DNA of 64,000 bases from Bacillota bacterium (GTDB taxonomy: Bacteria > Bacillota > Sulfobacillia > Sulfobacillales > Sulfobacillaceae): NCBI GenBank assembly GCA_021821465.1, contig JAKACM010000016.1:1-64000 (forward strand), in the 5' to 3' direction. A model generated the notes under the pieces. That model was not told the DNA's origin, did not search any database, and was given only the letters and a program-made list of their open reading frames with translations. Positions 1 through 64,000 of this stretch are shown piece by piece; position 1 is the stretch's first letter; every line of letters begins with the position of its first letter. A program made the position numbers and the translations under genes.

Positions 1-108
1 TTGGCTCTCATCAATGCGCAAAATCCGCGACATCCGGCCGATTCGCGCTACACCTTGCATTTTGTGCTGAAACCCGCCCAAAAGTTGAAATTTTCACACA
101 AACATTAA
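1..108 (+). CDS. C-terminal end of an unidentified protein (cut by window edge)
   Basis: Frame 1 is open from the first base to a TAA at 106-108, giving 35 residues that are rich in basic and aromatic residues and end in KFSHKH. No start is visible because the gene would begin upstream of the window. I cannot assign a family. The following 100 bases and the solo IS-end repeat at 214-250 suggest it borders accessory DNA, so it could be the tail of a transposase, but nothing in the residues proves that. Confidence 0.35.
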   Translation: MALINAQNPRHPADSRYTLHFVLKPAQKLKFSHKH

Positions 109-448
109 CTGGGGAAGTCTGAGCCTATAACCTTCTTCAGCACCTGTCAAGCAATAACCTTATCGGCTCTAATCTGACGGAAAAATGCCGGGGTGGTTGA
201 CACATGGCTAAGGTGTACCCCAAATGGACAATGCAGAGTTTTCGTCAAACAACGCCAGCCAGAATGGGGGCCTCCGATTACCTGTCCTCTGTGTCCCATT
301 CTACCGTGGGCAATCCGCGCGGTTTTTGTGTTCATCCACCTTTCCGAGGGGATGTGCAAAAACACCCAGAATCGGAGTGTGTCAAGCTCTAGGAAAAAAG
401 GGCCAGCCTACACTACAGGGGGAACACTGACTGCCTGATACGGATTCT
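109..448. other. Non-coding stretch with one IS-end-like repeat
   Basis: No convincing gene: short overlapping reading frames run in all directions without good ribosome sites. The only recognisable element is repeat copy A at 214-250. The stretch separates the truncated frame at the window edge from the minus-strand lipoprotein gene. Confidence 0.5.
214..250 (+). repeat. Solo IS-end-like repeat, copy A
   Basis: Begins TGTACCCCAAATGGACA, then a 2-nt variable spot, then GCAGAGTTTTCGTCAAAC. The same block recurs in the same orientation at 2755-2795 and partially at 4191-4210. It starts with TG and has the C-rich then A-rich look of IS3-type ends, but no transposase lies next to any copy. I see the repetition directly; the IS-end reading is inference. 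Confidence 0.6.
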
Positions 449-1039
449 CTACTTTATTAGCTCAACGGACCACTTGGCCTGATGCTGTACCAAGGTAGTT
501 GTGCTCTTAGGCATATGTTGGGGAACCCACAACGCAGCAACCGTTATATAAATAGGGCTATGGATAGACTTCGGCACTATAAAACGGACTTCTTTTGGTG
601 TTAGGTTACAACCATGTTTTGTCGGGTACGTTGCATTAACCTCACAGGAAGTCTCCGGTGCTGCGTCGGGGATCCCCTCCTGGTTCACCTCGGCCTCCGA
701 ATAGAAGGATACCATTACCATGTCCGGTTCTTTCGCTCGATGCCACGAAAACCTTATTTGTGAATTATGTCCCAATACTACCCGTAATGGCCACGAGTAT
801 CTTTTGGGTGGGGACTTGCTCAAATTATTCCGCCCGTCGATCCACGTAGCACTGACCAACGGAACGGTAAATGTTCGGCCGCTGGATTGAATAGTTGCTA
901 AGGGCAGATCCGGTGGGAACCCCGCGGTATAAAGTGACGGAGATGTGGATTTCTGTGGGGGGTTCCCACACGAAGCGAGGAACGGCACAAGGGCTGCGGT
1001 GAAAAGCAATCCGGGATAAAACTGTGATGCCCTAACCAA
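449..1039 (-). CDS. Putative secreted lipoprotein, unknown function
   Basis: A TTG start at 1039 sits 6 nt after GAGGAGG and gives about 196 residues; an upstream in-frame TTG at 1054 would overlap that ribosome site. The N-terminus is a hydrophobic signal segment ending in the lipobox LASC at about residues 22-25, so the mature protein should be lipid-anchored on the outside of the membrane. The rest has no motif I recognise. The start overlaps the end of the upstream gene by 8 nt, so the two are probably co-transcribed. Function unknown; a role linked to the neighbouring Trp-rich protein is possible but unsupported. Confidence 0.6.
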   Translation of the reverse strand: MVRASQFYPGLLFTAALVPFLASCGNPPQKSTSPSLYTAGFPPDLPLATIQSSGRTFTVPLVSATWIDGRNNLSKSPPKRYSWPLRVVLGHNSQIRFSWHRAKEPDMVMVSFYSEAEVNQEGIPDAAPETSCEVNATYPTKHGCNLTPKEVRFIVPKSIHSPIYITVAALWVPQHMPKSTTTLVQHQAKWSVELIK

Positions 1040-1745
1040 AAACGTCCTCCTCAATGGGCTGATTCAAGATAAGCGTGTCCACGATAACATCCCATGCCCG
1101 CCCGTTGTCGGCTTCAGCCGTGAGTCGATAAAAAAATCCAGTCGCTGCATGAACCCATAGTTGATAGACATGCCCTGCAAAAATTCGTTCGAGGTCTTGC
1201 TCCGGATCAAAAAGGCTTCGGTTCCATCGTAGCGCCTCGGGGTCCGGATAGGCCATAACGTGATACAGATCGTGCCCCTGAATTAAACCCTGTTCCAGCA
1301 CTTGGAGTTGCATGGACTCTACCCACAATTGGGGATTCATCCACCACCAATGCCGACAATTGTCCTGGGGCGACCAAAATGGACCTCCCACAATAAACAG
1401 CGGAAGTTTCGAGGATGTTCTCAAGCCTTTTAACTTTTCTACACCGTTTATCCGGTAAGCCCATTGGTCTGCTTTGGCCACGTACTCCTCTCGTGCACCT
1501 ACGGGGCTGACTTGAAAGTAACGCCAGACATCCGGGTTTTTCCACCAAGCGCTAAGAGTCCACGGCTCTTTCATCCAGGCGAACAACGTGGTAGGGTCGA
1601 GAAAGTTCCAAGGTGGATGCCGTTCCGGCCCTGCCTCTTCTCCAACATTGTAGTTCTGGAGTCTCGCAACGGCATGGAACGTGTCGATGTTGTCCCACGC
1701 CTGCAACATCAGCCGTCGTACCGTTTTTTCTTGAATGTCATTCAT
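1032..1745 (-). CDS. Hypothetical Trp-rich protein
   Basis: 237 residues starting at an ATG preceded by GGGGAG with a 7-nt spacer. It is strikingly rich in tryptophan (for example RHWWWMNPQLW near the middle) and has no signal peptide or membrane segment. I do not recognise a family. It is the first gene of a two-gene unit, with the lipoprotein gene starting inside its 3' end. The arrangement of a cytoplasmic protein followed by a lipoprotein resembles lineage-specific accessory operons. No function is assigned. Confidence 0.6.
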   Translation of the reverse strand: MNDIQEKTVRRLMLQAWDNIDTFHAVARLQNYNVGEEAGPERHPPWNFLDPTTLFAWMKEPWTLSAWWKNPDVWRYFQVSPVGAREEYVAKADQWAYRINGVEKLKGLRTSSKLPLFIVGGPFWSPQDNCRHWWWMNPQLWVESMQLQVLEQGLIQGHDLYHVMAYPDPEALRWNRSLFDPEQDLERIFAGHVYQLWVHAATGFFYRLTAEADNGRAWDVIVDTLILNQPIEEDVFG

Positions 1746-1766
1746 CGAAGAACTCCCCTAGTCAAA

Positions 1767-2306
1767 TTAGGTAGTGGCTTTAGGTGTCGGACAGCCTAAT
1801 GAGTTGGTCCGATAAGAAGGAACGGAATTCCATGTCGCATGGGTTCCGTTGTAGGATTCCGTGTAACCCACTCCTTGTGACATCCATTCATTATACCACC
1901 CAGGATAGGGGCATTGCCAACTCGCTTGAGGTCCTGGGTTGGGAATTTGATAGGTATTAGAGGCGCTTTTCGATTGGCTATTCTCGGTTATCCACGTGTT
2001 ACCGAAACCATATATTGCTCCATCCTGTGACAGGATCGCCGTTACCTGAATTGATTGAACATTGGCCGTACATGACATCCATGCGTGGGAAGCAATCCGT
2101 GACTGGCCCAGATTTGACCAATAAGTTGACCCGTGCGGTCTATCAATGCTCACGGTGCAACTGAACGGTGGTGGAGAAATTACTTGAGGCGATGTGCCTA
2201 TGGACTGGGCATGCACGATTGGGGTCATAGAAAATATATATCCAGTTGTTCCCAACACTATCAGTCCTGATTTTACGATTCCAGGAAACTTTGTCCATGC
2301 TTTCAT
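1767..2306 (-). CDS. Secreted hypothetical protein
   Basis: 179 residues. ATG start preceded by GAGGAG and an 8-nt spacer. The N-terminal 34 residues form a classic signal peptide (basic start, hydrophobic core, cleavage near VHAQS). The mature part is rich in Ser, Thr, Asn and Trp and contains several Cys (SCTVS, MSCTAN, WQCPYPGW, LGCPTP), which suits an extracellular disulfide-bonded protein. There is a 21-bp gap to the downstream Trp-rich gene, so it may head the same operon. No family recognised. Confidence 0.6.
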   Translation of the reverse strand: MKAWTKFPGIVKSGLIVLGTTGYIFSMTPIVHAQSIGTSPQVISPPPFSCTVSIDRPHGSTYWSNLGQSRIASHAWMSCTANVQSIQVTAILSQDGAIYGFGNTWITENSQSKSASNTYQIPNPGPQASWQCPYPGWYNEWMSQGVGYTESYNGTHATWNSVPSYRTNSLGCPTPKATT

Positions 2307-2601
2307 TTACATTTCTCCTCGCTATATTCGGGTACAGCCGATAGTATTAGTTTGGCCACTTGCTGACATTGAACTAATACACACACTGCAATGATTATTT
2401 CGACAGAGTATCGGTAAAACCTTTAAAATATCGTACTTTGGAAATGTTCAAGTGAATACGCTCTTTCTCTTTGCGGGGTTTCGTTTTGTTTTTTAGCACA
2501 GGTCTAATGGAATGGAGTATGAGTTTATTGCCACGATCCATTCGAACATTGAACCCATTATGTGATCAAGTAGGTTGACAAAGATTCAACCGGTTGATTT
2601 T

Positions 2602-2717
2602 TATGTCAACCCTATCGTGCTATTGATAAACCGTCTCCCGATGATGCTATATTCCCGGGCAAGTTGGGCTTTTTTCTCCCCTTGAGCCGTCCGTTGCTTT
2701 AATTGCGGAACCTGATC
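2602..2717 (-). pseudogene. Remnant of a serine recombinase (resolvase) C-terminus
   Basis: In one minus-strand frame the residues DQVPQLKQRTAQGEKKAQLA are followed by REYSII. This matches the pattern at the start of the C-terminal helix-turn-helix of resolvase/invertase-type recombinases, usually followed by GIS-R-TLY. A TAG lies directly upstream in frame and the helix-turn-helix is lost after REY, so only about 38 codons remain. It sits 38 bp from repeat copy B. Assignment is from the motif only. Confidence 0.5.
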
Positions 2718-2754
2718 AGGCTATAGGGCGAGCGGCTCTTGTACAGTATGCGGA

Positions 2755-2795
2755 TGTACCCCAAATGGACAGGGCAGAGTTTTTTCGTCAAACTT
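2755..2795 (+). repeat. Solo IS-end-like repeat, copy B
   Basis: TGTACCCCAAATGGACA followed by GGGCAGAGTTTTTTCGTCAA and ACTT. It matches copy A except for two bases in the variable spot and two extra T in the T-run. Same orientation as copies A and C; no transposase next to it. Confidence 0.6.
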
Positions 2796-3263
2796 GGTTC
2801 AGCTTCACTTTTTTTGAACAAAGTTTTTGGAGGAAGCTTCTCAGATGGTGAGCGAATCCCCTATCATGATGGGTAACCCGTTCTGGGTTGGCCGCGTTAT
2901 CGAACGTCCGTACTTTTCGACAGGGATTGGGTGCAAGGACTCTCAACTCTCATTAACATTTCGGGGTTTTAGTCAAACTTATCCGGATCGGGTTTAACCT
3001 GATCGGGAAAATCCGGGTCCAGCGCCAGATGCAAAATGTGTCGCTTGATGTCAGGAAAAATGTGTTACAGATGGGTTGGGGTTGCTTGCATAGGCCCCGG
3101 TGTCCTTGCGAGAATTAATGACGAGAAAAGTTCATGGGTTTGATGCGCCTGGTACACTGCACAATCGTATGAACTGACAAAACTCTCATAACTTTTAGAG
3201 GGGAAAGGTTCTGGCGTAGGAAGGATGGCAGTGTACTCGACTTTCGTCATGAGAGGTGACGTG

Positions 3264-3677
3264 ATGTTAACGGATTCCCAGCAACGTGATTTTTTAACCC
3301 TACTCTTCGATTGGTTGAATCAGGAGCCACGCGGGGTCAGTCCAGGTTCTCAACCTAGGCCCGATGATTATGCATTTACGCTGTATGCCGAAGGAATACG
3401 GGATCATTGGCGGCTTCGGTGCCATTTCGACCTTCTCTCTGACCCGTTTGGTGGATATGACGGAGACTTTTGTGTCAACCTCTTAGAGGTTCCAGAAGTT
3501 TTTGACTGGATTGACAGCCCTTATCTTTTGCAAAAAGCTAAAGTCGGCGATGAAGAAAAAGTTAACAATCTTTTCAATGAGTGGTTAGGGTTCTTTGATG
3601 CATATTTGGGTGAAGGAGGACTGTTTGATGATGGGACGATCGATCATAAAACTCTTTGCGACGAGCGTAGTGGCTAG
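3264..3677 (+). CDS. Hypothetical acidic cytoplasmic protein
   Basis: 137 residues from an ATG at 3264, chosen because AGAGGTGA lies just upstream; an earlier in-frame ATG at 3225 lacks a ribosome site. The protein is acidic and Phe/Trp/Asp-rich (LLFDWLNQEP, DPFGGYDGDFCV, NEWLGFFDAYLGEGG), with no signal peptide. Its last 50 bases overlap the start of the secreted protein gene that follows. An acidic soluble protein coupled to a small secreted protein is reminiscent of immunity/effector pairs, but I recognise no family and make no firm claim. Confidence 0.55.
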   Translation: MLTDSQQRDFLTLLFDWLNQEPRGVSPGSQPRPDDYAFTLYAEGIRDHWRLRCHFDLLSDPFGGYDGDFCVNLLEVPEVFDWIDSPYLLQKAKVGDEEKVNNLFNEWLGFFDAYLGEGGLFDDGTIDHKTLCDERSG

Positions 3678-4110
3678 CAGTGCTTCTCTTTTGCTCAGCA
3701 CGCCCGTGGGAGCCGCCAGCAATTCGTTGATCTGGAGTCAGGCCACCCCATCACTCTATACCGAAAAATATGGTCATATTCATAGCGTTCATGGACTGGA
3801 TCTGGGAAGTGGAACCAATGCCTTACGAGCTGTGGTAGCCAATGCATCTCAGTACTACACCCGATATAGTTCGACGGGTAATCCGGTTGGCTACACCTAT
3901 ATTGGGACCCTTTACTACAGCGGAGACGCCACGGTACTTCAACGCGTGGAAGTTCGTACTGGACTGAATCAAACAATAAGTACGGCATTTCCCACGAAAG
4001 TGGGCAGCAATCCGCTCCCCAACATCAAGTATGGCAATAAAACTCAGTTCGCTTGGTGGGTGAATGACAATCATTGGAGTACGGTCATCAAGAATCAACT
4101 GCACCAGTAG
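3628..4110 (+). CDS. Secreted hypothetical protein, translationally coupled to upstream gene
   Basis: 160 residues from ATG 3628, which follows GAAGGAGGA by 7 nt (a second ATG follows at once). The first 30 residues are a signal peptide ending near PVGAAS. The mature part is rich in Tyr, Thr, Ser, Asn and Gly, has no Cys and ends with a Trp-rich segment (FAWWVNDNHWSTV), all consistent with an extracellular beta-rich protein. It starts inside the upstream acidic-protein gene, so translation is probably coupled. Function unknown. Confidence 0.6.
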   Translation: MMGRSIIKLFATSVVASSASLLLSTPVGAASNSLIWSQATPSLYTEKYGHIHSVHGLDLGSGTNALRAVVANASQYYTRYSSTGNPVGYTYIGTLYYSGDATVLQRVEVRTGLNQTISTAFPTKVGSNPLPNIKYGNKTQFAWWVNDNHWSTVIKNQLHQ

Positions 4111-4470
4111 GATGGTGACGGTCGTTTCTTCAGGAGTATGTTAACAAATATGGCAGGGGGTTTTGCGATAGCGCAATCGAGACCCCAGCAGCAGAGTTTT
4201 CGTCAAACTTACTCCACTTATTTCTCAGGGAGTCCTTAGCGTATATTTGGGTTAAAATGTCGGCCGCGCCCCCCATTTCCTTCTAAACACTCCTAAGCGG
4301 TGGCATAGTGACATCCTAAGACCGTGATTGCGAGATGGGTGATGACACAGTCTTTTGTGGGAAAACCGGGTTGAGTCGCGGGATGCCGTCAGTGTCTCCG
4401 ACACGGTCGTTTGTGCAACAATCTATCTTTTTCCCTGAAGCCGCTACAGGGGAAAAGGATGCCTCCCCAT
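4111..4470. other. Intergenic stretch upstream of the toxin-like locus
   Basis: No gene seen. It contains the partial repeat copy C (4191-4210) and marks the left side of the decayed plasmid-like unit. Reading frames here are short and lack ribosome sites. Confidence 0.45.
4191..4210 (+). repeat. Partial IS-end-like repeat, copy C
   Basis: GCAGAGTTTTCGTCAAACTT is shared with copies A and B; the TGTACCCCAAATGGACA half is missing. It lies to the left of the toxin-like and repA region and may mark an old insertion boundary. Confidence 0.5.
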
Positions 4471-4506
4471 AAAAAGACCAGCCTGCCGGGTTTAGGACAG
4501 ACTGGT
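4471..4506 (-). terminator. Minus-strand terminator, end of putative antitoxin RNA
   Basis: Read on the minus strand, ACCAGTCTG and CAGGCTGGT form a 9-bp stem with one G-U pair and a 12-nt loop, followed by C and five T. Read on the plus strand there is no T-run after the stem, so it stops leftward transcription only. It lies just in front of the toxin-like mRNA and gives an antisense RNA a defined end. Confidence 0.65.
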
Positions 4507-4511
4507 AGAAT
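4503..4511 (+). promoter_or_regulatory. Extended -10 promoter of the toxin-like mRNA
   Basis: TGGTAGAAT is an extended -10 element (TG, one base, TAGAAT with five of six consensus bases). No good -35 is present. Transcription would begin near 4518, giving a 45-nt leader that contains the Shine-Dalgarno hairpin. Confidence 0.45.
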
Positions 4512-4537
4512 AACGGTGAGGGTCCGCTCATTTGCGG

Positions 4538-4553
4538 CCTCCTAGGAAGGAGG
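4538..4553 (+). promoter_or_regulatory. Anti-Shine-Dalgarno hairpin in the toxin leader
   Basis: CCTCCT, loop AGGA, AGGAGG: a perfect 6-bp stem that hides the core of the Shine-Dalgarno. The Shine-Dalgarno itself (AAGGAGGTGA, 4547-4556) is complementary over ten bases to the 16S rRNA tail. An over-strong site locked in a local hairpin is characteristic of type I toxin mRNAs. Confidence 0.65.
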
Positions 4554-4660
4554 TGAGAGCGGATGCATATCACACTGACAGTTACCATCTCGCTTCCAGG
4601 AGCTCTGGTGCTGTACAGCTGGTGGTGCTCTAAGCGCCGGAAACGGCCTTAGCTCTCACC
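4552..4660 (+). other. Long-range 5'-3' pairing that would close the toxin mRNA
   Basis: GGTGAGAGC at 4552-4560 (Shine-Dalgarno and spacer) is perfectly complementary to GCTCTCACC at 4652-4660, which starts at the last base of the stop codon and ends where the terminator stem begins. A 9-bp pairing between both ends of a mini-mRNA that masks the ribosome site is a known feature of Hok-, Fst- and AapA-type toxin messages. Pairing is seen in the bases; the regulatory role is inferred. Confidence 0.6.
4563..4652 (+). CDS. 29-residue single-membrane-span peptide, putative type I toxin
   Basis: ATG at 4563 follows AAGGAGGTGA with ideal spacing; TAG at 4650-4652. Residues 2-21 are hydrophobic and beta-branched (TLTVTISLPGALVLYSWW), followed by one Cys and a strongly basic tail KRRKRP. 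Small size, one membrane span and a positive C-terminus fit the membrane-depolarising toxins of type I toxin-antitoxin systems, although I recognise no specific family. Support comes from the setting: an extended -10 promoter, a leader hairpin hiding the Shine-Dalgarno, long-range end pairing, an immediate terminator and an opposing terminator for an antisense RNA. It lies just upstream of a broken plasmid repA, as expected for a plasmid maintenance module. A leader peptide is the main alternative. Confidence 0.55.
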   Translation: MHITLTVTISLPGALVLYSWWCSKRRKRP

Positions 4661-4688
4661 GGCCCCCTGCCCCACAGGGGGCCTTTCT
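4661..4688 (+). terminator. Rho-independent terminator of the toxin-like mRNA
   Basis: GGCCCCCTG and CAGGGGGCC form a 9-bp stem around a 5-nt loop, followed by TTTCTT. It starts right after the long-range pairing segment, so the transcript is a compact message of about 170 nt. Confidence 0.75.
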
Positions 4689-4862
4689 TAGTCTAAGTGT
4701 ATCTCATTCGGTTTATCCCTGCAACGGAACGTCTCCATACCACAACATATGTTGATTGATGCCTGAGCTCACGACACAAAATGCACGATGTCGTGGCACT
4801 TTGTGGGGAATTCTGCCCCGTTACGCACCATATTGTGGTATCCTGTCCATAATTTCACACAC

Positions 4863-4966
4863 AAAAAAGGAAGGCCCGCCCTTCAGCAGAGCCTTCACCT
4901 ATCGAACTTCAGCATACTACTTTTTCCCCCGATCATCAATCCATGGGGTCATAGGGCGGGCTTTCC
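4863..4966 (-). ncRNA. Putative antisense RNA of the repA leader (copy-number control)
   Basis: GGAAGGCCCGCCCT (4869-4882) and AGGGCGGGCTTTCC (4953-4966) are complementary over 14 bp with one G-U pair. On the minus strand the closing arm is followed by six T (4863-4868), so the structure is a stem with a 70-nt loop ending like a terminator. Antisense RNAs of this form regulate replication genes on many plasmids, and this one lies 36 bp upstream of the repA start. No clear minus-strand promoter is visible, so the assignment rests on structure and position. Confidence 0.4.
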
Positions 4967-5002
4967 CACAAACTTTCTTAATGGGGAGGATTTTGATTTT
5001 TT

Positions 5003-5945
5003 ATGGCGTACAAACCCTATGACGACGAGATGCTTCGGACCTTAATTGATGGCAGCGATCCCCGCTGGGGCTTGGTCGCGAAACAGCCTCGGCCACAGCG
5101 GAAACGCTTTGCCACGGCCTTGCAACGCGAGCAGGAATCGGTCCAAGAGGCTGGCATGCTCGATTATCAGGCCCGAATTTTGGTGCAATGCAGCTTGCCC
5201 TATCGCCGTCAGTTCACTAATGAATGGACCCGGCGCAATGGGCAAATGGTCTTAAGCCTAATGACGCCCAAAGACATTGGCTTGCCCTATGGCGCTTATC
5301 CCCGGTTATTGCTCACTTGGGTCACGACAGAAGCCGTGCGCACCCAAAAACGCCAGGTAATTTTGCGAGACAGCCTCACCCGGTTTATGGCCGATCTCGG
5401 GATTGTGCAGCATGCTAATGGGCGGGAACTGCAACGGTTTAAAGACCAAACGCGACGCCTCTTTAACACCACCATCACCTCTACGGTGACGGATGGGGCC
5501 CACTCGATGACCCATGATGTGGGTTTCCGGTTGGCCTCGGAAGTTAAGTTATGGTGGACACCCTGGCACAATGCTACAGATTCTTCGGAGATTACCTTAA
5601 CCGAAGAATTTTTTCACCTGATCACGGATCGTCCCGTACCGGTGGACTTGCGGGTGCTCCAAGTGCTCAAAGGCTCGGCCTTGGCCTTGGATATCTATAG
5701 TTGGCTGGTGTATCCGCTTGAGCTATCTCAAACAGCCGACCACGATTCCCTGAGAGGTGTTGCAAGTACAGTTTGGCAATAACTATGCCCAAACCAAAAG
5801 TGGTCGGTATGCCTTTAAAAAAGATTTTCAAGAACAACTGCGAGCAGTACTGCAATTGTATTCTACGGCACACGTTACAGCCGATAGTCAGGGCATCACC
5901 TTACAACCCAGTCGGTTACATATTACCCGTCGTTCATCCGATTAG
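5003..5945 (+). pseudogene. repA: Plasmid replication initiator (RepA_C family), broken
   Basis: The frame from ATG 5003 encodes about 236 residues of a plasmid RepA-type initiator (conserved stretch GLPYGAYPRLLLTW, then RFMADLGI, then the winged-helix region to IYSWLVY). After TAT at 5711-5713 one extra C at 5714 shifts the frame. In the restored frame (RLSYLKQPTTIP, then E VLQVQFGNNYAQ, then FKKDFQEQLRAVL) a TGA at 5751-5753 replaces what should be TGG for Trp. So there are two lesions: a 1-nt insertion and a nonsense change. The repaired protein would be about 313 residues, normal for the family. GGGGAGG precedes the start with a long 12-nt spacer. It is followed by a terminator and a DnaA-box region, as expected of a plasmid replicon. 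Either both changes are real decay or sequencing error explains one of them. Confidence 0.75.
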
Positions 5946-5962
5946 CCGATATTTCCGTACTA

Positions 5963-5986
5963 GGCCTCCCTTGGGAGGCCGTTTTT
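5963..5986 (+). terminator. Terminator after repA
   Basis: GGCCTCCC, TT, GGGAGGCC followed by GTTTTTA: an 8-bp GC-rich stem with a T-run, 18 bp past the end of the restored repA frame. Confidence 0.8.
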
Positions 5987-6004
5987 ATCCCCAATCCCCG
6001 GGGA

Positions 6005-6436
6005 ATAAAAAAGTTATCCACGGGTCATTGGTCGACCATACACCCCTACAACTCTTGGGCCATGCGGCTTAGCGGGTTCCTCTTGTAGTAACCTCTAGTG
6101 TCCTTTAGAAAAAGATCTTTTATCCTGGGGTGCCGCCAACAAAACGCGGATTTTCCACGGTTAAATCGACAGATAATGGCTAATGACAGGGAAATCGCTC
6201 TATGGAACCGCACATAATGGACTGGTGTGCGGTTCATAATCCTGTCCTCTCAGTGATTTTAGCACTCCTTGATGTGTTTGCTCTTTTGAATCAAACATAA
6301 CGCTCTCCCTTGTGCGATTTTGTTGTATACAGCCGGCGATGGTGAAGATATGCGCCCAGATTCACCCACACATTGGCAATTCTAGCGTTGTTAATTCGCG
6401 TTTTGTGGGCAGGACTTCACACAGGAAGTTTGCCGT
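6005..6436. other. Possible decayed plasmid origin region
   Basis: No gene seen in these 430 bases. TTATCCACG at 6014-6022 matches a DnaA box in eight of nine positions, and TTTTCCACG at 6151-6159 is a weaker relative. GAACCGCACA (6205-6214) and TGTGCGGTTC (6226-6235) form a perfect 10-bp inverted repeat with an 11-nt loop. Position downstream of repA fits an origin, but no clear iteron array is visible, so this stays a suggestion. Confidence 0.35.
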
Positions 6437-7156
6437 TTACCGATTTTGATCCAACCATTGCTGCAAACCGTCCAATACGCCTAATGCACCGGGGTAACTC
6501 GATCGCATAATCCATTCGGGCAAACAATTTCGCACTGCAGCATCACCATTAGCAACAAGGACACCTGGGTAATGGTTGGACAACATGTCTCCGTCATTTT
6601 CAGCGTTTCCCGCAACAAAACAATTCTGGGCTTTGACTCCGACCCGGCGAAGAATATAATGCAACGCTCGGCTTTTTAAAGCCGTACAAGGTAAAATATC
6701 CAATCGCCTTTCATCCGGATACCATAAGATGCGCGCCGGCAAATGGTTGCGGGCCAAACATGATTTCACCACAGAGACCAATGTCAAGTCGTCCAATTCG
6801 AAAGCCACACGCCAGTGAGAGCTTCGTCCTCGATAGATAACTCCCGGTACATTGCTCAAGGCCGTGCGAAGACGCCTGGGAGACCAATACCGGCGCTGCT
6901 CGAAGGCCCAGAATTCATCAGCTTCCAAGTTTGGTCCCCAAAAAATATCGGCTCCCACGTCCGTGGCAATGGCCAGAGGATTCGGAAATCCGTAACGACC
7001 AATAAGGGCACAGGCATTATTCAAAGTCCGTCCGGTAAGATAAATTATCCCTAATTCCGGATGCGCCACCAGGTAATCACGAACTTCCTCTTCCCCGCCG
7101 TGTCCAATTAAGGTTCCGTCTATGTCAGTAGCCAACACCCGCCTGATGGCGGCCAC
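6437..7156 (-). CDS. HAD-family sucrose-6-phosphate phosphatase-like protein
   Basis: Probably removes phosphate from a sugar phosphate, most likely sucrose 6-phosphate. Chosen start GTG 7156 follows GAGGAGGTG by 7 nt; earlier in-frame ATGs overlap that ribosome site. The 239 residues carry the HAD type IIB motifs in order: DIDGTL near residue 10 (nucleophile Asp and DxD), LTGRT, a Lys in ALKSRAL, and GNAENDGDM for the metal Asp. Length and motif spacing fit the S6PP group. The start lies inside the 3' end of the glycosyltransferase gene (32-nt overlap), so the pair is coupled and shares the upstream riboswitch. A related sugar phosphatase (for example mannosylglycerate type) cannot be excluded. 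Confidence 0.7.
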   Translation of the reverse strand: MAAIRRVLATDIDGTLIGHGGEEEVRDYLVAHPELGIIYLTGRTLNNACALIGRYGFPNPLAIATDVGADIFWGPNLEADEFWAFEQRRYWSPRRLRTALSNVPGVIYRGRSSHWRVAFELDDLTLVSVVKSCLARNHLPARILWYPDERRLDILPCTALKSRALHYILRRVGVKAQNCFVAGNAENDGDMLSNHYPGVLVANGDAAVRNCLPEWIMRSSYPGALGVLDGLQQWLDQNR

Positions 7157-8351
7157 CGGATTGCACCTCCTCATACACCGCATGTAAGCGTTGCGCCATA
7201 TGATTCACGGTGTGATGCCGTTGAATCATCTCTTGCGCTTGGACTCCCATTTGTCTGGCGCGATTAGACGTTTGCCATAACTCTAACGCGTTTTGCCATA
7301 GTTGGTCAACGCGTGAAGGCTCAACGACCCTTCCGGTTACATTCGGCTCAATCCAATCCGCTACTCCGGGCACATTCGTTCCCACAACGGCGCTCCCAGA
7401 GGCCATGGCTTCGATCACGGCCATTCCTAAGGTAGGTCCTTGATTGGGAGCCACCAGCACAATTGACGATCCCATATACATGGCGACAGCGTGATGAGGC
7501 ATAGGGCCTAAAAATCTCACGGAAGGACCCAACTTGTCGGCCAAGGCCCGCAGACGAGGATCTGTAGGCACCCCTTCCTTCACATCTCCCGGACTCCCTC
7601 CAATGATGACTAGAGTGAGATCCGGAGGCAAAGACGACTGACTCATCACTTCGAGAAGTTCCACGATGCCACGTCCACTCGTCAGACGTCCCACATAAAG
7701 AATCGGTGGCTTGCTTAAATTGAGGCCACGCATTAAGGGTCCCGAATCCCGAACAAAAAAATTCGTAATATCGACTCCCGGAGGAATGACATAAATGGGG
7801 ACTTTGGGAGCGGTTTGATGGATCATTTCGCTTTCTTTTAAGTAAGGTACAATCACGCCTTGAGCTTGTTCCAATAATTGGCTTTCCATTTCAAGGCGAG
7901 AAACGGATACTTGGTCCCCGGGTCTTACAACCCATCGTCCCATTTTATATGGAGAATGGATCCAAGGAATTTGCAAATCCTGTGCAAGGTAGGAAGCCAC
8001 CATCCCAGAAATCCAGAAATGGCTATGAACAACATAATAATTTCTTTGTTGATCGCGAATCCAGTTTAAGGCCTGGTCGGCAATCGCTTGCCGATTGGCA
8101 TGCCAATCTTCGTCGGATGCAAGTTTTCCTTCCCATCCCGGCAAACGGATAACTTGCCCCAAATGACCGAAAGAATACCGTTCCGGCAAGCGGGAGTCTT
8201 GACGCAATGTCATAATATCCACGGCATATCCCAAATGCTGCAGGTTGCGTCCCATTTGTCGAACAATGACCTGCTGACCCCCAGCATCCCCGCCATCGAG
8301 AGGACTGAGAGGATCGGCCCGTAGAGAAATTTGCAAGATACGTTTCATCAT
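7125..8351 (-). CDS. GT4 glycosyltransferase, sucrose-phosphate-synthase-like
   Basis: 408 residues; start at 8351 follows GGAGGA by 9 nt. It is a GT-B fold, GT4-family retaining enzyme: the N-terminal half begins with a Gly-rich loop (DGGDAGGQQV, residues 19-28) and has HSHFWISG, both typical of sucrose-phosphate synthases; the C-terminal half has LYVGRLTSGRGI and GMAVIEAMASGSAVVGT for nucleotide-sugar binding. In the EX7E motif the first Glu appears replaced by Pro (GPTLGMAVIE), which is unusual. Together with the overlapping phosphatase it should make a sucrose-like compatible solute in two steps. A ydaO-type riboswitch and terminator lie directly upstream, giving c-di-AMP and osmotic control. 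Another sugar acceptor is possible. Confidence 0.7.
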   Translation of the reverse strand: MMKRILQISLRADPLSPLDGGDAGGQQVIVRQMGRNLQHLGYAVDIMTLRQDSRLPERYSFGHLGQVIRLPGWEGKLASDEDWHANRQAIADQALNWIRDQQRNYYVVHSHFWISGMVASYLAQDLQIPWIHSPYKMGRWVVRPGDQVSVSRLEMESQLLEQAQGVIVPYLKESEMIHQTAPKVPIYVIPPGVDITNFFVRDSGPLMRGLNLSKPPILYVGRLTSGRGIVELLEVMSQSSLPPDLTLVIIGGSPGDVKEGVPTDPRLRALADKLGPSVRFLGPMPHHAVAMYMGSSIVLVAPNQGPTLGMAVIEAMASGSAVVGTNVPGVADWIEPNVTGRVVEPSRVDQLWQNALELWQTSNRARQMGVQAQEMIQRHHTVNHMAQRLHAVYEEVQSGGRHQAGVGY

Positions 8352-8376
8352 AATAAACCATCCTCCACAAACCAGG

Positions 8377-8399
8377 AAAAAACCCGGTTTCCCCGGGGG
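8377..8399 (-). terminator. Riboswitch expression-platform terminator
   Basis: Minus strand: CCCGG, GGAAA loop, CCGGG, then six T. It lies between the ydaO-type aptamer and the ribosome site of the glycosyltransferase, where an expression platform is expected. c-di-AMP riboswitches of this class normally terminate when ligand is bound. Confidence 0.75.
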
Positions 8400-8421
8400 A
8401 AGGAATCAAAGATTTACTAAA

Positions 8422-8549
8422 CCTTGAGCCCCCTTACGCCTACGAAGTTAGCTGACGGGTTCGGGCTGCGAGCATGCCCGTTGCAAAAAGCAATTCACCC
8501 CACGACTCATGGGTCCTCCGCTTCTTTACCGAATTCGGCGTTATCAAGG
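8422..8549 (-). ncRNA. ydaO/yuaA-type c-di-AMP riboswitch
   Basis: On the minus strand the aptamer shows the hallmark conserved stretches of the ydaO class: ACGCCGAATTCGG, GCGGAGGACCCA, GTGGGGTGAATTGC, then CCGAACCCGTCAGCTAAC and TCGTAGGCG. CCTTGA at the 5' end pairs with TCAAGG at the 3' end to close helix P1 (8544-8549 with 8422-8427). A promoter ends two or three bases upstream and a terminator follows. Target is the sucrose-synthase/phosphatase pair, which fits the known link of c-di-AMP with osmoregulation. Recognised from conserved sequence memory; a covariance-model scan would settle it. Confidence 0.85.
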
Positions 8550-8557
8550 ATAACTTT

Positions 8558-8587
8558 AGTATACGAAGAATGCAAAAACTCCGTCAA
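8558..8587 (-). promoter_or_regulatory. Sigma-A promoter of the riboswitch transcript
   Basis: TTGACG (8582-8587) and TATACT (8558-8563) on the minus strand with an 18-bp spacer, five of six consensus bases each. It overlaps the last codons of ftsY and places the transcript start at the first bases of the riboswitch. Confidence 0.75.
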
Positions 8588-9498
8588 TCTCCCAAAATCG
8601 CCCGGACGTAACTTTCCGCATCAAATGGCATTAAATCATCGACTTTTTCTCCCACACCGATAAAGCGAATAGGTAAACCCAGTTGCCTTTGAATGGATAG
8701 AGCGATTCCTCCCTTAGCAGTGCCATCCAGTTTAGTCAGAACAATTCCCGTCACACGTACAGCTTTTAAAAACACTTCCGCTTGAGCCAAGCCATTCTGG
8801 CCCGTGGTCGCGTCGATGACAAGCCACGTTCGGTGAGGAGCATCTGTCCGTTCCCGTTGCATCACCCGTACAATTTTTTCTAATTCCTTCATGAGATTGG
8901 ATTTGTTGTGCAATCTCCCCGCCGTGTCGATGATAGCCAAATCGCGATTTCGGGCAATGGCTGCCTGAAGCGTGTCATAAGCTACCGCAGCGGAGTCGGC
9001 CCCTGTTCCCTGGCTCACGACCTCGACCTCCGTCAATCGGCCCCATAACAATAATTGTTCCACCGCTGCGGCTCGAAATGTGTCGGCAGCCCCCAAAATT
9101 ACTTGATAACCTTGCCGTTTCATCATATAGGCAAATTTTCCTGCCGTAGTCGTTTTCCCGGTGCCGTTAACACCAACCATAAGCCATATGCTGGGTCTTT
9201 GCGGATCCAGCAAAGTCGGGTCCGACGCGGGTGGAAAGATATTGACCATAATTTTCCTCAACAAGACCATAACGTCATCGCCTCGTTGTGGATGGTTAAT
9301 TCTGATCTCCTCGCGCAGTTGGGTCAACAGATAGTCTACTGTATCAAGACCCAAATCCGCCTCATAAAGGATTTCTTCCAATTGCTCCCACAAAGACTCA
9401 TCCCACTCACGGCCCTGAACCAAGGTTTTAAGCTTGCCGCCCAGATTGTCACGGGTGCGGGTCATACCTTCTTTGAGTCGGTTCCAAAAACCAGCCAT
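8584..9498 (-). CDS. ftsY: Signal recognition particle receptor FtsY
   Basis: SRP-receptor GTPase that docks ribosome-SRP complexes at the membrane. 304 residues from ATG 9498 (AGGTGA 5 nt upstream; a GTG at 9507 is the alternative). N-terminal four-helix N domain, then the G domain with GVNGTGKTTT (P loop), DTFRAAA, DTAGR, TKLDGTAKGG and the closing GVGEKVDDL. No long acidic N-terminal extension, as usual in Firmicutes. It begins immediately after the smc stop, so the two are co-transcribed, matching the smc-ftsY order of Bacillus. Confidence 0.95.
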   Translation of the reverse strand: MAGFWNRLKEGMTRTRDNLGGKLKTLVQGREWDESLWEQLEEILYEADLGLDTVDYLLTQLREEIRINHPQRGDDVMVLLRKIMVNIFPPASDPTLLDPQRPSIWLMVGVNGTGKTTTAGKFAYMMKRQGYQVILGAADTFRAAAVEQLLLWGRLTEVEVVSQGTGADSAAVAYDTLQAAIARNRDLAIIDTAGRLHNKSNLMKELEKIVRVMQRERTDAPHRTWLVIDATTGQNGLAQAEVFLKAVRVTGIVLTKLDGTAKGGIALSIQRQLGLPIRFIGVGEKVDDLMPFDAESYVRAILGD

Positions 9499-9507
9499 AA
9501 TCTTCAC

Positions 9508-12500
9508 CTATCCTTCTTTAACTTCCGGCATTTGTTCGACTTGAACAGATACCAGACGGCTGCGCCCTTTCCCATCACCCGCAACACCCCACAAGGCATC
9601 GGCAATAGTCATTGTCGATTTATGGTGTGTGACAATAACGTATTGAGGATTACCCCGATGCCGACGAATATATTCCGCAACTTTTCGAGCATTGGCCTCA
9701 TCTAGAGCCGCCTCCACCTCATCTAGCACAACAAGAGGAGAAGGTCTCACGCTTAATAGGGCAAAGAGCCATGAAATGCCGCCCAGCGCCTTTTCTCCTC
9801 CCGATAAGAGCGTAAGAGTTCCGGGTTTCTTGCCCGGTGGCGTGATCCATAAGTCTACCCCTCGTTCCTCTCCCTCCATCCATCGAAATCCGGCTTTTCC
9901 GCCCAGCAAGGATAAACAGGCCTGTGCAAAAGCCGTCTCGACCCGTTCGGCCGTTTCGGTAACCCGCAGGTCAACCTCCTGATCGATTTGGTGCAATGTC
10001 TCCCGCAACTCGCTGGCGGATCGTTCAACATCCTGTCGTTCGGTCTCAAGGTATTCGAGGCGCTGCAACAATTGTGTAAACAAAGCATAAACCCCCCTAT
10101 GAACCACACCTAAACTGTCCAAGGTGTTTTGCCATTCGTCAAGCCTCCTCCTTGCCTCGGGCAATTCGTCATTCTCCAGGGGTTCCTTGTCGGGTGGATC
10201 ATAGCCATCCCATTTTGTAGTTATTTTTAGCAGTTGCTGTTCCAAATAGTTTATCCGTCCGATCGCCTTCCGATCTTCGGTCATGATGGTCTGATTTCTG
10301 ATCTCGTTGGCTTTGAGAGAATCCTCAAGCCGATGCAATTGCTCTTGGATTTCATGAACCTCTTGTTCTTGCCCCTCGATCTCTTGGTTTTTGCTCACTC
10401 GTTCTTCGTGCCGTAACGCCATGCGATTAATGCTGGTATCGACGGAGTGCTGCAACTGATCCAAGCGACGTTCAAGTTCCTCTTTTTGCAAAGTAAACTG
10501 TCGGCTTTCTTCTCTATAGTACGTCATCAATTCCAAACGGTGGGATTCAACTTCCTGAGATCGAAGATATTCCTGGTGCCCTGATTGATAAACCTCTTTT
10601 AGTTCTTCCAGCTCGGTTTCGGTAGTGTGAATGGTGGCCATAGTACTATCCAGTGTGTGCCTGGCCTCTTTCAGACGGGATTCGACATTTTTCATGGCCG
10701 TCATAATATTCGTAACCGCTTGTGTATTGACCTCCCCCCCTTGCAGAATTCGGTGCAGGTGGTTTATCCGTTCTTGATAGCTATCGAGAGTTTGCCGCAA
10801 CTGTTGTTCTTTTGTCGCTATCTGCTGCAATTCCTCTTCGAGTTCTTGTTGTTGTTTTTTCTTGTTTGTGACCAAATCCTTGAGTTGGACAACCCGCTCG
10901 GCAATTGCAATCAGCTTGTCCGCGTTCCCCCGAGCCCGAACATCACTGCCTCCCGATATGGCTCCTCCGGTCAAAATGACTTGACCATCCAAACTCACCA
11001 TCCGGTAACGGAACTGATGAAGACGACCAACACGATGTCCGACTTCCAAAGACTCAATCACCAGAACACGGCCCAAAACGTAGCTCACGGCCGGAAACAA
11101 CTTGGCATCGAAGTCTACCTGGTCAAGGGCCCACCCAACTACTCCAGGCTGGTTATCCAACTCACGGTCGCGCTCGGGAATATGGGCGGGACGGATTTGA
11201 TCCAGAGGCAATAACGTAACACGACCGGCTCGTTGGCGTTTGAGCCAATTGACAACCTGTCTGGCATGGGACTCGGTATCGGTAAGAACATAGTGGCGCT
11301 GTGCACTTAATGCCACATCCATGGCCTTTTGCAATGCAGCGGGAATCGTCATAAGAGACCCCAAAGTGCCCAAGATACCATCAATTTGCCCATTTTTCGA
11401 GATCTCCAAAACCGCCCGCACACTCGAAGGCATAGTCTGTGCGCTTGATTCCACCGATCTCAAGGCTTTACTCTGAGCCTCGTATTCCCATAAATCTTGT
11501 TGTGCTTGGTTTAAGCCCTGGATGACCAAGGTCAGTTCTTGTTTCACTGCCTTATGTGTCTTACTCACTTTGTCATAAGACACCTTGGTGGCTGTTTGTT
11601 GGTTTCTCAAGGTCGATTCTTCGGATTCCCAATTTGCTACGCGAGTCAGCAAGTCTTCATGACTCGCCAACTGCAATGCTCCCTCCAAACGATCTCGGTG
11701 TCTTTCCAGCCGTCGTGTTTCTTCACTCAAGTCTCTGATGATATGTTCTTGTTGCTCTTGTTCTTGCTTCTTTTGCTCCAGCGTGCGCACTTTCTCGTTG
11801 AGTGCGTTTTTCATGGATTCCAGTTCACGGTAACGATCTTCCTTCACCGGATCCTCGTCTCCCCCAGTCGTTGTCGCGCTTGCTAATTCTGTAAATTTGT
11901 CGCCCAGGTCCGCCAGTTGGCGATCAATCCTTAAACCCTGTTCCTTTAAACCCTCGATTTCACGATTCAAACCTTCTTGCTCCGCTTCCAAGCGAGCAAT
12001 ATGGGTGTCGATAACAGCTAACGAGCCTCTGTTCGCGTCTACCTTGCTCACTAACGAATCCAAACGTTCCGTCATCTGTTCACGGATCCGACTCCTTTGA
12101 TCACGTTCAGTTCTCAGAGTCTGCAATTCGGTTTCTAGTTCCGCACGCCTTTGGTACATTTCTTGCACAGCGTCTTGCCATTGGGTTTGATCCCTAATAG
12201 CCTGCAAATAGTGGGTCAATTGATAACGCATTTGCAGATCATGATGCCGATGTTGTATGTCGAGATACGTCTTTTCAATCTGGGCTTCTTCTTCTATTTG
12301 TTCCTTTTGATCGCGAACATCGGCAATAAGATCACTGAGGCGGTCTAAATTACGCTGCACATCGCTTAGATGCTGGAATGTCTCCCGTCGTTTTACCTTA
12401 TACCTCGAAACCCCTGCCGCTTCCTCCAGTTGCTCCAACCGATCCTTCGGTTTCATTAACAAAGCCTGTTCGACTCGTCCTTGTCCAATGATCGCATAAT

Positions 12501-12906
12501 TAAATCGACCGATACCGCTGTTCAGAAACAAATCGACAACATCCTTCAATCGGGCCACCCGTCCGTTCAAGAGATATTCAGAATCTCCCGAAAGATAATA
12601 GCGTCGGGTAATTTGCAGGGATTCGGGCCAATTATCCATTTCCTTATCGTCGTTATCAAACAAAAGGCTCACTTCAACCATTTTTGCTCGGCGATTGTTT
12701 GAATCGGTATGCAGTAAATCTTCCCATCGGTCTGCCCGCAATTCCTTGATCCGCTGCTCGCCCAACGCCCACCTAATGGCGTCAATCACGTTACTCTTGC
12801 CGCCGCCATTGGGTCCCACAATCACACTGATACCCGGTTTCAAGACGATACGGGTATCCTGGGCAAAAGACTTAAATCCATAGAGGGTAATACTCTTTAG
12901 GAACAT
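9508..12906 (-). CDS. smc: Chromosome segregation ATPase SMC
   Basis: 1132 residues, normal for bacterial SMC. It compacts and segregates chromosomes with ScpA/ScpB. The N-terminal head has Walker A GPNGGGKS (31-38), then long coiled coils on both sides of a Gly-rich hinge at about residues 490-650 (ISGGSDVRARG near its end). The C-terminal head has signature LSGGEKALG and Walker B PLVVLDEVEAALDEAN. First gene of an smc-ftsY unit; its upstream neighbour in most Firmicutes is rnc, here separated by a plus-strand block. Confidence 0.95.
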   Translation of the reverse strand: MFLKSITLYGFKSFAQDTRIVLKPGISVIVGPNGGGKSNVIDAIRWALGEQRIKELRADRWEDLLHTDSNNRRAKMVEVSLLFDNDDKEMDNWPESLQITRRYYLSGDSEYLLNGRVARLKDVVDLFLNSGIGRFNYAIIGQGRVEQALLMKPKDRLEQLEEAAGVSRYKVKRRETFQHLSDVQRNLDRLSDLIADVRDQKEQIEEEAQIEKTYLDIQHRHHDLQMRYQLTHYLQAIRDQTQWQDAVQEMYQRRAELETELQTLRTERDQRSRIREQMTERLDSLVSKVDANRGSLAVIDTHIARLEAEQEGLNREIEGLKEQGLRIDRQLADLGDKFTELASATTTGGDEDPVKEDRYRELESMKNALNEKVRTLEQKKQEQEQQEHIIRDLSEETRRLERHRDRLEGALQLASHEDLLTRVANWESEESTLRNQQTATKVSYDKVSKTHKAVKQELTLVIQGLNQAQQDLWEYEAQSKALRSVESSAQTMPSSVRAVLEISKNGQIDGILGTLGSLMTIPAALQKAMDVALSAQRHYVLTDTESHARQVVNWLKRQRAGRVTLLPLDQIRPAHIPERDRELDNQPGVVGWALDQVDFDAKLFPAVSYVLGRVLVIESLEVGHRVGRLHQFRYRMVSLDGQVILTGGAISGGSDVRARGNADKLIAIAERVVQLKDLVTNKKKQQQELEEELQQIATKEQQLRQTLDSYQERINHLHRILQGGEVNTQAVTNIMTAMKNVESRLKEARHTLDSTMATIHTTETELEELKEVYQSGHQEYLRSQEVESHRLELMTYYREESRQFTLQKEELERRLDQLQHSVDTSINRMALRHEERVSKNQEIEGQEQEVHEIQEQLHRLEDSLKANEIRNQTIMTEDRKAIGRINYLEQQLLKITTKWDGYDPPDKEPLENDELPEARRRLDEWQNTLDSLGVVHRGVYALFTQLLQRLEYLETERQDVERSASELRETLHQIDQEVDLRVTETAERVETAFAQACLSLLGGKAGFRWMEGEERGVDLWITPPGKKPGTLTLLSGGEKALGGISWLFALLSVRPSPLVVLDEVEAALDEANARKVAEYIRRHRGNPQYVIVTHHKSTMTIADALWGVAGDGKGRSRLVSVQVEQMPEVKEG

Positions 12907-13394
12907 TCAACCCACCGTTTCACGTAAATTCCCATTTCTTACTCGCGGTGATATTGTACCATGGGTGTATATATGGCAGCATTTTTCTCGGCAAGGAGGA
13001 GAAAGACGACTGATAAAACTCCCCATGGTACGAGAGTTTGTTCACGGCCCCGTTTGACGTGAGGGGGCGGACACACATAAGACGGGATATGGCCCATCTT
13101 CCCCCACTCACGTGAATGCCAAATTGACGAGAGTCATTCTCTTCCTCTCATACTGCCCCTTTTTCCCTGTTGACCTGCCCTTTCGTCCCTTTTACACACA
13201 ATATGTGACGCAAAGCTAGATGATTCCTGAAATTTCCACCATCATTTCCTATCCCCAACAGCAACAGTTTCCTGTATATTAGGGACGGTATGGGGTGCAT
13301 AAGAGTCGTAGACCTTAGAATCGGTAACCTGCTCATAAGACCCCATACTACAATAAATGACAGTACGGCGTTGCCAGGAGGAGATTATTAGCAC
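12907..13394. other. Divergent intergenic region upstream of smc and an HTH gene
   Basis: No gene seen. It must contain the smc promoter (minus) and the promoter of the HTH protein (plus). A TGTATATT extended -10-like motif lies near 13273-13280. GTATGGGGT (13288-13296) and ACCCCATAC (13340-13348) form a perfect 9-bp inverted repeat in the presumed leader of the HTH gene. Confidence 0.4.
13288..13348 (+). repeat. Inverted repeat in the leader of the HTH gene
   Basis: GTATGGGGT and ACCCCATAC are perfect complements 43 bp apart, and CATAAGA occurs just inside each arm as a direct repeat. This could be a leader-RNA fold or paired operator half-sites; there is no T-run, so it is not a terminator. 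Confidence 0.45.
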
Positions 13395-13955
13395 ATGGAA
13401 GTGTTAAATCGTATGGCTTATCTTATACTTGAAGATCCGTTTATTACCGCAGCAGAATTATCGCAAAAATTGGGTTACTCGGAAGAAAAAACTATTTATT
13501 ATTGGCTGTCCAAGGCTCATTATCGAGGATTGCAAGCATTTAAGCGAGCTGTGGTCGGAGGGCGATTTCGCCTACCAGCCGTGGCAGCTCATGAAAATGC
13601 CGCTCATTACGGACGCTTGCCTGTGGTGGATGGCTTCGGTCAAGACGGCAAGCCCATTGTGACCAAGGAAACTCTATCGGGAAGCCTTGCTGCCAATGTT
13701 TTGGGTCGCATGGCCTGGCGTTATCACGGGCCGGAGCAAGGGCCTGTTCAAAGCGGGGATCTGCTGCTTTTAAGTCCTTTACAGGACAATGACCCGGCAA
13801 AGTGGGTTTTAGTCGGGTCGAATAAATTACCTACTGTTTTGCTTCGCATTGCATCGGGGTCCAATATCTGTTACATCCACCCTGATACCTATGAACCAGC
13901 CAGTGCCGACTCTGAAAAATACCGTATTGTGCAGATTCTTCGCAATTTGTTTTAA
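13395..13955 (+). CDS. Putative DNA-binding protein with N-terminal HTH
   Basis: 186 residues; ATG preceded by AGGAGGAG with a longish spacer. Residues 15-45 (FITAAELSQKLGYSEEKTIYYW) look like a helix-turn-helix that recognises a site and presents a tyrosine-rich second helix. The C-terminal half contains VQSGDLLLLSPL and KWVLVGSNK, resembling the beta-rich fold of LexA/S24-type repressors, but I see no Ser-Lys catalytic pair. It is the first gene of the plus-strand block that splits the fab-rnc and smc genes. Probably a regulator; exact family not recognised. Confidence 0.55.
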   Translation: MEVLNRMAYLILEDPFITAAELSQKLGYSEEKTIYYWLSKAHYRGLQAFKRAVVGGRFRLPAVAAHENAAHYGRLPVVDGFGQDGKPIVTKETLSGSLAANVLGRMAWRYHGPEQGPVQSGDLLLLSPLQDNDPAKWVLVGSNKLPTVLLRIASGSNICYIHPDTYEPASADSEKYRIVQILRNLF

Positions 13956-14107
13956 ATCAACACCCAAAACGGAAAATTACCACGTCGCTCCACCATCTCC
14001 AATCTGCGCCAGGGTCAAGTAACCAGTCTTATGTTACAATGGTCTGCAAGTTCCGAGCTCAGCGCACGGGGGTTTATTGCCCTAAATTCCTTTCGACGCA
14101 AGTGACA

Positions 14108-14116
14108 TGTTATAGT
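14108..14116 (+). promoter_or_regulatory. Extended -10 promoter of the zinc-ribbon / PBP operon
   Basis: TGTTATAGT combines a TG extension with TATAGT (five of six bases). Transcription would start near 14123, 29 bp before the first gene of the pair. No strong -35 seen. Confidence 0.45.
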
Positions 14117-14151
14117 AGCGTTGATAGAGGACAATAAAGGCGAGGGATGAG

Positions 14152-14595
14152 ATGGTGTATTGTCGTCATTGTGGCGATCAAATTCCGGTTGACAGTGTAT
14201 TTTGTCCCAGTTGTGGTCACAACTTGCTGCTTGATACCGCTTCGGCTAATCCTTCTCCCGAAGGAGCTGCAATGGTTCAACCCGCAAGAGAGCAATCCAC
14301 TAGAGGGAGAACAAACTGGACCGAAAAACTAAACCTATCGGGAATCCGGCGTTACATTGGGTCGATTTTTGGCATAATACGGTTTGAGTGGCTAAAACGC
14401 CGGACTTCCCGATGGTCCGTATCCCAAGTGCTCATGGGTGCAAGTTTCGCATTTTCTCTTGTCGGATTTTTATGGAGCCTTTTGGGACATCACGACGGAT
14501 TCTCGTGGATCGGTTTTGCAATTGTTCTTGGTCTTGGCGCAATATACACCAAAGGATCGACGAATCGCACAGATCCCCCAGACGTATCGGAATAA
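14152..14595 (+). CDS. Zinc-ribbon membrane protein, unknown function
   Basis: 147 residues, ATG preceded by GCGAGGGATGAG. Residues 4-22 form a double-CxxC zinc ribbon (CRHCG and CPSCG). A polar linker follows, then a basic amphipathic stretch and two predicted membrane segments (about 95-112 and 117-132). The next gene, a class A penicillin-binding protein, starts 28 bp downstream and carries the same kind of zinc ribbon at its N-terminus, so the two may form a complex through related domains. No specific family assigned. Confidence 0.65.
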   Translation: MVYCRHCGDQIPVDSVFCPSCGHNLLLDTASANPSPEGAAMVQPAREQSTRGRTNWTEKLNLSGIRRYIGSIFGIIRFEWLKRRTSRWSVSQVLMGASFAFSLVGFLWSLLGHHDGFSWIGFAIVLGLGAIYTKGSTNRTDPPDVSE

Positions 14596-14623
14596 GTTGC
14601 AACGAAGGAGATGACACAATAGC

Positions 14624-17230
14624 GTGCGTTGCCCAAAATGTGGACAGGAGAATGCGGCCGGTTCGGCGTTTTGTCGATTTTGCGGACGAAAATTGCCTGG
14701 TTCTGCAAAAAAGCGCCGCAAGTTAGGGATCCCGAATACGACGTCCTCGTCCGGCACAGCAAAGAACAAAAGCAGCAGCGATAAGAAAAAAACCGCTACA
14801 GGACGACGAAAAATACGGTGGGGCCGGGTCATTCTTTTAGGAGTGACTGGCTTCTTGGTCAGCGGGTTTGGATACAGCGGTTATGTTGCCTATAAGGCTT
14901 TTCGGTCGTTGCCGCCTATCCAGTCTATCGTGTCTGCCCAATCACAAGGTCAAGATTCGGTGATTTATGACCGTTTTGGTCAACCCGTAGCCAGGCTTCA
15001 CGGAACCACTAACCGTGTTGATGTGCCGATCTCGCAAATCTCGCCCAATATGCAACATGCCATCGTTGCCATTGAAGATCACAGTTTCTATACCAACCCC
15101 GGATTTGATCTTACTGCTATTATTAGGGCGGCTCTTGTGGACATTGTTCACCTGGCCCCGGTCCAGGGAGCCAGTACGATAACCGAACAATTGGCCAAAG
15201 ACATGTATTTGAGCGAACAAAAGACCATGGTCCGAAAAGCCCGGGAATTTCTCATCGGCTTGGAACTGGCACACACCTATTCCAAGCAACAAATCCTGGA
15301 TATGTACCTGAATCAGGTCTATTTAGGCGATGGAGCCAGCGGAGTGTATTCGGCAGCCAAAGCATACTTTGATGAAAAGCCCTCTCAGCTCACCTTGCCC
15401 CAATCTGCCATGTTGGCGGGCTTGCCGCAGGCACCTTCTCTTTACGACCCCTTGGTCAACTTCAAATTGGCGAAACAGCGCCAGCTCTTGGTTCTCGGGG
15501 CTATGGCTAAATACGGCTACATTAGCAAAGCTCAAGCCCAAGCCGCATATAAGGCGCCTCTAAATTTGCATCCCGTAGCTGTCGACGCCGCCAATAGCCA
15601 GATGTATCCCTATCCTTGGTATGTAGACCATGTGATTCGGGTGCTCTATCAGAAAGGATTTACGGGAACTCAAATTTTTGACGGCGGATTAAAAATTTAC
15701 ACAGCCTTGGATCCCAAGATTTATAACATTGCCCAAAACGCCGTTGACAGCAATATGAATTACAATTTCGGCGTCTCTCACTCACCGAATCCCACATACC
15801 AGGCCGCGGCCGTCGTCGAAGATCCTCACAACGGCTATATCTTAGCCGCTATCGGCGGAAGAAAATTCAGCCAACCGTTTCAGGAGGATTTCGCTACCAA
15901 TACGAATGTGAAGCGATCGACAGGATCGTCCATAAAACCGTTATTGGAGTATACACCGGCTATCGCCAAAGGCTACACCCAAATGTCCGTTCTTCAGGAC
16001 GTGCCCATTTTCAAGGTCAACGGGCAGTGGTGGCCGCATAACGACAACCATGTATATCGCGGTTATATGGACCTGCGTGATGCGTTGGCCATTTCCGATA
16101 ACGATGTCGCCGTGCACTTGTTACATGACATCGGCTTAAACTACGGATACAATTTTGCCAAAGATAAATTTGGCTTGCCTTTGACTCAAGCAGATTTGCA
16201 TGCGGGACTGGGAATAGCCATTGGTGGGTTGCCGCAAGGCTTCAACGTATACCAAATGACCCAGGCTTATTCCACATTTCCCAATAATGGTGTGCGCATG
16301 AACCCTATCTGGGTGACAAAGGTTGTTAACGGCAACGGGGCCGTCGTCTTCCAAGATACGCCCCATGGCACTACGGAGTTTAGTCCTCAAGTGGCCTATA
16401 TCATGGATAAGATGATGGAACGTGTCTTGGATCCCAATGCGATTCCGTCCATCGGACCCGGATCCTATTCCACGGGTTATCAACTGGGTATCGGACGTCC
16501 TGCTGCCGGTAAGACCGGAACCAACAACGGTGAAGCCGACGCTTGGTTTATGGGCTACACCCCGCAACTTATGGTCGGAGTCTGGGAAGGTAACCGCAAG
16601 GGTGAATATCCTCAGCCCTCCACCCCCAATGGCCCAGCCTACGGAGATGTCGCGGCAGGACCCATTTGGAAGCAGATCATGCAACAGACTAATCAGGCGG
16701 AACATCTTCCCGTCGAACATTTTCCTCGCCCCAATAATATGGTTTACGTGCCCAACGTCAGCATTACCTCGGGAAAAATCGCCAGTCGCTATGCTCCGTC
16801 TTCAGATGTACAGGGCGCCTGGTTTATTAAAGGAACTCAACCGACAACTATCGGCAACTCCCATTACCCGGTAAAGGTGGTAGCATCCCACCCGAACGAG
16901 AGGTGGCAACCAGGTTGCGGACCTTACGTCACCACCCCGTTCTTGCGCCAAGAATCGGATTGGCACTCTGGCGTGCCCATTCCTTGGGACTCTAAATTCT
17001 GGGCTCCTACACAAACGTGCACTCCAAACTTCCAACCGTCACCATCTTCGTCTCCGTCGTCATCCTCATCGACATCACCATCCTTTTCGCCGTCGCCGTC
17101 GACATCACCATCGTCGGCGCCATCAACATCCCCATCAACGTCACCGTCTGCCGGTGCTGTCACGACTTCACCCACCAGCCAATCGTCTAAGCCATCGCCG
17201 TCAAATTCCTCACCGTCCGGTTCAAACTAA
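14624..17230 (+). CDS. Class A penicillin-binding protein with N-terminal zinc ribbon
   Basis: Bifunctional peptidoglycan synthase at the outer face of the membrane. Start GTG 14624; AAGGAG lies 15 nt upstream, rather far. Residues 3-21 are a cytoplasmic zinc ribbon (CPKCG and CRFCG), then a basic linker, one membrane anchor at about 66-88, and a GT51 domain (IEDHSFYTNPG, GASTITEQLAKDMYL, RKAREFLIGLELA). In the first GT51 motif the usual EDxxFxxHxG reads EDHSFYTNPG, so His is Asn. The transpeptidase domain has catalytic SSIK in STGSSIKPL, SDN, and KTGTNNGEA. The last 60 residues are a Ser/Pro-rich low-complexity tail. A zinc ribbon on a PBP is uncommon. Confidence 0.85.
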   Translation: MRCPKCGQENAAGSAFCRFCGRKLPGSAKKRRKLGIPNTTSSSGTAKNKSSSDKKKTATGRRKIRWGRVILLGVTGFLVSGFGYSGYVAYKAFRSLPPIQSIVSAQSQGQDSVIYDRFGQPVARLHGTTNRVDVPISQISPNMQHAIVAIEDHSFYTNPGFDLTAIIRAALVDIVHLAPVQGASTITEQLAKDMYLSEQKTMVRKAREFLIGLELAHTYSKQQILDMYLNQVYLGDGASGVYSAAKAYFDEKPSQLTLPQSAMLAGLPQAPSLYDPLVNFKLAKQRQLLVLGAMAKYGYISKAQAQAAYKAPLNLHPVAVDAANSQMYPYPWYVDHVIRVLYQKGFTGTQIFDGGLKIYTALDPKIYNIAQNAVDSNMNYNFGVSHSPNPTYQAAAVVEDPHNGYILAAIGGRKFSQPFQEDFATNTNVKRSTGSSIKPLLEYTPAIAKGYTQMSVLQDVPIFKVNGQWWPHNDNHVYRGYMDLRDALAISDNDVAVHLLHDIGLNYGYNFAKDKFGLPLTQADLHAGLGIAIGGLPQGFNVYQMTQAYSTFPNNGVRMNPIWVTKVVNGNGAVVFQDTPHGTTEFSPQVAYIMDKMMERVLDPNAIPSIGPGSYSTGYQLGIGRPAAGKTGTNNGEADAWFMGYTPQLMVGVWEGNRKGEYPQPSTPNGPAYGDVAAGPIWKQIMQQTNQAEHLPVEHFPRPNNMVYVPNVSITSGKIASRYAPSSDVQGAWFIKGTQPTTIGNSHYPVKVVASHPNERWQPGCGPYVTTPFLRQESDWHSGVPIPWDSKFWAPTQTCTPNFQPSPSSSPSSSSSTSPSFSPSPSTSPSSAPSTSPSTSPSAGAVTTSPTSQSSKPSPSNSSPSGSN

Positions 17231-17251
17231 GCCCCTTGCATTTCCAACCAA

Positions 17252-17300
17252 AGAAAAGAAAGACGACGAGAAGCAATTTTTCGTCGTCTTTCTTTCTCTT
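17252..17300. terminator. Bidirectional terminator between the PBP gene and rnc
   Basis: AGAAAGACGACGA (17257-17269) and TCGTCGTCTTTCT (17281-17293) form a 13-bp stem, with T-rich sequence to the right and A-rich sequence to the left. It can stop both convergent operons. Confidence 0.8.
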
Positions 17301-17318
17301 TAGGGACAACACCCAACG

Positions 17319-18038
17319 TCACTCTTTCTCAGAAGGTGAGGGTGAAGAAGACTGTGGCCCTAATTCCACTTGGCCCATGAATTGCTTCAGTGCGAGTCGC
17401 GCGCTTTGCTGTTCCGCTTCTTTTTTGCTATGACCGATGGCGCGGCTTACGGGAACCCCTCCAACCGACACCTCAACCTCAAAGCTTTTCGCATGATCAG
17501 GTCCATAAGATCCCACGACTTCATAGGTGGCTTCTTCTCCCCGTCGTCGTAACCATTCGTTCAAGGCGGTCTTGTGATCCCGTCCGGTTTCGCGTTGCTC
17601 CACACTAATTAGAGCAAAGTTTAATACGTCCAAAATAAACCGGCGAGCCTGAGTGAGACCACTGTCCAAGTAAATAGCTCCGATAATCGCTTCCATCGCA
17701 TCGGCCAATAGAGAATGTTTGGAACGCCCACCACTGCGTTCTTCCCCTCGACCCAGTCTTAACAACTCTCCCACGTGCAGATTATAAGCCGCCTCTGCCA
17801 AAGTCGCTTCACATACGATGGCTGCCCTTCCTTGGCTCAATTGACCTTCAGTCCATTGATTGTTGTGGGCGTAGAGCCATTCAGTCACCACAAGTTGCAA
17901 TACGGAATCGCCCAAAAATTCCAGTCGTTCATTGTGAGCCTCTCTACGAAATCCTTCGTTGGCGTATGATGAATGTGTCAAGGCTTGTTTGAGAAGATTC
18001 TGATCATTTATCCACTGTTCCAAATCATTGCGACTCAT
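17319..18038 (-). CDS. rnc: Ribonuclease III
   Basis: Double-strand-specific endoribonuclease that matures rRNA and degrades sense-antisense duplexes. 239 residues. The RNase III signature NERLEFLGDSVLQL lies at about residues 37-50 with catalytic Glu and Asp, and a second acidic cluster is at LLADAMEAIIGAIY. The dsRNA-binding domain fills the C-terminal third (HKTALNEWLRR to KKEAEQQSARLAL). It overlaps fabF by 4 nt and closes the fapR-plsX-fab operon. Confidence 0.95.
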   Translation of the reverse strand: MSRNDLEQWINDQNLLKQALTHSSYANEGFRREAHNERLEFLGDSVLQLVVTEWLYAHNNQWTEGQLSQGRAAIVCEATLAEAAYNLHVGELLRLGRGEERSGGRSKHSLLADAMEAIIGAIYLDSGLTQARRFILDVLNFALISVEQRETGRDHKTALNEWLRRRGEEATYEVVGSYGPDHAKSFEVEVSVGGVPVSRAIGHSKKEAEQQSARLALKQFMGQVELGPQSSSPSPSEKE

Positions 18039-19273
18039 GGAATATACTCCCGGGCAATCAGGGACGCATTTTGCCCTCCAAAACCAAAAGCATTGGACAT
18101 GACGACCCGCACTCTGCGATTTTGTGGCCGATTCGGCACATAATTCAAATCACAGTCAGGACTGGCATGATCCAGATTTACCGTGGGGGGAACTTGCTGC
18201 CGCATAATGGCCATGACAGAGGCAATCATTTCGACTGCCCCGGCCGCGCCCAATAAGTGACCTGTGGAGGACTTGGTCGATGATACAGCCAATTGGTAAG
18301 CGTGATCCCCAAACACATTCTTTATGGCTAAAGTTTCTGCCAAATCTCCTTTCATCGTCGAAGTACCGTGGGCATTGATATAATCCACCTCATGAGGATC
18401 GAGGCCGGCATCCGCCAGCGCCCGATACATTGACTGGATCGCGCCCCGTCCTTCAGGATGAGGTTCTACAACATGATACGCATCGGCCGATCGCCCATAC
18501 CCGACGAGTTCTGCATAAATCCGGGCTCGTCGGTTTTGAGCAAAGCTCAGGGATTCTAAAACCAAGAATCCCGCGCCCTCACCCATCACAAATCCGTCAC
18601 GGTCCCGGTCAAAAGGTCTACTGGCATGATGCGGATCATCATTGCGTGTAGACATCGCTTTCATTGCGCAAAATCCTGCGAAGGAAATGGGCAACAAGAC
18701 GGCTTCCGCTCCTCCGGCCAACATGATGTCGGCTTCGCCATACTGAATGGCTCTGAACGCATCCCCAAGAGCACTTCCCGATGACGCACAGGCTGTCACC
18801 AATGTGACATTCGGACCCTGAAAGTTAAACCGTATAGCCAATTGCCCACCGGCAATATTGCCAATCATTTTCGGGATGAAATACGGACTGACCCGGCTGG
18901 CTCCTTTAGTCAGCAAAGTTTCGTGCTGTTCGGTTAAGGTTTCCATGCCCCCAATTCCAGTCCCCACCGCAACCCCCGCTCGGGCCGGATCGATTTCAAC
19001 CAATCCGGCATCATTGTATGCTTCTTGTGCGGCTCCTATGGCTAATTGTACGAAACGGTCCATATGCCGCACTTCTTTTTTCTCCAGATACCTGAGCGGA
19101 TCAAAATCATGCACCTCAGCTGCAATGCGAGTGGAGAACTGTGATACATCGAATCGGGTTATAGGTCCGACAGCACTATGTCCGCTGGTTAACCCATCCC
19201 AAAAGGCAGAGAGGCCGGATCCAACAGGAGATATCACTCCCATTCCCGTAATCACCACACGTTCGCGCTCCAT
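18035..19273 (-). CDS. fabF: Beta-ketoacyl-ACP synthase II
   Basis: Elongating condensing enzyme of fatty acid synthesis. 412 residues, the usual length. Catalytic Cys in VTACASSGSALG near residue 163, first His in NAHGTSTMKGD, Lys and second His in TKSSTGHLLGAAG. It follows acpP by 56 bp and overlaps rnc. Confidence 0.95.
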   Translation of the reverse strand: MERERVVITGMGVISPVGSGLSAFWDGLTSGHSAVGPITRFDVSQFSTRIAAEVHDFDPLRYLEKKEVRHMDRFVQLAIGAAQEAYNDAGLVEIDPARAGVAVGTGIGGMETLTEQHETLLTKGASRVSPYFIPKMIGNIAGGQLAIRFNFQGPNVTLVTACASSGSALGDAFRAIQYGEADIMLAGGAEAVLLPISFAGFCAMKAMSTRNDDPHHASRPFDRDRDGFVMGEGAGFLVLESLSFAQNRRARIYAELVGYGRSADAYHVVEPHPEGRGAIQSMYRALADAGLDPHEVDYINAHGTSTMKGDLAETLAIKNVFGDHAYQLAVSSTKSSTGHLLGAAGAVEMIASVMAIMRQQVPPTVNLDHASPDCDLNYVPNRPQNRRVRVVMSNAFGFGGQNASLIAREYIP

Positions 19274-19329
19274 TCCTTGCTCCCTCCCCCAGTACCCAGA
19301 AATCCGCTTCTCGGCACCAGGGCCGTAAA

Positions 19330-19572
19330 TTAGGCGTTTTCCCGAATATATTCCACGGCATCACTGACTGTGCTGATTTTCTCAGCTTCGTCATCCGGTA
19401 TTTCCAGACCAAACTCTTCTTCGAGAGCCATGATCAATTCAACAATATCCAAAGAATCGGCTCCTAGGTCATCAATAAAAGAAGCTTCCGATGTCACTTC
19501 CTCTTCATCAACGCCCAACTGATCCACGATTATGTCTTTCACCTTATCAAAAACCTGTTCTTTGTTTGCCAC
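19330..19572 (-). CDS. acpP: Acyl carrier protein
   Basis: 80 residues, highly acidic. The phosphopantetheine attachment Ser lies in [10 protein letters not shown] (residues 38-47). It carries the growing acyl chain between FabD, FabH, FabG and FabF, whose genes surround it. Confidence 0.97.
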
Positions 19573-19591
19573 GATTTATACACCTCCAAAA

Positions 19592-20332
19592 TTAGTCCAT
19601 TACAAGTCCGCCATCTACGATCAGCGTCTGGCCCGTAATGTAGTCAGCTTGAACAAGGAACCACACGGCATCCGCCACATCCTCCGGTTTCCCGGCGTGC
19701 CCTAAGGGAATCTGGCGCACCAATTGTTCATACGCATCTGGCTTCATCTGTTGAGACATACCGGTATCGATAATACCGGGTGCCACTACATTCACCGTAA
19801 TCTGCCGAGATGCCACTTCCCGCGCCACGGAGCGGGTAAACCCTATCACCCCGGCTTTCGCAGCCGCATAATTAGCCTGGCCGGCATTGCCAAGAATACC
19901 CGCAACCGATGAAATGGTGACAATGCGACCAAATTTTTGCTTAAGCATGGGCCGCAGCGCAGCTCGGGTGCAGGCAAAAACTCCGGTAAGATTGGTGGCC
20001 ATAACGTCCTCCCAATCTTGGTTGCGCATGCGCAGCAACAACACGTCTCGGGTTATACCCGCATTATTCACTAATATATCCAAATGACCCCAGTCGTGCG
20101 TCACCGAATTGACAAGGTTTTGGGCATCATCAAAGTTCGAAATGTCCGCAGGATAAAGCGCGCACAGTCCACCTTGAGACCGGATGATCTCTTGGGCCTC
20201 TTGGGCTGCAGTATTATTGCCACGGTAGTTTACTGCCACTGTCATACCTTGCTGGGCTAATTTTAGCGCGATGGCGCGGCCGATACCGCGAGAGGCTCCC
20301 GTCACCAGTGCTACTCTTTGATCCCAAGGCAC
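19592..20332 (-). CDS. fabG: 3-oxoacyl-ACP reductase
   Basis: NADPH-dependent ketoreductase of fatty acid elongation. 246 residues of the SDR family: TGASRGIGRAI cofactor loop (10-20), NNAGIT, catalytic Ser in TISSVAG, YAAAK with Tyr and Lys near 154-158, and C-terminal GGLVMD. It lies between fabD and acpP in the canonical order. Confidence 0.95.
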   Translation of the reverse strand: MPWDQRVALVTGASRGIGRAIALKLAQQGMTVAVNYRGNNTAAQEAQEIIRSQGGLCALYPADISNFDDAQNLVNSVTHDWGHLDILVNNAGITRDVLLLRMRNQDWEDVMATNLTGVFACTRAALRPMLKQKFGRIVTISSVAGILGNAGQANYAAAKAGVIGFTRSVAREVASRQITVNVVAPGIIDTGMSQQMKPDAYEQLVRQIPLGHAGKPEDVADAVWFLVQADYITGQTLIVDGGLVMD

Positions 20333-20379
20333 CCTGAAATCCTCTCCCTATTAGTTATATGGCTTCCAGGCAATAATTC

Positions 20380-21333
20380 TTAGCTATTATAGCCTGGGGC
20401 CTGGACGAGTTCAAGAGCTTTATTTAAGCTTCTCTCATCTTCTACATTAAAGACTTTTTGCTTACGATCAATCTTTTTTATCAAACTGGTTAAGCTGCGC
20501 CCGGGTCCAAATTCGATAAAACCTTGGATTTCCATGGCTTTAGCCCGTTCGACGCTTTTCTCAAATTGCACGGGATGGGATACCTGAGTCACCAATCGCG
20601 GTATTATCTGCGATTCGTTGTAACACAACTCGGCATCAACATTCGCAAGGATCCCAAATTGCGCCTTGCGAAGCCGAATGTCGCCCAAAGCCTTAGACAA
20701 AACAGCCCCCGCCGGAATTAAGAGACGCGAATGGAAGGGTGCAGAAACCGATAGCCGTACGACCCTGGCTCCCTTTGACCGTGCTCGTTCTTCAACCATT
20801 TCTATGCCGGTAAGAAAACCCGATACCACCACTTGCCCCGGTGCATTATAATTGGCAGGCTGCACCCATCCTATGGCGGAGGCTTCTTCACACAGGATCT
20901 CTACTTCATGACTCTTTAGCCCCAATATGGCCGACATTCCTCCTAATCCCTTCGGAACCGCTTCCTGCATAGCCCGTCCGCGAATGCGGGTTAAACGAAC
21001 AGCATCGTTGAGATTAAAAACTCCTGCGGCCACGTATGCGGAATATTCTCCCAACGACAAACCGAATCCTGTGGCAATAGGCAAATCGAAATAACGACTC
21101 CGGAAAACCCGCCAAGCCGCCACACTCGTCACCAATATGGCCGGTTGCTGGACTTCGGTATCGCGCAAGCGTTCTTCGGGTCCTTGAAAAATGATCTCCG
21201 ATAACTTATAACCTAAAGCATCATCGGCCTCTTCAAAGGCGAGCCGAGCTTCCGAATATGTTTGCGAGAGCTGCCGACCCATCCCTACATACTGAGATCC
21301 CTGACCGGGAAACATGATCGCCCACCCTGACAC
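20380..21333 (-). CDS. fabD: Malonyl-CoA:ACP transacylase
   Basis: Loads malonyl groups onto ACP. 317 residues. FPGQGSQYVGMG at the N-terminus; catalytic Ser in GLSLGEYSAY at about residue 91; His in SAPFHS. It sits between fabH and fabG. Confidence 0.95.
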   Translation of the reverse strand: MSGWAIMFPGQGSQYVGMGRQLSQTYSEARLAFEEADDALGYKLSEIIFQGPEERLRDTEVQQPAILVTSVAAWRVFRSRYFDLPIATGFGLSLGEYSAYVAAGVFNLNDAVRLTRIRGRAMQEAVPKGLGGMSAILGLKSHEVEILCEEASAIGWVQPANYNAPGQVVVSGFLTGIEMVEERARSKGARVVRLSVSAPFHSRLLIPAGAVLSKALGDIRLRKAQFGILANVDAELCYNESQIIPRLVTQVSHPVQFEKSVERAKAMEIQGFIEFGPGRSLTSLIKKIDRKQKVFNVEDERSLNKALELVQAPGYNS

Positions 21334-21357
21334 AAATTTCCCCCCTTTTCTAGGGAA

Positions 21358-22350
21358 TTATCGACCCCATCGAATGACATTGGATCCCCAAGTAAGACCC
21401 GCACCAAAGGCACATAACACGACGATGTCACCGTCATGAAGCCGCCCTTCCAGTCTGGCTTCCTGTAGAGCCAAGGGAATGGTTGCCACCGAGGTATTTC
21501 CGTAGCGATCGATATTCACGACGACCCTTTCGGCGTCCAATTCAAAACGTCTGACTGCTGCATCAATTATTCGCAGATTGGCCTGATGAGGAACAAGTAG
21601 GTCCATATCCTCCACCTTGAGTCCCGCCCGTTTCAGACCTTCTTCCACAGCTTCCGGCAAGGCTTTCACGGCAAAACGAAATGTTTCGTTGCCGTTCATT
21701 TTCAAATAATGCTGACGACTTTCGACACTTTCCCGACTGGCGGGCATCAAGGATCCCCCACCCGGTTGGATTAGCAAGTCTGTGCCGCGGCCGTCTGCCT
21801 GCAAATACGAACCTAAGATACCAAAATCTGTGCCTTCTTTTGCCTGAAGAACAAACGCACCGGCAGCATCTCCAAAAAGCACTGCAGTCGTTCTGTCCTC
21901 ATAATCGGTAATACTGGTCAGTTTGTCTGCACCGATTACCAAAATATTATGGTATGCCTTACTTTGAATCAAAGCCGAAGCCATTTCCATGCCGTAAATC
22001 AACCCAGTGCAGCCGGCCTGAAGATCAACTCCGGGAATCGGCTTGTCTGTCAATTGATGTTGAACGCGGGCAGCCGTCGAGGGAAATATCGTATCAGGGG
22101 TATTAGTGGCACAGACAATAAAATCCAGATCTTCCGGCGTCAATTGTGCGTCTCGCAATGCTAAACGCGCAGCCTCACCGGCCATGGAAGACGTGGTTTC
22201 GTCCTGACTGGCAATATGACGTTCCCGAATACCTGTCCTCGTCACAATCCATTCGTCTGAGGTATCGACCATTTTTTCCAGATCATGATTGGTGAGAACG
22301 GTCTCGGGGACATACGTCCCCAGCCCCGCTACGACGGCACGTGTGGTCAT
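21358..22350 (-). CDS. fabH: Beta-ketoacyl-ACP synthase III
   Basis: Starts chain elongation from acetyl- or branched acyl-CoA. Start ATG 22350 shares ATGA with the plsX stop, giving 330 residues beginning TTRAVVAGLGTYVPE; a longer frame to 22407 would run into plsX. Active Cys in QAGCTGLIYGM near 113, His in VPHQANLRI and Asn in YGNTSVATIP. Confidence 0.95.
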   Translation of the reverse strand: MTTRAVVAGLGTYVPETVLTNHDLEKMVDTSDEWIVTRTGIRERHIASQDETTSSMAGEAARLALRDAQLTPEDLDFIVCATNTPDTIFPSTAARVQHQLTDKPIPGVDLQAGCTGLIYGMEMASALIQSKAYHNILVIGADKLTSITDYEDRTTAVLFGDAAGAFVLQAKEGTDFGILGSYLQADGRGTDLLIQPGGGSLMPASRESVESRQHYLKMNGNETFRFAVKALPEAVEEGLKRAGLKVEDMDLLVPHQANLRIIDAAVRRFELDAERVVVNIDRYGNTSVATIPLALQEARLEGRLHDGDIVVLCAFGAGLTWGSNVIRWGR

Positions 22351-23348
22351 AAGTGCGTCTCCTCCTTCACCCGTTCCCGTAATCGGTCTTGGGTATTTTT
22401 TTGGCAATAATTGTTAGCTACTTGGATAGCGCTGTTGAAGGCCGTACTCTGGCTGGAACCATGTACTTTGTAAACAATTTGATCGAGTCCCAGCAATGGA
22501 GCTCCGCCGTATTCCTGATAGTCCATCCTCTTTTTCAGGGCCATGAGCCCATCTTTAAGAAAATACGCCGCAAGTTTTGTCTTAAAATTCTCCATGAGAA
22601 GTGTCTTGAATTCTCCCATTAGGTCACGGGCCACACCTTCGGTCAGTTTAAGAGCAATATTTCCGCTAAAGCCGTCTGCCACCACAATATCGGCACGCCC
22701 TTGTAAAAGTTCCCGAGCCTCAATGTTTCCCACAAAGTTCAGTCCGGATCTTTCCAGTCGCTCATAGGTTTCCCGCACCAAAGGCGTGCCTTTGCGGGGT
22801 TCCTCACCCACATTCAGAAGGCCAACCCGGGGATTGTCAATGCCATAGACCTCCTGGCAATAATACGCGCCCATGATCCCATATTGAACAAGCTGAAAAG
22901 GTTTAGGATCCAAATTGGCCCCCACATCCAATAACAGCAAACCCCATCCTTTCATCACCGGCAACAAGGCCGACAGCGCGGGTCTCTCGATACCGCTCAT
23001 CCGTCCCACCACAAACAAGCCTGCCGTCATCAAAGCCCCGGTATTTCCTGCGGAAATCACCGCATCGGCCTTGCCGGATTGCACCAGTCGCATGGCCTGA
23101 ACCATTGATGAGTCCGGCTTGCGACGCACCGCCTGAACAGGGGCCTCTCCCATTTCAATGACCTCAGGGGCATGATGGACATGCAACCGGGTGCTGCGTG
23201 GGATATTTTTCCATAGAGACGTGATTCGGTCATGGTCACCAACCAGCACGACTTCCAAATCCTCAATACGTTGAATGGCCTCTAATGACCCCATGACGGG
23301 AGCGGATGGCGCATGATCTCCACCCATCGCGTCAACCGCGATTTTCAA
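22347..23348 (-). CDS. plsX: Phosphate acyltransferase PlsX
   Basis: Makes acyl-phosphate from acyl-ACP for phospholipid synthesis. 333 residues beginning IAVDAMGGDHAP, the family hallmark; GNTGALM, GLLNVGEEPRKG and VADGFSGNIALK also fit. It overlaps fapR upstream and fabH downstream by 4 nt each. Confidence 0.95.
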   Translation of the reverse strand: MKIAVDAMGGDHAPSAPVMGSLEAIQRIEDLEVVLVGDHDRITSLWKNIPRSTRLHVHHAPEVIEMGEAPVQAVRRKPDSSMVQAMRLVQSGKADAVISAGNTGALMTAGLFVVGRMSGIERPALSALLPVMKGWGLLLLDVGANLDPKPFQLVQYGIMGAYYCQEVYGIDNPRVGLLNVGEEPRKGTPLVRETYERLERSGLNFVGNIEARELLQGRADIVVADGFSGNIALKLTEGVARDLMGEFKTLLMENFKTKLAAYFLKDGLMALKKRMDYQEYGGAPLLGLDQIVYKVHGSSQSTAFNSAIQVANNYCQKNTQDRLRERVKEETHL

Positions 23349-23953
23349 GGTAAAGCCTCCTCTTTACGATCCTTCTTAGCTTTCGATTTACGACCGTCAA
23401 AGGGGTCGGTGAGAATCACAAACTTCCCTCGGAAGACCGTGTTGTCGCCGACGCGGCTAATCACCAGCACAACCCATCGATTTCCCCGTCGGCGGATAAC
23501 CTCAGCTCCGGCCACGATTTGTTGCCCCGCTCCCACCACATGCTTGAATTTAGCATTGGCGAGTCCGGTTACAGCGCTGTCTCCATCCACTACGGCCAAA
23601 GCCAGAGAATCTGCTTGCGCGTAAATGAAATGTGATTGAATAATCCCGGATCCCGCAAAAGCCATGGATTCATCCGTCGTCAATAAAGACCGGCCACTTT
23701 GGCCGATGACCAAGTCGACTAAATCACCAACCATATCCTGGCGCTTGACAGTGCGGGTATGTACCACGCTCAAACGCGCCAGACCTTCGGAGCGAAGGCG
23801 CAGCTCCGGAATACCAAGATGGAGTCGGTCAAGCCGTATCGTCGGGACGCTGACCCCAAAACGTTGAGCCAGGTCTTCATCCGTCTGCAAAGGATTCTCA
23901 CGAAGTACTTGAGCTAATTTCCGTTGCCGCTCGACACGGTTTAAGCGAGCCAT
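23345..23953 (-). CDS. fapR: Fatty acid and phospholipid synthesis repressor FapR
   Basis: Malonyl-CoA-responsive repressor. Start ATG 23953 follows GGAGGTGCGGT; upstream in-frame codons lie in the promoter. 202 residues: N-terminal HTH (NPLQTDEDLAQRFGVSVPTI, then RLDRLHLGI) and a C-terminal hot-dog fold effector domain (LANAKFKHVVGAGQQIVAGAE). First gene of the fapR-plsX-fabHDG-acpP-fabF-rnc operon and probably autoregulated through the palindrome in its own promoter. Confidence 0.93.
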   Translation of the reverse strand: MARLNRVERQRKLAQVLRENPLQTDEDLAQRFGVSVPTIRLDRLHLGIPELRLRSEGLARLSVVHTRTVKRQDMVGDLVDLVIGQSGRSLLTTDESMAFAGSGIIQSHFIYAQADSLALAVVDGDSAVTGLANAKFKHVVGAGQQIVAGAEVIRRRGNRWVVLVISRVGDNTVFRGKFVILTDPFDGRKSKAKKDRKEEALP

Positions 23954-23976
23954 ACCGCACCTCCACTTATGAACAA

Positions 23977-24005
23977 ATAATATGACTATGTCATAAATAT
24001 GACAA
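23977..24005 (-). promoter_or_regulatory. fapR operon promoter with FapR-like palindrome
   Basis: TTGTCA (24000-24005) and TATTAT (23977-23982) with exactly 17 bp between. TATGAC, TAT, GTCATA (23981-23995) is a perfect palindrome lying across the spacer and the -10 box. A further TATGAC half-site is at 23998-24003. FapR sites in Bacillus are AT-rich palindromes in this position; the bases differ here, so the FapR link is inference from location. Confidence 0.65.
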
Positions 24006-24041
24006 TAAAAAGATTCCATGACCAAAAGCCATGGAATCTTT
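24006..24041 (-). terminator. Terminator after rpmF
   Basis: AAAGATTCCATG (24009-24020) and its complement CATGGAATCTTT (24030-24041) form a 12-bp stem with a 9-nt loop; on the minus strand the stem ends in a T-rich run. It separates rpmF from the fapR promoter, which starts directly after it. Confidence 0.8.
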
Positions 24042-24043
24042 CT

Positions 24044-24223
24044 TTAGGCGTCGTGTTGTACAACGATACGTCCATTGTAATATCCACAGTGAGGACACAC
24101 GTGATGGGGCAGTCGATCTTGATGACAACGCGGACATTCAACCCACTGAGGAGCTGTTAACCGCCACATAGACCGCCTTTTGTGCGTCCGCGACCGAGAC
24201 AATTTTTTCTTGGGAACCGCCAT
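24044..24223 (-). CDS. rpmF: 50S ribosomal protein L32
   Basis: 59 residues from ATG 24223, preceded by GGAGGAAAAAG. Begins MAVPKKKLSRSRTHKRRS, the L32 hallmark, and has a zinc-binding four-Cys core (CPRCH and CPHCG), so it is the zinc form. It follows the DUF177 gene and precedes fapR, the common bacterial order. Confidence 0.95.
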   Translation of the reverse strand: MAVPKKKLSRSRTHKRRSMWRLTAPQWVECPRCHQDRLPHHVCPHCGYYNGRIVVQHDA

Positions 24224-24260
24224 TTTCTTTTTCCTCCTCCAAATCTATTCGCTGTCAAGA

Positions 24261-24779
24261 TTATGACGACGAATTGTCCTCCGGAAATTTTAGCCGACTC
24301 AGTGCAGTCCACCTGGGATCGAGCGGATTGTCACAATGGCAAGATCCCCTATTCAGATTTGTGCCGCACGTGGGACACAGCCCATGGCAATCATCGCCGC
24401 AAACCGGAGCATACGGAATGGATGCGCCAAAAGTGTCGGCGACAATTTCATCGAGAAAAACCTTGTCGCCTTGAAAACGAAAAAAATCCTCATTCGGATC
24501 GCTCATTCCTGGTTCTTCACGGAACTCTTCCGTGAGCGAAAACGGTACAGCTAAAACAAAAGGTTCGAGGCAACGCGAACATAAAACCTCGACCTGTCCC
24601 AAGCCTTCCAGCTCCACGATCAAGGCCCGACCGACATTGCGCACTGTGACATCCATTTCCGCCGCTCCCCGCATGGGGTACGGGGAGCGCTCTTGCACCA
24701 ATTCTGGCCACTCTTCAGTAAAATGCTTTGTTTCTTGGCGACCTACCCATTTCTTAACGTCGGAAACCCGGATATGCAT
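24261..24779 (-). CDS. DUF177 (YceD/YlbN) family protein
   Basis: 172 residues from ATG 24779 (GAGGTG upstream); a longer open frame extends into the kinase gene and is not credible as coding. Conserved features: VLCSRCLEPFVL in the middle, acidic EDFFRF, then CGDDCHGLCPTCG and CHC near the end, a likely metal-binding cluster. The family is linked to 23S rRNA/ribosome accumulation in other bacteria and is nearly always next to rpmF, as here (38 bp). Confidence 0.88.
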   Translation of the reverse strand: MHIRVSDVKKWVGRQETKHFTEEWPELVQERSPYPMRGAAEMDVTVRNVGRALIVELEGLGQVEVLCSRCLEPFVLAVPFSLTEEFREEPGMSDPNEDFFRFQGDKVFLDEIVADTFGASIPYAPVCGDDCHGLCPTCGTNLNRGSCHCDNPLDPRWTALSRLKFPEDNSSS

Positions 24780-24894
24780 GCAGCCCACCTCGCAAAACTC
24801 CAATGAATTATATCTAGTCACCGCATTGTCTGTCAACTTGTGCTGTTTGTGGAGTTTGTGGAACTCGACCTCCTTTTTATCCATTGTACCATGC

Positions 24895-26553
24895 TCACAG
24901 ATGCTTCTTGGCGACCCATTCGATAAACACCCACACCGCAAGAGCAGCCGCACAAAGGAAGCCGACGTCTGCAACCGGTATGTCGCCTATTCTCCTCAAG
25001 TGGTCTTGATAGATAATGAATGCGGTTCCGAGCATAATGGCTCCCAATAATAGGCTAAGAGCAACGCGATTGACGAGCTTCTCCCAATGCGCAAGAATTC
25101 TTTCGATATGGGTATTCTCCACAGTAATCCGAAATTCCCCGCGCTCCAGGGTATTTAGCACGGCCTGGATGTTAATCGGCAACCCGCTCAGCATAGTCGA
25201 CCAATCCAGAGCAACTTCTTCAATCTTCTCGGCCCATTGTGAAGGATTAAGACGAGCCCATATCAGATGGGGCGCAAGTTCCCGTCCTACCTCCGTCAAC
25301 GACAGGTGATTGTCTAATTGTCGCACCACACCGTCGGCGATTATGGCGGCGCGTGCCAGTAAAGTGTATTCACTGGGAAGTCGAATGCGGTATTTTTGTG
25401 CCAGATGGAGAAGATCACCGATGGCCTGACCAATATGGAAATTTTGCAAATCAGCGTCGTAATACCGTCGTCGCAACACTTCTACATCATAATAAAGCCT
25501 TTGGCTATCGACCTCAGGCGGTGCTACGCCCATAGTAAGCAGAACTCGAACCACCTTCTCAGATCTTCCCTGACTCAAAGCAATAATAAGGTCCAGAGAA
25601 CGTTTTCGCATGGGATTGGAAAACATGCCAACCAGTCCCCAGTCCAAAAAAACCAAAGAGCCATCTCCCGTGACATGGACATTGCCGGGATGGGGATCCG
25701 CGTGAAACAAGCCTGAAACAAAGACTTGATCGTAAATTATGCGAATATAGTGTTCAGCAATTTCGCGCAAATTCAATCCCATTTGTCGCAATCTTTTAGT
25801 GTCGGATATCTTGGCTCCCTCAATCTCCTCCAGTACCAGAACATCTGAACACGTCCAATCCAATATGGGTAAAGGAATCCGACATCCTCTCCCATCAAAA
25901 GTCTTATGAGCCAAAGCCGTATAATGTGCCTCTATAGTAAAGTCCAGCTCATTATGAAGGGTTGTGATCAGTTCTTCCACGACATGCAATAGATCATACT
26001 GCCTTGCCCATTCACTACGGCGTTCCGCCAACTCGGCCAAACTTCTCAAAATGACAAAATCAGCTTCGCTGCGTTGTACAATGCCAGGTCTGCGAACTTT
26101 TACTACCACCCGGTGCCCTCCTTTGAGAACGCCTCGGTGTACTTGCCCAATAGAGGCTGCGGCCACGGGTTCGGGATCGAAATAATCCAAAACGTCCGAC
26201 AAAGGTGCAGACCAGGCACTTGTCAGTATGCGTTGCACTTCCACAAAATCAAAAGCCGGCACATCGTCTTGTAAGTGTGATAATGCTTCGATCAACGATC
26301 TGGGAAGGAGATCCGGCCGAGTTGATGCCAATTGCCCCAGTTTTATGTAAGTTGGCCCCAAAGCAGCAAGAACCAGCACCAAACGTTGGGGCCAATTGGC
26401 CTCCATATCTGGCTGAAATTTTCCCAATAGACGGGTAGACCACGGAAGGTAACGGGAAAGGCCTAGGCGGTCCAACACCATAACAAATCCGTGCCGAGCC
26501 AAAATGTCTGCAATCTCCCGGGTTCGGCGCCAATGCATAGGTTTAATCACCAT
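24895..26553 (-). CDS. ABC1/UbiB-family protein kinase-like protein
   Basis: 552 residues. Atypical kinase fold with KPGQ-type N-terminal segment (GPTYIKLGQLASTRPDLLP), Ala-rich loop AAASIGQVHRG, VVVKVRRPGI (ATP Lys), HADPHPGN (catalytic loop) and LDWGLVG (metal Asp). Two hydrophobic helices at the C-terminus anchor it to the membrane. UbiB proteins support isoprenoid-quinone or lipid metabolism; the true substrate is unknown. It sits between the low-complexity protein and DUF177. Confidence 0.85.
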   Translation of the reverse strand: MVIKPMHWRRTREIADILARHGFVMVLDRLGLSRYLPWSTRLLGKFQPDMEANWPQRLVLVLAALGPTYIKLGQLASTRPDLLPRSLIEALSHLQDDVPAFDFVEVQRILTSAWSAPLSDVLDYFDPEPVAAASIGQVHRGVLKGGHRVVVKVRRPGIVQRSEADFVILRSLAELAERRSEWARQYDLLHVVEELITTLHNELDFTIEAHYTALAHKTFDGRGCRIPLPILDWTCSDVLVLEEIEGAKISDTKRLRQMGLNLREIAEHYIRIIYDQVFVSGLFHADPHPGNVHVTGDGSLVFLDWGLVGMFSNPMRKRSLDLIIALSQGRSEKVVRVLLTMGVAPPEVDSQRLYYDVEVLRRRYYDADLQNFHIGQAIGDLLHLAQKYRIRLPSEYTLLARAAIIADGVVRQLDNHLSLTEVGRELAPHLIWARLNPSQWAEKIEEVALDWSTMLSGLPINIQAVLNTLERGEFRITVENTHIERILAHWEKLVNRVALSLLLGAIMLGTAFIIYQDHLRRIGDIPVADVGFLCAAALAVWVFIEWVAKKHL

Positions 26554-26692
26554 TAAGCCCGATGTTTAAGATTTTCTTCGGGTCCCATATAAATGCATGA
26601 TCTGTCGTAAACTCCCGTCGTTTCGACAATCTCCGTGTGATCAGAGGCATCCGACAAATAGCCACATCCCTTCCCATCATTCCGGCAAGGCT

Positions 26693-27283
26693 TCATTCCT
26701 GGTTACCGCTCCCCTTACTGCCGTGTCCTAACACCTGTTCAATTTTTTTTGCGATCTCCTCACTCTGTCGAATCACACTGCGCAATTTCCTCAGATTCAT
26801 TTCCAATTCCTCACTCAACTCATATTGGGCTTGTGTCAGGACTTGGGCGACGGTTTGTCCCTTGCCCCCACTTCCTTTAGACTGTACTGCCGCTTTTTTG
26901 GATTTCGCATTCGCACCTCTCGGAGCACTGGCGGTTTTTGACGAGTCGGTCATTCCTTGGCCGGAGCCGGAGATCGATTGTTTCCCATTGTTTTTGGAAC
27001 CGTCCTGCGAATCCGAATCGGCACCGGATGAGTTCTTTTGAGTGCCATTTGCCTTCCCTTGCATCCGCAAAATTTCTTCATGAATAATGTGGCGCAAAGC
27101 CTTAATCCCCTTGCTTCCACCGGATGCACTCGGCCCAGTTGATGTCTTGCTTGATTCCGGGTCTTCTTCCGGCGAAAAAGATCCCTTAGCTGACGACTCC
27201 TTTACCCGACCGAGTTCTTGTCGAATGATTTCGCGTATAGACTGTTGGCTGTCATCACCTTGCCCCGTGCTTTGTGCACCCAT
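26693..27283 (-). CDS. Hypothetical Ser/Gly-rich protein with helical motifs
   Basis: 196 residues with no signal peptide. Two related short amphipathic helices (IREIIRQELGRVK at 16-28 and LRHIIHEEILRMQ at 63-75) are separated by long Ser/Gly/Asp/Lys-rich linkers. The last 50 residues form a probable coiled coil (YELSEELEMNLRKLRSVI). Such sticker-and-linker architecture suggests a scaffold or coat-like protein. No family recognised. It is followed 139 bp later by the UbiB-like gene on the same strand. Confidence 0.55.
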   Translation of the reverse strand: MGAQSTGQGDDSQQSIREIIRQELGRVKESSAKGSFSPEEDPESSKTSTGPSASGGSKGIKALRHIIHEEILRMQGKANGTQKNSSGADSDSQDGSKNNGKQSISGSGQGMTDSSKTASAPRGANAKSKKAAVQSKGSGGKGQTVAQVLTQAQYELSEELEMNLRKLRSVIRQSEEIAKKIEQVLGHGSKGSGNQE

Positions 27284-27784
27284 AACGACCCTCCCCGATA
27301 TTTCGGTTCAGCCGCTAGTATGGGACAAATAAGGAATACCTATGCTTTTCCACAAGGCATCCTAAAATTCTCTTTGACAAGGCACAAGGCGCAAGGGTCC
27401 ATGGCTGTAATTGGTTCCTTGGACTTGGCAACCAAATTGTCGCAAGCCAAGGCTAACGGATCCGATTTGAGTGGAATGGGAACTCACGCGGCCCCAACAG
27501 AAATGACTGTGGATGCAAGAAGTTTGTCGCAGTTGACCATCAACAAGCCTGGCTGCATTTTGACAAAGCATTCACCCGGCTTCTTTTTGGAGCTGGGTTG
27601 ATACCGTATTTTCGTCCTTTCACTCTAGTCGTGAGCGACTACCGAATGTAATTCTCCTCGGCAGGGGGAAGTATGGTAATAGAATCCCTTATTACTTGGT
27701 TATGTCGACAGTCCAAAGGGGACCAAGCAGAAGTTCCCTAAGACCCTATTAGATGAAGCCAAAATTTGTTGCCCCCAGGCTCGG
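27284..27784. other. Intergenic stretch between ylbL and the low-complexity gene
   Basis: About 500 bases. A plus-strand frame (27401-27601, starting MAVIGSLDLATKLSQAKANG) has an ATG but only a poor ribosome site and no recognisable domain; I do not call it. The minus-strand promoter of the downstream gene should lie near 27290-27340. Nothing else seen. Confidence 0.4.
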
Positions 27785-27818
27785 AAAACTCACGGCTAAA
27801 GTCAATTTTAGCCGTGAG
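27785..27818 (-). terminator. Terminator after ylbL
   Basis: CTCACGGCTAAA and TTTAGCCGTGAG form a 12-bp stem with a 6-nt loop, followed by four T on the minus strand, just past the ylbL stop codon. Confidence 0.8.
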
Positions 27819-27825
27819 GAGGATG

Positions 27826-28839
27826 TCAAGTCTTTGAATTCTGAAGGTCATGCAAAGCCTGGGTAACATTGGTTACGGGATAAATTTTCATCCCATATCC
27901 CTTCTTTTGGTTCATGGCTTCCGCTTTCTTATAGTTGGCCTTGGGGCAGAGGAAAATCGTGGCACCAGCTCGGTGAACGGTGACGACTTTCTGGGCCACA
28001 CCCCCGATTTGCAACACCTGTCCCGAGGGCGTCACTTCTCCCGTTCCGGCTACATTGCGTCCCATGGCTAGATTGGTCCCGGTAATTTGTGAATAGATTT
28101 CCAATGAGAACATCATTCCCGCACTGGGACCACCAATATTGCCACTGTTTATGCTTACGGGTCTCGGGATGACCGGAGTGTTAAGACCGGTGATCATGAC
28201 CCCAACGGCCGGGGCAGTGTCATGGGGAATGTGCGTTGTGCGAATGGGCACCACCTGAGTCCGATTGTGGTATTTGACCGTAAACGGAACCACTTCACCG
28301 AATTTAAAATGGTTTTGCATAATGCCATGCACCTGATTGGGACTCGTCACGGGATATGGGCCAATCTTGGTAATAAGATCCCCTGACCGCAGCTTGCCGG
28401 TCGCATTACCATTTTTCAAGACGGATACTACCATGGCCCCCGGCACCGTTTTGATATAGGCGTGAAGGCCCGCCAATTTCTCGCCGGCGACTTCGGCCGC
28501 CAATTTGCTGTTCGTCATCAGGTTAGCGTTGAATTGGATGTATTGTTTCATATTCATGCCACCCATAGCATAATTGGCTTTCAAAAGTTCTACGTTCGGG
28601 TCCAGATGAGATCCCAAATAGATGAGTTCATTGGCTGGGGCCAAGCTGACGGCCACCATGTACAAATTCCCTTTATTCTTCTGCTTTCCGCCCTTGACCT
28701 TGACCATCTGGGCCAAATTTCCTGTCACACCGGGATAAACCACAATATACGGCGTCGGAATAAACCATAATACGATGGCCGCTACAATCAAAATGGCTAG
28801 GCTCCAGATGAGCCATTTCAGGGATTTTGGTTTGGTCAT
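27826..28839 (-). CDS. ylbL: PDZ-domain Lon-like protease YlbL
   Basis: 337 residues anchored by one N-terminal membrane helix (about 8-26). A PDZ domain covers about 130-200 (PGAMVVSVLKNGNA, LRSGDLITKIG), followed by a Lon-type protease domain with the catalytic Ser in GGPSAGMMF and Lys in GGVAQKVVTVHRAGA. In Bacillus, YlbL acts in SOS-related removal of a division inhibitor; whether that holds here is unknown. It lies in the conserved rsmD-coaD-ylbK-ylbL neighbourhood. Confidence 0.9.
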   Translation of the reverse strand: MTKPKSLKWLIWSLAILIVAAIVLWFIPTPYIVVYPGVTGNLAQMVKVKGGKQKNKGNLYMVAVSLAPANELIYLGSHLDPNVELLKANYAMGGMNMKQYIQFNANLMTNSKLAAEVAGEKLAGLHAYIKTVPGAMVVSVLKNGNATGKLRSGDLITKIGPYPVTSPNQVHGIMQNHFKFGEVVPFTVKYHNRTQVVPIRTTHIPHDTAPAVGVMITGLNTPVIPRPVSINSGNIGGPSAGMMFSLEIYSQITGTNLAMGRNVAGTGEVTPSGQVLQIGGVAQKVVTVHRAGATIFLCPKANYKKAEAMNQKKGYGMKIYPVTNVTQALHDLQNSKT

Positions 28840-28881
28840 TGTCTGCCTCCTCGCTCCAAGTTGTGTCGGAAAGGTATCGGC

Positions 28882-29694
28882 CTAGCTGCCCAGCCTTTGC
28901 AAAATCAAGGGAACAGACCGTTCACCGGCATCCTCACCCGCTCGAATCACTTCTTCCACATGGCTAAAATGCGCATCACGGGTAAAGCCCACTTGCGGTT
29001 CGATGACAACGTCGGCATTCACCGGCTGATAACGGCGTAATTCTCGTACCATAATATCAAATGTCTGAAATAGAACATCGAACATTGAATTCACTTGCGG
29101 TGCTAAATCCACGCCAACATCCACTGCCACCACAATGCTGTGAGGAATCGTCTGAGCCACATTAACCGGTACCCGGTTCATCACTCCGCCATCGACTAAT
29201 ATTCGTCCGTCCATGATTACGGGACTAAAAATGCCTGGTATAGAGGCCGTGGCCCGAACAGCCGGTGCTAAAGGTCCGGAGTTCAAAATCACTTCGGTTC
29301 CCTTCTCGATGTCTACCGCGACGACTTGCAAGGGTGGATAGCAATCCTCAAATGCCTTTCCCTGCGTAAATAGGTTAATGAGTCCCTCCAGTTTTTTGCC
29401 TGCGAGCAGGCCCATTTTTGACACCGAAAAATCTATCCAATGGCTGCGCCTTATGCCTTTTACGAGATTTTCCAGCATTTCTCCCGAATAGCCTGTGGAA
29501 TAAAGAGCCCCAATCACCCCGCCCATGCTAGAACCGGTTATTCCCGCAATGGGAATTTGGTAACGTTCCAACACTTTTAACACCCCAATATGAGCCAGTC
29601 CCCGGGATCCTCCCGCCGACAGCGCCAATGCTATTCCCTGAGTATTCATTCGATCTGATGACTTCACCCCCAAAAGTATTCCCTCAACGGCCAT
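28882..29694 (-). CDS. ylbK: Patatin-like phospholipase family protein YlbK
   Basis: 270 residues. Patatin hydrolase motifs: Gly-rich oxyanion loop SAGGSRGLAHIGVL, nucleophile Ser in TGSSMGGVIG, and catalytic Asp in VDGGVMNRVP. Soluble, without a signal peptide. A shorter start at ATG 29649 (MNTQGIALALSAGG) is possible, since neither start has a strong ribosome site. It lies between ylbL and the coaD unit. Confidence 0.88.
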   Translation of the reverse strand: MAVEGILLGVKSSDRMNTQGIALALSAGGSRGLAHIGVLKVLERYQIPIAGITGSSMGGVIGALYSTGYSGEMLENLVKGIRRSHWIDFSVSKMGLLAGKKLEGLINLFTQGKAFEDCYPPLQVVAVDIEKGTEVILNSGPLAPAVRATASIPGIFSPVIMDGRILVDGGVMNRVPVNVAQTIPHSIVVAVDVGVDLAPQVNSMFDVLFQTFDIMVRELRRYQPVNADVVIEPQVGFTRDAHFSHVEEVIRAGEDAGERSVPLILQRLGS

Positions 29695-30335
29695 TTTACA
29701 AAGGGATTAGAAATCTTTGTCCACGCTAACATTTGCCCGAAGGGAATCCTAACAACGGGGTGGCCTTAGGCTGATAAGCCAGAAAGACACTTCCACGGCC
29801 CTTTACAAGAGCATTGCCGTTCTCGGCGAGTAATAATTTCCGCCAATGAAATTAAGCGGACCATTCGGTTTCTCATTCCTTGGCAGTCTTTCCTCCCTTC
29901 GTCTGAGGAACTTCGGACCGGCAATCTTGGCTATCATCAGTCTACCCATACTTTTCTCTTCGCCAAGTATGCTGGGCATATCAACCCAAAAAATTGATCT
30001 GTTCTCTTCTGCAATGGCGGGCTGTTCTGCTACTCTGAGATTTGGAGTCGTTCCTTTGGTTTCTAATAACAACGACTCTTCGAACCGATATCCTTTGACA
30101 CACCTATTCTTGGTAGTGGGTATGTCCAAAAAATCCTCCAACCCGCCATGCTGAGACCAGGTACCCAAGCGCTACGAAGGTTCCGGATCTAAAGACAGTA
30201 ACCACAACTCTAAAAAGCCTGTTCAAACCTCTATAGCGAGAATCAACACCGACACATTATGTCAAATCGGATGGGGCCCGAAAAGTTAAGTGACTAAATA
30301 CGGTGATTTCTTTCACCTACTGGCGGGCAAACTTT
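29695..30335. other. Long intergenic stretch, no supported gene
   Basis: About 640 bases. Opposing frames of 102 (plus) and 121 (minus, TTG start) codons exist at 29803-30168, but neither has a ribosome site or a recognisable domain, and mutual overlap suggests chance openness. A decayed element is possible. Confidence 0.4.
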
Positions 30336-30800
30336 TTAATCCTTGCGCAATTCCCCCCGATTAGCTTCCAGGTGTTGGGTCGTTTGTTGCAACTCCGTTA
30401 CCAGCCTGGCCAGAATTTCGTCAGCATAGGATCGTGCGCTTCGGTGGATTTCGCGTGCCGTGTTCCGGGCCTGTTCAACTATCTGATCGGCTTTTTTCGT
30501 GGCTTCCTGCAACACCTCGGATTCGTTCGATAATTTTTCAACCTGCCCTTGAGCATGGGTAATGAGAATATCCGCCTGTTCTCCTGCCTCACGCAATATG
30601 CGGTCGCGCTCGTGAATAATCCACCGAGCCTGCTTAATTTCTTCAGGCAGAACATGTTGAATCTGGGTGATTAATGTGGTAAGTTGAGCTTCATCGATCA
30701 GCACTCGTCCCGTCCAGGGCAAATGCCGAGATTGTCGAACTAGCTCGCGAAATCGATCTAAAAGAGCTCCTAACTCAGATATCATCGGTTCATTGGTCAT
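30336..30800 (-). CDS. Coiled-coil protein in the coaD operon
   Basis: 154 residues, almost wholly helical and charged. After an N-terminal 50 residues with RHLPWTGRVLIDEAQLTTL, a long coiled coil runs from about residue 55 (EEIKQARWIIHERDRILREA) to the end. It starts inside the coaD stop (4-nt overlap), so translation is coupled. Small helical proteins in this position are found in other clostridia and resemble DivIVA or ATPase-stalk helices in composition only. Function unknown. Confidence 0.75.
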   Translation of the reverse strand: MTNEPMISELGALLDRFRELVRQSRHLPWTGRVLIDEAQLTTLITQIQHVLPEEIKQARWIIHERDRILREAGEQADILITHAQGQVEKLSNESEVLQEATKKADQIVEQARNTAREIHRSARSYADEILARLVTELQQTTQHLEANRGELRKD

Positions 30801-31294
30801 ACTGATCCTCGGTTTCTGTAAAATTTTTCGTTTAGCGCCAACTCTACTTGAGTGGGAACTAAGTTTTTTAACTCGGCGCCGTAAGATGCAAGCTCCTTGA
30901 CCAACGTTGAACTCAAATACGAATACTTTTCTCCCGTAAGAATAAATATTGTTTCCAGATCTGGGGCCATCTTCTTGTTCATCAAAGCAATCTGAAATTC
31001 GTAGTCAAAATCCAACACCGCCCGCAATCCGCGCACAATCGCGCCGGCCCCCCTTTTTTGGACATAACGCACCAAAAGATCATCGCTGCTTTCAACACTC
31101 ACGTTGGAAATATGTTTTGTGGCTTCGCGCACCATGTGCAAACGATCGCTTTCATTAAACAAGGGAGTTTTGGCAGTATTCACAAAAACGGCCACAATCA
31201 GTGTATCAAACAGTTTTGCTGCCCGCTCTATAACATCAACATGACCCAGGTGAATTGGATCAAAAGAACCCGGATAGACTGCGAGCTTTACCAT
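30797..31294 (-). CDS. coaD: Pantetheine-phosphate adenylyltransferase
   Basis: Fourth step of coenzyme A synthesis. 165 residues from ATG 31294 (GGGAGG upstream; a GTG one codon earlier is less likely). YPGSFDPIHLGHVDVIERA holds the T/HxGH nucleotidyltransferase motif, RGLRAVLDFDYE the substrate loop, and EKYSYLSSTLVKELA the second conserved motif. Normal family length. Confidence 0.95.
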   Translation of the reverse strand: MVKLAVYPGSFDPIHLGHVDVIERAAKLFDTLIVAVFVNTAKTPLFNESDRLHMVREATKHISNVSVESSDDLLVRYVQKRGAGAIVRGLRAVLDFDYEFQIALMNKKMAPDLETIFILTGEKYSYLSSTLVKELASYGAELKNLVPTQVELALNEKFYRNRGSV

Positions 31295-31328
31295 CACTAT
31301 CCTCCCTTCTGCCCAAGCCCGGATTTAT

Positions 31329-31955
31329 TCAAGTGGACTCTACTTCATGGATTATTGACGATTTAGGCGCCCATATCCAGTAGCTTAACAGGGTTCCTCC
31401 GTACTGTCTTTGTTTCCACAAAGTGAGGTTCTCAAATGGGCCAAAATCTTTTCCCACAGGGTGTTCAACCAACAAAGTTCCGGCACGAGCCAACAATTCC
31501 GGCAGGGCTCGACGCACATCTTGAATCAAACCGTCACCCCAGGGAGGATCACAAACAATTAAGTCAAATCTGCGTCTTTGTTCCGATAAATCCCTGGTTG
31601 CGCGTTCGGCCGTTATGGGCCACAATTCTGAGCGTTGCGTGAGGGCGAGACTAGCAATATTCGCACGAATTGCAGCCCGTGCGTGTCGATTGGGCTCGAC
31701 AAACAGACAATACTGGGCTCCCCACGACAAGCTTTCCAGTCCCATAGCTCCACTTCCGGCATAGAGATCCAGTACATAGGCTCCCGCCAGGCGGTCCTTA
31801 AGAGTATTAAATGCAGCCTCCCGTACCCGTTCTCCCGTCGGACGGACTAATCGTCCGGAAGGTGCCGTAATTCGTCGTCCCGATAATTCCCCTCCCACAA
31901 TACGAATCCTTTTCCTACGTCCCTTCTGCCTGATTATTCGAGAACTGATTTGCAC
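31329..31955 (-). CDS. rsmD: 16S rRNA (guanine966-N2)-methyltransferase RsmD
   Basis: 208 residues. Begins with the conserved RIVGGELSGRRI, then RPTGERVREAAFN, SAM-binding VLDLYAGSGAMGLESLS, and catalytic DPPW (commonly DPPY). 31 bp upstream of coaD, the usual order. Confidence 0.93.
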   Translation of the reverse strand: MQISSRIIRQKGRRKRIRIVGGELSGRRITAPSGRLVRPTGERVREAAFNTLKDRLAGAYVLDLYAGSGAMGLESLSWGAQYCLFVEPNRHARAAIRANIASLALTQRSELWPITAERATRDLSEQRRRFDLIVCDPPWGDGLIQDVRRALPELLARAGTLLVEHPVGKDFGPFENLTLWKQRQYGGTLLSYWIWAPKSSIIHEVEST

Positions 31956-31980
31956 TGCCAGTATATCATTGCGCCCTTGG

Positions 31981-32727
31981 TTATTGCATCTTCATCAATT
32001 GCGAAACGGTAACAAAGCGGTATCCACGCAGCCTCAAATCATTGAGTATAATCGGCAGTGCCTCAATGGTCTGTTGCCTGTTTGAACCTCCGTCGTGAAA
32101 AAGCACAATGTCTCCCGGCTGAATATGGCTGAGAACGCGACTCACGATCGTTTCGACCCCAGGGTTGGACCAATCCCGAGTGTCTTCTGTCCAAGACCAC
32201 ATGACCACATGCAGGTGGGCTATTTGGGCCGCCTTGAGTACGGTGCCGTTATAGGTTCCGTAGGGTGTGCGCAGTAAGGTTGGAGTGATTCCCGTGGCAT
32301 TTTTTATGGCCTGGTTGGCTTTTTTTAAATCGGTCACATCTTCAAAAAGACTGTGCGAGGATAAATTGATATGACTGTACGTATGGTTTCCTATTTCCAT
32401 CTTGTCTCGAATAGCTTGTCGAAGAATTTGGGGATCGCCTAAGACTTGTTGCCCTATGACAAAAAACGTGGCCACAGCATGATTGGCTGTCAGAATGTGA
32501 AGAATTTTGGGTGTAGACGACTTCCAAGGACCATCATCAAAGGTTAGTGCCACCGCTTTTTGTGTGGTTTTCACGTACCACGTAATATGGGGATTAGTAC
32601 CGCCTCGCAAGGAGACTGCCTCGCTTTGATGCCATTGCACCATCCCCACCAACAAAAGCAATACGGCCAGTACCACTTTCCAATACGGATAAAATCGCCG
32701 CACAGACAGGCTGAAGAATCCAGTCAT
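31981..32727 (-). CDS. Polysaccharide deacetylase (PdaB-like)
   Basis: 248 residues from ATG 32727, which overlaps the yqhV stop (ATGA). One N-terminal membrane anchor (about 12-32), then a NodB domain: ALTFDDGPW (metal Asp pair), HTYSH (metal His), RTPYGTYN, and the C-terminal VLFHDGGSNR. It likely deacetylates cell-wall or spore cortex glycan outside the membrane. The motif set fits sporulation-type PdaB enzymes. Confidence 0.88.
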   Translation of the reverse strand: MTGFFSLSVRRFYPYWKVVLAVLLLLVGMVQWHQSEAVSLRGGTNPHITWYVKTTQKAVALTFDDGPWKSSTPKILHILTANHAVATFFVIGQQVLGDPQILRQAIRDKMEIGNHTYSHINLSSHSLFEDVTDLKKANQAIKNATGITPTLLRTPYGTYNGTVLKAAQIAHLHVVMWSWTEDTRDWSNPGVETIVSRVLSHIQPGDIVLFHDGGSNRQQTIEALPIILNDLRLRGYRFVTVSQLMKMQ

Positions 32728-32993
32728 CGCGTCGTGCCCCATAAAATCATCGCCACACCCGCGCCAATCCAAGCCATCTTAGTGAATGACACATTTTTGG
32801 CCATCATTCCGGCAATGCCTAACAGCATGGTACTAGTCAAAACAATGGGCCCCGCTAAGCCTAACAAGCCGTTAATGCGCACGGCCACATCGAGACGTTG
32901 GTAGCGCCACATCAAAATGGCTCCGGTCAATTCGATCATTGCTGAAATTAAGCGAATCAATACCATACCCTTCAAATACACATCGCTTGGCAT
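32724..32993 (-). CDS. yqhV: YqhV-family small membrane protein
   Basis: 89 residues, three hydrophobic segments, DUF2619-like, preceded by GAGGAGG. Begins with VLIRLISAMIELTGAILMWR, typical of the family. Known only as a conserved sporulation-neighbourhood protein in Bacillus. Coupled to the deacetylase gene by a 4-nt overlap. Confidence 0.75.
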   Translation of the reverse strand: MPSDVYLKGMVLIRLISAMIELTGAILMWRYQRLDVAVRINGLLGLAGPIVLTSTMLLGIAGMMAKNVSFTKMAWIGAGVAMILWGTTR

Positions 32994-33009
32994 ATTGCGC
33001 CATCCTCCT

Positions 33010-33258
33010 CTAACATAGTTGACCCGGTCAAAGAATGTCAGGTGCAGGCCTCAACACATGGAGTGATAAGGCTGGGAAGAAGGAGGGCGGGACGGTTGTC
33101 GCACGCAGTCGGACGATTCGCCAAGGGCTTAGTGCAGTTCGATCTTTGAACACGATCCGACCTTCAATCTCTAATCGCTGTTGAAGATAGCACCCTGCTA
33201 AAAGCTGCCGAATGTCCCGATTTTCTTCGGCAAGAATATCTCACGTTTTTGAAGATTT
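33010..33258. other. Gap with a start-less coding-like frame
   Basis: On the minus strand 33028-33240 stays open for 70 codons and reads like protein (NRDIRQLLAGCYLQQRLEIE and then GRIVFKDRTALSPWRI), but there is no ATG, GTG or TTG near its beginning and a TGA bounds it upstream. It may be the remnant of a lost gene or start at a non-standard ATT. Not called as a CDS. Confidence 0.3.
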
Positions 33259-33729
33259 TTAGCGAATCCACCCCAGCACCCACTCAAGTGTTTGTAGCAT
33301 TAAATAGGTTGTTCCGGCAGCCATTAAAGGTCCGACGGGCATGCCCCCCCAAAACACAATTCCCAGTATGGAACCCACAATTAATCCCATCATTAGATGG
33401 CTGTTATTAGTTAATAATTGAAGACCTCGCCCGTTGAGGTTCGTGGCCACCGCTCCCCCAATCACCGCCAGAATCCCAGGCACCGTGAGAAAACTGTGGA
33501 AGACTTCTTTCATATTGACTTTGCCTACTGCAAACGGCACCAGCATGCCCAAAGTCAAAAACAACAAACCCGTTTCCACAGCCCGTCGTTCCAAAACAGG
33601 ATACAAGGAGGTCATCCGCATAAACCGAATCCCCAAAAGAATGGCGGCCGACGCCGCCACAATATTGGAACGAGCCCACATTCCCAACACTAGGATAAAA
33701 AGAAGACCAATACTTTCTGCGGTAAACAT
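33259..33729 (-). CDS. DUF441 (YtwI/YeaL) family membrane protein
   Basis: 156 residues from ATG 33729 (MFTAESIGLL, with AAGGGGG upstream). Four to five membrane helices, with the conserved ending seen in the family (GGMPVGPLMAAGTTYLMLQ). Function unknown. It lies downstream of the comAB terminator and is not part of that unit. Confidence 0.8.
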   Translation of the reverse strand: MFTAESIGLLFILVLGMWARSNIVAASAAILLGIRFMRMTSLYPVLERRAVETGLLFLTLGMLVPFAVGKVNMKEVFHSFLTVPGILAVIGGAVATNLNGRGLQLLTNNSHLMMGLIVGSILGIVFWGGMPVGPLMAAGTTYLMLQTLEWVLGWIR

Positions 33730-33773
33730 CACGACCCCCTTGCTCTTGTCCCAGGGCCATTTTATGAATCGTA

Positions 33774-33809
33774 TCAAAAAAAAAGACCGATCCCGTGAAA
33801 GGAATCGGT
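33774..33809 (-). terminator. Terminator after comB
   Basis: GACCGAT and ATCGGTC form a 7-bp stem followed by nine or more T on the minus strand, 17 bp after the comB stop. Confidence 0.8.
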
Positions 33810-33825
33810 CCAAGGCTTTATGGCC

Positions 33826-34515
33826 TTATGGATAAGCAAACCAGTTAGTATCCTGCCGGACGGGAACCTGGCTGTAGATGTTGAGAGCCGCCGCGAAATC
33901 CACATCCTGCTCCAAACCCTGATCAATGAGGGTTTTAGCGTGAGAAGCCAGGCGAATTCCTTGTGCAAGATCATGTTGCCATCGATTATAGAGAGCACAA
34001 GCCAAATGTGCACCGTCTCCGCGAAGAGAGGTTGGCCAGCAGCTGACAATAGCTCCTGCAGCCAACACATCTTCCAAAGCAATTTGTCCTTCGGTTCCCG
34101 CACAAACTACGAGTCCCTTTTCCTCGGCTTGTATTTGCGCCTCAAAGCATGCCCTAGCATTTACCAGGGCCCCTAATGCCAGCCAAGAAGCGTCCTTCAC
34201 CCGTTTCACCGCTTGCGTTCCGTTTGTTGTGCTCAGAACGACCAGACGGTCTTGGACCATGGTTTCGGCATAATCGAATGGTGAATTGCCTGCATCAAAT
34301 CCGGGCAGTGGACGGTTATGACGTTCTCCCCCCAACAAAATATGGGGATTTTGACTCCGCAAGGAAAAAGCTTCGTCAACATCGGCAACGGGCAGCACTC
34401 CTTTAGCCCCCCGTTCCAAGATGGTGGCCATTGTGGTCGTGGCCCGCAGAGTGTCTACCACGACTACTGCATAATTTTCCAAAGGTGGCATATCATCTTG
34501 CCATCGGAATATCAC
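33826..34515 (-). CDS. comB: 2-phosphosulfolactate phosphatase
   Basis: 229 residues; GTG start at 34515, one base after the comA stop (an ATG at 34491 is an alternative). Conserved VVVVDTLRATTTM, LLGGERHNRPLPGFDAGNSP and LSTTNGTQAV are the ComB signature. It hydrolyses phosphosulfolactate to sulfolactate. Together with ComA it forms the first two steps of the coenzyme M-type route; in spore formers the product is the spore metabolite sulfolactate. Confidence 0.9.
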   Translation of the reverse strand: MIFRWQDDMPPLENYAVVVVDTLRATTTMATILERGAKGVLPVADVDEAFSLRSQNPHILLGGERHNRPLPGFDAGNSPFDYAETMVQDRLVVLSTTNGTQAVKRVKDASWLALGALVNARACFEAQIQAEEKGLVVCAGTEGQIALEDVLAAGAIVSCWPTSLRGDGAHLACALYNRWQHDLAQGIRLASHAKTLIDQGLEQDVDFAAALNIYSQVPVRQDTNWFAYP

Positions 34516-34516
34516 A

Positions 34517-35440
34517 TCAACCCAACGGATGTTTTACACCTCTTTCCGCGCCTGCTTTCACCGAAGTGGGCCCAAGAGCAGGGGTTTTGACTTGACACAC
34601 AGTTAAATAGTAATGGCGCAAGGTGTCTCCCCGCAACCCTACGCGTAAAGCCTCCAAGGCCAGCACATCTTGAGGCTGCACATTGCCGAGACTGACGTTA
34701 GGCCCAAAGCGGAGAATAAGCTCCTGCTGTTGATTTTTTTGCGGTGCCTCCCATAAAACACGTCCCAGATCGCCTATATGAGTTATCAATTCTTGCAGTT
34801 TGTCCTCGAGAACCTGGCCTTTGTCATCATAAATAACGGTACCTTCTCCACTTTCCCTGCCTTCTACTATCACCGTGTCAGCCCCGGCTTCCAAATCTCT
34901 GTTGACTTGTTGCCATAATGCCGTCTCTTCGATGGCATCTTGACGGTCTTTCTTTCCCACTTCGCTGACAATAAGCGAAAATCCAAAAGTCCGCGCCAAA
35001 TGAATGGTTTTCTCCCGTGTCTCTGGATCTAGGACAATAGTTCCATCGGAGACCTCGATCCCAGTAAAGCCCAGTTGGCGCGCTCGCTCAAAATATTCCT
35101 CTACCCGTCCTTGCAACAACGCCAACTCCAAAAAAGTTCCTCCCGGAAATATGTGTACACCGTAAGACTTTATTAACTCAACTTTTTGCCGTAACAGCCG
35201 CGTTTTGTAAAATGCCGAGGTGCCAAACGTCAGCTTGATGTGATCCACATAGTCAGCTGCCAGTTCCATTAAATCCCTGGTGTCCGTTAAGCCCAATCCT
35301 TTATCAATAACCATTGTCAATCCGCGCTGCCGTGGTTTTTCGGTGCGCTCGGGATGAGGAAAGTCCAATATATCAAACCAGGCCTTATCTTCCTTGCTCA
35401 CGGTAGGTGCCCCCCGTTTCTTTGATTTCTTTGGCACCAT
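34517..35440 (-). CDS. comA: Phosphosulfolactate synthase
   Basis: 307 residues from ATG 35440 (MVPKKSKKRG); a longer frame to 35644 crosses the divergent MFS gene. ComA family: GLTMVIDKGLG, DYVDHIKLTFGTSA, VHIFPGGTFLELA, GFTGIEVSDGTI. It adds sulfite to phosphoenolpyruvate. No strong ribosome site. Directly followed by comB. Confidence 0.9.
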   Translation of the reverse strand: MVPKKSKKRGAPTVSKEDKAWFDILDFPHPERTEKPRQRGLTMVIDKGLGLTDTRDLMELAADYVDHIKLTFGTSAFYKTRLLRQKVELIKSYGVHIFPGGTFLELALLQGRVEEYFERARQLGFTGIEVSDGTIVLDPETREKTIHLARTFGFSLIVSEVGKKDRQDAIEETALWQQVNRDLEAGADTVIVEGRESGEGTVIYDDKGQVLEDKLQELITHIGDLGRVLWEAPQKNQQQELILRFGPNVSLGNVQPQDVLALEALRVGLRGDTLRHYYLTVCQVKTPALGPTSVKAGAERGVKHPLG

Positions 35441-35578
35441 ATTCGAACAAACTGAACAAAGTGCGAGCAAAATATTGGATGGCGCCTTCTCTTCACAAAT
35501 ATTGACATCATGCCGCAGAGTAAAGCAGGACATGTTAACAGTGTTAATGCAGATGATATGAGAGGGAGGCAAAACGAC

Positions 35579-36922
35579 ATGGCTCAGCGAGCCCGAGAAG
35601 ACCAAATGCATCATCCAAATAACGTCTCGAACCAATCGTCTCACGGCTGGAAATTATGGATTCTTACTACCGTTCCTTTTATTATGGTTCTTGGCAACTC
35701 CATGTTGATTCCGGTTTTACCCAAGATGATGAAAGTCATGCATCTTAGCCTGTTTCAAGCTGGGCTCATTGTCACGATTTTCTCTGTTCCCGCCGGAATC
35801 ATCATTCCCTTCGCCGGCGCTCTATCTGATCGCATTGGCCGACGTGTCATCATGACTCCCGCCCTCTTGACATATGGTTTAGCGGGACTGGGAGCCGGGA
35901 TTGCAGCGTGGTCGATCCCTCATCCCTATTATTGGATCATGGGCTTCAGGTTATTGCAAGGCATCGGGGCGGGAGGCACTTACCAACTCGCAATGGCTGT
36001 AGCGGGTGACATGTTTCAATCGCAAAAACGCGCCAAAGCGTTAGGAATATTAGAAGCGGCCAATGGTTTGGGCAAAGTCATCTCCCCCATCAGCGGTTCG
36101 GCCTTGGCTCTCATTATTTGGTTTGCACCCTTTTTTGTTTACGGCTTATTGTCATTTCCAGTCGCCTTGGCCATATGGTTCTTCATTAAGGAACCCCTTC
36201 CAAACACGCAAGGTGGTTTGAACCAATATTGGCGAGGATTAAAAACAACATTTGCAGACAAAAGCGGATCTATTCTGAGTACTTTCTTGGGCGGCGCGGT
36301 AGTTCTCTTTATTCTTTTTGGCGTCTTAAGCTATCTGGCTGATGTGTTGGAAAAAAACTTTGGATATGGGGAATTTATCCGCGGGTTAATTATCGCGATC
36401 CCGGTTCTGGCCTCCGCACTGACATCTTATATTTCGGGAACCGTTTTGCAAAAACGACTGTCGCAATGGTCTCGCCCTATCGTCGTTCTCGGCATGCTTC
36501 TGATTACACTGGCTATGGTCATTGAACCCTTTTTCGTCACGGTTAGTCCCCTGGCGGCTATCAGCATTCTCATTTTGCAGGGAATCGGGACCGGCAGTGT
36601 ATTGCCGTCACTCAATACTTTAGTCACCAGTGCGACATCATCGAAAGAACGCGGGGTGGTGACGAGTCTTTACGGAAGTGTGCGGTTCTTTGGTGTTGCG
36701 ATGGGCCCTCCCTTTTTCGCTGTGGCTATGATGCATCGTTATGTCGCGTTTTGGGCGGTGGCCGCACTGTCGGGTGTAACCGCCGTCGTAAGCTGGTTTT
36801 TCATAAATGAACGAAAAATGCTACCCACAACCGTTCGCACCGGGGATACGGACACAGAGGATCAAGCCGACTTTCACAACCCCGATGAACCGGCGCCAGT
36901 GACCCGCTCCCAAGAGCCTTAG
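35579..36922 (+). CDS. MFS transporter
   Basis: 447 residues from ATG 35579, which follows GGGAGG by 9 nt; an upstream in-frame ATG at 35510 lacks a ribosome site. Twelve predicted helices; MFS motif A between helices 2 and 3 (GALSDRIGRRVIM), GFRLLQGIGAGG in helix 4 (motif C-like, drug:H+ antiporter type), and a polar acidic C-terminal tail. Divergent from comA, 138 bp apart, so a role in exporting sulfolactate or a relative is conceivable; drug efflux is the family default. Confidence 0.85.
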   Translation: MAQRAREDQMHHPNNVSNQSSHGWKLWILTTVPFIMVLGNSMLIPVLPKMMKVMHLSLFQAGLIVTIFSVPAGIIIPFAGALSDRIGRRVIMTPALLTYGLAGLGAGIAAWSIPHPYYWIMGFRLLQGIGAGGTYQLAMAVAGDMFQSQKRAKALGILEAANGLGKVISPISGSALALIIWFAPFFVYGLLSFPVALAIWFFIKEPLPNTQGGLNQYWRGLKTTFADKSGSILSTFLGGAVVLFILFGVLSYLADVLEKNFGYGEFIRGLIIAIPVLASALTSYISGTVLQKRLSQWSRPIVVLGMLLITLAMVIEPFFVTVSPLAAISILILQGIGTGSVLPSLNTLVTSATSSKERGVVTSLYGSVRFFGVAMGPPFFAVAMMHRYVAFWAVAALSGVTAVVSWFFINERKMLPTTVRTGDTDTEDQADFHNPDEPAPVTRSQEP

Positions 36923-36987
36923 TCCAGCCTATTGTTAATCGCTGTCAAATTCTTCGGAAGTATAACAAGCAATTCCCAAACGTTTCC

Positions 36988-37018
36988 GGATTAAAAAGTT
37001 TAAAGGGGGCCCATACTA
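36988..37018 (+). promoter_or_regulatory. Sigma-G-like promoter of the SASP gene
   Basis: CATACTA (37012-37018) is the exact sigma-G -10 consensus. GGATTA (36988-36993) is a moderate -35, 18 bp upstream. The start would be near 37025, ten bases before the ribosome site. It fits forespore-specific expression of the SASP. Confidence 0.65.
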
Positions 37019-37048
37019 ACAACACCATGCAAAAAGGAGGTGAAAATG

Positions 37049-37273
37049 ATGGCACGAGGAAGCAATACCGGAAATCGCGCAGTGGTAACCGGTGCTCAAA
37101 AAGCCCTAGATCAGTTCAAATACGAAGTCGCCCACGAACTGGGCCTTCAAGGTGTTGAAGACGGCTACTGGGGAGACATTCCTGCCCGCCAATGCGGAGC
37201 GGTGGGAGGACACATGGTGCGTAAAATGATTGAAATGGCCGAACAGAACATGGCCGGCCGCGCCAATCGCTAA
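37049..37273 (+). CDS. Alpha/beta-type small acid-soluble spore protein
   Basis: 74 residues from ATG 37049 (AGGAGGTG spaced 6 nt; an ATG one codon earlier is too close). MARGSNTGNRAVV start, then ALDQFKYEVAHELGL with the GPR cleavage site and GAVGGHMVRKMIEMAE. Coats DNA in spores and is degraded by GPR on germination; gpr lies 3.8 kb downstream. Confidence 0.93.
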   Translation: MARGSNTGNRAVVTGAQKALDQFKYEVAHELGLQGVEDGYWGDIPARQCGAVGGHMVRKMIEMAEQNMAGRANR

Positions 37274-37300
37274 TCCCTCGAACTCGTTGGTAGCATTACA

Positions 37301-37330
37301 AAATGGACGGGAAACCGTCCATTTTCTTTC
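37301..37330 (+). terminator. Terminator after the SASP gene
   Basis: AAATGGACGG, GAAA loop, CCGTCCATTT followed by TCTTTC. 10-bp stem. Confidence 0.85.
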
Positions 37331-37397
37331 TTGTTAACATATGCTAACATTTAATGTAAAGATTATTGTACATTCAATGGAGAGTGATTTATTACCT

Positions 37398-38390
37398 ATG
37401 CCAAGAGGAAAAAATTTACGATGGGCAGTAGCGCTTTTTAGTCTCAGCAGTATATTGTCGGCATGCGGATCGCCCGCTTCTTCACCCGCCAGCGGTGCGT
37501 CCTCAACCGTGCACGTGGTGTTTGCCGGTTCTTTGGAACAACTAAATGATCAATTTCTAGGTCCCGCGTTTGAAAAATCCCAACATATCCACTATCAGGG
37601 ACGAGGCGGTGGATCCTATGGAATGGCTCATGAAATTGCGTCGGGGACGATTCCCGCTGATATCTTTGAAAGCATCGGCCAGGGACCGATCCGGTCTGTC
37701 GGAAAATCCGCGAATCCTTGGGCCATTGCCGTGGCATCAAGCCCCCTGGTTCTCGCCTATAACCCCCATTCACCCTACGCCCACCAACTCAACTTAATTC
37801 GTTCCGGCAAAAAACCGTTTTCCGACCTTTTTTCGATCCTGGCCCAACCACGATTCAAATTGGGACGCACCAATCCCAACACTGACCCGCAGGGCCAAGC
37901 TTTTGTCATGGCGATGGACCTAGCCCAAAAACTGTACCATTTGCCCCGAAGTATGCCGCAAAAAATCTTAGGTCCCACCACCAAAGGAAGCGAAATTTAC
38001 ACTGAAGAGGGAATTCTCTCTCTGCTACAATCCGGCGGTCTCGATGCCTCCAGTGCATTTTTGTCTGAAGCCATTCAGCGCCATTTGACGTATATTATGT
38101 TTCCTTCAAAACTCAATTTTTCCAATCCTCAAAATGCCGCATGGTACAGCCAAGCCCATTTGAAATTATCAAACGGTACGATCGTCTCTGGGACACCCCT
38201 ATCCATCGACATTACGGCTATTGGCCACCCTCCCTCTTCTCAAGCCATTAGTTTTCTTCAGTTTATCTTATCCTCTCAAGGCCGCACTCTTTTTCGTCGA
38301 GAAGGTTACAGTGTTTTTCGTCCCTATGTTTTAGGCCAAACCAACAAACTTCCCCATGCGCTTCGCACGGCATTACAACATGCTTTATAA
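37398..38390 (+). CDS. Molybdate/tungstate-type ABC transporter binding lipoprotein (WtpA/ModA-like)
   Basis: 330 residues from ATG 37398 (GGAGAG upstream). Lipoprotein signal ends at LSAC. The mature domain begins VHVVFAGSLEQLNDQ and has GRGGGSYGMAHEI and ADIFESI, the oxyanion-binding pattern of COG0725-type proteins, and LAYNPHSPYAHQL. Extracytoplasmic; delivers the anion to the permease encoded next. Overlaps the permease start by 11 nt. Confidence 0.82.
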   Translation: MPRGKNLRWAVALFSLSSILSACGSPASSPASGASSTVHVVFAGSLEQLNDQFLGPAFEKSQHIHYQGRGGGSYGMAHEIASGTIPADIFESIGQGPIRSVGKSANPWAIAVASSPLVLAYNPHSPYAHQLNLIRSGKKPFSDLFSILAQPRFKLGRTNPNTDPQGQAFVMAMDLAQKLYHLPRSMPQKILGPTTKGSEIYTEEGILSLLQSGGLDASSAFLSEAIQRHLTYIMFPSKLNFSNPQNAAWYSQAHLKLSNGTIVSGTPLSIDITAIGHPPSSQAISFLQFILSSQGRTLFRREGYSVFRPYVLGQTNKLPHALRTALQHAL

Positions 38391-39141
38391 AGCGGCAAGA
38401 ACTGTGGGAATTTTTGTTTTGATATTGACGGTGGTACCACTCGTGGTATTAATCGACCAAGGGTTGCCGTCTTTTGACTCTGTCCTAAGCCTTCCCGGTG
38501 CAACTCGCGCTCTATGGACCACGCTGTCTTCCGGTCTCTTGGCTTTAGGCTTGTGTTTTATTTTGGGAGTGCCTGCCGCGTATTGGCTGGGCAACCGTCA
38601 TGCTCACACACGCATTAAGAAACTGGCCGCTGTTTTGCTTATTTCGGCTTTGCTTACCCCTCCATTGGTTCTTGGGCTCGTGTTAGCCTTTATCATGGCT
38701 CCAACTACCCTTACAGGCTCTTGGCTCAACACTATCGACAGTGCATCCAACACGTTTCCGGCATTGGTGCTGGCAGAGCTTTATGAAGCTCTGCCATATT
38801 TCGTGTTAACTGCCTGGACAGCTTTTGCCACAATCCCCAGCCAATGGGAAGAAGAAGCTTGGGTATTGCACAAGACTCCATGGCAGACCTTTCGGTTTGT
38901 ATTGTGGCCCGCTATCCGTCCAGGGCTTTTGACAGCGACTTGGATGGCTTGGGCACGCATCGTGGGCGCATTTGGATCGCCAGTCGTGGTTGCCTATCAC
39001 CCTACCGCACTCCCTGTGCAAATTTGGATTACAATTGAAGAATCAGGCTTACCCCAAGCACTGGCTCTGGCATTGTGGCTCGTTCTTATTGGCTTACCTC
39101 TGCCCGCATGGCTAACCTGGAAAAAAGGAGGACTAATGTGA
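38380..39141 (+). CDS. ABC transporter permease (molybdate/tungstate type)
   Basis: 253 residues from ATG 38380 within the end of the binding-protein gene. Six membrane helices; EEEAWVLHKTPWQTFRFVLWP is the EAA loop that contacts the ATPase. Shares GTGA with the ATPase start. Confidence 0.85.
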   Translation: MLYKAARTVGIFVLILTVVPLVVLIDQGLPSFDSVLSLPGATRALWTTLSSGLLALGLCFILGVPAAYWLGNRHAHTRIKKLAAVLLISALLTPPLVLGLVLAFIMAPTTLTGSWLNTIDSASNTFPALVLAELYEALPYFVLTAWTAFATIPSQWEEEAWVLHKTPWQTFRFVLWPAIRPGLLTATWMAWARIVGAFGSPVVVAYHPTALPVQIWITIEESGLPQALALALWLVLIGLPLPAWLTWKKGGLM

Positions 39142-40109
39142 GTCTGTCGCTGAAAGTCCGAGAACATGCGTTTTTAAGAGGAGAAGCAACGTGGACTCAA
39201 GGGCTCAATGCGATCATTGGCCCCTCGGGATCCGGAAAAACCACGTTGTTGCGGCTTATGGCGGGATTAGGTGATACATCCGTGGATATTCAGTTCGATG
39301 ACATGATCTGGCAAGGAAAGAATCATCGTCACATTCCGCCTTATCTAAGGCCTATCGCCTTTATCCCACAATATCCGAGTCTCTTACCCTTTCGCTCAGT
39401 CCGCCAACAAATTGATTGGGTGTTGACGCCGGATTTTAATCCTCCCTGGAAAGAATGGGCCGATAAATTAGAAATTGGTTCCTTATTGGATCGCTATCCT
39501 CGGATGTTGTCCGGGGGAGAACAACAACGCGCAGCCATTGTGCGGGCTTTGGCTGCTCACCAACCCGTCTTATTATTGGATGAGGCTCTGTCTCAGGTGG
39601 AAGAGAGATTGAGACAACACTATTTGCGGTGCCTCAAAAACAATCCGCCGTCCCCCTGGATTTTTTATTCCACTCACCATCTTAACGAGGCTCTCGAATT
39701 CAGCGATACTGTCACCATAATTTTTGAAGGACAAATCTACACTCCCCAGCCGCCACAAGATCTCATTATGGCCCCCCCTAACGCCCCGATCGCTTGGATG
39801 TTGGGATATCGCGGAAGTTTACCTTTGGATAACGGGCGCTATGTTCTTATTCATCCGGCGCGAGTCGTGCCCGGTGCTCACGCAGAACAAGGCCTGGTGT
39901 ACCCAGCCCTTGTCGGAATCGGGCCCAAGCCCCATTCCCTTTTGAGTCAATGGACCGTGAGACGTCACAACACCACCTGGCAATGGGAGTTACCCTACTA
40001 CTCCAAGCAATGGCGGGGCAATGCCATCACCATTATTGATCCGGTCGTTGTTCCTTATGTCTTAAATAATGAGGAGGTTCAGCCATATGTCCCGCATGTC
40101 TCTTGGTAG
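39138..40109 (+). CDS. ABC transporter ATPase (molybdate/tungstate type)
   Basis: 323 residues from GTG 39138, which follows AAAAGGAGG and shares GTGA with the permease stop. Walker A GPSGSGKTT, signature LSGGEQQRAAIVRAL, Walker B VLLLDEALSQ, H loop in YSTHHLNE. A C-terminal 90-residue beta-rich extension (RYVLIHPARVVPG) occupies the place of the regulatory TOBE/MOP domain. The XRE-type regulator gene starts inside its end (23-nt overlap). Confidence 0.88.
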   Translation: MSLSLKVREHAFLRGEATWTQGLNAIIGPSGSGKTTLLRLMAGLGDTSVDIQFDDMIWQGKNHRHIPPYLRPIAFIPQYPSLLPFRSVRQQIDWVLTPDFNPPWKEWADKLEIGSLLDRYPRMLSGGEQQRAAIVRALAAHQPVLLLDEALSQVEERLRQHYLRCLKNNPPSPWIFYSTHHLNEALEFSDTVTIIFEGQIYTPQPPQDLIMAPPNAPIAWMLGYRGSLPLDNGRYVLIHPARVVPGAHAEQGLVYPALVGIGPKPHSLLSQWTVRRHNTTWQWELPYYSKQWRGNAITIIDPVVVPYVLNNEEVQPYVPHVSW

Positions 40110-41121
40110 AATTATCCGCACCGAACGTCGGCTCAAGGGAATGACGCAGTCACAAGTTGCCGCCCTATTGGGAATTTCTCGACAAACCCTCATTAATGCC
40201 GAACAGGATAAAGTAGCCGTCCCCTTCCAAACTATGGCCCGTCTGCAAAAAATTCTCGGCATATCACTCGACCAAATTGCCATCGCTTTGGCCCCGAGTG
40301 AGTCATGGAAATGGTGGCCTGAAATCCCTCTTCATTCGGGTCCCGTGGTCGCGGCAATCGTGGGAGAGCAGGTAATCGTGTCACCAATTCAAGCAACTCT
40401 CACGCAAGATGTGAGTAACGGATGGTGGGATTCTGATAGTGGCCAAATCCACTGGTATAATCAAGAAGATATTTCACACCAAATTTTTGCCGCGGGCTGT
40501 GATCCCTACCTTCCCTGGTTAGTTCGCGCCTTTCATGAACATCAAAGCCCTTTTCGCCTCATACCTTTTTCGATGGCCAGTGAAAGAGCCGTCAATTCAT
40601 TGCGCCAAGGTGTTGTTCATCTTGCCGGATCTCATCTCTATAATCCGCTAGAACATGTCTACAACCAAATCGCGCAAGAGGGTGAAAGATGGCTTTACAT
40701 CGGTTACCTCGACTGGGAGGAAGGAAGAATCTATCGCCCGGAAAATAGGTTGAACGAATCCGAAAAATGGGCATTGCGAGAGCCCGGCAGTGAAGCGTTA
40801 GCCCTGTTCTACCGCCACTCCCTCGCGAATTCGGCCGATTCCTATGTTATCCGCCATTTTTTGACACATTGCGATCTCGTATCGTTTGTTCAGTCTTCCG
40901 GCATTCAAGGTGTCTCAATAGGTAGTTTGGCTCATTTGCAAGGCTTGTCTTTTGAACCTTGGGCTACCGAACACTTTGAATGGATCACCCATCCTGACAA
41001 TATCCAACAATCTTGGCTCAAAGCCTTTATGGGAGTGCTGGAACATTCTTCTCTCTTTCGTCAACTCAGTGCGCTACCCCATCAGAATTGCTCCCACTGG
41101 GCTCGCATCCGCAAGGATTAA
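40087..41121 (+). CDS. XRE-family HTH fused to a periplasmic-binding-protein-like domain
   Basis: 344 residues from ATG 40087 (GAGGAGG upstream). Residues 3-60 are an XRE helix-turn-helix (MTQSQVAALLGISRQTLINA). The rest resembles the cytoplasmic PBP-like domain used for molybdate or cofactor sensing (LIPFSMASERAVNSLRQGVV, HLAGSHLYNP). Coupled to the ABC ATPase gene, so a one-component regulator of this uptake system is the best reading. The ligand is not proven. Confidence 0.82.
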   Translation: MSRMSLGRIIRTERRLKGMTQSQVAALLGISRQTLINAEQDKVAVPFQTMARLQKILGISLDQIAIALAPSESWKWWPEIPLHSGPVVAAIVGEQVIVSPIQATLTQDVSNGWWDSDSGQIHWYNQEDISHQIFAAGCDPYLPWLVRAFHEHQSPFRLIPFSMASERAVNSLRQGVVHLAGSHLYNPLEHVYNQIAQEGERWLYIGYLDWEEGRIYRPENRLNESEKWALREPGSEALALFYRHSLANSADSYVIRHFLTHCDLVSFVQSSGIQGVSIGSLAHLQGLSFEPWATEHFEWITHPDNIQQSWLKAFMGVLEHSSLFRQLSALPHQNCSHWARIRKD

Positions 41122-42083
41122 GCCCATTCGCTACGGTCGAGATGAGGTTGTAACGCCCGGTTAAGGGATTCCGCCAGCACATCAGCCATATCATTGATCA
41201 ATACATCAATTTCCTTAGGCGTGACCATCAATTCTCCCAAGCGTTCGCTCAATACTTCTTGCACCAGCCCTTTTTGATTTGTTTCGCCCAATTCCTCAAG
41301 AATCTTGTAGAATTTAACATCATCGGATAATTGCCGAGCAAGCAAATGCACGGCCTCTTCGGCTATACTCATGGCCTGCACAACCGTACAAACGCCAATG
41401 GCCACAACCGGAACGCCGACCGTCTCCTCACTCACATTCTGGCGTCGATTGCCCACGCCGGAACCGGGATGGATACCTGTATCGGCAATCTGAACACTGC
41501 CCAAAAGTCTGTCCAAGTTGCGGGCCGCCAAGGCATCGACCGCTATCATTAAATCCGGTTTGCTTTCCGCAACAATTCCTCTTATCATGTCAAGCGTTTC
41601 AATTCCGGTAACTCCCAATACCCCCGGTGCCACCGCTGCCACCGGGCGCATCTTTTGTTTCATCTCATCAGGAACAACATTCTGAAGATGGCGGGTAACC
41701 AGAAGACGTTCCACGACCCTCGGGCCCAAGGCATCGGGTGTGGCATTCCAATTTCCCAATCCCACGACCAATACGCTTTGTTCTAACGACTCGGGCATCA
41801 AGCTCGTGAGTTCTTCTGTCACCGCATGAATCAGATCTTGTCGCATCCCTACATTCCGTTCCCGAAACCGCGGCACATCCAGTGTAATATAATGGCCCTG
41901 AGCCTTTCCCATCAGCCGGGCTCCCTCATCCGAAAAAATTTCCACACGGGTAATCTCTACCCCGTGATCGGTCTTCCGATCCACGCGAACCCCCGGAACT
42001 TCTTCATGAGCGTCCCCGCGGACAATGTCGCGCGCCTCAATGGCCATATCCGTCGGTATTCGGATCGGCTGAAATTGGGCCAT
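41118..42083 (-). CDS. gpr: Spore germination protease GPR
   Basis: 321 residues, MGG-type aspartic peptidase of family A25. TDMAIEARDI near the N-terminus (autoprocessing site region), VVGLGNWNATPDALGPR, APGVLGVTGIET, IAVDALAARN. It degrades SASPs during germination; the SASP gene lies 3.8 kb away. Convergent with the XRE-type regulator gene, the two stops overlapping by 4 nt. Confidence 0.95.
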   Translation of the reverse strand: MAQFQPIRIPTDMAIEARDIVRGDAHEEVPGVRVDRKTDHGVEITRVEIFSDEGARLMGKAQGHYITLDVPRFRERNVGMRQDLIHAVTEELTSLMPESLEQSVLVVGLGNWNATPDALGPRVVERLLVTRHLQNVVPDEMKQKMRPVAAVAPGVLGVTGIETLDMIRGIVAESKPDLMIAVDALAARNLDRLLGSVQIADTGIHPGSGVGNRRQNVSEETVGVPVVAIGVCTVVQAMSIAEEAVHLLARQLSDDVKFYKILEELGETNQKGLVQEVLSERLGELMVTPKEIDVLINDMADVLAESLNRALQPHLDRSEWA

Positions 42084-42382
42084 GCGGGCTTCCCTCCCTT
42101 AGTGCAACTGAATAATAGAGTGTGCACGATGCTCACGGTTTATGCGAAAAGCTCCCAAAGAGTGGCCTTTTACCGCCCGTCGATTGGTTCCGCGGGTGGG
42201 AGAACTTTCTGCCGATTAATGGAATGGGGGTTTATTCTGCCCCACCACAAAAAATCTGGTGCCATTTAAATATGAGGCTTATCCGCCTTTGACATCTGTC
42301 CATTCGCTTTTGCCCTTCAAGGGAAGGAAAAGATAGCAACATCGGGCATCTTGAGTCATACAACTACGAAGGGGGGATGGAC

Positions 42383-43891
42383 ATGCAACACAAACGCACG
42401 TTATGGTGGGGGACGTTAACCTTAACGGGAGCGGCTCTGGCATCTCGCGGACTTGGGTTGGTTTACCGGATGCTCTTGGCCCGGTTTCTCGGGTCGGAAG
42501 GATTGGGATTTTTTCAAATGATTTTCCCGCTATACATTTCATTGGTCACCTTAGCCGTAGCCGGCACGCCGGTAGCCGTCTCCCAGCTCATCGCTGAGGA
42601 CAACATCAATGGAACACTGTTGGTGCGCCGTTCTCTGGCGGTTGTCACAGCCATAAGTTTGCCGCTCATGGTCTTGGTAATCCTAGCCGCGAGACCTTTA
42701 GCCATGGCCCTTTATCATGACATCCGATTTTCCCTCTTTTTGGTGACTTTGGCCCCTGCCCTTCTAGCTGTGGGACTTTCGGCTGTATTGCGGGGATACT
42801 TTGTCGGTGTCCAGCATCTCACTTATCCTGCCTTTTCTCAGGTGGCTGAGCAGCTTACCCGAGTCGTCATTCTTTACACTCTCTTGAACATTGTCGGTCA
42901 TCGGGCCTTTTCCAACGCCCCTTTGGTGGCCGTGGCCCTCATCCCTTTCGGCGAAGGCATCAGTCTGATAATACTGGGAGCAGCCTATTACCGCACGTTT
43001 TCCAATGCATCCTCCTTAGGCTCTGTATCGAAGCCCCGGGCCATTACCATCCCCCAGATTCTTGAAGTCTCCCTTCCTGTGACATTTAGCCGGCTTTTAG
43101 GATCCCTCGTGGGTGTCGTCGAAGCATTTTGGCTGCCCTGGCGCTTGGAAAGAGCGGGCATGAGTACATATAATGCAATCCGCTATTTTGGTCAGTTAAC
43201 CGGCATGGCTATTCCCCTCATTCTGTTTCCTACGGCATTAACAATGGCCTTGGCCACGAACCTCATCCCTCTGGTCTCGCAGGCCCATTCCCGTGGTGAT
43301 CAAAAGGGAATACGCTCCGTTCTCATGGAAAGCTTACAAACCACCGCCGTTTTTACTGTTCCCGTGACAATGTTTTTGCTCATATTCGGCCCCCATCTTG
43401 ATGATCTCTTCTTTCACACCCATGTTGCGACAAGCCTATTCTATCCTCTGACCCTTGGGGGATTCTTTCTCTATTTCGATATCACAGTGTCCGGAGCTCT
43501 GCGCGGTTTGGGGCGCACAGGCATTCCCATGCGCAACGATCTGATTGCCAGCGGCGTCGAATTGGCCCTTATTTGGATGTTTACGACCCATTTGTCTACG
43601 GCGCCCGTTGGTGTAGCCGGCGCCATAGCCGTGGGCTTTGTTATCAGCCCCATCCTCAATACATGGAGTCTTACCCGCTTAACCCGGATATCTATTCCTT
43701 GGATAAGAATTCTTTCTACGCCCTTGTTGAGCGCCATTCCCGCCGTATTGAGCCTGCTTTTGTGGCATCTGTGGGCGATGGCACTGCACTTAAATCCTCT
43801 TCTGAATCTCAGTGTGGCTATCAGTATTGGTCTTCTGGCCTATCTGGCCGCGCTCGCCATGACAGGCCGGTCTTTCGGCATAGGGTTATAG
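42383..43891 (+). CDS. spoVB: SpoVB-family flippase-like membrane protein
   Basis: 502 residues from ATG 42383 (AAGGGGGG spaced 6 nt). About 14 membrane helices of the MATE/MOP fold. LASRGLGLVYRMLLARFLGS and the next helix PLYISLVTLAVAGTPVAVSQ are typical of SpoVB, a lipid II or polysaccharide flippase needed for spore cortex. Confidence 0.9.
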   Translation: MQHKRTLWWGTLTLTGAALASRGLGLVYRMLLARFLGSEGLGFFQMIFPLYISLVTLAVAGTPVAVSQLIAEDNINGTLLVRRSLAVVTAISLPLMVLVILAARPLAMALYHDIRFSLFLVTLAPALLAVGLSAVLRGYFVGVQHLTYPAFSQVAEQLTRVVILYTLLNIVGHRAFSNAPLVAVALIPFGEGISLIILGAAYYRTFSNASSLGSVSKPRAITIPQILEVSLPVTFSRLLGSLVGVVEAFWLPWRLERAGMSTYNAIRYFGQLTGMAIPLILFPTALTMALATNLIPLVSQAHSRGDQKGIRSVLMESLQTTAVFTVPVTMFLLIFGPHLDDLFFHTHVATSLFYPLTLGGFFLYFDITVSGALRGLGRTGIPMRNDLIASGVELALIWMFTTHLSTAPVGVAGAIAVGFVISPILNTWSLTRLTRISIPWIRILSTPLLSAIPAVLSLLLWHLWAMALHLNPLLNLSVAISIGLLAYLAALAMTGRSFGIGL

Positions 43892-44386
43892 ATTGCCATA
43901 GCCACAATGGGCCTAAACTTACTCAGCGTCATTTTTTCCATATTGTTCGCTCTCCAATATGGAAACCGCGGGTTTTGATTACGCTGGGATCAAGCCATTT
44001 AATACCCATCGGATCTTAAGAAAGGCGTCATTGTGGAGAAAGCGTTGCAAGGCCTCCCGGCCTTCGGCTCCTAATCCTCTCAGTACGGGCAATATTGAGA
44101 TCATCGTCTTCTGTATCGGAGTGCCTAATCAATTTACCGTAGGGTATGGGAATGTCAAGAGCTTTGTGAGTCCGTGAAGTCAGTAATGCTCTATCTTCCC
44201 GGCAACCGTTGTTTACGGATCCAATAGCAAGTGATGAGAACCGAGTCACCTTCCTGATCACGATGGGACATCCGGGAATAAGCGTCATGCGGGGTTCGGG
44301 GCCAAGGATGAGTTCATAGGGCTCTCTCCGAAACGCGATAGCTTGGTGATCGCCTGGTGTTCGGGGTGGTTCCCCATTCAGAAGAC
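43892..44386. other. Intergenic stretch with an 11-bp inverted repeat
   Basis: About 500 bases without a supported gene. TTTCCATATTG (43936-43946) and CAATATGGAAA (43955-43965) form a perfect 11-bp stem with an 8-nt loop but no T-run; it may be a weak terminator of the spoVB transcript. A minus-strand frame of 86 codons at 44028-44288 lacks a ribosome site and is not called. Confidence 0.4.
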
Positions 44387-45031
44387 TCAGGAATGTAACA
44401 ACTCGTGAAGATAGGGGTCAATGCCTTGTTGAGACAAAAATGGTCCTTGATGCACGGCTAATATCTTCCCATTGGGCCCAATAAAGACCGATGTGGGATA
44501 AAAGTTGACCCCATAAATTGCCGCTACAGAACCTTGAGAATCCAAGAGTACAGGGTAATTGACGTGTATTTTAGTCATGTACTGACTGACCGTCGGTTGC
44601 GGCTGTTGAACCGCCACACCGTAAATGTCGACCTGTTTTCCGTAACGTTGTTCAACTTTCTCCAGTTCCGGAATCTCCTTGCGGCACCAAGGGCACCAGG
44701 TAGCCCAGAAATTCAACCACACCGCATGTCCCCGAAGTTGAGAAAGACTGACCGTCCTTCCCGTTGTGGTACGCAAAGTAAACCCAGGGGCAAACTGACC
44801 GACTTGCAAACCTGACGCCGTGCTCGCGGTAGCGAGAGGTGAATGAGGGGAGCCGGAATGCGGTGTTGAATGCGCCGAAGAGGAAGTTCGTGCCCCTTTA
44901 TGCACGTGATTCGGGGTAGTATGAAAAGTGCCTGAGGCCACGGTACTCGCCCTATGGCCAACCAAATAGCCTCCATAGAGAAAGGCCCCAAACAAGACTG
45001 CCCACCCTGCAACCCGTTTTCTTGATGGCAT
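44387..45031 (-). CDS. TlpA/ResA-family thiol-disulfide oxidoreductase
   Basis: 214 residues from ATG 45031 (GAGGAGG upstream). One N-terminal membrane anchor, a His/Ser/Thr-rich linker (HTTPNHVHKGARTSSSAHST), and an extracytoplasmic thioredoxin fold with WCPWC active site and cis-Pro in NFYPTSVFIG. It probably reduces or oxidises exported proteins. Last gene of the hspR-dnaK-dnaJ-clpB unit by position (27-bp gap). Confidence 0.88.
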   Translation of the reverse strand: MPSRKRVAGWAVLFGAFLYGGYLVGHRASTVASGTFHTTPNHVHKGARTSSSAHSTPHSGSPHSPLATASTASGLQVGQFAPGFTLRTTTGRTVSLSQLRGHAVWLNFWATWCPWCRKEIPELEKVEQRYGKQVDIYGVAVQQPQPTVSQYMTKIHVNYPVLLDSQGSVAAIYGVNFYPTSVFIGPNGKILAVHQGPFLSQQGIDPYLHELLHS

Positions 45032-45058
45032 CGACAACCTCCTCTTTTGGATTCCATC

Positions 45059-47668
45059 CTATCCGTGATAAACCGGGGTACTTGTGATATCACTGATTTC
45101 AAAATGAAATTGCCCGTTGGTCTCATCAACCGTGACCAATTTGCTTCCCACCAGTTCCCCATCCAACATCTTCATCGCCAACGGATCTTGAATGGCCCGC
45201 TGAATTAGCCGCCTCAAGGGTCTGGCTCCGAATTGCGGATCATAACCTTGCGATGCCAGTAAATCGAGGGCCCTTTCGGTTACTCGCAGTGTAATATCCC
45301 GTTCTGAGAGACGCTTCTCAACATCCTGTAGATTAAGACGAACAATCCTTCTCAAGTCGTCTGCCGTCAATCGGGAAAAGATGAGAGTGTCATCAATTCG
45401 GTTCAGAAATTCCGGACGGAAAGTCTGGTGTAAAATCAGCTGAATTTGGGATTCCCGCGCCTCTGGGCTTTCCTCTTCCAAAATAATCTGACTGCCTAAG
45501 TTGGAGGTCATGATAATTACGGTATTTCGGAAATCCACGGTCCGCCCTTGACCGTCTGTCAACCGACCGTCATCCAACACTTGGAGCAAAATATTGAATA
45601 CCTCAGGATGCGCCTTTTCCACCTCATCCAGCAACACAACAGAGTAGGGTCTTCTCCTGACGGTTTCAGTCAATTGACCCCCTTCCTCATAACCCACATA
45701 GCCGGGAGGTGCACCTACCAGTCGAGACACGGTATGACGTTCCATGTATTCAGACATATCAATGCGTATCAGCGCATTTTCATCGTCAAATAAAAATTCC
45801 GCCAACGCCTTGGCCAGCTCGGTTTTTCCAACTCCGGTAGGGCCAAGAAACAGAAAAGATCCCATGGGCCGTCTCGGGTCGGACAATCCCGCTCGCGCAC
45901 GTCGCATAGCGTTAGATACGGCCTCTACCGCCTGCTTCTGACCGACGACCCTCTCACCTAACCGTTTCTCCATTTCGACGAGTTTTGTCCGTTCCCCCTC
46001 TAAAAGACGGCTGATTGGGATACCCGTCCATCGGCCCACAACTTGTGCAATATCTTGTTCCGAAACTTCTTCACGCAATAAGCGATTTGACCCGTCGAGC
46101 TTCTGCACTTCTTGCTGGGCTTCTTCTAAGTTCCTTTGTAAACTCAGAAGCTTACCGTAGCGCAGTTCGGCGGCTTTGGCCAAATCCCCGTCACGTTCTG
46201 CCTGTTGTTCCAGAACGCGAGTAACATCAATGTCCTGCTTAACCTTGTTCACCTTGGCCACTTGCTGCTTCTCGCGTTCCCATCGCGCCATAAGAGCATC
46301 ACGCCGTTCCCGGACATTGGCCAGCTCCTTCTCCAATTGCTCAAGCCGAGCTTTAGAGGCGGGATCATCTTCTTTGGCCAACGCTTCCCGTTCTATTTCC
46401 AATTGTAAACGGTGACGTTCCATTTCGTCCAACTCTTCAGGCATGCTGTCCATTTCGACGCGCAAATGGGAAGCGGCTTCATCAATGAGATCAATGGCTT
46501 TGTCCGGCAGAAAACGGTCTGCGATGTAACGATGACTTAAACGAGCCGCAGCAATTAATGCGCCGTCTCGTATACGGACACCATGATGCACTTCGTAACG
46601 TTCTTTCAATCCCCGCAAGATGGCAATAGTGTCTTCAACACTGGGTTCGCCAACATAAACGGGTTGGAATCGTCTTTCCAAAGCCGCGTCCTTCTCTATG
46701 TACTTCCGGTATTCGTCAAGTGTTGTCGCCCCCACAGCCCGCAACTCTCCCCTCGCCAATGCAGGCTTCAACAGATTGGCCGCATCCACCGCTCCTTCCG
46801 CCTTGCCGGCTCCCACTAAAGTGTGCAGTTCATCAATAAAGAGCACAATGCCACCTTGAGCGCTTTCAATTTCCTTTAACACGGCCTTGAGTCGATCTTC
46901 AAACTCTCCCCGATACTTGCTGCCTGCCACCAATGAGCCCAAATCCAATGATAAAACCTTCTTGTTTTTCAAGCCTTCGGGAACATCTTGCTGTACAATT
47001 CGCTGTGCCAAGCCCTCCACAATGGCCGTTTTACCTACACCGGGTTCGCCTATCAGTACCGGGTTATTTTTCGTTCGCCGCGAAAGAACTTGAATGATGC
47101 GGCGAATCTCTTCGTCACGGCCGATGACAGGGTCCAATTTGCCTTTGCGGGCAAGGTCGGTCAAATCTTTGCTGTACTTAGCCAAAGCCTGATATTTTTC
47201 TTCGGGATTTTGGTCGGTCACCCGCGCTTGCCCCCGCACATCCCTGAGTGCCATTAATACCGCGTCACGTTTGGCCCCGTATTCTCGCAAGATTCGTCCC
47301 GGCCCCGTAGCGGGTTGTTCAATCATCGCCAAAAGCAAATGTTCCGTGGAAATGTACTCATCTTTAAGCGCATCGGCTTCCTTTTCGGCCTGATCCACAA
47401 TCTGGGTCAAACTTTGGCTCACATAGGCACCAGGCTGCGTTCCTTTCACTTTAGGCAATTGATCGAGTGCCAGCCGCGTGGATTGTTCCAAGGCGGATAA
47501 AGGCACCCCCACCTTGTCAATCAGAGGTCTGACAATGCCGTCAGATTGTTCCAGCAACGCCAGGAAAAGATGCTCCGGGGCAATTTCCTGGTTCTGCATT
47601 TCCCGGGCAAGAGACTGAGCTTCGGACAAAGCTTCTTGGGATTTGACCGTCAACTTATCAAGGCGCAT
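45059..47668 (-). CDS. clpB: Disaggregase ClpB
   Basis: 869 residues from ATG 47668 ([11 protein letters not shown], after GGGGGGAG); an upstream in-frame ATG at 47701 lies in dnaJ. N domain, AAA-1 with GEPGVGKT near 205, a middle coiled-coil domain (about 400-520), AAA-2 with GPTGVGKT near 605. ClpP-binding loop absent, as expected of ClpB. Works with DnaK/DnaJ encoded directly upstream. Confidence 0.95.
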
Positions 47669-48593
47669 GGATTTCTCCCCCCACTTCCTTATGGTTCTCA
47701 CGAAGTTTTTGATAAAGCTGGTCGTCTTCCGCTGTAAATGGTTCCGGAAATCGTAGGGTGACCTGTAATAACAGATCTCCTTTGACGTTAGTTCCCCTTT
47801 GGACTAGTCCCCATCCTCGCAATCGCAATACCTTACCTTGATTCGTATGGGGTGGAACTTTCACCATAACAACATCCCCAATCAAGGGCTTGACGGGAAC
47901 TTCTCCTCCCATGGCTGCTAAAGGCACCGGAACCATGAGTTTTCCGAGCAGATTGTTGCCTTGGCGGACAAACCTGGGATTGGCAGCGACTTCGACGCGC
48001 AATTTAGCGTGGCTACCCACCCGCAAAACGGAACCACTCTCCAAACCCGGCGGAATGCTCACCGAAAATTTTCTGGGCTCCATCACCTGGCCAAGGCCTC
48101 CGCACCTCGTGCAATTGGCATTCCTTCCGTGACACACTGGACAGATTTGCGGCTCACTCACGGTTAGTTGAACCGTTTCTCCGCGCGCCACCTGTTCCAA
48201 AGTTAAGGTAACTGTTTCCTCAGGAACGTGCTGCGTCTGAGTTCTCGTGGTGGAAAAACCGGAATCAGCCCCGGCTTGAGAAAAGAGATCCTCAAAAATA
48301 CTGCCCCATTCGCCAAAACCGTCGTCGAAGGTTACACGTTGATACCCCGGTCCCTGATTTCGGGCCTGGCGATGAGCATAGCCCATCCGCATCTGATCAT
48401 ATTCGCGACGTTTCTTCGGATCGGAAAGGACTTCGTAAGCTTCATTGATGTCTTTGAACTTGTCCTCTCCGGACTTTCCACTTACGTCCGGATGGTATTT
48501 TCGCGCCAAACGCCGATAAGACTTCTTAATCGTATCTTGATCGGCCTTCTCTTCCACTTCGAGAATCTTATAATAATCTTTTGGCGCAGCCAT
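47658..48593 (-). CDS. DnaJ co-chaperone with a single zinc centre
   Basis: 311 residues. J domain with HPD ([10 protein letters not shown]) at 4-68, Gly/Phe-poor linker, then CPVCHGRN and CTRCGGLG: only two CxxC motifs, where classical type A DnaJ has four and CbpA none. The C-terminal client-binding barrels follow ([28 protein letters not shown]). It lies between dnaK and clpB and should act with DnaK; it ends 11 nt inside the clpB start. Confidence 0.88.
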
Positions 48594-48621
48594 TTTTCCG
48601 TCACCTCACCTCAGCACCCAG

Positions 48622-48650
48622 AAGGCTGGCATCATAAGCCAGCCTCCTTC
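48622..48650 (-). promoter_or_regulatory. Hairpin between dnaK and dnaJ
   Basis: GGCTGGC and GCCAGCC form a stem with a 7-nt loop; flanking bases extend it. No T-run, so attenuation or transcript processing that sets dnaK above dnaJ is more likely than full termination. Confidence 0.55.
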
Positions 48651-48661
48651 TTTAGTTCCTA

Positions 48662-50569
48662 TCACTCTGTAGGCCGGAAGTCTGCATCAATCACATCATC
48701 GCCTCCACCTTGGGTGGCACCGCCACTACCTGGGGGTGGATTCTGATCATCTTGCGAGTTTGCCGCATCGCGTTTATACAAGGCCTCGGCAAGTCGGTGG
48801 GATACCGTTTCCAATCGACCCAGAGCCGAATCAATGGCCTGTTTGTCACTACGCTCAATGGCTTCCCTGACCGCTTTAATGGCTTCTTCGGCCTCGGTTT
48901 TGTCATTGGCCTCGACCTTTTCTCCCAAATCGCGAATACTCTTTTCCGTCGCATAAGCCATAGACTCTGCGCGATTCTTCAGGTCGGCCAGCTCTCGGCG
49001 CTCTTCGTCTTCGTGTGCTTTTTCCTGAGCGTCACGGACGAGGCGCTCGACTTCCTCCTTGGACAACTGAGTCGATGCGGTGACTGTAATCCGTTGTTCC
49101 TTGCCGGTCCCCAAATCCTTGGCGGAGACATTGACGATACCGTTAGCATCAATGTCAAAAGTCACTTCAATCTGCGGAACCCCTCGGGGAGCAGGGGGAA
49201 TGTCTGCCAGGCTAAATCGGGCCAATGTGCGGTTATCGTTCGCCATGGGCCTTTCTCCTTGGAGAACATGGATTTCCACGGATGTCTGGTTGTCCGAAGC
49301 GGTTGTAAAAGTCTCGCTCTTTCGCGTCGGAATGGTCGTATTGCGCTCAATAAGTTTGGTGAAGACTCCGCCCATCGTCTCGATTCCCAGAGACAAAGGC
49401 GTCACATCCAAGAGAATAACATCTTTCACTTCTCCTGCCAGTACCCCGCCTTGAATCGCGGCTCCGACAGCCACCACCTCATCCGGATTAACGCCACGAT
49501 GCGGTTCTTTTCCCGTCAACTTTTTGACCAGTTCTTGTATAACCGGCATGCGAGTCGAGCCGCCTACCAAAATAACTTCCGCGATTTGGTTTTCCGTGAG
49601 TTTGGCATCTTGCAACGCCTGACGGAAAGGAACCACGGTACGTTCCGTCAAATCCTGAGTTAACTCTTCAAACTTGGCTCGCGTAATGGTCATTTCTAAA
49701 TGTTTAGGACCTGTTTGATCGGCCGTAATGAAAGGTAAACTGACCTGAGTTTCCGTGACTGAAGAGAGTTCGATTTTTGCCTTCTCGGCTGCTTCAATCA
49801 GACGTTGGAGAGCCTGGCGGTCTTGTCTTAAGTCAATACCGTTTTCCCGCTTGAAGTCGTCCCCAATATAATCGACCAATTTCATGTCATAGTCGTCACC
49901 GCCCAAATGTGTATCTCCGGCCGTGGATTTAACCTCAAAGACGCCGTCGCCCACTTCAAGCACGGAGACGTCAAAAGTTCCGCCCCCTAGGTCCCACACC
50001 AAAATTGTCTCATTTTTCTTCTTGTCCAGCCCGTAAGCCAAAGCAGCCGCCGTGGGTTCGTTGATAATGCGCAAAACATCAAGTCCCGCAATTTTACCCG
50101 CATCCTTGGTGGCTTGCCGTTCCGCATCATTGAAGTAAGCCGGAACGGTAATCACGGCTTGAGTAACGGTTTCACCTAAGTGCTTTTCCGCGTCGGCTTT
50201 GAGTTTGCCCAATATCATGGCCGATATCTCTTCCGGCGTCATTTTTTTTCCTGAATTGGGAAGATCGACCAAAACTTGCTGATTCGGTCCTTCTGCTACC
50301 TGATACGGAACCCGTTCCCGTTCCTGAGCCACTTCGCCGTAACGTCGACCGATAAACCGTTTAATAGAAAATACGGTATTTTGAGGATTCATGACCGCTT
50401 GACGGCGAGCCAATTGTCCTACGACACGTTCTCCATTCTTGGAAAATCCGACTACGGATGGCGTTAGACGGCTCCCTTCACTGTTCAGAATTACGGTGGG
50501 TTGCCCCCCCTCCATAACCGCAATTACTGAGTTAGTCGTTCCCAAATCGATTCCTACGACCTTCGCCAT
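48662..50569 (-). CDS. dnaK: Molecular chaperone DnaK
   Basis: 635 residues, Hsp70. [10 protein letters not shown] at the N-terminus, [41 protein letters not shown], and a C-terminal lid ending in Gly-rich linker plus [10 protein letters not shown]. It starts inside hspR (38-nt overlap). No grpE is in the cluster. Confidence 0.97.
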
Positions 50570-50867
50570 AAGTCAATTCCCTCTCCTTGTCTTTCGATGT
50601 TCTCACTATGTAGTGCTTCGCAGGCATTTCCGTAATGCCGAGTATTGCGCGAATCCCCGCGGCATTCACCCCCTGCCCGGTCAATTCGCGGATGCGTACG
50701 AGACGATAAAAGTCATTTTCTGAATACAGCCGATTATTTGTCTCCGTGCGGGCCGGGGTTACCAAACACTCCCGCTCCCATATGCGAAGCATTTGCGATG
50801 ATACCCCGACAAGCCGTGCCATCACACCTATCGTGTACACAGGCTCGTCAGGACCATGAATCGGCAT
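50532..50867 (-). CDS. hspR: MerR-family heat-shock repressor (HspR-like)
   Basis: 111 residues from ATG 50867 ([10 protein letters not shown]). Mer[24 protein letters not shown] and [20 protein letters not shown], as in HspR, which represses dnaK operons with DnaK as co-repressor. C-terminal part is short and basic. In actinobacteria hspR follows dnaK; here it is first and overlaps dnaK. Confidence 0.85.
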
Positions 50868-50958
50868 ACAGCACCACATCCTCAAAAACATAACTCTGTC
50901 TGCTTGTAGAGTCTAGAGCATTAATGGCATTCAACAAACTTAACCAACTCTGATAAGA

Positions 50959-50989
50959 AATCTATAACACGACTTCATATTTTTCAAGT
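50959..50989 (-). promoter_or_regulatory. Promoter and possible operator of the hspR-dnaK operon
   Basis: TTGAAA (50982-50987), 17 bp, TAGATT (50959-50964). ACTTGA and TGAAGT surround the -35 as an imperfect inverted repeat (50972-50989). It resembles half of a HAIR element (CTTGAGT and ACTCAAG) only loosely, so HspR binding is a guess. Confidence 0.4.
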
Positions 50990-51094
50990 CCCACCATAAA
51001 CTATTTTACAGAGCCGTGCATCCTTAACCTTAACCTTAACCATTTTATTGGGGAGGTTGAACAAACTAGAGATTAGAGAAAGGAAGAAGAACTC

Positions 51095-51667
51095 ATGCGA
51101 AAACACACCATTTCTCATGTTTTCCACTCCTCGTTCCGAGCTGTACAGCACCATCCGTTTGACTCCTGGCGTCATGACATTCCCATGGATATGGATAATC
51201 CCTATTTCCGCTATTGGTTGAGCATTTCTGTAACAGCCCTTTTGGTAGCACTTTATCAGTTCTTTAGTATTCTGCCCGCGCGCCAAGCCCTCATACGCAT
51301 AGCTTGGGCAGTGCCAACGGTTTACGCAGGCGGTTTTGTCTTTCTGTATGCGCTCATTTTTGCAACGCAAGGCTTATTGACCTTCTTTCGCGAGACCGAA
51401 CACCTTGATAGACTTCCTATGGTATTTTTGTCAGTCGGGCCATGGATCGCCGCCATTGCCTTCGTGGCTTGCATAACTTCTATCTATTGGCCATGCGACA
51501 TTTTGGCCATCTTGGCCATAATTATGCTGGGTGTACGAATGACGACGATCCTCAATATTGGACCAATTCAAGCCTCCAGAGTGCTCATCATGGCATTAAC
51601 CCCCATGCTGGCTATTATATTATATTGGTCATGGGCCAAGGGATGGAACCTCTTTCCCTTCTGGTAA
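51095..51667 (+). CDS. Hypothetical multi-span membrane protein
   Basis: 190 residues, ATG with AAAGGAAG upstream. A polar 40-residue N-terminus and then five hydrophobic segments. No charged catalytic motif or family recognised. Divergent from hspR. The layout resembles Yip1-type small membrane proteins, but that is composition only. Confidence 0.6.
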   Translation: MRKHTISHVFHSSFRAVQHHPFDSWRHDIPMDMDNPYFRYWLSISVTALLVALYQFFSILPARQALIRIAWAVPTVYAGGFVFLYALIFATQGLLTFFRETEHLDRLPMVFLSVGPWIAAIAFVACITSIYWPCDILAILAIIMLGVRMTTILNIGPIQASRVLIMALTPMLAIILYWSWAKGWNLFPFW

Positions 51668-51951
51668 AAAAATTAAAGGAAGCAGCCGGAGAAGAATCAA
51701 ATCCATTTCCATCCAGCCTCTTCGGTGGTTTTCGCTGAAAATTTCCCAACCGGTGACATTTAAATGCGAAAATTCATCCACACGTCCCGATTTCTTGGAG
51801 TGGACTAAGGCGTGAGAAATACCGGGGAATTCCGATTGATTCCCATCTTGGGTCGCATCAACCGTGGCAGGCTTTCTTTCTCGTATAACCTCTGTCACTC
51901 ATACTGGCATGGGCATCCCACGGCGTCAAGACCGGGGACTTTGCGGTCGAA
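51668..51951. other. Gap between the membrane protein and nagA
   Basis: A minus-strand frame (51629-51898, GTG start) of 89 codons has protein-like composition but no ribosome site and overlaps the plus-strand gene; not called. No terminator is clear for either convergent gene. Confidence 0.35.
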
Positions 51952-53100
51952 CTAGGTGATCGATTTCCCATGCTTTAACGTTCTGAGTACCCGGTATTCG
52001 GGATCCAATTCCACTAAATCCGCAAAATAACCTCGTTCGATACGCCCATATTCCATGAGCCCAAAGCGTTTGGCAGGGGATTCACACCAGCTGTGAACAA
52101 TTTGCCGTAAGGGAATTCCCCATTGCAATAAGTTTCGCACAGATTGATCTGCACTCAGTATACTGCCCGCAAGGGTCCCGTCTTCAAGACGGGCCGAATG
52201 TTCATCGACACTGACGAGCCATTTCCCCAATTTGTGTTGACCAGGTGCACAATCTGTTGCAGATATTCCGTCTGTTACCAAAATTACGCGGGGTGCAGCC
52301 ACATGAAACACCAGGCGGATTACTTCGGGATGAATGTGAATGCCATCGGTAATCAATTCAAGCCACAAACTTTCCTCGGTTAGTGCGGTTCCCACCATTC
52401 TTGGATGACGATGGTGTAATCCAGCCATGCCATTAAACAGATGAGTGATGCCATCCGCCCCATCTTTTACGGCTTCCAGTGTTTCGTCCCGCCGAGCTCC
52501 GGTATGTCCCAAGTTCACATGGATGCCCCTTGCCCTAAGCCATCTTATTAATGGGCCGCTTAAAGGCAGGTTGGGTGCCACAGTCATCAGTCGAACAGGC
52601 ACCATATCTTCGTGGCATTCACCCAAGAGTTTTTCGATTTCTGAGATGTCAACCGGACGAATAGCCTCAAGAGGCTGAGCCCCTTTAAAGGCTGGATCTA
52701 TATAGGGTCCCTCCCAGTGCAAACCAACCAAATTACTCTGGGGATGCCGGGGATAGTTTCGTGCACATTCCATCACTTTGTGAATCTCCGGGGTCAAAGC
52801 GGAAATGGTGGTAGCCAAGAACCCTGTCACCCCATGTCGCGCCAGACCTTGGCCTATAGCATCCCAGCTCTCGATCGTGGCTTCCATCACATCGTGGCCT
52901 TGAGCCCCGTGAACATGTTCATCAATGAAACCCGGTAAAATCACCGGCAAATCATTAGATCGCGTATCTAATCGAACAATTCGCTCAATTTTCCCCAGTG
53001 CATTCCATTCCAGACGGGCAGGTTCCAGGTTTCCTGTTGGGGAAAGATAGACCCGCCCTTCAATGGCATATTCATTGTGAAAAGTATTCCCCAGTGTCAT
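51952..53100 (-). CDS. nagA: N-acetylglucosamine-6-phosphate deacetylase
   Basis: 382 residues from ATG 53100 (GGAGAG upstream). Amidohydrolase: PGFIDEHVHGAQGHDVM (metal His pair), HWEGPYIDPAFKGAQ (metal Glu), GHTGA and HLFNGMAGLHHR, VTDGISATD (catalytic Asp). Converts GlcNAc-6-P to GlcN-6-P. Its start lies 29 nt inside the upstream kinase gene, so both steps of GlcNAc salvage are co-translated. Confidence 0.93.
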   Translation of the reverse strand: MTLGNTFHNEYAIEGRVYLSPTGNLEPARLEWNALGKIERIVRLDTRSNDLPVILPGFIDEHVHGAQGHDVMEATIESWDAIGQGLARHGVTGFLATTISALTPEIHKVMECARNYPRHPQSNLVGLHWEGPYIDPAFKGAQPLEAIRPVDISEIEKLLGECHEDMVPVRLMTVAPNLPLSGPLIRWLRARGIHVNLGHTGARRDETLEAVKDGADGITHLFNGMAGLHHRHPRMVGTALTEESLWLELITDGIHIHPEVIRLVFHVAAPRVILVTDGISATDCAPGQHKLGKWLVSVDEHSARLEDGTLAGSILSADQSVRNLLQWGIPLRQIVHSWCESPAKRFGLMEYGRIERGYFADLVELDPEYRVLRTLKHGKSIT

Positions 53101-53992
53101 AAAGACGTCTCTCCTGACTCCAATTTTTAGCAAGCCACAGCGCGCCATACACAGCCTCACCCGTAACTAATGTGAAGTGGATCCCACACTTTTGCGCGCC
53201 TGGACGATGCCAATAAGCATACCATAACCGAGACATTCCGCCACTCAAGCCAACACAAGGCTCAGACAACCCTAACTTGTGAAGCGCCCCATTCATCATT
53301 TCCCTTATGGCCCGTCCTTCACCCCACAAGAGTTTAGCGGCAACCCCATCCCCCACTTCTGCCGCATCAAAGACCGCAGGTGCAAAGTCCGCCAATTGCC
53401 GTACGGGGTAAGCGGGTGCATAAATCTGCTCTATGATGTCATCTATGGATTGAACGCCGAAAAAAGCCAAACTCTTTTCGGTCAACGCGGTCGATTCTTC
53501 CAGCCCTTCAGCCGACCGGATGGCCATTTTGACACCTTGGCGCCCAACCGACAATCCCGATCCGGGATCCCCCAGCTTCCAGCCGTATCCACCTAAGCGT
53601 ATGGGGTGATTGTGACTTTGACCAAAAACTACCGAGCCCGTTCCAAAAATAGCAATGAGTCCGTCTTTACCGTGCGTAAAATTGGCCCATGGCAACCAAT
53701 AATCCCCGGTTATCCAAACCCGCCTCAAACCCCGTTCTACGCAATATTCGCGCCATGCTTCACGAACATAAGTGCGATCACATCCCGCTAATCCCATCAC
53801 CCCGGGGTATTCTGGCAATGAGAAGGATTGTCCCAATTTTTCAAGAACGGCATCCATCGCTGCAAAAGCGGCATCTTGGCCCACCACCAAAATATTTGAA
53901 GCGGATGCCGCCACAAGTTCCCCGCAGGTATCCGGACCCGTCTGAAGAATCCCACGAGTAGAGGTTCCTCCTCCATCCACCCCCCAAAACAT
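53072..53992 (-). CDS. BadF/BadG/BcrA-type ATPase, probable N-acetylglucosamine kinase
   Basis: 306 residues from ATG 53992 (TGGAG upstream). ASKHA fold: GVDGGGTSTRGIL phosphate-1 motif, ITGDYWLPWANFT, AIFGTGSVVFGQ, GWKLGDPGSGLSVGRQGVK and C-terminal VGLSGGMSRLW adenosine motif. Coupling to nagA suggests GlcNAc (perhaps MurNAc or wall-sugar) phosphorylation. Confidence 0.85.
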   Translation of the reverse strand: MFWGVDGGGTSTRGILQTGPDTCGELVAASASNILVVGQDAAFAAMDAVLEKLGQSFSLPEYPGVMGLAGCDRTYVREAWREYCVERGLRRVWITGDYWLPWANFTHGKDGLIAIFGTGSVVFGQSHNHPIRLGGYGWKLGDPGSGLSVGRQGVKMAIRSAEGLEESTALTEKSLAFFGVQSIDDIIEQIYAPAYPVRQLADFAPAVFDAAEVGDGVAAKLLWGEGRAIREMMNGALHKLGLSEPCVGLSGGMSRLWYAYWHRPGAQKCGIHFTLVTGEAVYGALWLAKNWSQERRLYDTGEYFSQ

Positions 53993-54382
53993 CACTCCAT
54001 CACCGGCCTTTCCCTTGTCGATCCAAGACAAACACTATGACGCCTTTCCAATTCCTCTGCAAAGCTCATCACCCGAGCTATTTTCTTGACGTTTCTGGTT
54101 CATCTTCAATCGGATCGATAGATCCTCTCATGGCTGTAGAGGACCCGGGCTGACGTTTAATGAGACACCGAAATGCTTCAAGATTTTCACCATCCGAACA
54201 GTGCCGAACCGAAAATAAGGCTAATCAACCCTTAGCTCACAACCGACGACTACAGAAGCCAGCAAGCGGGGAGACGGTTGACTCCTTTGGTCTCTTCATT
54301 TGAGCGAAACTGCGGGAAAAAACCCATTTCTTCAACAAATCCTCGCAGAGTTGCCATCCCTTCTTCGAGTCCTGCAACTTTG
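53993..54382. other. Intergenic stretch between aroA and the GlcNAc kinase gene
   Basis: About 390 bases. On the minus strand a frame past the aroA stop stays open to 54250 and reads GMATLRGFVEEMGFFPQFRS, but it would be only 34 residues from its ATG and has no clear ribosome site. No terminator seen. The GlcNAc-operon promoter should lie near 54010-54100. Confidence 0.4.
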
Positions 54383-55687
54383 CTAGTCTCGAAATATCTC
54401 CCCGTTCTGCCATTGGCGGTATTGATCAAAAAACATCGGGTAACTGATATTAACACTCCCCTCATTGTCTAGAATGATCGGTTCTTTCGCTACCGCCGCC
54501 GCGACAGCCAGCATCATGGCCATCCGATGATCGCCAAAGGTTTTCACTCCGCCGCCTTGCAAAGCAGTGGGTCCTCTCACTACCATGCCGTCGGCCCGCT
54601 CCTCAATATCCGCTCCCAATATTCTGAGATTTTCAACCGTTGCGTGAATACGGTCCGTTTCTTTTACCCGTAGCTCCTGGGCGCCTCGGATAGTCGTTTC
54701 CCCCACGGCTTGGGACGCCATTAAGGCGACTAAAGGAATCTCATCCACCATATCGGGAACTTGAGTCCCGTCCACATCATGTGCTTTCAGCGGACGATAG
54801 CTTATGGTCATCGTTCCGATTTCCTCGGCGCTCGCATGAGGAGTAAGATTCACTTCAGTTCCCATTTGCTGGAGGTGGCGAAAAAATCCCGTACGGCGGG
54901 CACTGACCGATACGTCCCGCAAAGTCAAATATGACCCGGGCAAAAGTCCCGCCAGAGCCGCCCAAAATGCCGCTGAAGACGGATCACCCGGCACTTGAAA
55001 TATTTCCGGATGCAAACGTTGCCAATGAGTCACCGGCTCCACGTGAATACGGTTTGGGGTTTGGGATATTGTCATTCCCATTTGCCGCAGCATGCGCTCG
55101 GTGTGGTCACGAGTCGGATAAGGCTCCTTGATTTCCGTTGGCTCCGATCCCTTTAACGCAGCCAGAATAATGGCCGATTTGACTTGCGCGGATGCCACCG
55201 GCATCTCGTAAGTGATGCCCCGAGCTCTCCCCTCATGCTCTATTGTCACGGGCGGATAGCCTTTCGCCGTCGCGACCCGAATGCCCATTTCACGCAAGGG
55301 TTGAGCAACGCGTTCCATCGGACGCATGGACAATGACGAGTCTCCGGTAAGAGTCCTGGGCTCATCAGAAAGGGACAAAAGGCCCATAGCCAAACGCATT
55401 GTCGTGCCCGAGTTACCGCAATCAATGACTCTATCCACGTTCGACCAGTCTTCAAATCCCGGAGACGATAAAATCCATTCCCGTTGATTTTCTTCCACCT
55501 GTACCCCGAGACTTTCCACCAAACGCCGGCTGGACAGGGTATCTTGTGCCACCAATGGATCCTTAATGTGTGTTGAACCTTTGACCAAACTTGAGAATAA
55601 TATGGCCCGGTGTGTAATCGACTTATCGCTGGGAGGGCGCAGAATTCCTTTAACGGGAATGCGATTCGGAAAGAGTACCATAGCCAT
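54383..55687 (-). CDS. aroA: 3-phosphoshikimate 1-carboxyvinyltransferase (EPSP synthase)
   Basis: 434 residues from ATG 55687 (AAGGAAC upstream). RPPSDKSITHRAILF at the N-terminus, DCGNSGTTMRL, DPSSAAFW, RVKETDR and FGDHRMAM, the full conserved set. Sixth step of the shikimate pathway. Third gene of the T-box operon aroF-tyrA-aroA. Confidence 0.95.
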   Translation of the reverse strand: MAMVLFPNRIPVKGILRPPSDKSITHRAILFSSLVKGSTHIKDPLVAQDTLSSRRLVESLGVQVEENQREWILSSPGFEDWSNVDRVIDCGNSGTTMRLAMGLLSLSDEPRTLTGDSSLSMRPMERVAQPLREMGIRVATAKGYPPVTIEHEGRARGITYEMPVASAQVKSAIILAALKGSEPTEIKEPYPTRDHTERMLRQMGMTISQTPNRIHVEPVTHWQRLHPEIFQVPGDPSSAAFWAALAGLLPGSYLTLRDVSVSARRTGFFRHLQQMGTEVNLTPHASAEEIGTMTISYRPLKAHDVDGTQVPDMVDEIPLVALMASQAVGETTIRGAQELRVKETDRIHATVENLRILGADIEERADGMVVRGPTALQGGGVKTFGDHRMAMMLAVAAAVAKEPIILDNEGSVNISYPMFFDQYRQWQNGEIFRD

Positions 55688-55738
55688 GATTATGTTCCTT
55701 TCGCACAATTTTTAGAAATTGCGGGGAGCCATGGGATT

Positions 55739-56572
55739 CTATGACTCCTTTTTGGGGTCAATCTTGCTGCGGATCGCCGTTGTCCGTCCCAGGGATGCGG
55801 GCCATCGGCCGGCTTGAATATTCTCATTCCACTCTTGAACTAAATGGGTAAAAGCGGCAAATGTGCTTTTTATATTGTCATGATTCGCCTGCAATATCTC
55901 TTCCCATAATTGATCATCGCTGGCGCCAACCCTGCTGACATCAAGAAAGCCTGTTCCAACCACCTTGGACCATAACGGGAAGCTGGTGTCATAACTTTCT
56001 GCCAAAACCAATGTCGCCGCAGATATCAAATAGGGAGTATGACTAACGATGCCCATCAACGCGTCATGTTGTTCCAAGGGGACCCGGACCGCAACACTGC
56101 GCAAAACCGAGATCCATTGATCGACCATCTGTCCCTCGAAATATAGTCCGTCCCCTTGCACCACAAGGCACGGGTGCCCTTGAAACAAATCCGCCGTGCT
56201 GTAGGAAAAGCCGCGCACTTCCTTTCCTGCCATGGGATGCAAAGACAACAACCTAAAGGGCGGATGAACTTGAGAGTAAGCATTGGCAAGAGTGGTCTTG
56301 ACAGAACTCACATCCACAATCGTGCACCCACGCGAAGTCGACATTATGGCATCGACCCACTTTCCCACCTCATCAATCGGTGTCGACACAACAATCTGAT
56401 CCACTTCCTGGGCCCATCGGTCCCACCCGGTGTCAACACCAATCCTCCAATTCGCAGCCATTTTCATAACATCTGCATTGACGTCATATCCGAATACCGT
56501 CCACCCGGCTCGAATGCAGGCCTTGGCAATCGAACCTCCTATGAGCCCCAAGCCGATTACTCCGACTCTCAT
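55739..56572 (-). CDS. tyrA: Prephenate dehydrogenase
   Basis: 277 residues. [12 protein letters not shown] Rossmann motif at 7-18, [17 protein letters not shown] with catalytic His, [12 protein letters not shown]. No ACT domain at the C-terminus, so feedback must come from elsewhere; the T-box fits. Overlaps aroF by 4 nt (ATGA). Confidence 0.93.
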
Positions 56573-57579
56573 AAAGTTCTTCCTACGGCCTCGGCGATTG
56601 GCCGCAATGACTCCACTAGTTCGCTTAAATGCGGCAAACTTAAGCTTTGCGGGCCGTCAGACAAGGCTTCCAGGGGGTTCGGATGCGCTTCGATAATTAA
56701 CCCATCCGCCCCGGCGGCCACCGCTGCCCGAGCCATAGGGCTAACCCAGTTCCACTGCCCCGTGGAATGCGAAGGGTCAATCACAATAGGTAGATGCGAT
56801 AATTGTTTGATGACCGGTATAGCACTTAAATCCAACGTGTTTCGTGTCTTGGTTTCATAGGTCCGAATTCCTCGTTCGCATAGGATAATGTTGGAGTTGC
56901 CATTTGCCGCCACGTATTCCGCTGCCATTAACCATTCATCAATCGTCGCCGATAGACCACGCTTCAACAAAACCGGCTTGTTTGCCTGACCGGCGGCCTT
57001 CAAAAGTTCAAAGTTTTGCATATTTCTAGCGCCAATTTGTATAATATCCGCCCATTCCACCACGTAATTCAAACTCTCCCTGTCCACGGCCTCCGTTACC
57101 ACCATCAACCCCAACCGTTCACGGGCTTCTGCCAAGATCTTTAATCCTTCCACACCCATCCCTTGGAAACTGTAGGGCGAAGTGCGAGGTTTGTATGCTC
57201 CTCCGCGCAGCACCATCAATCCCAGGTCATGCACCGCTCTCGCCGCATCCATAAGCTGATCATAGCCTTCAACCGCACATGGACCCGCAATAACGACAAC
57301 CTGTTTGCTGCCGAACTTCGCCTTCCCCACTTCAACCACCGAATCATCCGGATGGAAATCGCGACTGACCAGCTTGTATGGTCTCCTTACCGGAACCACT
57401 TGCTCCACAGACTGCATTGACGCCAAGCGAACTACCTCCTCCGTCCCTTCCCCTATTACCCCAATAACTGTTCGTTCCATCCCCCGTGATATGTGCACTT
57501 GAAATCCTTCCGATTCCAAGCGGTCGGTAACAGCGTCAATGTCCTGGTTCGGCGCATTGGGTTTCATGACCACAACCAT
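56569..57579 (-). CDS. aroF: DAHP synthase (type I-beta)
   Basis: First step of the shikimate pathway. 336 residues: N-terminal ferredoxin-like regulatory domain (1-70), then the barrel with [60 protein letters not shown] and [10 protein letters not shown]. As in Thermotoga-type enzymes, the N-domain allows feedback by Tyr or Phe. First gene behind the T-box. Confidence 0.94.
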
Positions 57580-57611
57580 CTTGTCGCATCCTTCCTCCTC
57601 AAAAATTTTCC

Positions 57612-57652
57612 AAAAAAATAAGGCCTCATATCCCCTTAGGGACGAAGGCCTT
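57612..57652 (-). terminator. T-box terminator
   Basis: Minus strand: AAGGCCT arms (57620-57626 and 57646-57652) with an inner TCCC/GGGA pairing, then seven T (57612-57618). It competes with the T-box antiterminator directly upstream. Confidence 0.85.
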
Positions 57653-57881
57653 GACTTCTCCGCGGTACCACCCTATTGACCAGTTACCTGGCCACTCAGC
57701 TGGCTGCTAACACAGCCACTCCTCTCTAACGGTAGGACTCCGGATTCTCTACTAGTGACTCGCACGTTCGATTCACACTCATGGGGGTACGGTCTGGATC
57801 CAAAGGATCGGTTTACACCACACACCGACTCTCTTCGCCTTTGATTTCCGACCCCTTCCCAATCATTGTTTTCACATATTT
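57612..57881 (-). ncRNA. T-box leader of the aroF-tyrA-aroA operon
   Basis: AGGGTGGTACCGCG (57661-57674, minus strand) is the T-box antiterminator consensus, followed by a terminator. Stem I begins AAGAGAGTCGGTG. The specifier is most likely UAC (57732-57734), just before CGTTAGAG, reading tyrosine, which fits tyrA in the operon. Uncharged tRNA-Tyr would switch the operon on. Confidence 0.88.
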
Positions 57882-57887
57882 TTAGAA

Positions 57888-57916
57888 ATAATACCGCGTT
57901 GTAAAAGTCGTGTCAA
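57888..57916 (-). promoter_or_regulatory. Promoter of the aro T-box operon
   Basis: TTGACA (57911-57916) and TATTAT (57888-57893) with 17 bp between; a near-consensus sigma-A promoter. It lies directly behind the trpA stop, so the aro operon has its own promoter inside a continuous aromatic cluster. Confidence 0.85.
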
Positions 57917-57925
57917 GACCTTATT

Positions 57926-58717
57926 TTATAATGCTTGGCGCAATGATGCGACAAATTCCCCGGCCAGGTCGGCAGACCGTGATCGATCTTGACCGATAAT
58001 CCGAACCAAAGCGCTCCCGACAATCACTCCCTCCGCCATTTGACCCACATACGCAGCCTGTTCGGGTGTTGAAATTCCGAACCCTATCGCCAAAGGCAAC
58101 GAAACAGACTGTTTGACTCGGTCAACAAGAAACCTGAGCCCCGCGTCAACGTCTTTTCGGACACCCGTTACTCCGGTTACGGACACTCCATAGATAAAAC
58201 CGGTCGTTTTCGCAAGCGACGCGATATGTTGGTCCGTTGATGTGGGGGCAACAAAGGGAATCAAGGACAGTCCCAGTTCAAGGGCATTGTTAAACACCTC
58301 GTCGCTCTCCAACCATGGTAAATCGGGAATCATGAGCCCCTTTACTCCGCTTGCTTGAGCCGCTTCCAAAAATCTCCGCACTCCGAAACGAAAGACCGGA
58401 TTGAAATAGCTCAGATAGACAATGGGCACACTGTGGGCACTCAGTTTCTCCGTCATTCTCAAAATGTCGCGGATCTTCACTCCGTTGCTGAGAGCCTCGG
58501 TTGCCGCCTTCTGCAAGACTGGGCCATCCGCAAGGGGATCAGAGAAAGGAATGCCAATCTCTATTATGTCGGCCCCGCCGTCATTTAAAGCTTGAACCAG
58601 GTTCGGCAAGTCCGTTAGGGTGGGATGCCCTGCTGTGATATAAGGTATGAGGGCCGCTCGCTGCTCCCTTTTGGTACGCTCAAAAACTTCTGAAATTGCT
58701 TGAGCCTGACTGATCAT
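57926..58717 (-). CDS. trpA: Tryptophan synthase alpha chain
   Basis: 263 residues. IPYITAGHPTL, EIGIPFSDPLADGPVLQ with catalytic Glu and Asp, and GVSVTGVTG phosphate loop. Cleaves indole-glycerol phosphate; works with TrpB, whose stop overlaps its start. Confidence 0.95.
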   Translation of the reverse strand: MISQAQAISEVFERTKREQRAALIPYITAGHPTLTDLPNLVQALNDGGADIIEIGIPFSDPLADGPVLQKAATEALSNGVKIRDILRMTEKLSAHSVPIVYLSYFNPVFRFGVRRFLEAAQASGVKGLMIPDLPWLESDEVFNNALELGLSLIPFVAPTSTDQHIASLAKTTGFIYGVSVTGVTGVRKDVDAGLRFLVDRVKQSVSLPLAIGFGISTPEQAAYVGQMAEGVIVGSALVRIIGQDRSRSADLAGEFVASLRQAL

Positions 58718-59913
58718 TATCGGCCTCCTTCATATTCTCGCACCGAGTCAACATCCTTATCTCCTCGACCCGACAAGTTTATGATGACTTTTGCCTTTTG
58801 CGCCTTCAAATGATGTTGCGCCTTAATAACCCACGCTACCGCGTGAGCACTCTCCAAGGCAGGAATAATGCCTTCCAGTTCCGAAAGACGATGAAAAGCC
58901 TCCAAAGCTTCTTGATCTTCAATGGCCTCATATTGGGCCCGTCCAATGTCGTGGAAATATGCATGCTCCGGACCCACCCCGGGATAATCCAGACCCGCCG
59001 ATATCGAGTGAGCCTCCATCACCTGACCGTCATCATCTTGCAACAGATAGCTGAGACTCCCGTGCAAAACCCCTTTCATACCCATTGTAATGGTTGCTGC
59101 ATGCTTACCGGTGCGGATGCCGGATCCCGCCGCCTCCACACCGATTAATGACACGGGATCATTTCGAAAAGCATAAAATATCCCCATCGAATTGGAACCG
59201 CCACCCACCGGCGCCACAATGTGGGTGGGCAAACCGCCGGTAAGTCTTTGAAATTGGATCCGAGCCTCATTCCCGATAACGGCTTGAAAATTTCGGACCA
59301 TCATGGGATAGGGATGAGGGCCAACGACGGAACCAATAACATAAAACGTTGTCCGCACATTCGTCACCCAATCACGAATAGCTTCATTAGTCGCATCCTT
59401 TAAGGTTTTCGATCCCGATGACACCGGGATGACCTCCGTGCCCAACAACCGCATTCGGTAAACATTTAAGGCCTGTCTCTTCACATCTTCCTCACCCATG
59501 TATACCTGTGCCTTGAGCCCAAATAACGCCGCCGCCGTTGCTGTAGCTACACCATGTTGCCCCGCTCCGGTTTCGGCGATAATACGGGATTTGCCCATAC
59601 GCCGCGCCAACAAAATTTGGCCAATCGTATTGTTGATTTTATGGGCCCCGGTATGATTCAAATCCTCACGCTTCAAATACACGTCAAATCCCAAGGTTTC
59701 GCTAAGACGGTAAGCCTTGCGCAAGGGAATGGGACGCCCCACATAGTCCTCCAAAAGAGAAGTCAATTCCCCTTGAAAATCCGGGTCATTTTGTGCCTGA
59801 GCATAGGCTTCAGACAAGTCTGTTAACGCAGGAATCAAAGTTTCCGGGACATATTGGCCCCCAAAGGATCCATAACGGCCACGATTGTCCGGAACTTCTT
59901 TCATCATTGCCAT
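58717..59913 (-). CDS. trpB: Tryptophan synthase beta chain
   Basis: 398 residues; ATG with GGAGG upstream. [18 protein letters not shown] Lys in [22 protein letters not shown] phosphate loop, [16 protein letters not shown]. Condenses indole and serine. Starts 10 nt inside trpF. Confidence 0.96.
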
Positions 59914-60467
59914 TGTTTGGCCTCCTTAATGAACTGCCGAATTTTTTGGAGATCCTTAACTCCCCTTGTTTCTACTCCGCTTGAGACATCAACCCCCGAC
60001 GGCTGCAAACAACGAATGACATGACCGACATTATCCACAGTTAATCCTCCTGCAATCCAAAATGGCTGAGGACGCTGGGGACGTTGCCAATTCCACACCT
60101 GGCCTGTTCCGGGTTCCGGGCCGTCCATGAGAATGATGTCCGAGTCCTTTTCCTCTTGTGTTCCGATGGTCTTTAGCCCGTAATCATGCACAACTTTGAC
60201 CCAATCAAAATCCGCGTTGTTATGATATTGGATGGCCCAAAAAGGCACCCGGTCCAAAACCATCTCCAAAATGTCCCGCGGCATGCGGCGGACGACAGCT
60301 ACAAATCGAACACGCGGAAGCGCCGTGACGATGTCGCGTGCCCGATCCATGGAGATCTGACGGGAGCTTGGACTCAACACCAGTCCGATATAGTCCGCCC
60401 CGGCTTCATACGCTGCCAAAGCCGTGTCAAAATTCTTCACCCCACAAATCTTGACCTCAGGAGTCAT
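59904..60467 (-). CDS. trpF: Phosphoribosylanthranilate isomerase
   Basis: 187 residues, slightly short. [11 protein letters not shown] with catalytic Cys, [25 protein letters not shown] with catalytic Asp, [10 protein letters not shown] and [14 protein letters not shown]. Overlaps trpC and trpB. Confidence 0.94.
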
Positions 60468-61233
60468 CTTGGAGCACCTCCAACAAATTGCCCCCCCGCA
60501 TCAGATGCTCTCCAACCAGTATCCCGGTATATCCCCGATTCATGATCTTTTCGACATCCGCAGACGATCGAATACCGCTTTCACTGACTTTCACTACCTC
60601 CGGAGGAATGAAGGACGCCATATTCAGCGAAAAATCAAGACGGGTCTCAAAACTCTCCAAATCCCGGTTATTTACCCCGATAATATCGGGTTTAATGGCC
60701 ATGGCACGGTCTAATTCTGTTTGGGAATGAATTTCCACCAAAATCTCAAGATGGACATCTCGCGCCGTCTCGGCTAACTCTCTTAGCAGCACATCATCAT
60801 CAACAATACGCACTATGATTAATACAGCATCGGACCCGATAACCCGGCTCTCCACAATCTGTAAAGGATCCAATACAAAGTCCTTTCGAAGTACGGGCAC
60901 ACTCACCGAAGCCTTAACCTCTTCAAGATGGCGATTGTCTCCCGCAAAAAATTCCGGTTCCGTCAATACGGATATGCCATGGGCCCCACGACTTTCGTAA
61001 CCTTTGGCCTGGGTCACGGGATCATAGGTGTCGGTGAGCCATCCTTTGGATGGGGATTTCTGCTTGCATTCGGCGATAATACCCACAGGCATCAATGAAT
61101 GTGTACGAATTGCCGCAGACAAAGAGCGCGGGGGCCCGAATGATTGTTTCGCTTCTTCGTACAATGATCCTTCGCGACTCTTCAACACCTCGACCCGCCC
61201 TCTGACAGATTGAACAATCTGATCGAGAAACAT
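60457..61233 (-). CDS. trpC: Indole-3-glycerol phosphate synthase
   Basis: 258 residues. AECKQKSPSKGWL, SVLTEPEFFAG, VPVLRKDFVLD, EIHSQTELDRA, GVNNRDLESFE, SESGIRSSADV: all catalytic motifs present. Confidence 0.95.
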   Translation of the reverse strand: MFLDQIVQSVRGRVEVLKSREGSLYEEAKQSFGPPRSLSAAIRTHSLMPVGIIAECKQKSPSKGWLTDTYDPVTQAKGYESRGAHGISVLTEPEFFAGDNRHLEEVKASVSVPVLRKDFVLDPLQIVESRVIGSDAVLIIVRIVDDDVLLRELAETARDVHLEILVEIHSQTELDRAMAIKPDIIGVNNRDLESFETRLDFSLNMASFIPPEVVKVSESGIRSSADVEKIMNRGYTGILVGEHLMRGGNLLEVLQDDS

Positions 61234-61236
61234 GTC

Positions 61237-62286
61237 TCAAGCCTCCTGTTCCTCTTGTTGTCGACTACTGCGTGCAATCAATTCTTCTACCACGCGCAAG
61301 GCCTTGCCGCTTGTTATTGACTCTCGGGCCATAAATACACCCTTTTTGGGAGAATCGGCGGCTTGGGCCGCAAACAGAGCAACACCGGTATTGGCCAAGA
61401 CCATATCCAGATAAGGTCCGGCTTCTCCTTTTAGGATTTGGTAACAAATTTTCGCGTTAGTGTTCGGATCCCCTCCTCTAAAAGCCTCCATAGGATAGGA
61501 CGGAAGTCCCAAATCATCAGGTTCCCATTGTCCGAAGTGCATCGAATCTCCTTCTGTCAGGCCAAAGAAGGTCGGCCCCGACAAAGAGACTTCGTCCAAT
61601 CCACCTGAACCGTGAACCACTATCGCCCTCTTCAATCCCAAGCGGGACATAACTTCTGTCACCGGCCTGACCCAAGACTCTGCAAAAACCCCTAGCAGTT
61701 GATATTCCGGACGAACAGGATTGGTCAGCGGTCCCAGCAAATTGAAAACCGTGCGCACGCCCAGTTCCCTGCGCGGCTGGGCTGCAAATTTCATAGAGGA
61801 GTGAATTTGCTGGGCAAATAAGAAACCAAATCCCACTTCATCCACCTGCCGTGCGACTTCGTCGGGACTTTGGCTTATACGAATTCCGAGTGCTTCCAAT
61901 AAGTCGGCGCTGCCGCTTTTCGACGTGGCCGAGCGATTTCCGTGCTTGGCCACATGAATACCGCATCCGGCAGCCACAAATGCCGATACCGTGGACACGT
62001 TAAAAGTAAACGAACGATCTCCTCCGGTTCCACAAGTGTCTAGCACGGGCCGTTTGTTCAGTTGCACCGGAACAGCATGGGCCCGCATAGCTCGCGCAAA
62101 TCCCGTCAGTTCATCGACTGTTTCGCCGCGAAGTGCTAAAGCCATCAATATTCCCGAAACCTGAACGGCCGTCGCATCTCCACTCATCACGGCATCCATT
62201 AAAGCGTAAGCCTCACCCTCATCGAGAGTTTTTCCTTGACTCAGCACCACCAAGTCGTGACGAATTAATTCTTCGCGAGTATTCAT
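61237..62286 (-). CDS. trpD: Anthranilate phosphoribosyltransferase
   Basis: 349 residues. LDTCGTGGDRSFTFNVST PRPP loop, KHGNRSATSKSGSADLLEAL, HGSGGLDEVS. Stand-alone, not fused to TrpG. ATGA overlap with trpG. Confidence 0.95.
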   Translation of the reverse strand: MNTREELIRHDLVVLSQGKTLDEGEAYALMDAVMSGDATAVQVSGILMALALRGETVDELTGFARAMRAHAVPVQLNKRPVLDTCGTGGDRSFTFNVSTVSAFVAAGCGIHVAKHGNRSATSKSGSADLLEALGIRISQSPDEVARQVDEVGFGFLFAQQIHSSMKFAAQPRRELGVRTVFNLLGPLTNPVRPEYQLLGVFAESWVRPVTEVMSRLGLKRAIVVHGSGGLDEVSLSGPTFFGLTEGDSMHFGQWEPDDLGLPSYPMEAFRGGDPNTNAKICYQILKGEAGPYLDMVLANTGVALFAAQAADSPKKGVFMARESITSGKALRVVEELIARSSRQQEEQEA

Positions 62287-62891
62287 AACGATTGCTCTCC
62301 TTGATATTCAGACTTGAGTGTCTCCGACAGCGACAGAAAGTTACGTAATATGTCCAACCCCAAGGGAGTCAGCACAGATTCCGGATGAAATTGAATACCG
62401 AAAACGGGATAGCTAGTGTGTCTTATTGCCATGATCGTTCCGTCGGAGCTCGACCCCGTAATCTCAAGGTCCGGCAGTCCATCCACTTTCGCCGCGAGCG
62501 AATGATAGCGTCCGGCCAAAAATCCTTGCGGAATGCCTTGAAAAATGCCTTGTTCGTTGTGGAAAATTTTATCTGCCTTCCCATGCATAAGACGCACTGC
62601 AGGTTCGACTTGACCTCCGTATGCGTACGCAATGGCCTGATGTCCCAGGCAAACACCCAATATCGGGACCGTCGCTCCCAAATGGCGAATAACGTCCACC
62701 ATAATGCCGGCATCCTCGGGACGACCCGGCCCCGGAGAGAGAACGATGCGTGAGGGCTCCAACTGTCGAAGCTCTTCGACAGTTAACTCATCGTTACGCA
62801 CGACCCGCACCTCATTGCCAAGAAGACCCAAATACTGAACTAAGTTGTAAGTAAACGAATCATAATTATCCAAAACCAGAATCACAGCCAT
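62283..62891 (-). CDS. trpG: Anthranilate synthase glutamine amidotransferase subunit
   Basis: 202 residues. Class I amidotransferase: LDNYDSFTYNLVQYL, SPGPGRPEDAG, catalytic Cys in GVCLGHQAI, HPES at the end. May also serve PabB, as in Bacillus; its place in trp argues for TrpE as partner. Confidence 0.94.
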   Translation of the reverse strand: MAVILVLDNYDSFTYNLVQYLGLLGNEVRVVRNDELTVEELRQLEPSRIVLSPGPGRPEDAGIMVDVIRHLGATVPILGVCLGHQAIAYAYGGQVEPAVRLMHGKADKIFHNEQGIFQGIPQGFLAGRYHSLAAKVDGLPDLEITGSSSDGTIMAIRHTSYPVFGIQFHPESVLTPLGLDILRNFLSLSETLKSEYQGEQSL

Positions 62892-64000
62892 TCCTCCTCG
62901 TCGGAATGCAGAACGGAAAGAGCCGCAGCAGCCTTGTTCATTGATTCCTGAAACTCAAATTCCACCTCGGAGTCGGCGACAATTCCTCCGCCGGCCTGCA
63001 CCGTAACGCTGTCACCCACAATATCCAAAGTTCGGATAGTAATACAGGTATCCAAATTGCCCCGATGAGAGAAATATCCTACAACCCCCCCGTAAGCACC
63101 CCTTGCCTCAGGTTCCAGCTCTTCGATAATCTCCATAGCTCGAATTTTTGGTGCACCGGTTAAGGTTCCGGCGGGAAAACATGCGGCCAGAGCATCCAAA
63201 GCGTCGAATCCGGGTTTCAGTTGTCCTTGAATTTCGGAGACAATGTGCATGACATGAGAATAAATCTCCTTCGTCATAAATTGCGACACCTTGACGGAAC
63301 CGTACTCGCATACACGTCCTAGATCGTTGCGAGCCAAGTCGACCAACATCACGTGTTCGGCTTTTTCTTTCGGATCATTAATTAATTCATCCCACAAGCG
63401 CTCGTCCTCTTGAGGACTTTCCCCTCTTTTACGAGTCCCCGCGATAGGGCGGTTCAAAGCTATATTGTCCGTAACCCGCACCAACGCCTCCGGAGACGAA
63501 CCAGCAAGTATCCGGCGAGGCGTTTCCAAATAAAATAAATAAGGGGAAGGATTTATATGCCGCAATTTGCGGTACAGAGAAAACGGGTCCCCCGAAATTC
63601 GAGTGGATGAGGCCTGGGACAACACAGCCTGAAAAATGTCCCCGGCCACAATGTGAGCTTTGGTGCGTTCAATCATATCATTGTAATAATCCCGGGTCAT
63701 ATTGGACTTAATCGGCATCAACTGCCTGACAGAGGGTTCTGCCAGCATCAAAGGCTGTCGTAAGGCATCCAAAAAAATTTCCATCCTTGTGAATGCCTGA
63801 TCCATCTGTTCCCGCAAGGATTCCACCATGACTGCCACCTCTTGCTTGCGGTGGTCAAAGGCCACCACCGCCTTTGGCCATACCCATTCCCAATCGGGCC
63901 CGCGTTTGGCGTGGTGCCTGGGCAGTTTTTCTAAATGACGTATCCAGTCATAACCGAAATAACCGATGGCCCCACCGACATAAGGCCACGTAACATCTTG
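62882..64000 (-). CDS. trpE: Anthranilate synthase component I (5' end beyond window)
   Basis: Open from 64000 to the stop, 372 residues of a protein normally about 490-510. The start lies outside the window. Chorismate-binding domain: GDIFQAVLSQ, IAGTRKRGESPQEDERL, LARNDLGRVCEYG, FPAGTLTGAPKIRAMEII, GAYGGVVGYFSHRGNLDTCI, QAGGGIVADS. First visible gene of trpEGDCFBA; its overlap with trpG couples the two subunits. Confidence 0.95.
   Translation of the reverse strand, partial: QDVTWPYVGGAIGYFGYDWIRHLEKLPRHHAKRGPDWEWVWPKAVVAFDHRKQEVAVMVESLREQMDQAFTRMEIFLDALRQPLMLAEPSVRQLMPIKSNMTRDYYNDMIERTKAHIVAGDIFQAVLSQASSTRISGDPFSLYRKLRHINPSPYLFYLETPRRILAGSSPEALVRVTDNIALNRPIAGTRKRGESPQEDERLWDELINDPKEKAEHVMLVDLARNDLGRVCEYGSVKVSQFMTKEIYSHVMHIVSEIQGQLKPGFDALDALAACFPAGTLTGAPKIRAMEIIEELEPEARGAYGGVVGYFSHRGNLDTCITIRTLDIVGDSVTVQAGGGIVADSEVEFEFQESMNKAAAALSVLHSDEEEWL

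Follow-up and report, generated by a model that had tools for sequence, protein, structure and literature searches.

A zinc ribbon on a class A penicillin-binding protein and on the membrane protein encoded next to it in the Sulfobacillales: a candidate docking module

Introduction

In the passages cited, MacP is a cofactor of the penicillin-binding protein (PBP) PBP2a of Streptococcus pneumoniae, a protein of 104 amino acids with one transmembrane (TM) helix, whose site of action is proposed to lie near the TM-jaw interface (PMC10746261). According to the sections cited here, the cytosolic protein GpsB binds PBP1, PBPA1 and PBP2a by their cytoplasmic mini-domains, short peptides in which an arginine is key; the N-terminal cytoplasmic tail of a class A PBP is its docking site, and charged residues matter (PMC6335420). 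The two cases show that class A PBPs can be managed by way of cytoplasmic or membrane contacts. RagB/YrrS of Bacillus subtilis is portrayed in the cited part of its description as a small membrane protein supporting peptidoglycan polymerisation, which boosts RodA and has an extracellular disordered region and a folded domain (PMC12457691). TcaA of Staphylococcus aureus is a zinc ribbon domain-containing protein of 454 residues linked to the glycopeptide response, and the passage cited describes neither a fusion to a PBP nor co-encoding with one (PMC10611510).

Here, a class A PBP and a small protein encoded directly upstream of it (the partner) are described, both of which begin with a zinc ribbon. 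They are encoded in a 64,000-nt stretch of DNA, termed the window, which belongs to a 4.96-Mb draft genome. Compared by layout and published description, the partner appears MacP-like in design: it is small, with a probably cytoplasmic N-terminal and a C-terminal membrane part, would have almost nothing outside and would serve one class A PBP. In contrast to MacP, it has a predicted zinc ribbon and a TM hairpin, and the covariation reported below is located in the ribbon, whereas the TM and GT51 parts show no excess. With GpsB, the locus would share a docking site in the N-terminal tail of the PBP, here a zinc ribbon instead of a short peptide.

Gene order and domain structure

The PBP is 99% identical to one encoded by a Bacillota MAG and 93% identical to that of a Sulfobacillus benefaciens MAG. 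At this locus, smc (minus strand) is followed by a gene for a protein of LexA fold, the partner and the PBP (all on the plus strand), and then by rnc-fabF-acpP-fabG (minus strand); apart from the LexA-fold assignment, the names of these neighbours are putative. The features are:

13395 to 13955, plus strand: gene for a LexA-fold helix-turn-helix (HTH) protein, 186 amino acids (AF2, pLDDT 81.2; Foldseek; tblastn; alignment)
14152 to 14595, plus strand: partner, 147 amino acids, with zinc ribbon, hypervariable linker and TM hairpin (open reading frame, PF13240, alignment, hydropathy)
14158 to 14226, plus strand: zinc ribbon of the partner, residues 3-25, with C4, C7, C18 and C21 (PF13240, 31.6 bits)
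14419 to 14559, plus strand: putative TM hairpin of the partner, about residues 90-136 (hydropathy, low-confidence AF2 helices, conservation)
14605 to 14610, plus strand: AAGGAG, Shine-Dalgarno-like, 13 nt before the GTG of the PBP, a long spacing (read from the sequence)
14624 to 17230, plus strand: class A PBP, 868 amino acids, GTG start (open reading frame, Pfam, NCBIfam)
14630 to 14695, plus strand: zinc ribbon of the PBP, residues 3-24, with C3, C6, C17 and C20; residues 5, 9, 11, 15, 22 and 23 track the presence of the partner (PF13240, 27.8 bits; covariation)
14819 to 14905, plus strand: putative TM segment of the PBP, about residues 66-94, behind a basic linker (hydropathy 1.43, alignment)
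14981 to 15505, plus strand: GT51 domain, residues 120-294 (PF00912, Transgly, 1.6e-58)
15806 to 16582, plus strand: transpeptidase domain, residues 395-653 (PF00905, 6.1e-20; alignment)
17036 to 17227, plus strand: Ser/Pro-rich C-terminal tail of the PBP, hypervariable (alignment)

The PBP combines a GT51 and a transpeptidase domain on one N-terminal anchor, as predicted from hydropathy, and matches the solved class A PBP 3udf with an E value of 4.5e-74. Its score for the NCBIfam PBP1A subfamily (TIGR02074) is just under the cut-off (504.4 versus 508.75 bits), and it was therefore filed as a class A PBP and not as a member of this subfamily. The transpeptidase domain has its usual motifs, S435-x-x-K438, SDN (491-493) and KTGT (630-633). 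The hydrophobic segment is weak (Kyte-Doolittle 1.43, residues 70-88), and the maximum of the protein (1.46) falls inside GT51.

A double-CxxC ribbon at the start of both proteins had already been claimed in an earlier note on this DNA, and both PF13240 scores indeed exceed the cut-off of 25 bits. Each protein has one four-cysteine ribbon made of two CxxC pairs, not two ribbons, and the cysteines are invariant in 22 aligned PBP and 16 aligned partner rows. In the partner, I11-P12-V13-D14-S15 and F17-C18-P19 of the ribbon and F101, V104-G105-F106, W119 and F122 of the hairpin are invariant as well. Both ribbons look translated: 6 to 11 synonymous-only codon changes versus 0 to 2 amino acid changes were counted in 25 codons of the partner ribbon compared to 5 relatives, and 2 to 15 versus 1 to 8 in 23 codons of the PBP ribbon compared to 12 relatives, where synonymous changes were the fewer in a single relative (L022, 6 versus 8). 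The draft genome holds five PF13240 matches with E values up to 0.001, two of which are the PBP and the partner. Among its three GT51 proteins, only this PBP carries a ribbon.

Two hydrophobic segments (1.96 and 1.35) lie near the C-terminus of the partner, where AF2 places helices at residues 90-110 and 116-136 with low confidence (mean pLDDT 59.6, too poor for a fold search). Besides zinc-binding families and weak matches, Pfam and NCBIfam gave nothing of note for the partner, and no relationship to MacP or GpsB emerged; eight matches to solved structures (E values 0.12 to 0.94) were uninformative, and tblastn against plasmids gave no match. From the basic linker in front of the weak hydrophobic segment of the PBP and the C-terminal position of the partner's segments, we infer that both ribbons are cytoplasmic. 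Since little of the partner would then lie outside the membrane, its action would be expected in the cytoplasm or the membrane.

The two genes are probably co-transcribed, as judged from the gap of 28 nt between them; in partnered relatives the gap is 1 nt (10 of 16) or 27-31 nt (6 of 16). Scans for promoters (5 versus 4.6 expected) and terminators (6 versus 4.7 expected) gave about as many candidates as expected.

Distribution of the ribbon and the partner

The order was sampled with 42 genomes from three families (f1, n = 34; f2, n = 7; f3, n = 1). A profile of 22 PBP orthologs matched all 42 genomes, with the best copy beginning at model position 1 or 2, and the ribbon was found by direct reading in 31 of 31 loci of the order and 7 of 7 f2 loci. 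Outside the order, it was present in none of 58 loci read (27 and 31; 36 from the class and 22 from the wider phylum), one of which (L195 of genome G116) has a stop soon after the start of the match and a frame that is not clean. Direct reading was relied upon because the start of the profile match missed the ribbon of paralog L164, where the match starts at position 49; the start was hence dropped as proof of ribbon absence. Among the matches listed (two candidates per genome in one listing), none outside the order begins before model position 8.

Ten long frames with a ribbon, among the matches listed outside the order, were fetched. Eight were readable (L172 and L174-L180), and Pfam detected no PBP domain in them; L171 is just an unrelated frame of 460 codons and L173 has no long ribbon frame. 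Within the searches made, the fusion of a ribbon to a class A PBP is found in this order alone. For PBPs, it is thus not a common fusion with freely varying neighbours, and the proposal of the earlier note withstands the comparison with relatives. No paper on a ribbon-PBP fusion was recognised by title or start of the abstract, most subscription journals being outside the scope of the search.

Within the order, not every PBP copy has the ribbon. Among the 14 extra PBP paralogs of f1 that were read, 11 have one and three have none; the latter (L208-L210) are among nine further paralogs read, and one of them is a broken remnant. The assumption of four cysteines in every PBP of the order is therefore wrong. 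Ribbon loss (3 of these 9 paralogs) was observed solely in PBPs without an adjacent partner match, and no ribbon gene lies upstream of the five f1 paralogs for which upstream sequence was read.

The partner profile gave 27 strong matches (E values below 1e-28), all in f1, and in 27 of 27 genomes the partner gene immediately precedes that of the ribbon PBP in the same orientation, as seen when the coordinates from two profile searches were compared by hand. A ribbon-TM partner directly upstream of the PBP was also found in the f3 genome (G015), which brings adjacency to 28 of 28 genomes. Neither the LexA-fold gene nor rnc turned up in the 10 kb fetched from G015, where smc is matched downstream; here the pair is kept in a different neighbourhood.

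In 14 of 42 genomes (7 of 34 in f1 and 7 of 7 in f2), the ribbon PBP has no adjacent partner. The seven f1 genomes without a strong partner match belong to genera g2, g3, g5 and g7. Three of the seven genomes of f2 encode a protein of the ribbon-TM-hairpin type elsewhere. In the PBP tree, in which some deep forks are weak, the partnerless f1 orthologs fall into two groups and the paralogs used into two more. The dedicated partner proposed in the earlier note is supported by its adjacency in 28 of the 28 f1 and f3 genomes that have it; against it, 14 genomes keep the ribbon without an adjacent partner, and 11 of 14 extra f1 paralogs carry a ribbon. That the ribbon exists for the partner alone was rejected on these grounds, and since the ribbon persists where no partner is adjacent, it must have some other use besides.

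Ribbon residues and the presence of the partner

PBP sequences were compared with ten clades as units, of which six have an adjacent partner and four do not. Excluded from the first set (22 partnered and 12 partnerless rows) were L009, whose sequence almost equals that of the window, as well as L012, f2, outgroups and some genomes belonging to the same genera. For the second set, 11 rows were added: L102, which shares its genome with L012, together with L118, L222-L224 and six paralogs. This resulted in 27 partnered and 18 partnerless rows, still without f2 and the near-duplicate.

In the first set, the Jensen-Shannon (JS) divergence exceeded 0.6 in 6 of 24 ribbon columns, compared to 1 of 175 in GT51 and 3 of 254 in the transpeptidase domain; residues 57-95 had 3 such columns out of 39 and the C-terminal part about 6 out of 151. 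The true assignment of clades ranked first of 210 (first of 28 with orthologs only), a ranking based on few independent clades and on a test chosen with the alignment already known. The 12 best of 757 alignment segments overlap the ribbon. When orthologs alone are used, this holds for the six best, and GT51 segment 140-163 is close behind (0.095 versus 0.123). When sequences were simulated on a tree made without the ribbon columns, the observed mean was reached in 0 of 5000 cases, with all rows and orthologs only alike, and this null agrees with the PBP body (0.147 observed against 0.158 expected). The count statistic was weaker with orthologs only (32 of 5000 simulated, 59 of 5000 resampled).

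The second set gave 0 of 5000 simulated and again rank 1 of 210. With orthologs only, the values were 3 (simulated) and 4 (resampled) of 5000 and rank 1 of 28, and those of the count statistic 22 and 51 of 5000. The ten-clade excess in the ribbon of the first set survives the omission of any clade. In that set, the TM helix, the TM-GT51 junction, GT51 and the transpeptidase domain showed no excess of covariation; a MacP-like contact through the TM helix was considered and dropped on this result.

In the second set, 27 of 27 partnered rows have Lys or Arg as residue 5, against 2 of 18 partnerless rows; residue 9 is acidic in 27 of 27 versus 3 of 18, and Lys23 is found in 26 of 27 versus none of 18, the exception being L118 of genome G041 with Thr23. 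Residue 23 is equalled as a discriminator by the body columns 145 and 299, which reach a JS divergence of 1.00 in the first set; with orthologs only, ten columns of the second set are at 1.00, two in the ribbon and eight outside. The f2 ribbons have similar charges with no adjacent partner (residue 5 basic in 6 of 7, residue 9 acidic in 7 of 7, Arg23 in 7 of 7), and the ribbon excess persists both in a comparison of f2 with the partnered clades alone (8 of 2000) and with f2 assigned to the partnered side (1 of 2000). Drift of the ribbon by clade may therefore explain part of the signal. In these alignments, the ribbon residues shift with the presence of the partner well beyond the tree-based and entropy-matched expectation, which is suggestive, not proof, of a contact between PBP and partner.

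Possible roles of the ribbon

Because of the layout of the partner and the covariation centred on the ribbon, the simplest model is that a small membrane cofactor docks through the ribbon. The PBP ribbon would be a cytoplasmic docking module for the partner and the partner a membrane cofactor of the synthase, a reading to which we assign a probability of roughly one half. The partner would be made just before the PBP as a small protein with ribbon and TM hairpin, and the PBP ribbon would bind it in the cytoplasm, perhaps via the partner's own ribbon. The partner would then place, stabilise or switch the synthase from inside, in the fashion of MacP or GpsB. A docking module had been suggested before; its indirect support is that ribbon residues track the partner with no excess in the TM, GT51 and transpeptidase parts, whereas retention of the ribbon without an adjacent partner counts against it.

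Contact from ribbon to ribbon is a guess. A clasp of this kind, in which a dedicated membrane subunit with ribbon and hairpin would bind the PBP tail in the cytoplasm and form with it a structurally new class of cofactor complex, its assembly dependent on intracellular zinc, appears doubtful. Were the ribbon indeed a docking module, it would be a further means of controlling a wall synthase from the cytoplasmic side and could suggest a use for zinc ribbons on other envelope proteins. The partnerless lineages are a natural experiment which, together with the named residues to mutate, makes the model directly testable.

As an alternative that we consider possible, if rather unlikely, the ribbon might be a generic cytoplasmic N-terminal tag, or a cap for stability or insertion, on bitopic envelope proteins of this class that has no specific partner, with the upstream gene kept beside the PBP by operon inertia. 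Five of the ribbon frames from the same class (L172, L176, L178, L179 and L180) encode an N-terminal ribbon, a hydrophobic segment (assigned by eye) and extracytoplasmic Trypsin_2 and Peripla_BP_6 parts, i.e. protease-like and ligand-binding domains in contrast to the peptidoglycan synthase here. Ribbon and TM segment are also combined with SBP_bac_5 (L177), inside the order with Trypsin_2 (L047) and in the draft genome itself with a Ser/Pro-rich stretch (L006). As other envelope proteins of the class carry ribbons, the ribbon-TM architecture is less exotic. A general tag would also fit the retention of the PBP ribbon without an adjacent partner, but it predicts neither the ribbon-specific covariation with the partner nor a pair that is kept together in f3 despite different nearby genes.

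Docking of the ribbon on another scaffold, with the partner modulating that site, is improbable. The draft genome encodes one DivIVA-family protein (a frame of 159 codons) as an example of such a scaffold, the ribbon is kept where no partner is adjacent, and GpsB binds cytoplasmic PBP mini-domains in other Bacillota, as stated in the sections cited (PMC6335420); docking on a scaffold alone, however, leaves the partner-linked changes unexplained. It is equally hard to credit that the ribbons are zinc- or redox-sensing modules tuning peptidoglycan synthesis with the partner as co-sensor and not as dock, for although all main PBP copies read and 11 of 14 paralogs retain the four cysteines, zinc ribbons of this kind are often structural, the covariation sits in non-cysteine residues and three paralogs have lost the ribbon.

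Asparagine in the first GT51 motif and the LexA-fold gene

Motif 1 of GT51 usually has a histidine where the PBP has Asn158 (positions 15095-15097, in the motif EDHSFYTNPG), a replacement that the earlier note had reported and that is real; E151, D152, F155 and N158 are invariant in 22 rows. Asparagine occurs at this position in 31 of 31 loci of the order, in 3 of 27 relatives outside it, all without ribbon (L124-L126), and also in three distant relatives (L032-L034). Asn158 thus reads as a lineage variant and not as loss of the domain. A link to the ribbon was rejected, since asparagine occurs without ribbon and two ribbon-bearing paralogs have Asp (L159) and Gln (L160). The two other GT51 proteins of the draft genome have Asn (C81) and Glu (C104). 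A literature search on the GT51 histidine returned no paper.

The gene upstream of the pair (13395 to 13955) is absent from the earlier note. Its product combines an HTH with a LexA-like C-terminal fold, and the best Foldseek matches are LexA (E value 9.8e-7, TM-score 0.44). LexA has a conserved catalytic Ser-Lys dyad. The C-terminal half of the product has no invariant or near-invariant Ser or Lys in 23 aligned sequences, and for this reason the protein is perhaps not self-cleaving. The gene was matched by tblastn in 22 of 23 ortholog loci and in 7 of 7 f2 loci.

A gene for a LexA-fold HTH protein adjoins the pair formed by the class A PBP and its zinc-ribbon membrane partner.

13395-13955, + strand: LexA-fold HTH protein gene, adjoining the pair

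By tblastn, 22 of the 23 ortholog loci have such a gene adjoining the PBP locus, as do 7/7 loci of f2, a family of the same bacterial order whose genomes have no partner beside the PBP. Next to the pair of f3, represented by genome G015 only, it was not found in the 10 kb examined. Since the C-terminal half of the protein contains no invariant Ser or Lys in 23 aligned sequences, it is perhaps a non-cleaving LexA relative, which might control the PBP.

Two cysteines of the PBP are invariant in an alignment of 22 PBPs and fall outside the catalytic domains.

16916-17020, + strand: Cys765 and Cys799 of the PBP

They may form an extracytoplasmic disulfide. The zinc ribbon is lost in three second PBP paralogs of f1 (L208, L209 and L210; one CxxC remnant is left in L208), and GT51 motif 1 carries neither Asn nor His in paralogs L159 (Asp) and L160 (Gln).

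A locus approximately 99% identical to that of the window is located on contig C278 (L096, identical in sequence to L009) of G047, a MAG assigned to a different genus and perhaps a contaminated bin.

Ribbons are also present on other envelope-type proteins. Five from genomes of the same class (L172, L176, L178, L179 and L180) combine, in a single protein, the ribbon, a hydrophobic segment and, following these, a protease-like domain (Trypsin_2) joined with a ligand-binding domain (Peripla_BP_6; Pfam). In L006 (contig C199 of the same genome as the window), for which the ribbon was the sole Pfam match with none in the ectodomain, as well as in L037, L038, L040, L041 and L046, ribbon and hydrophobic segment are accompanied by a low-complexity stretch and a small ectodomain.
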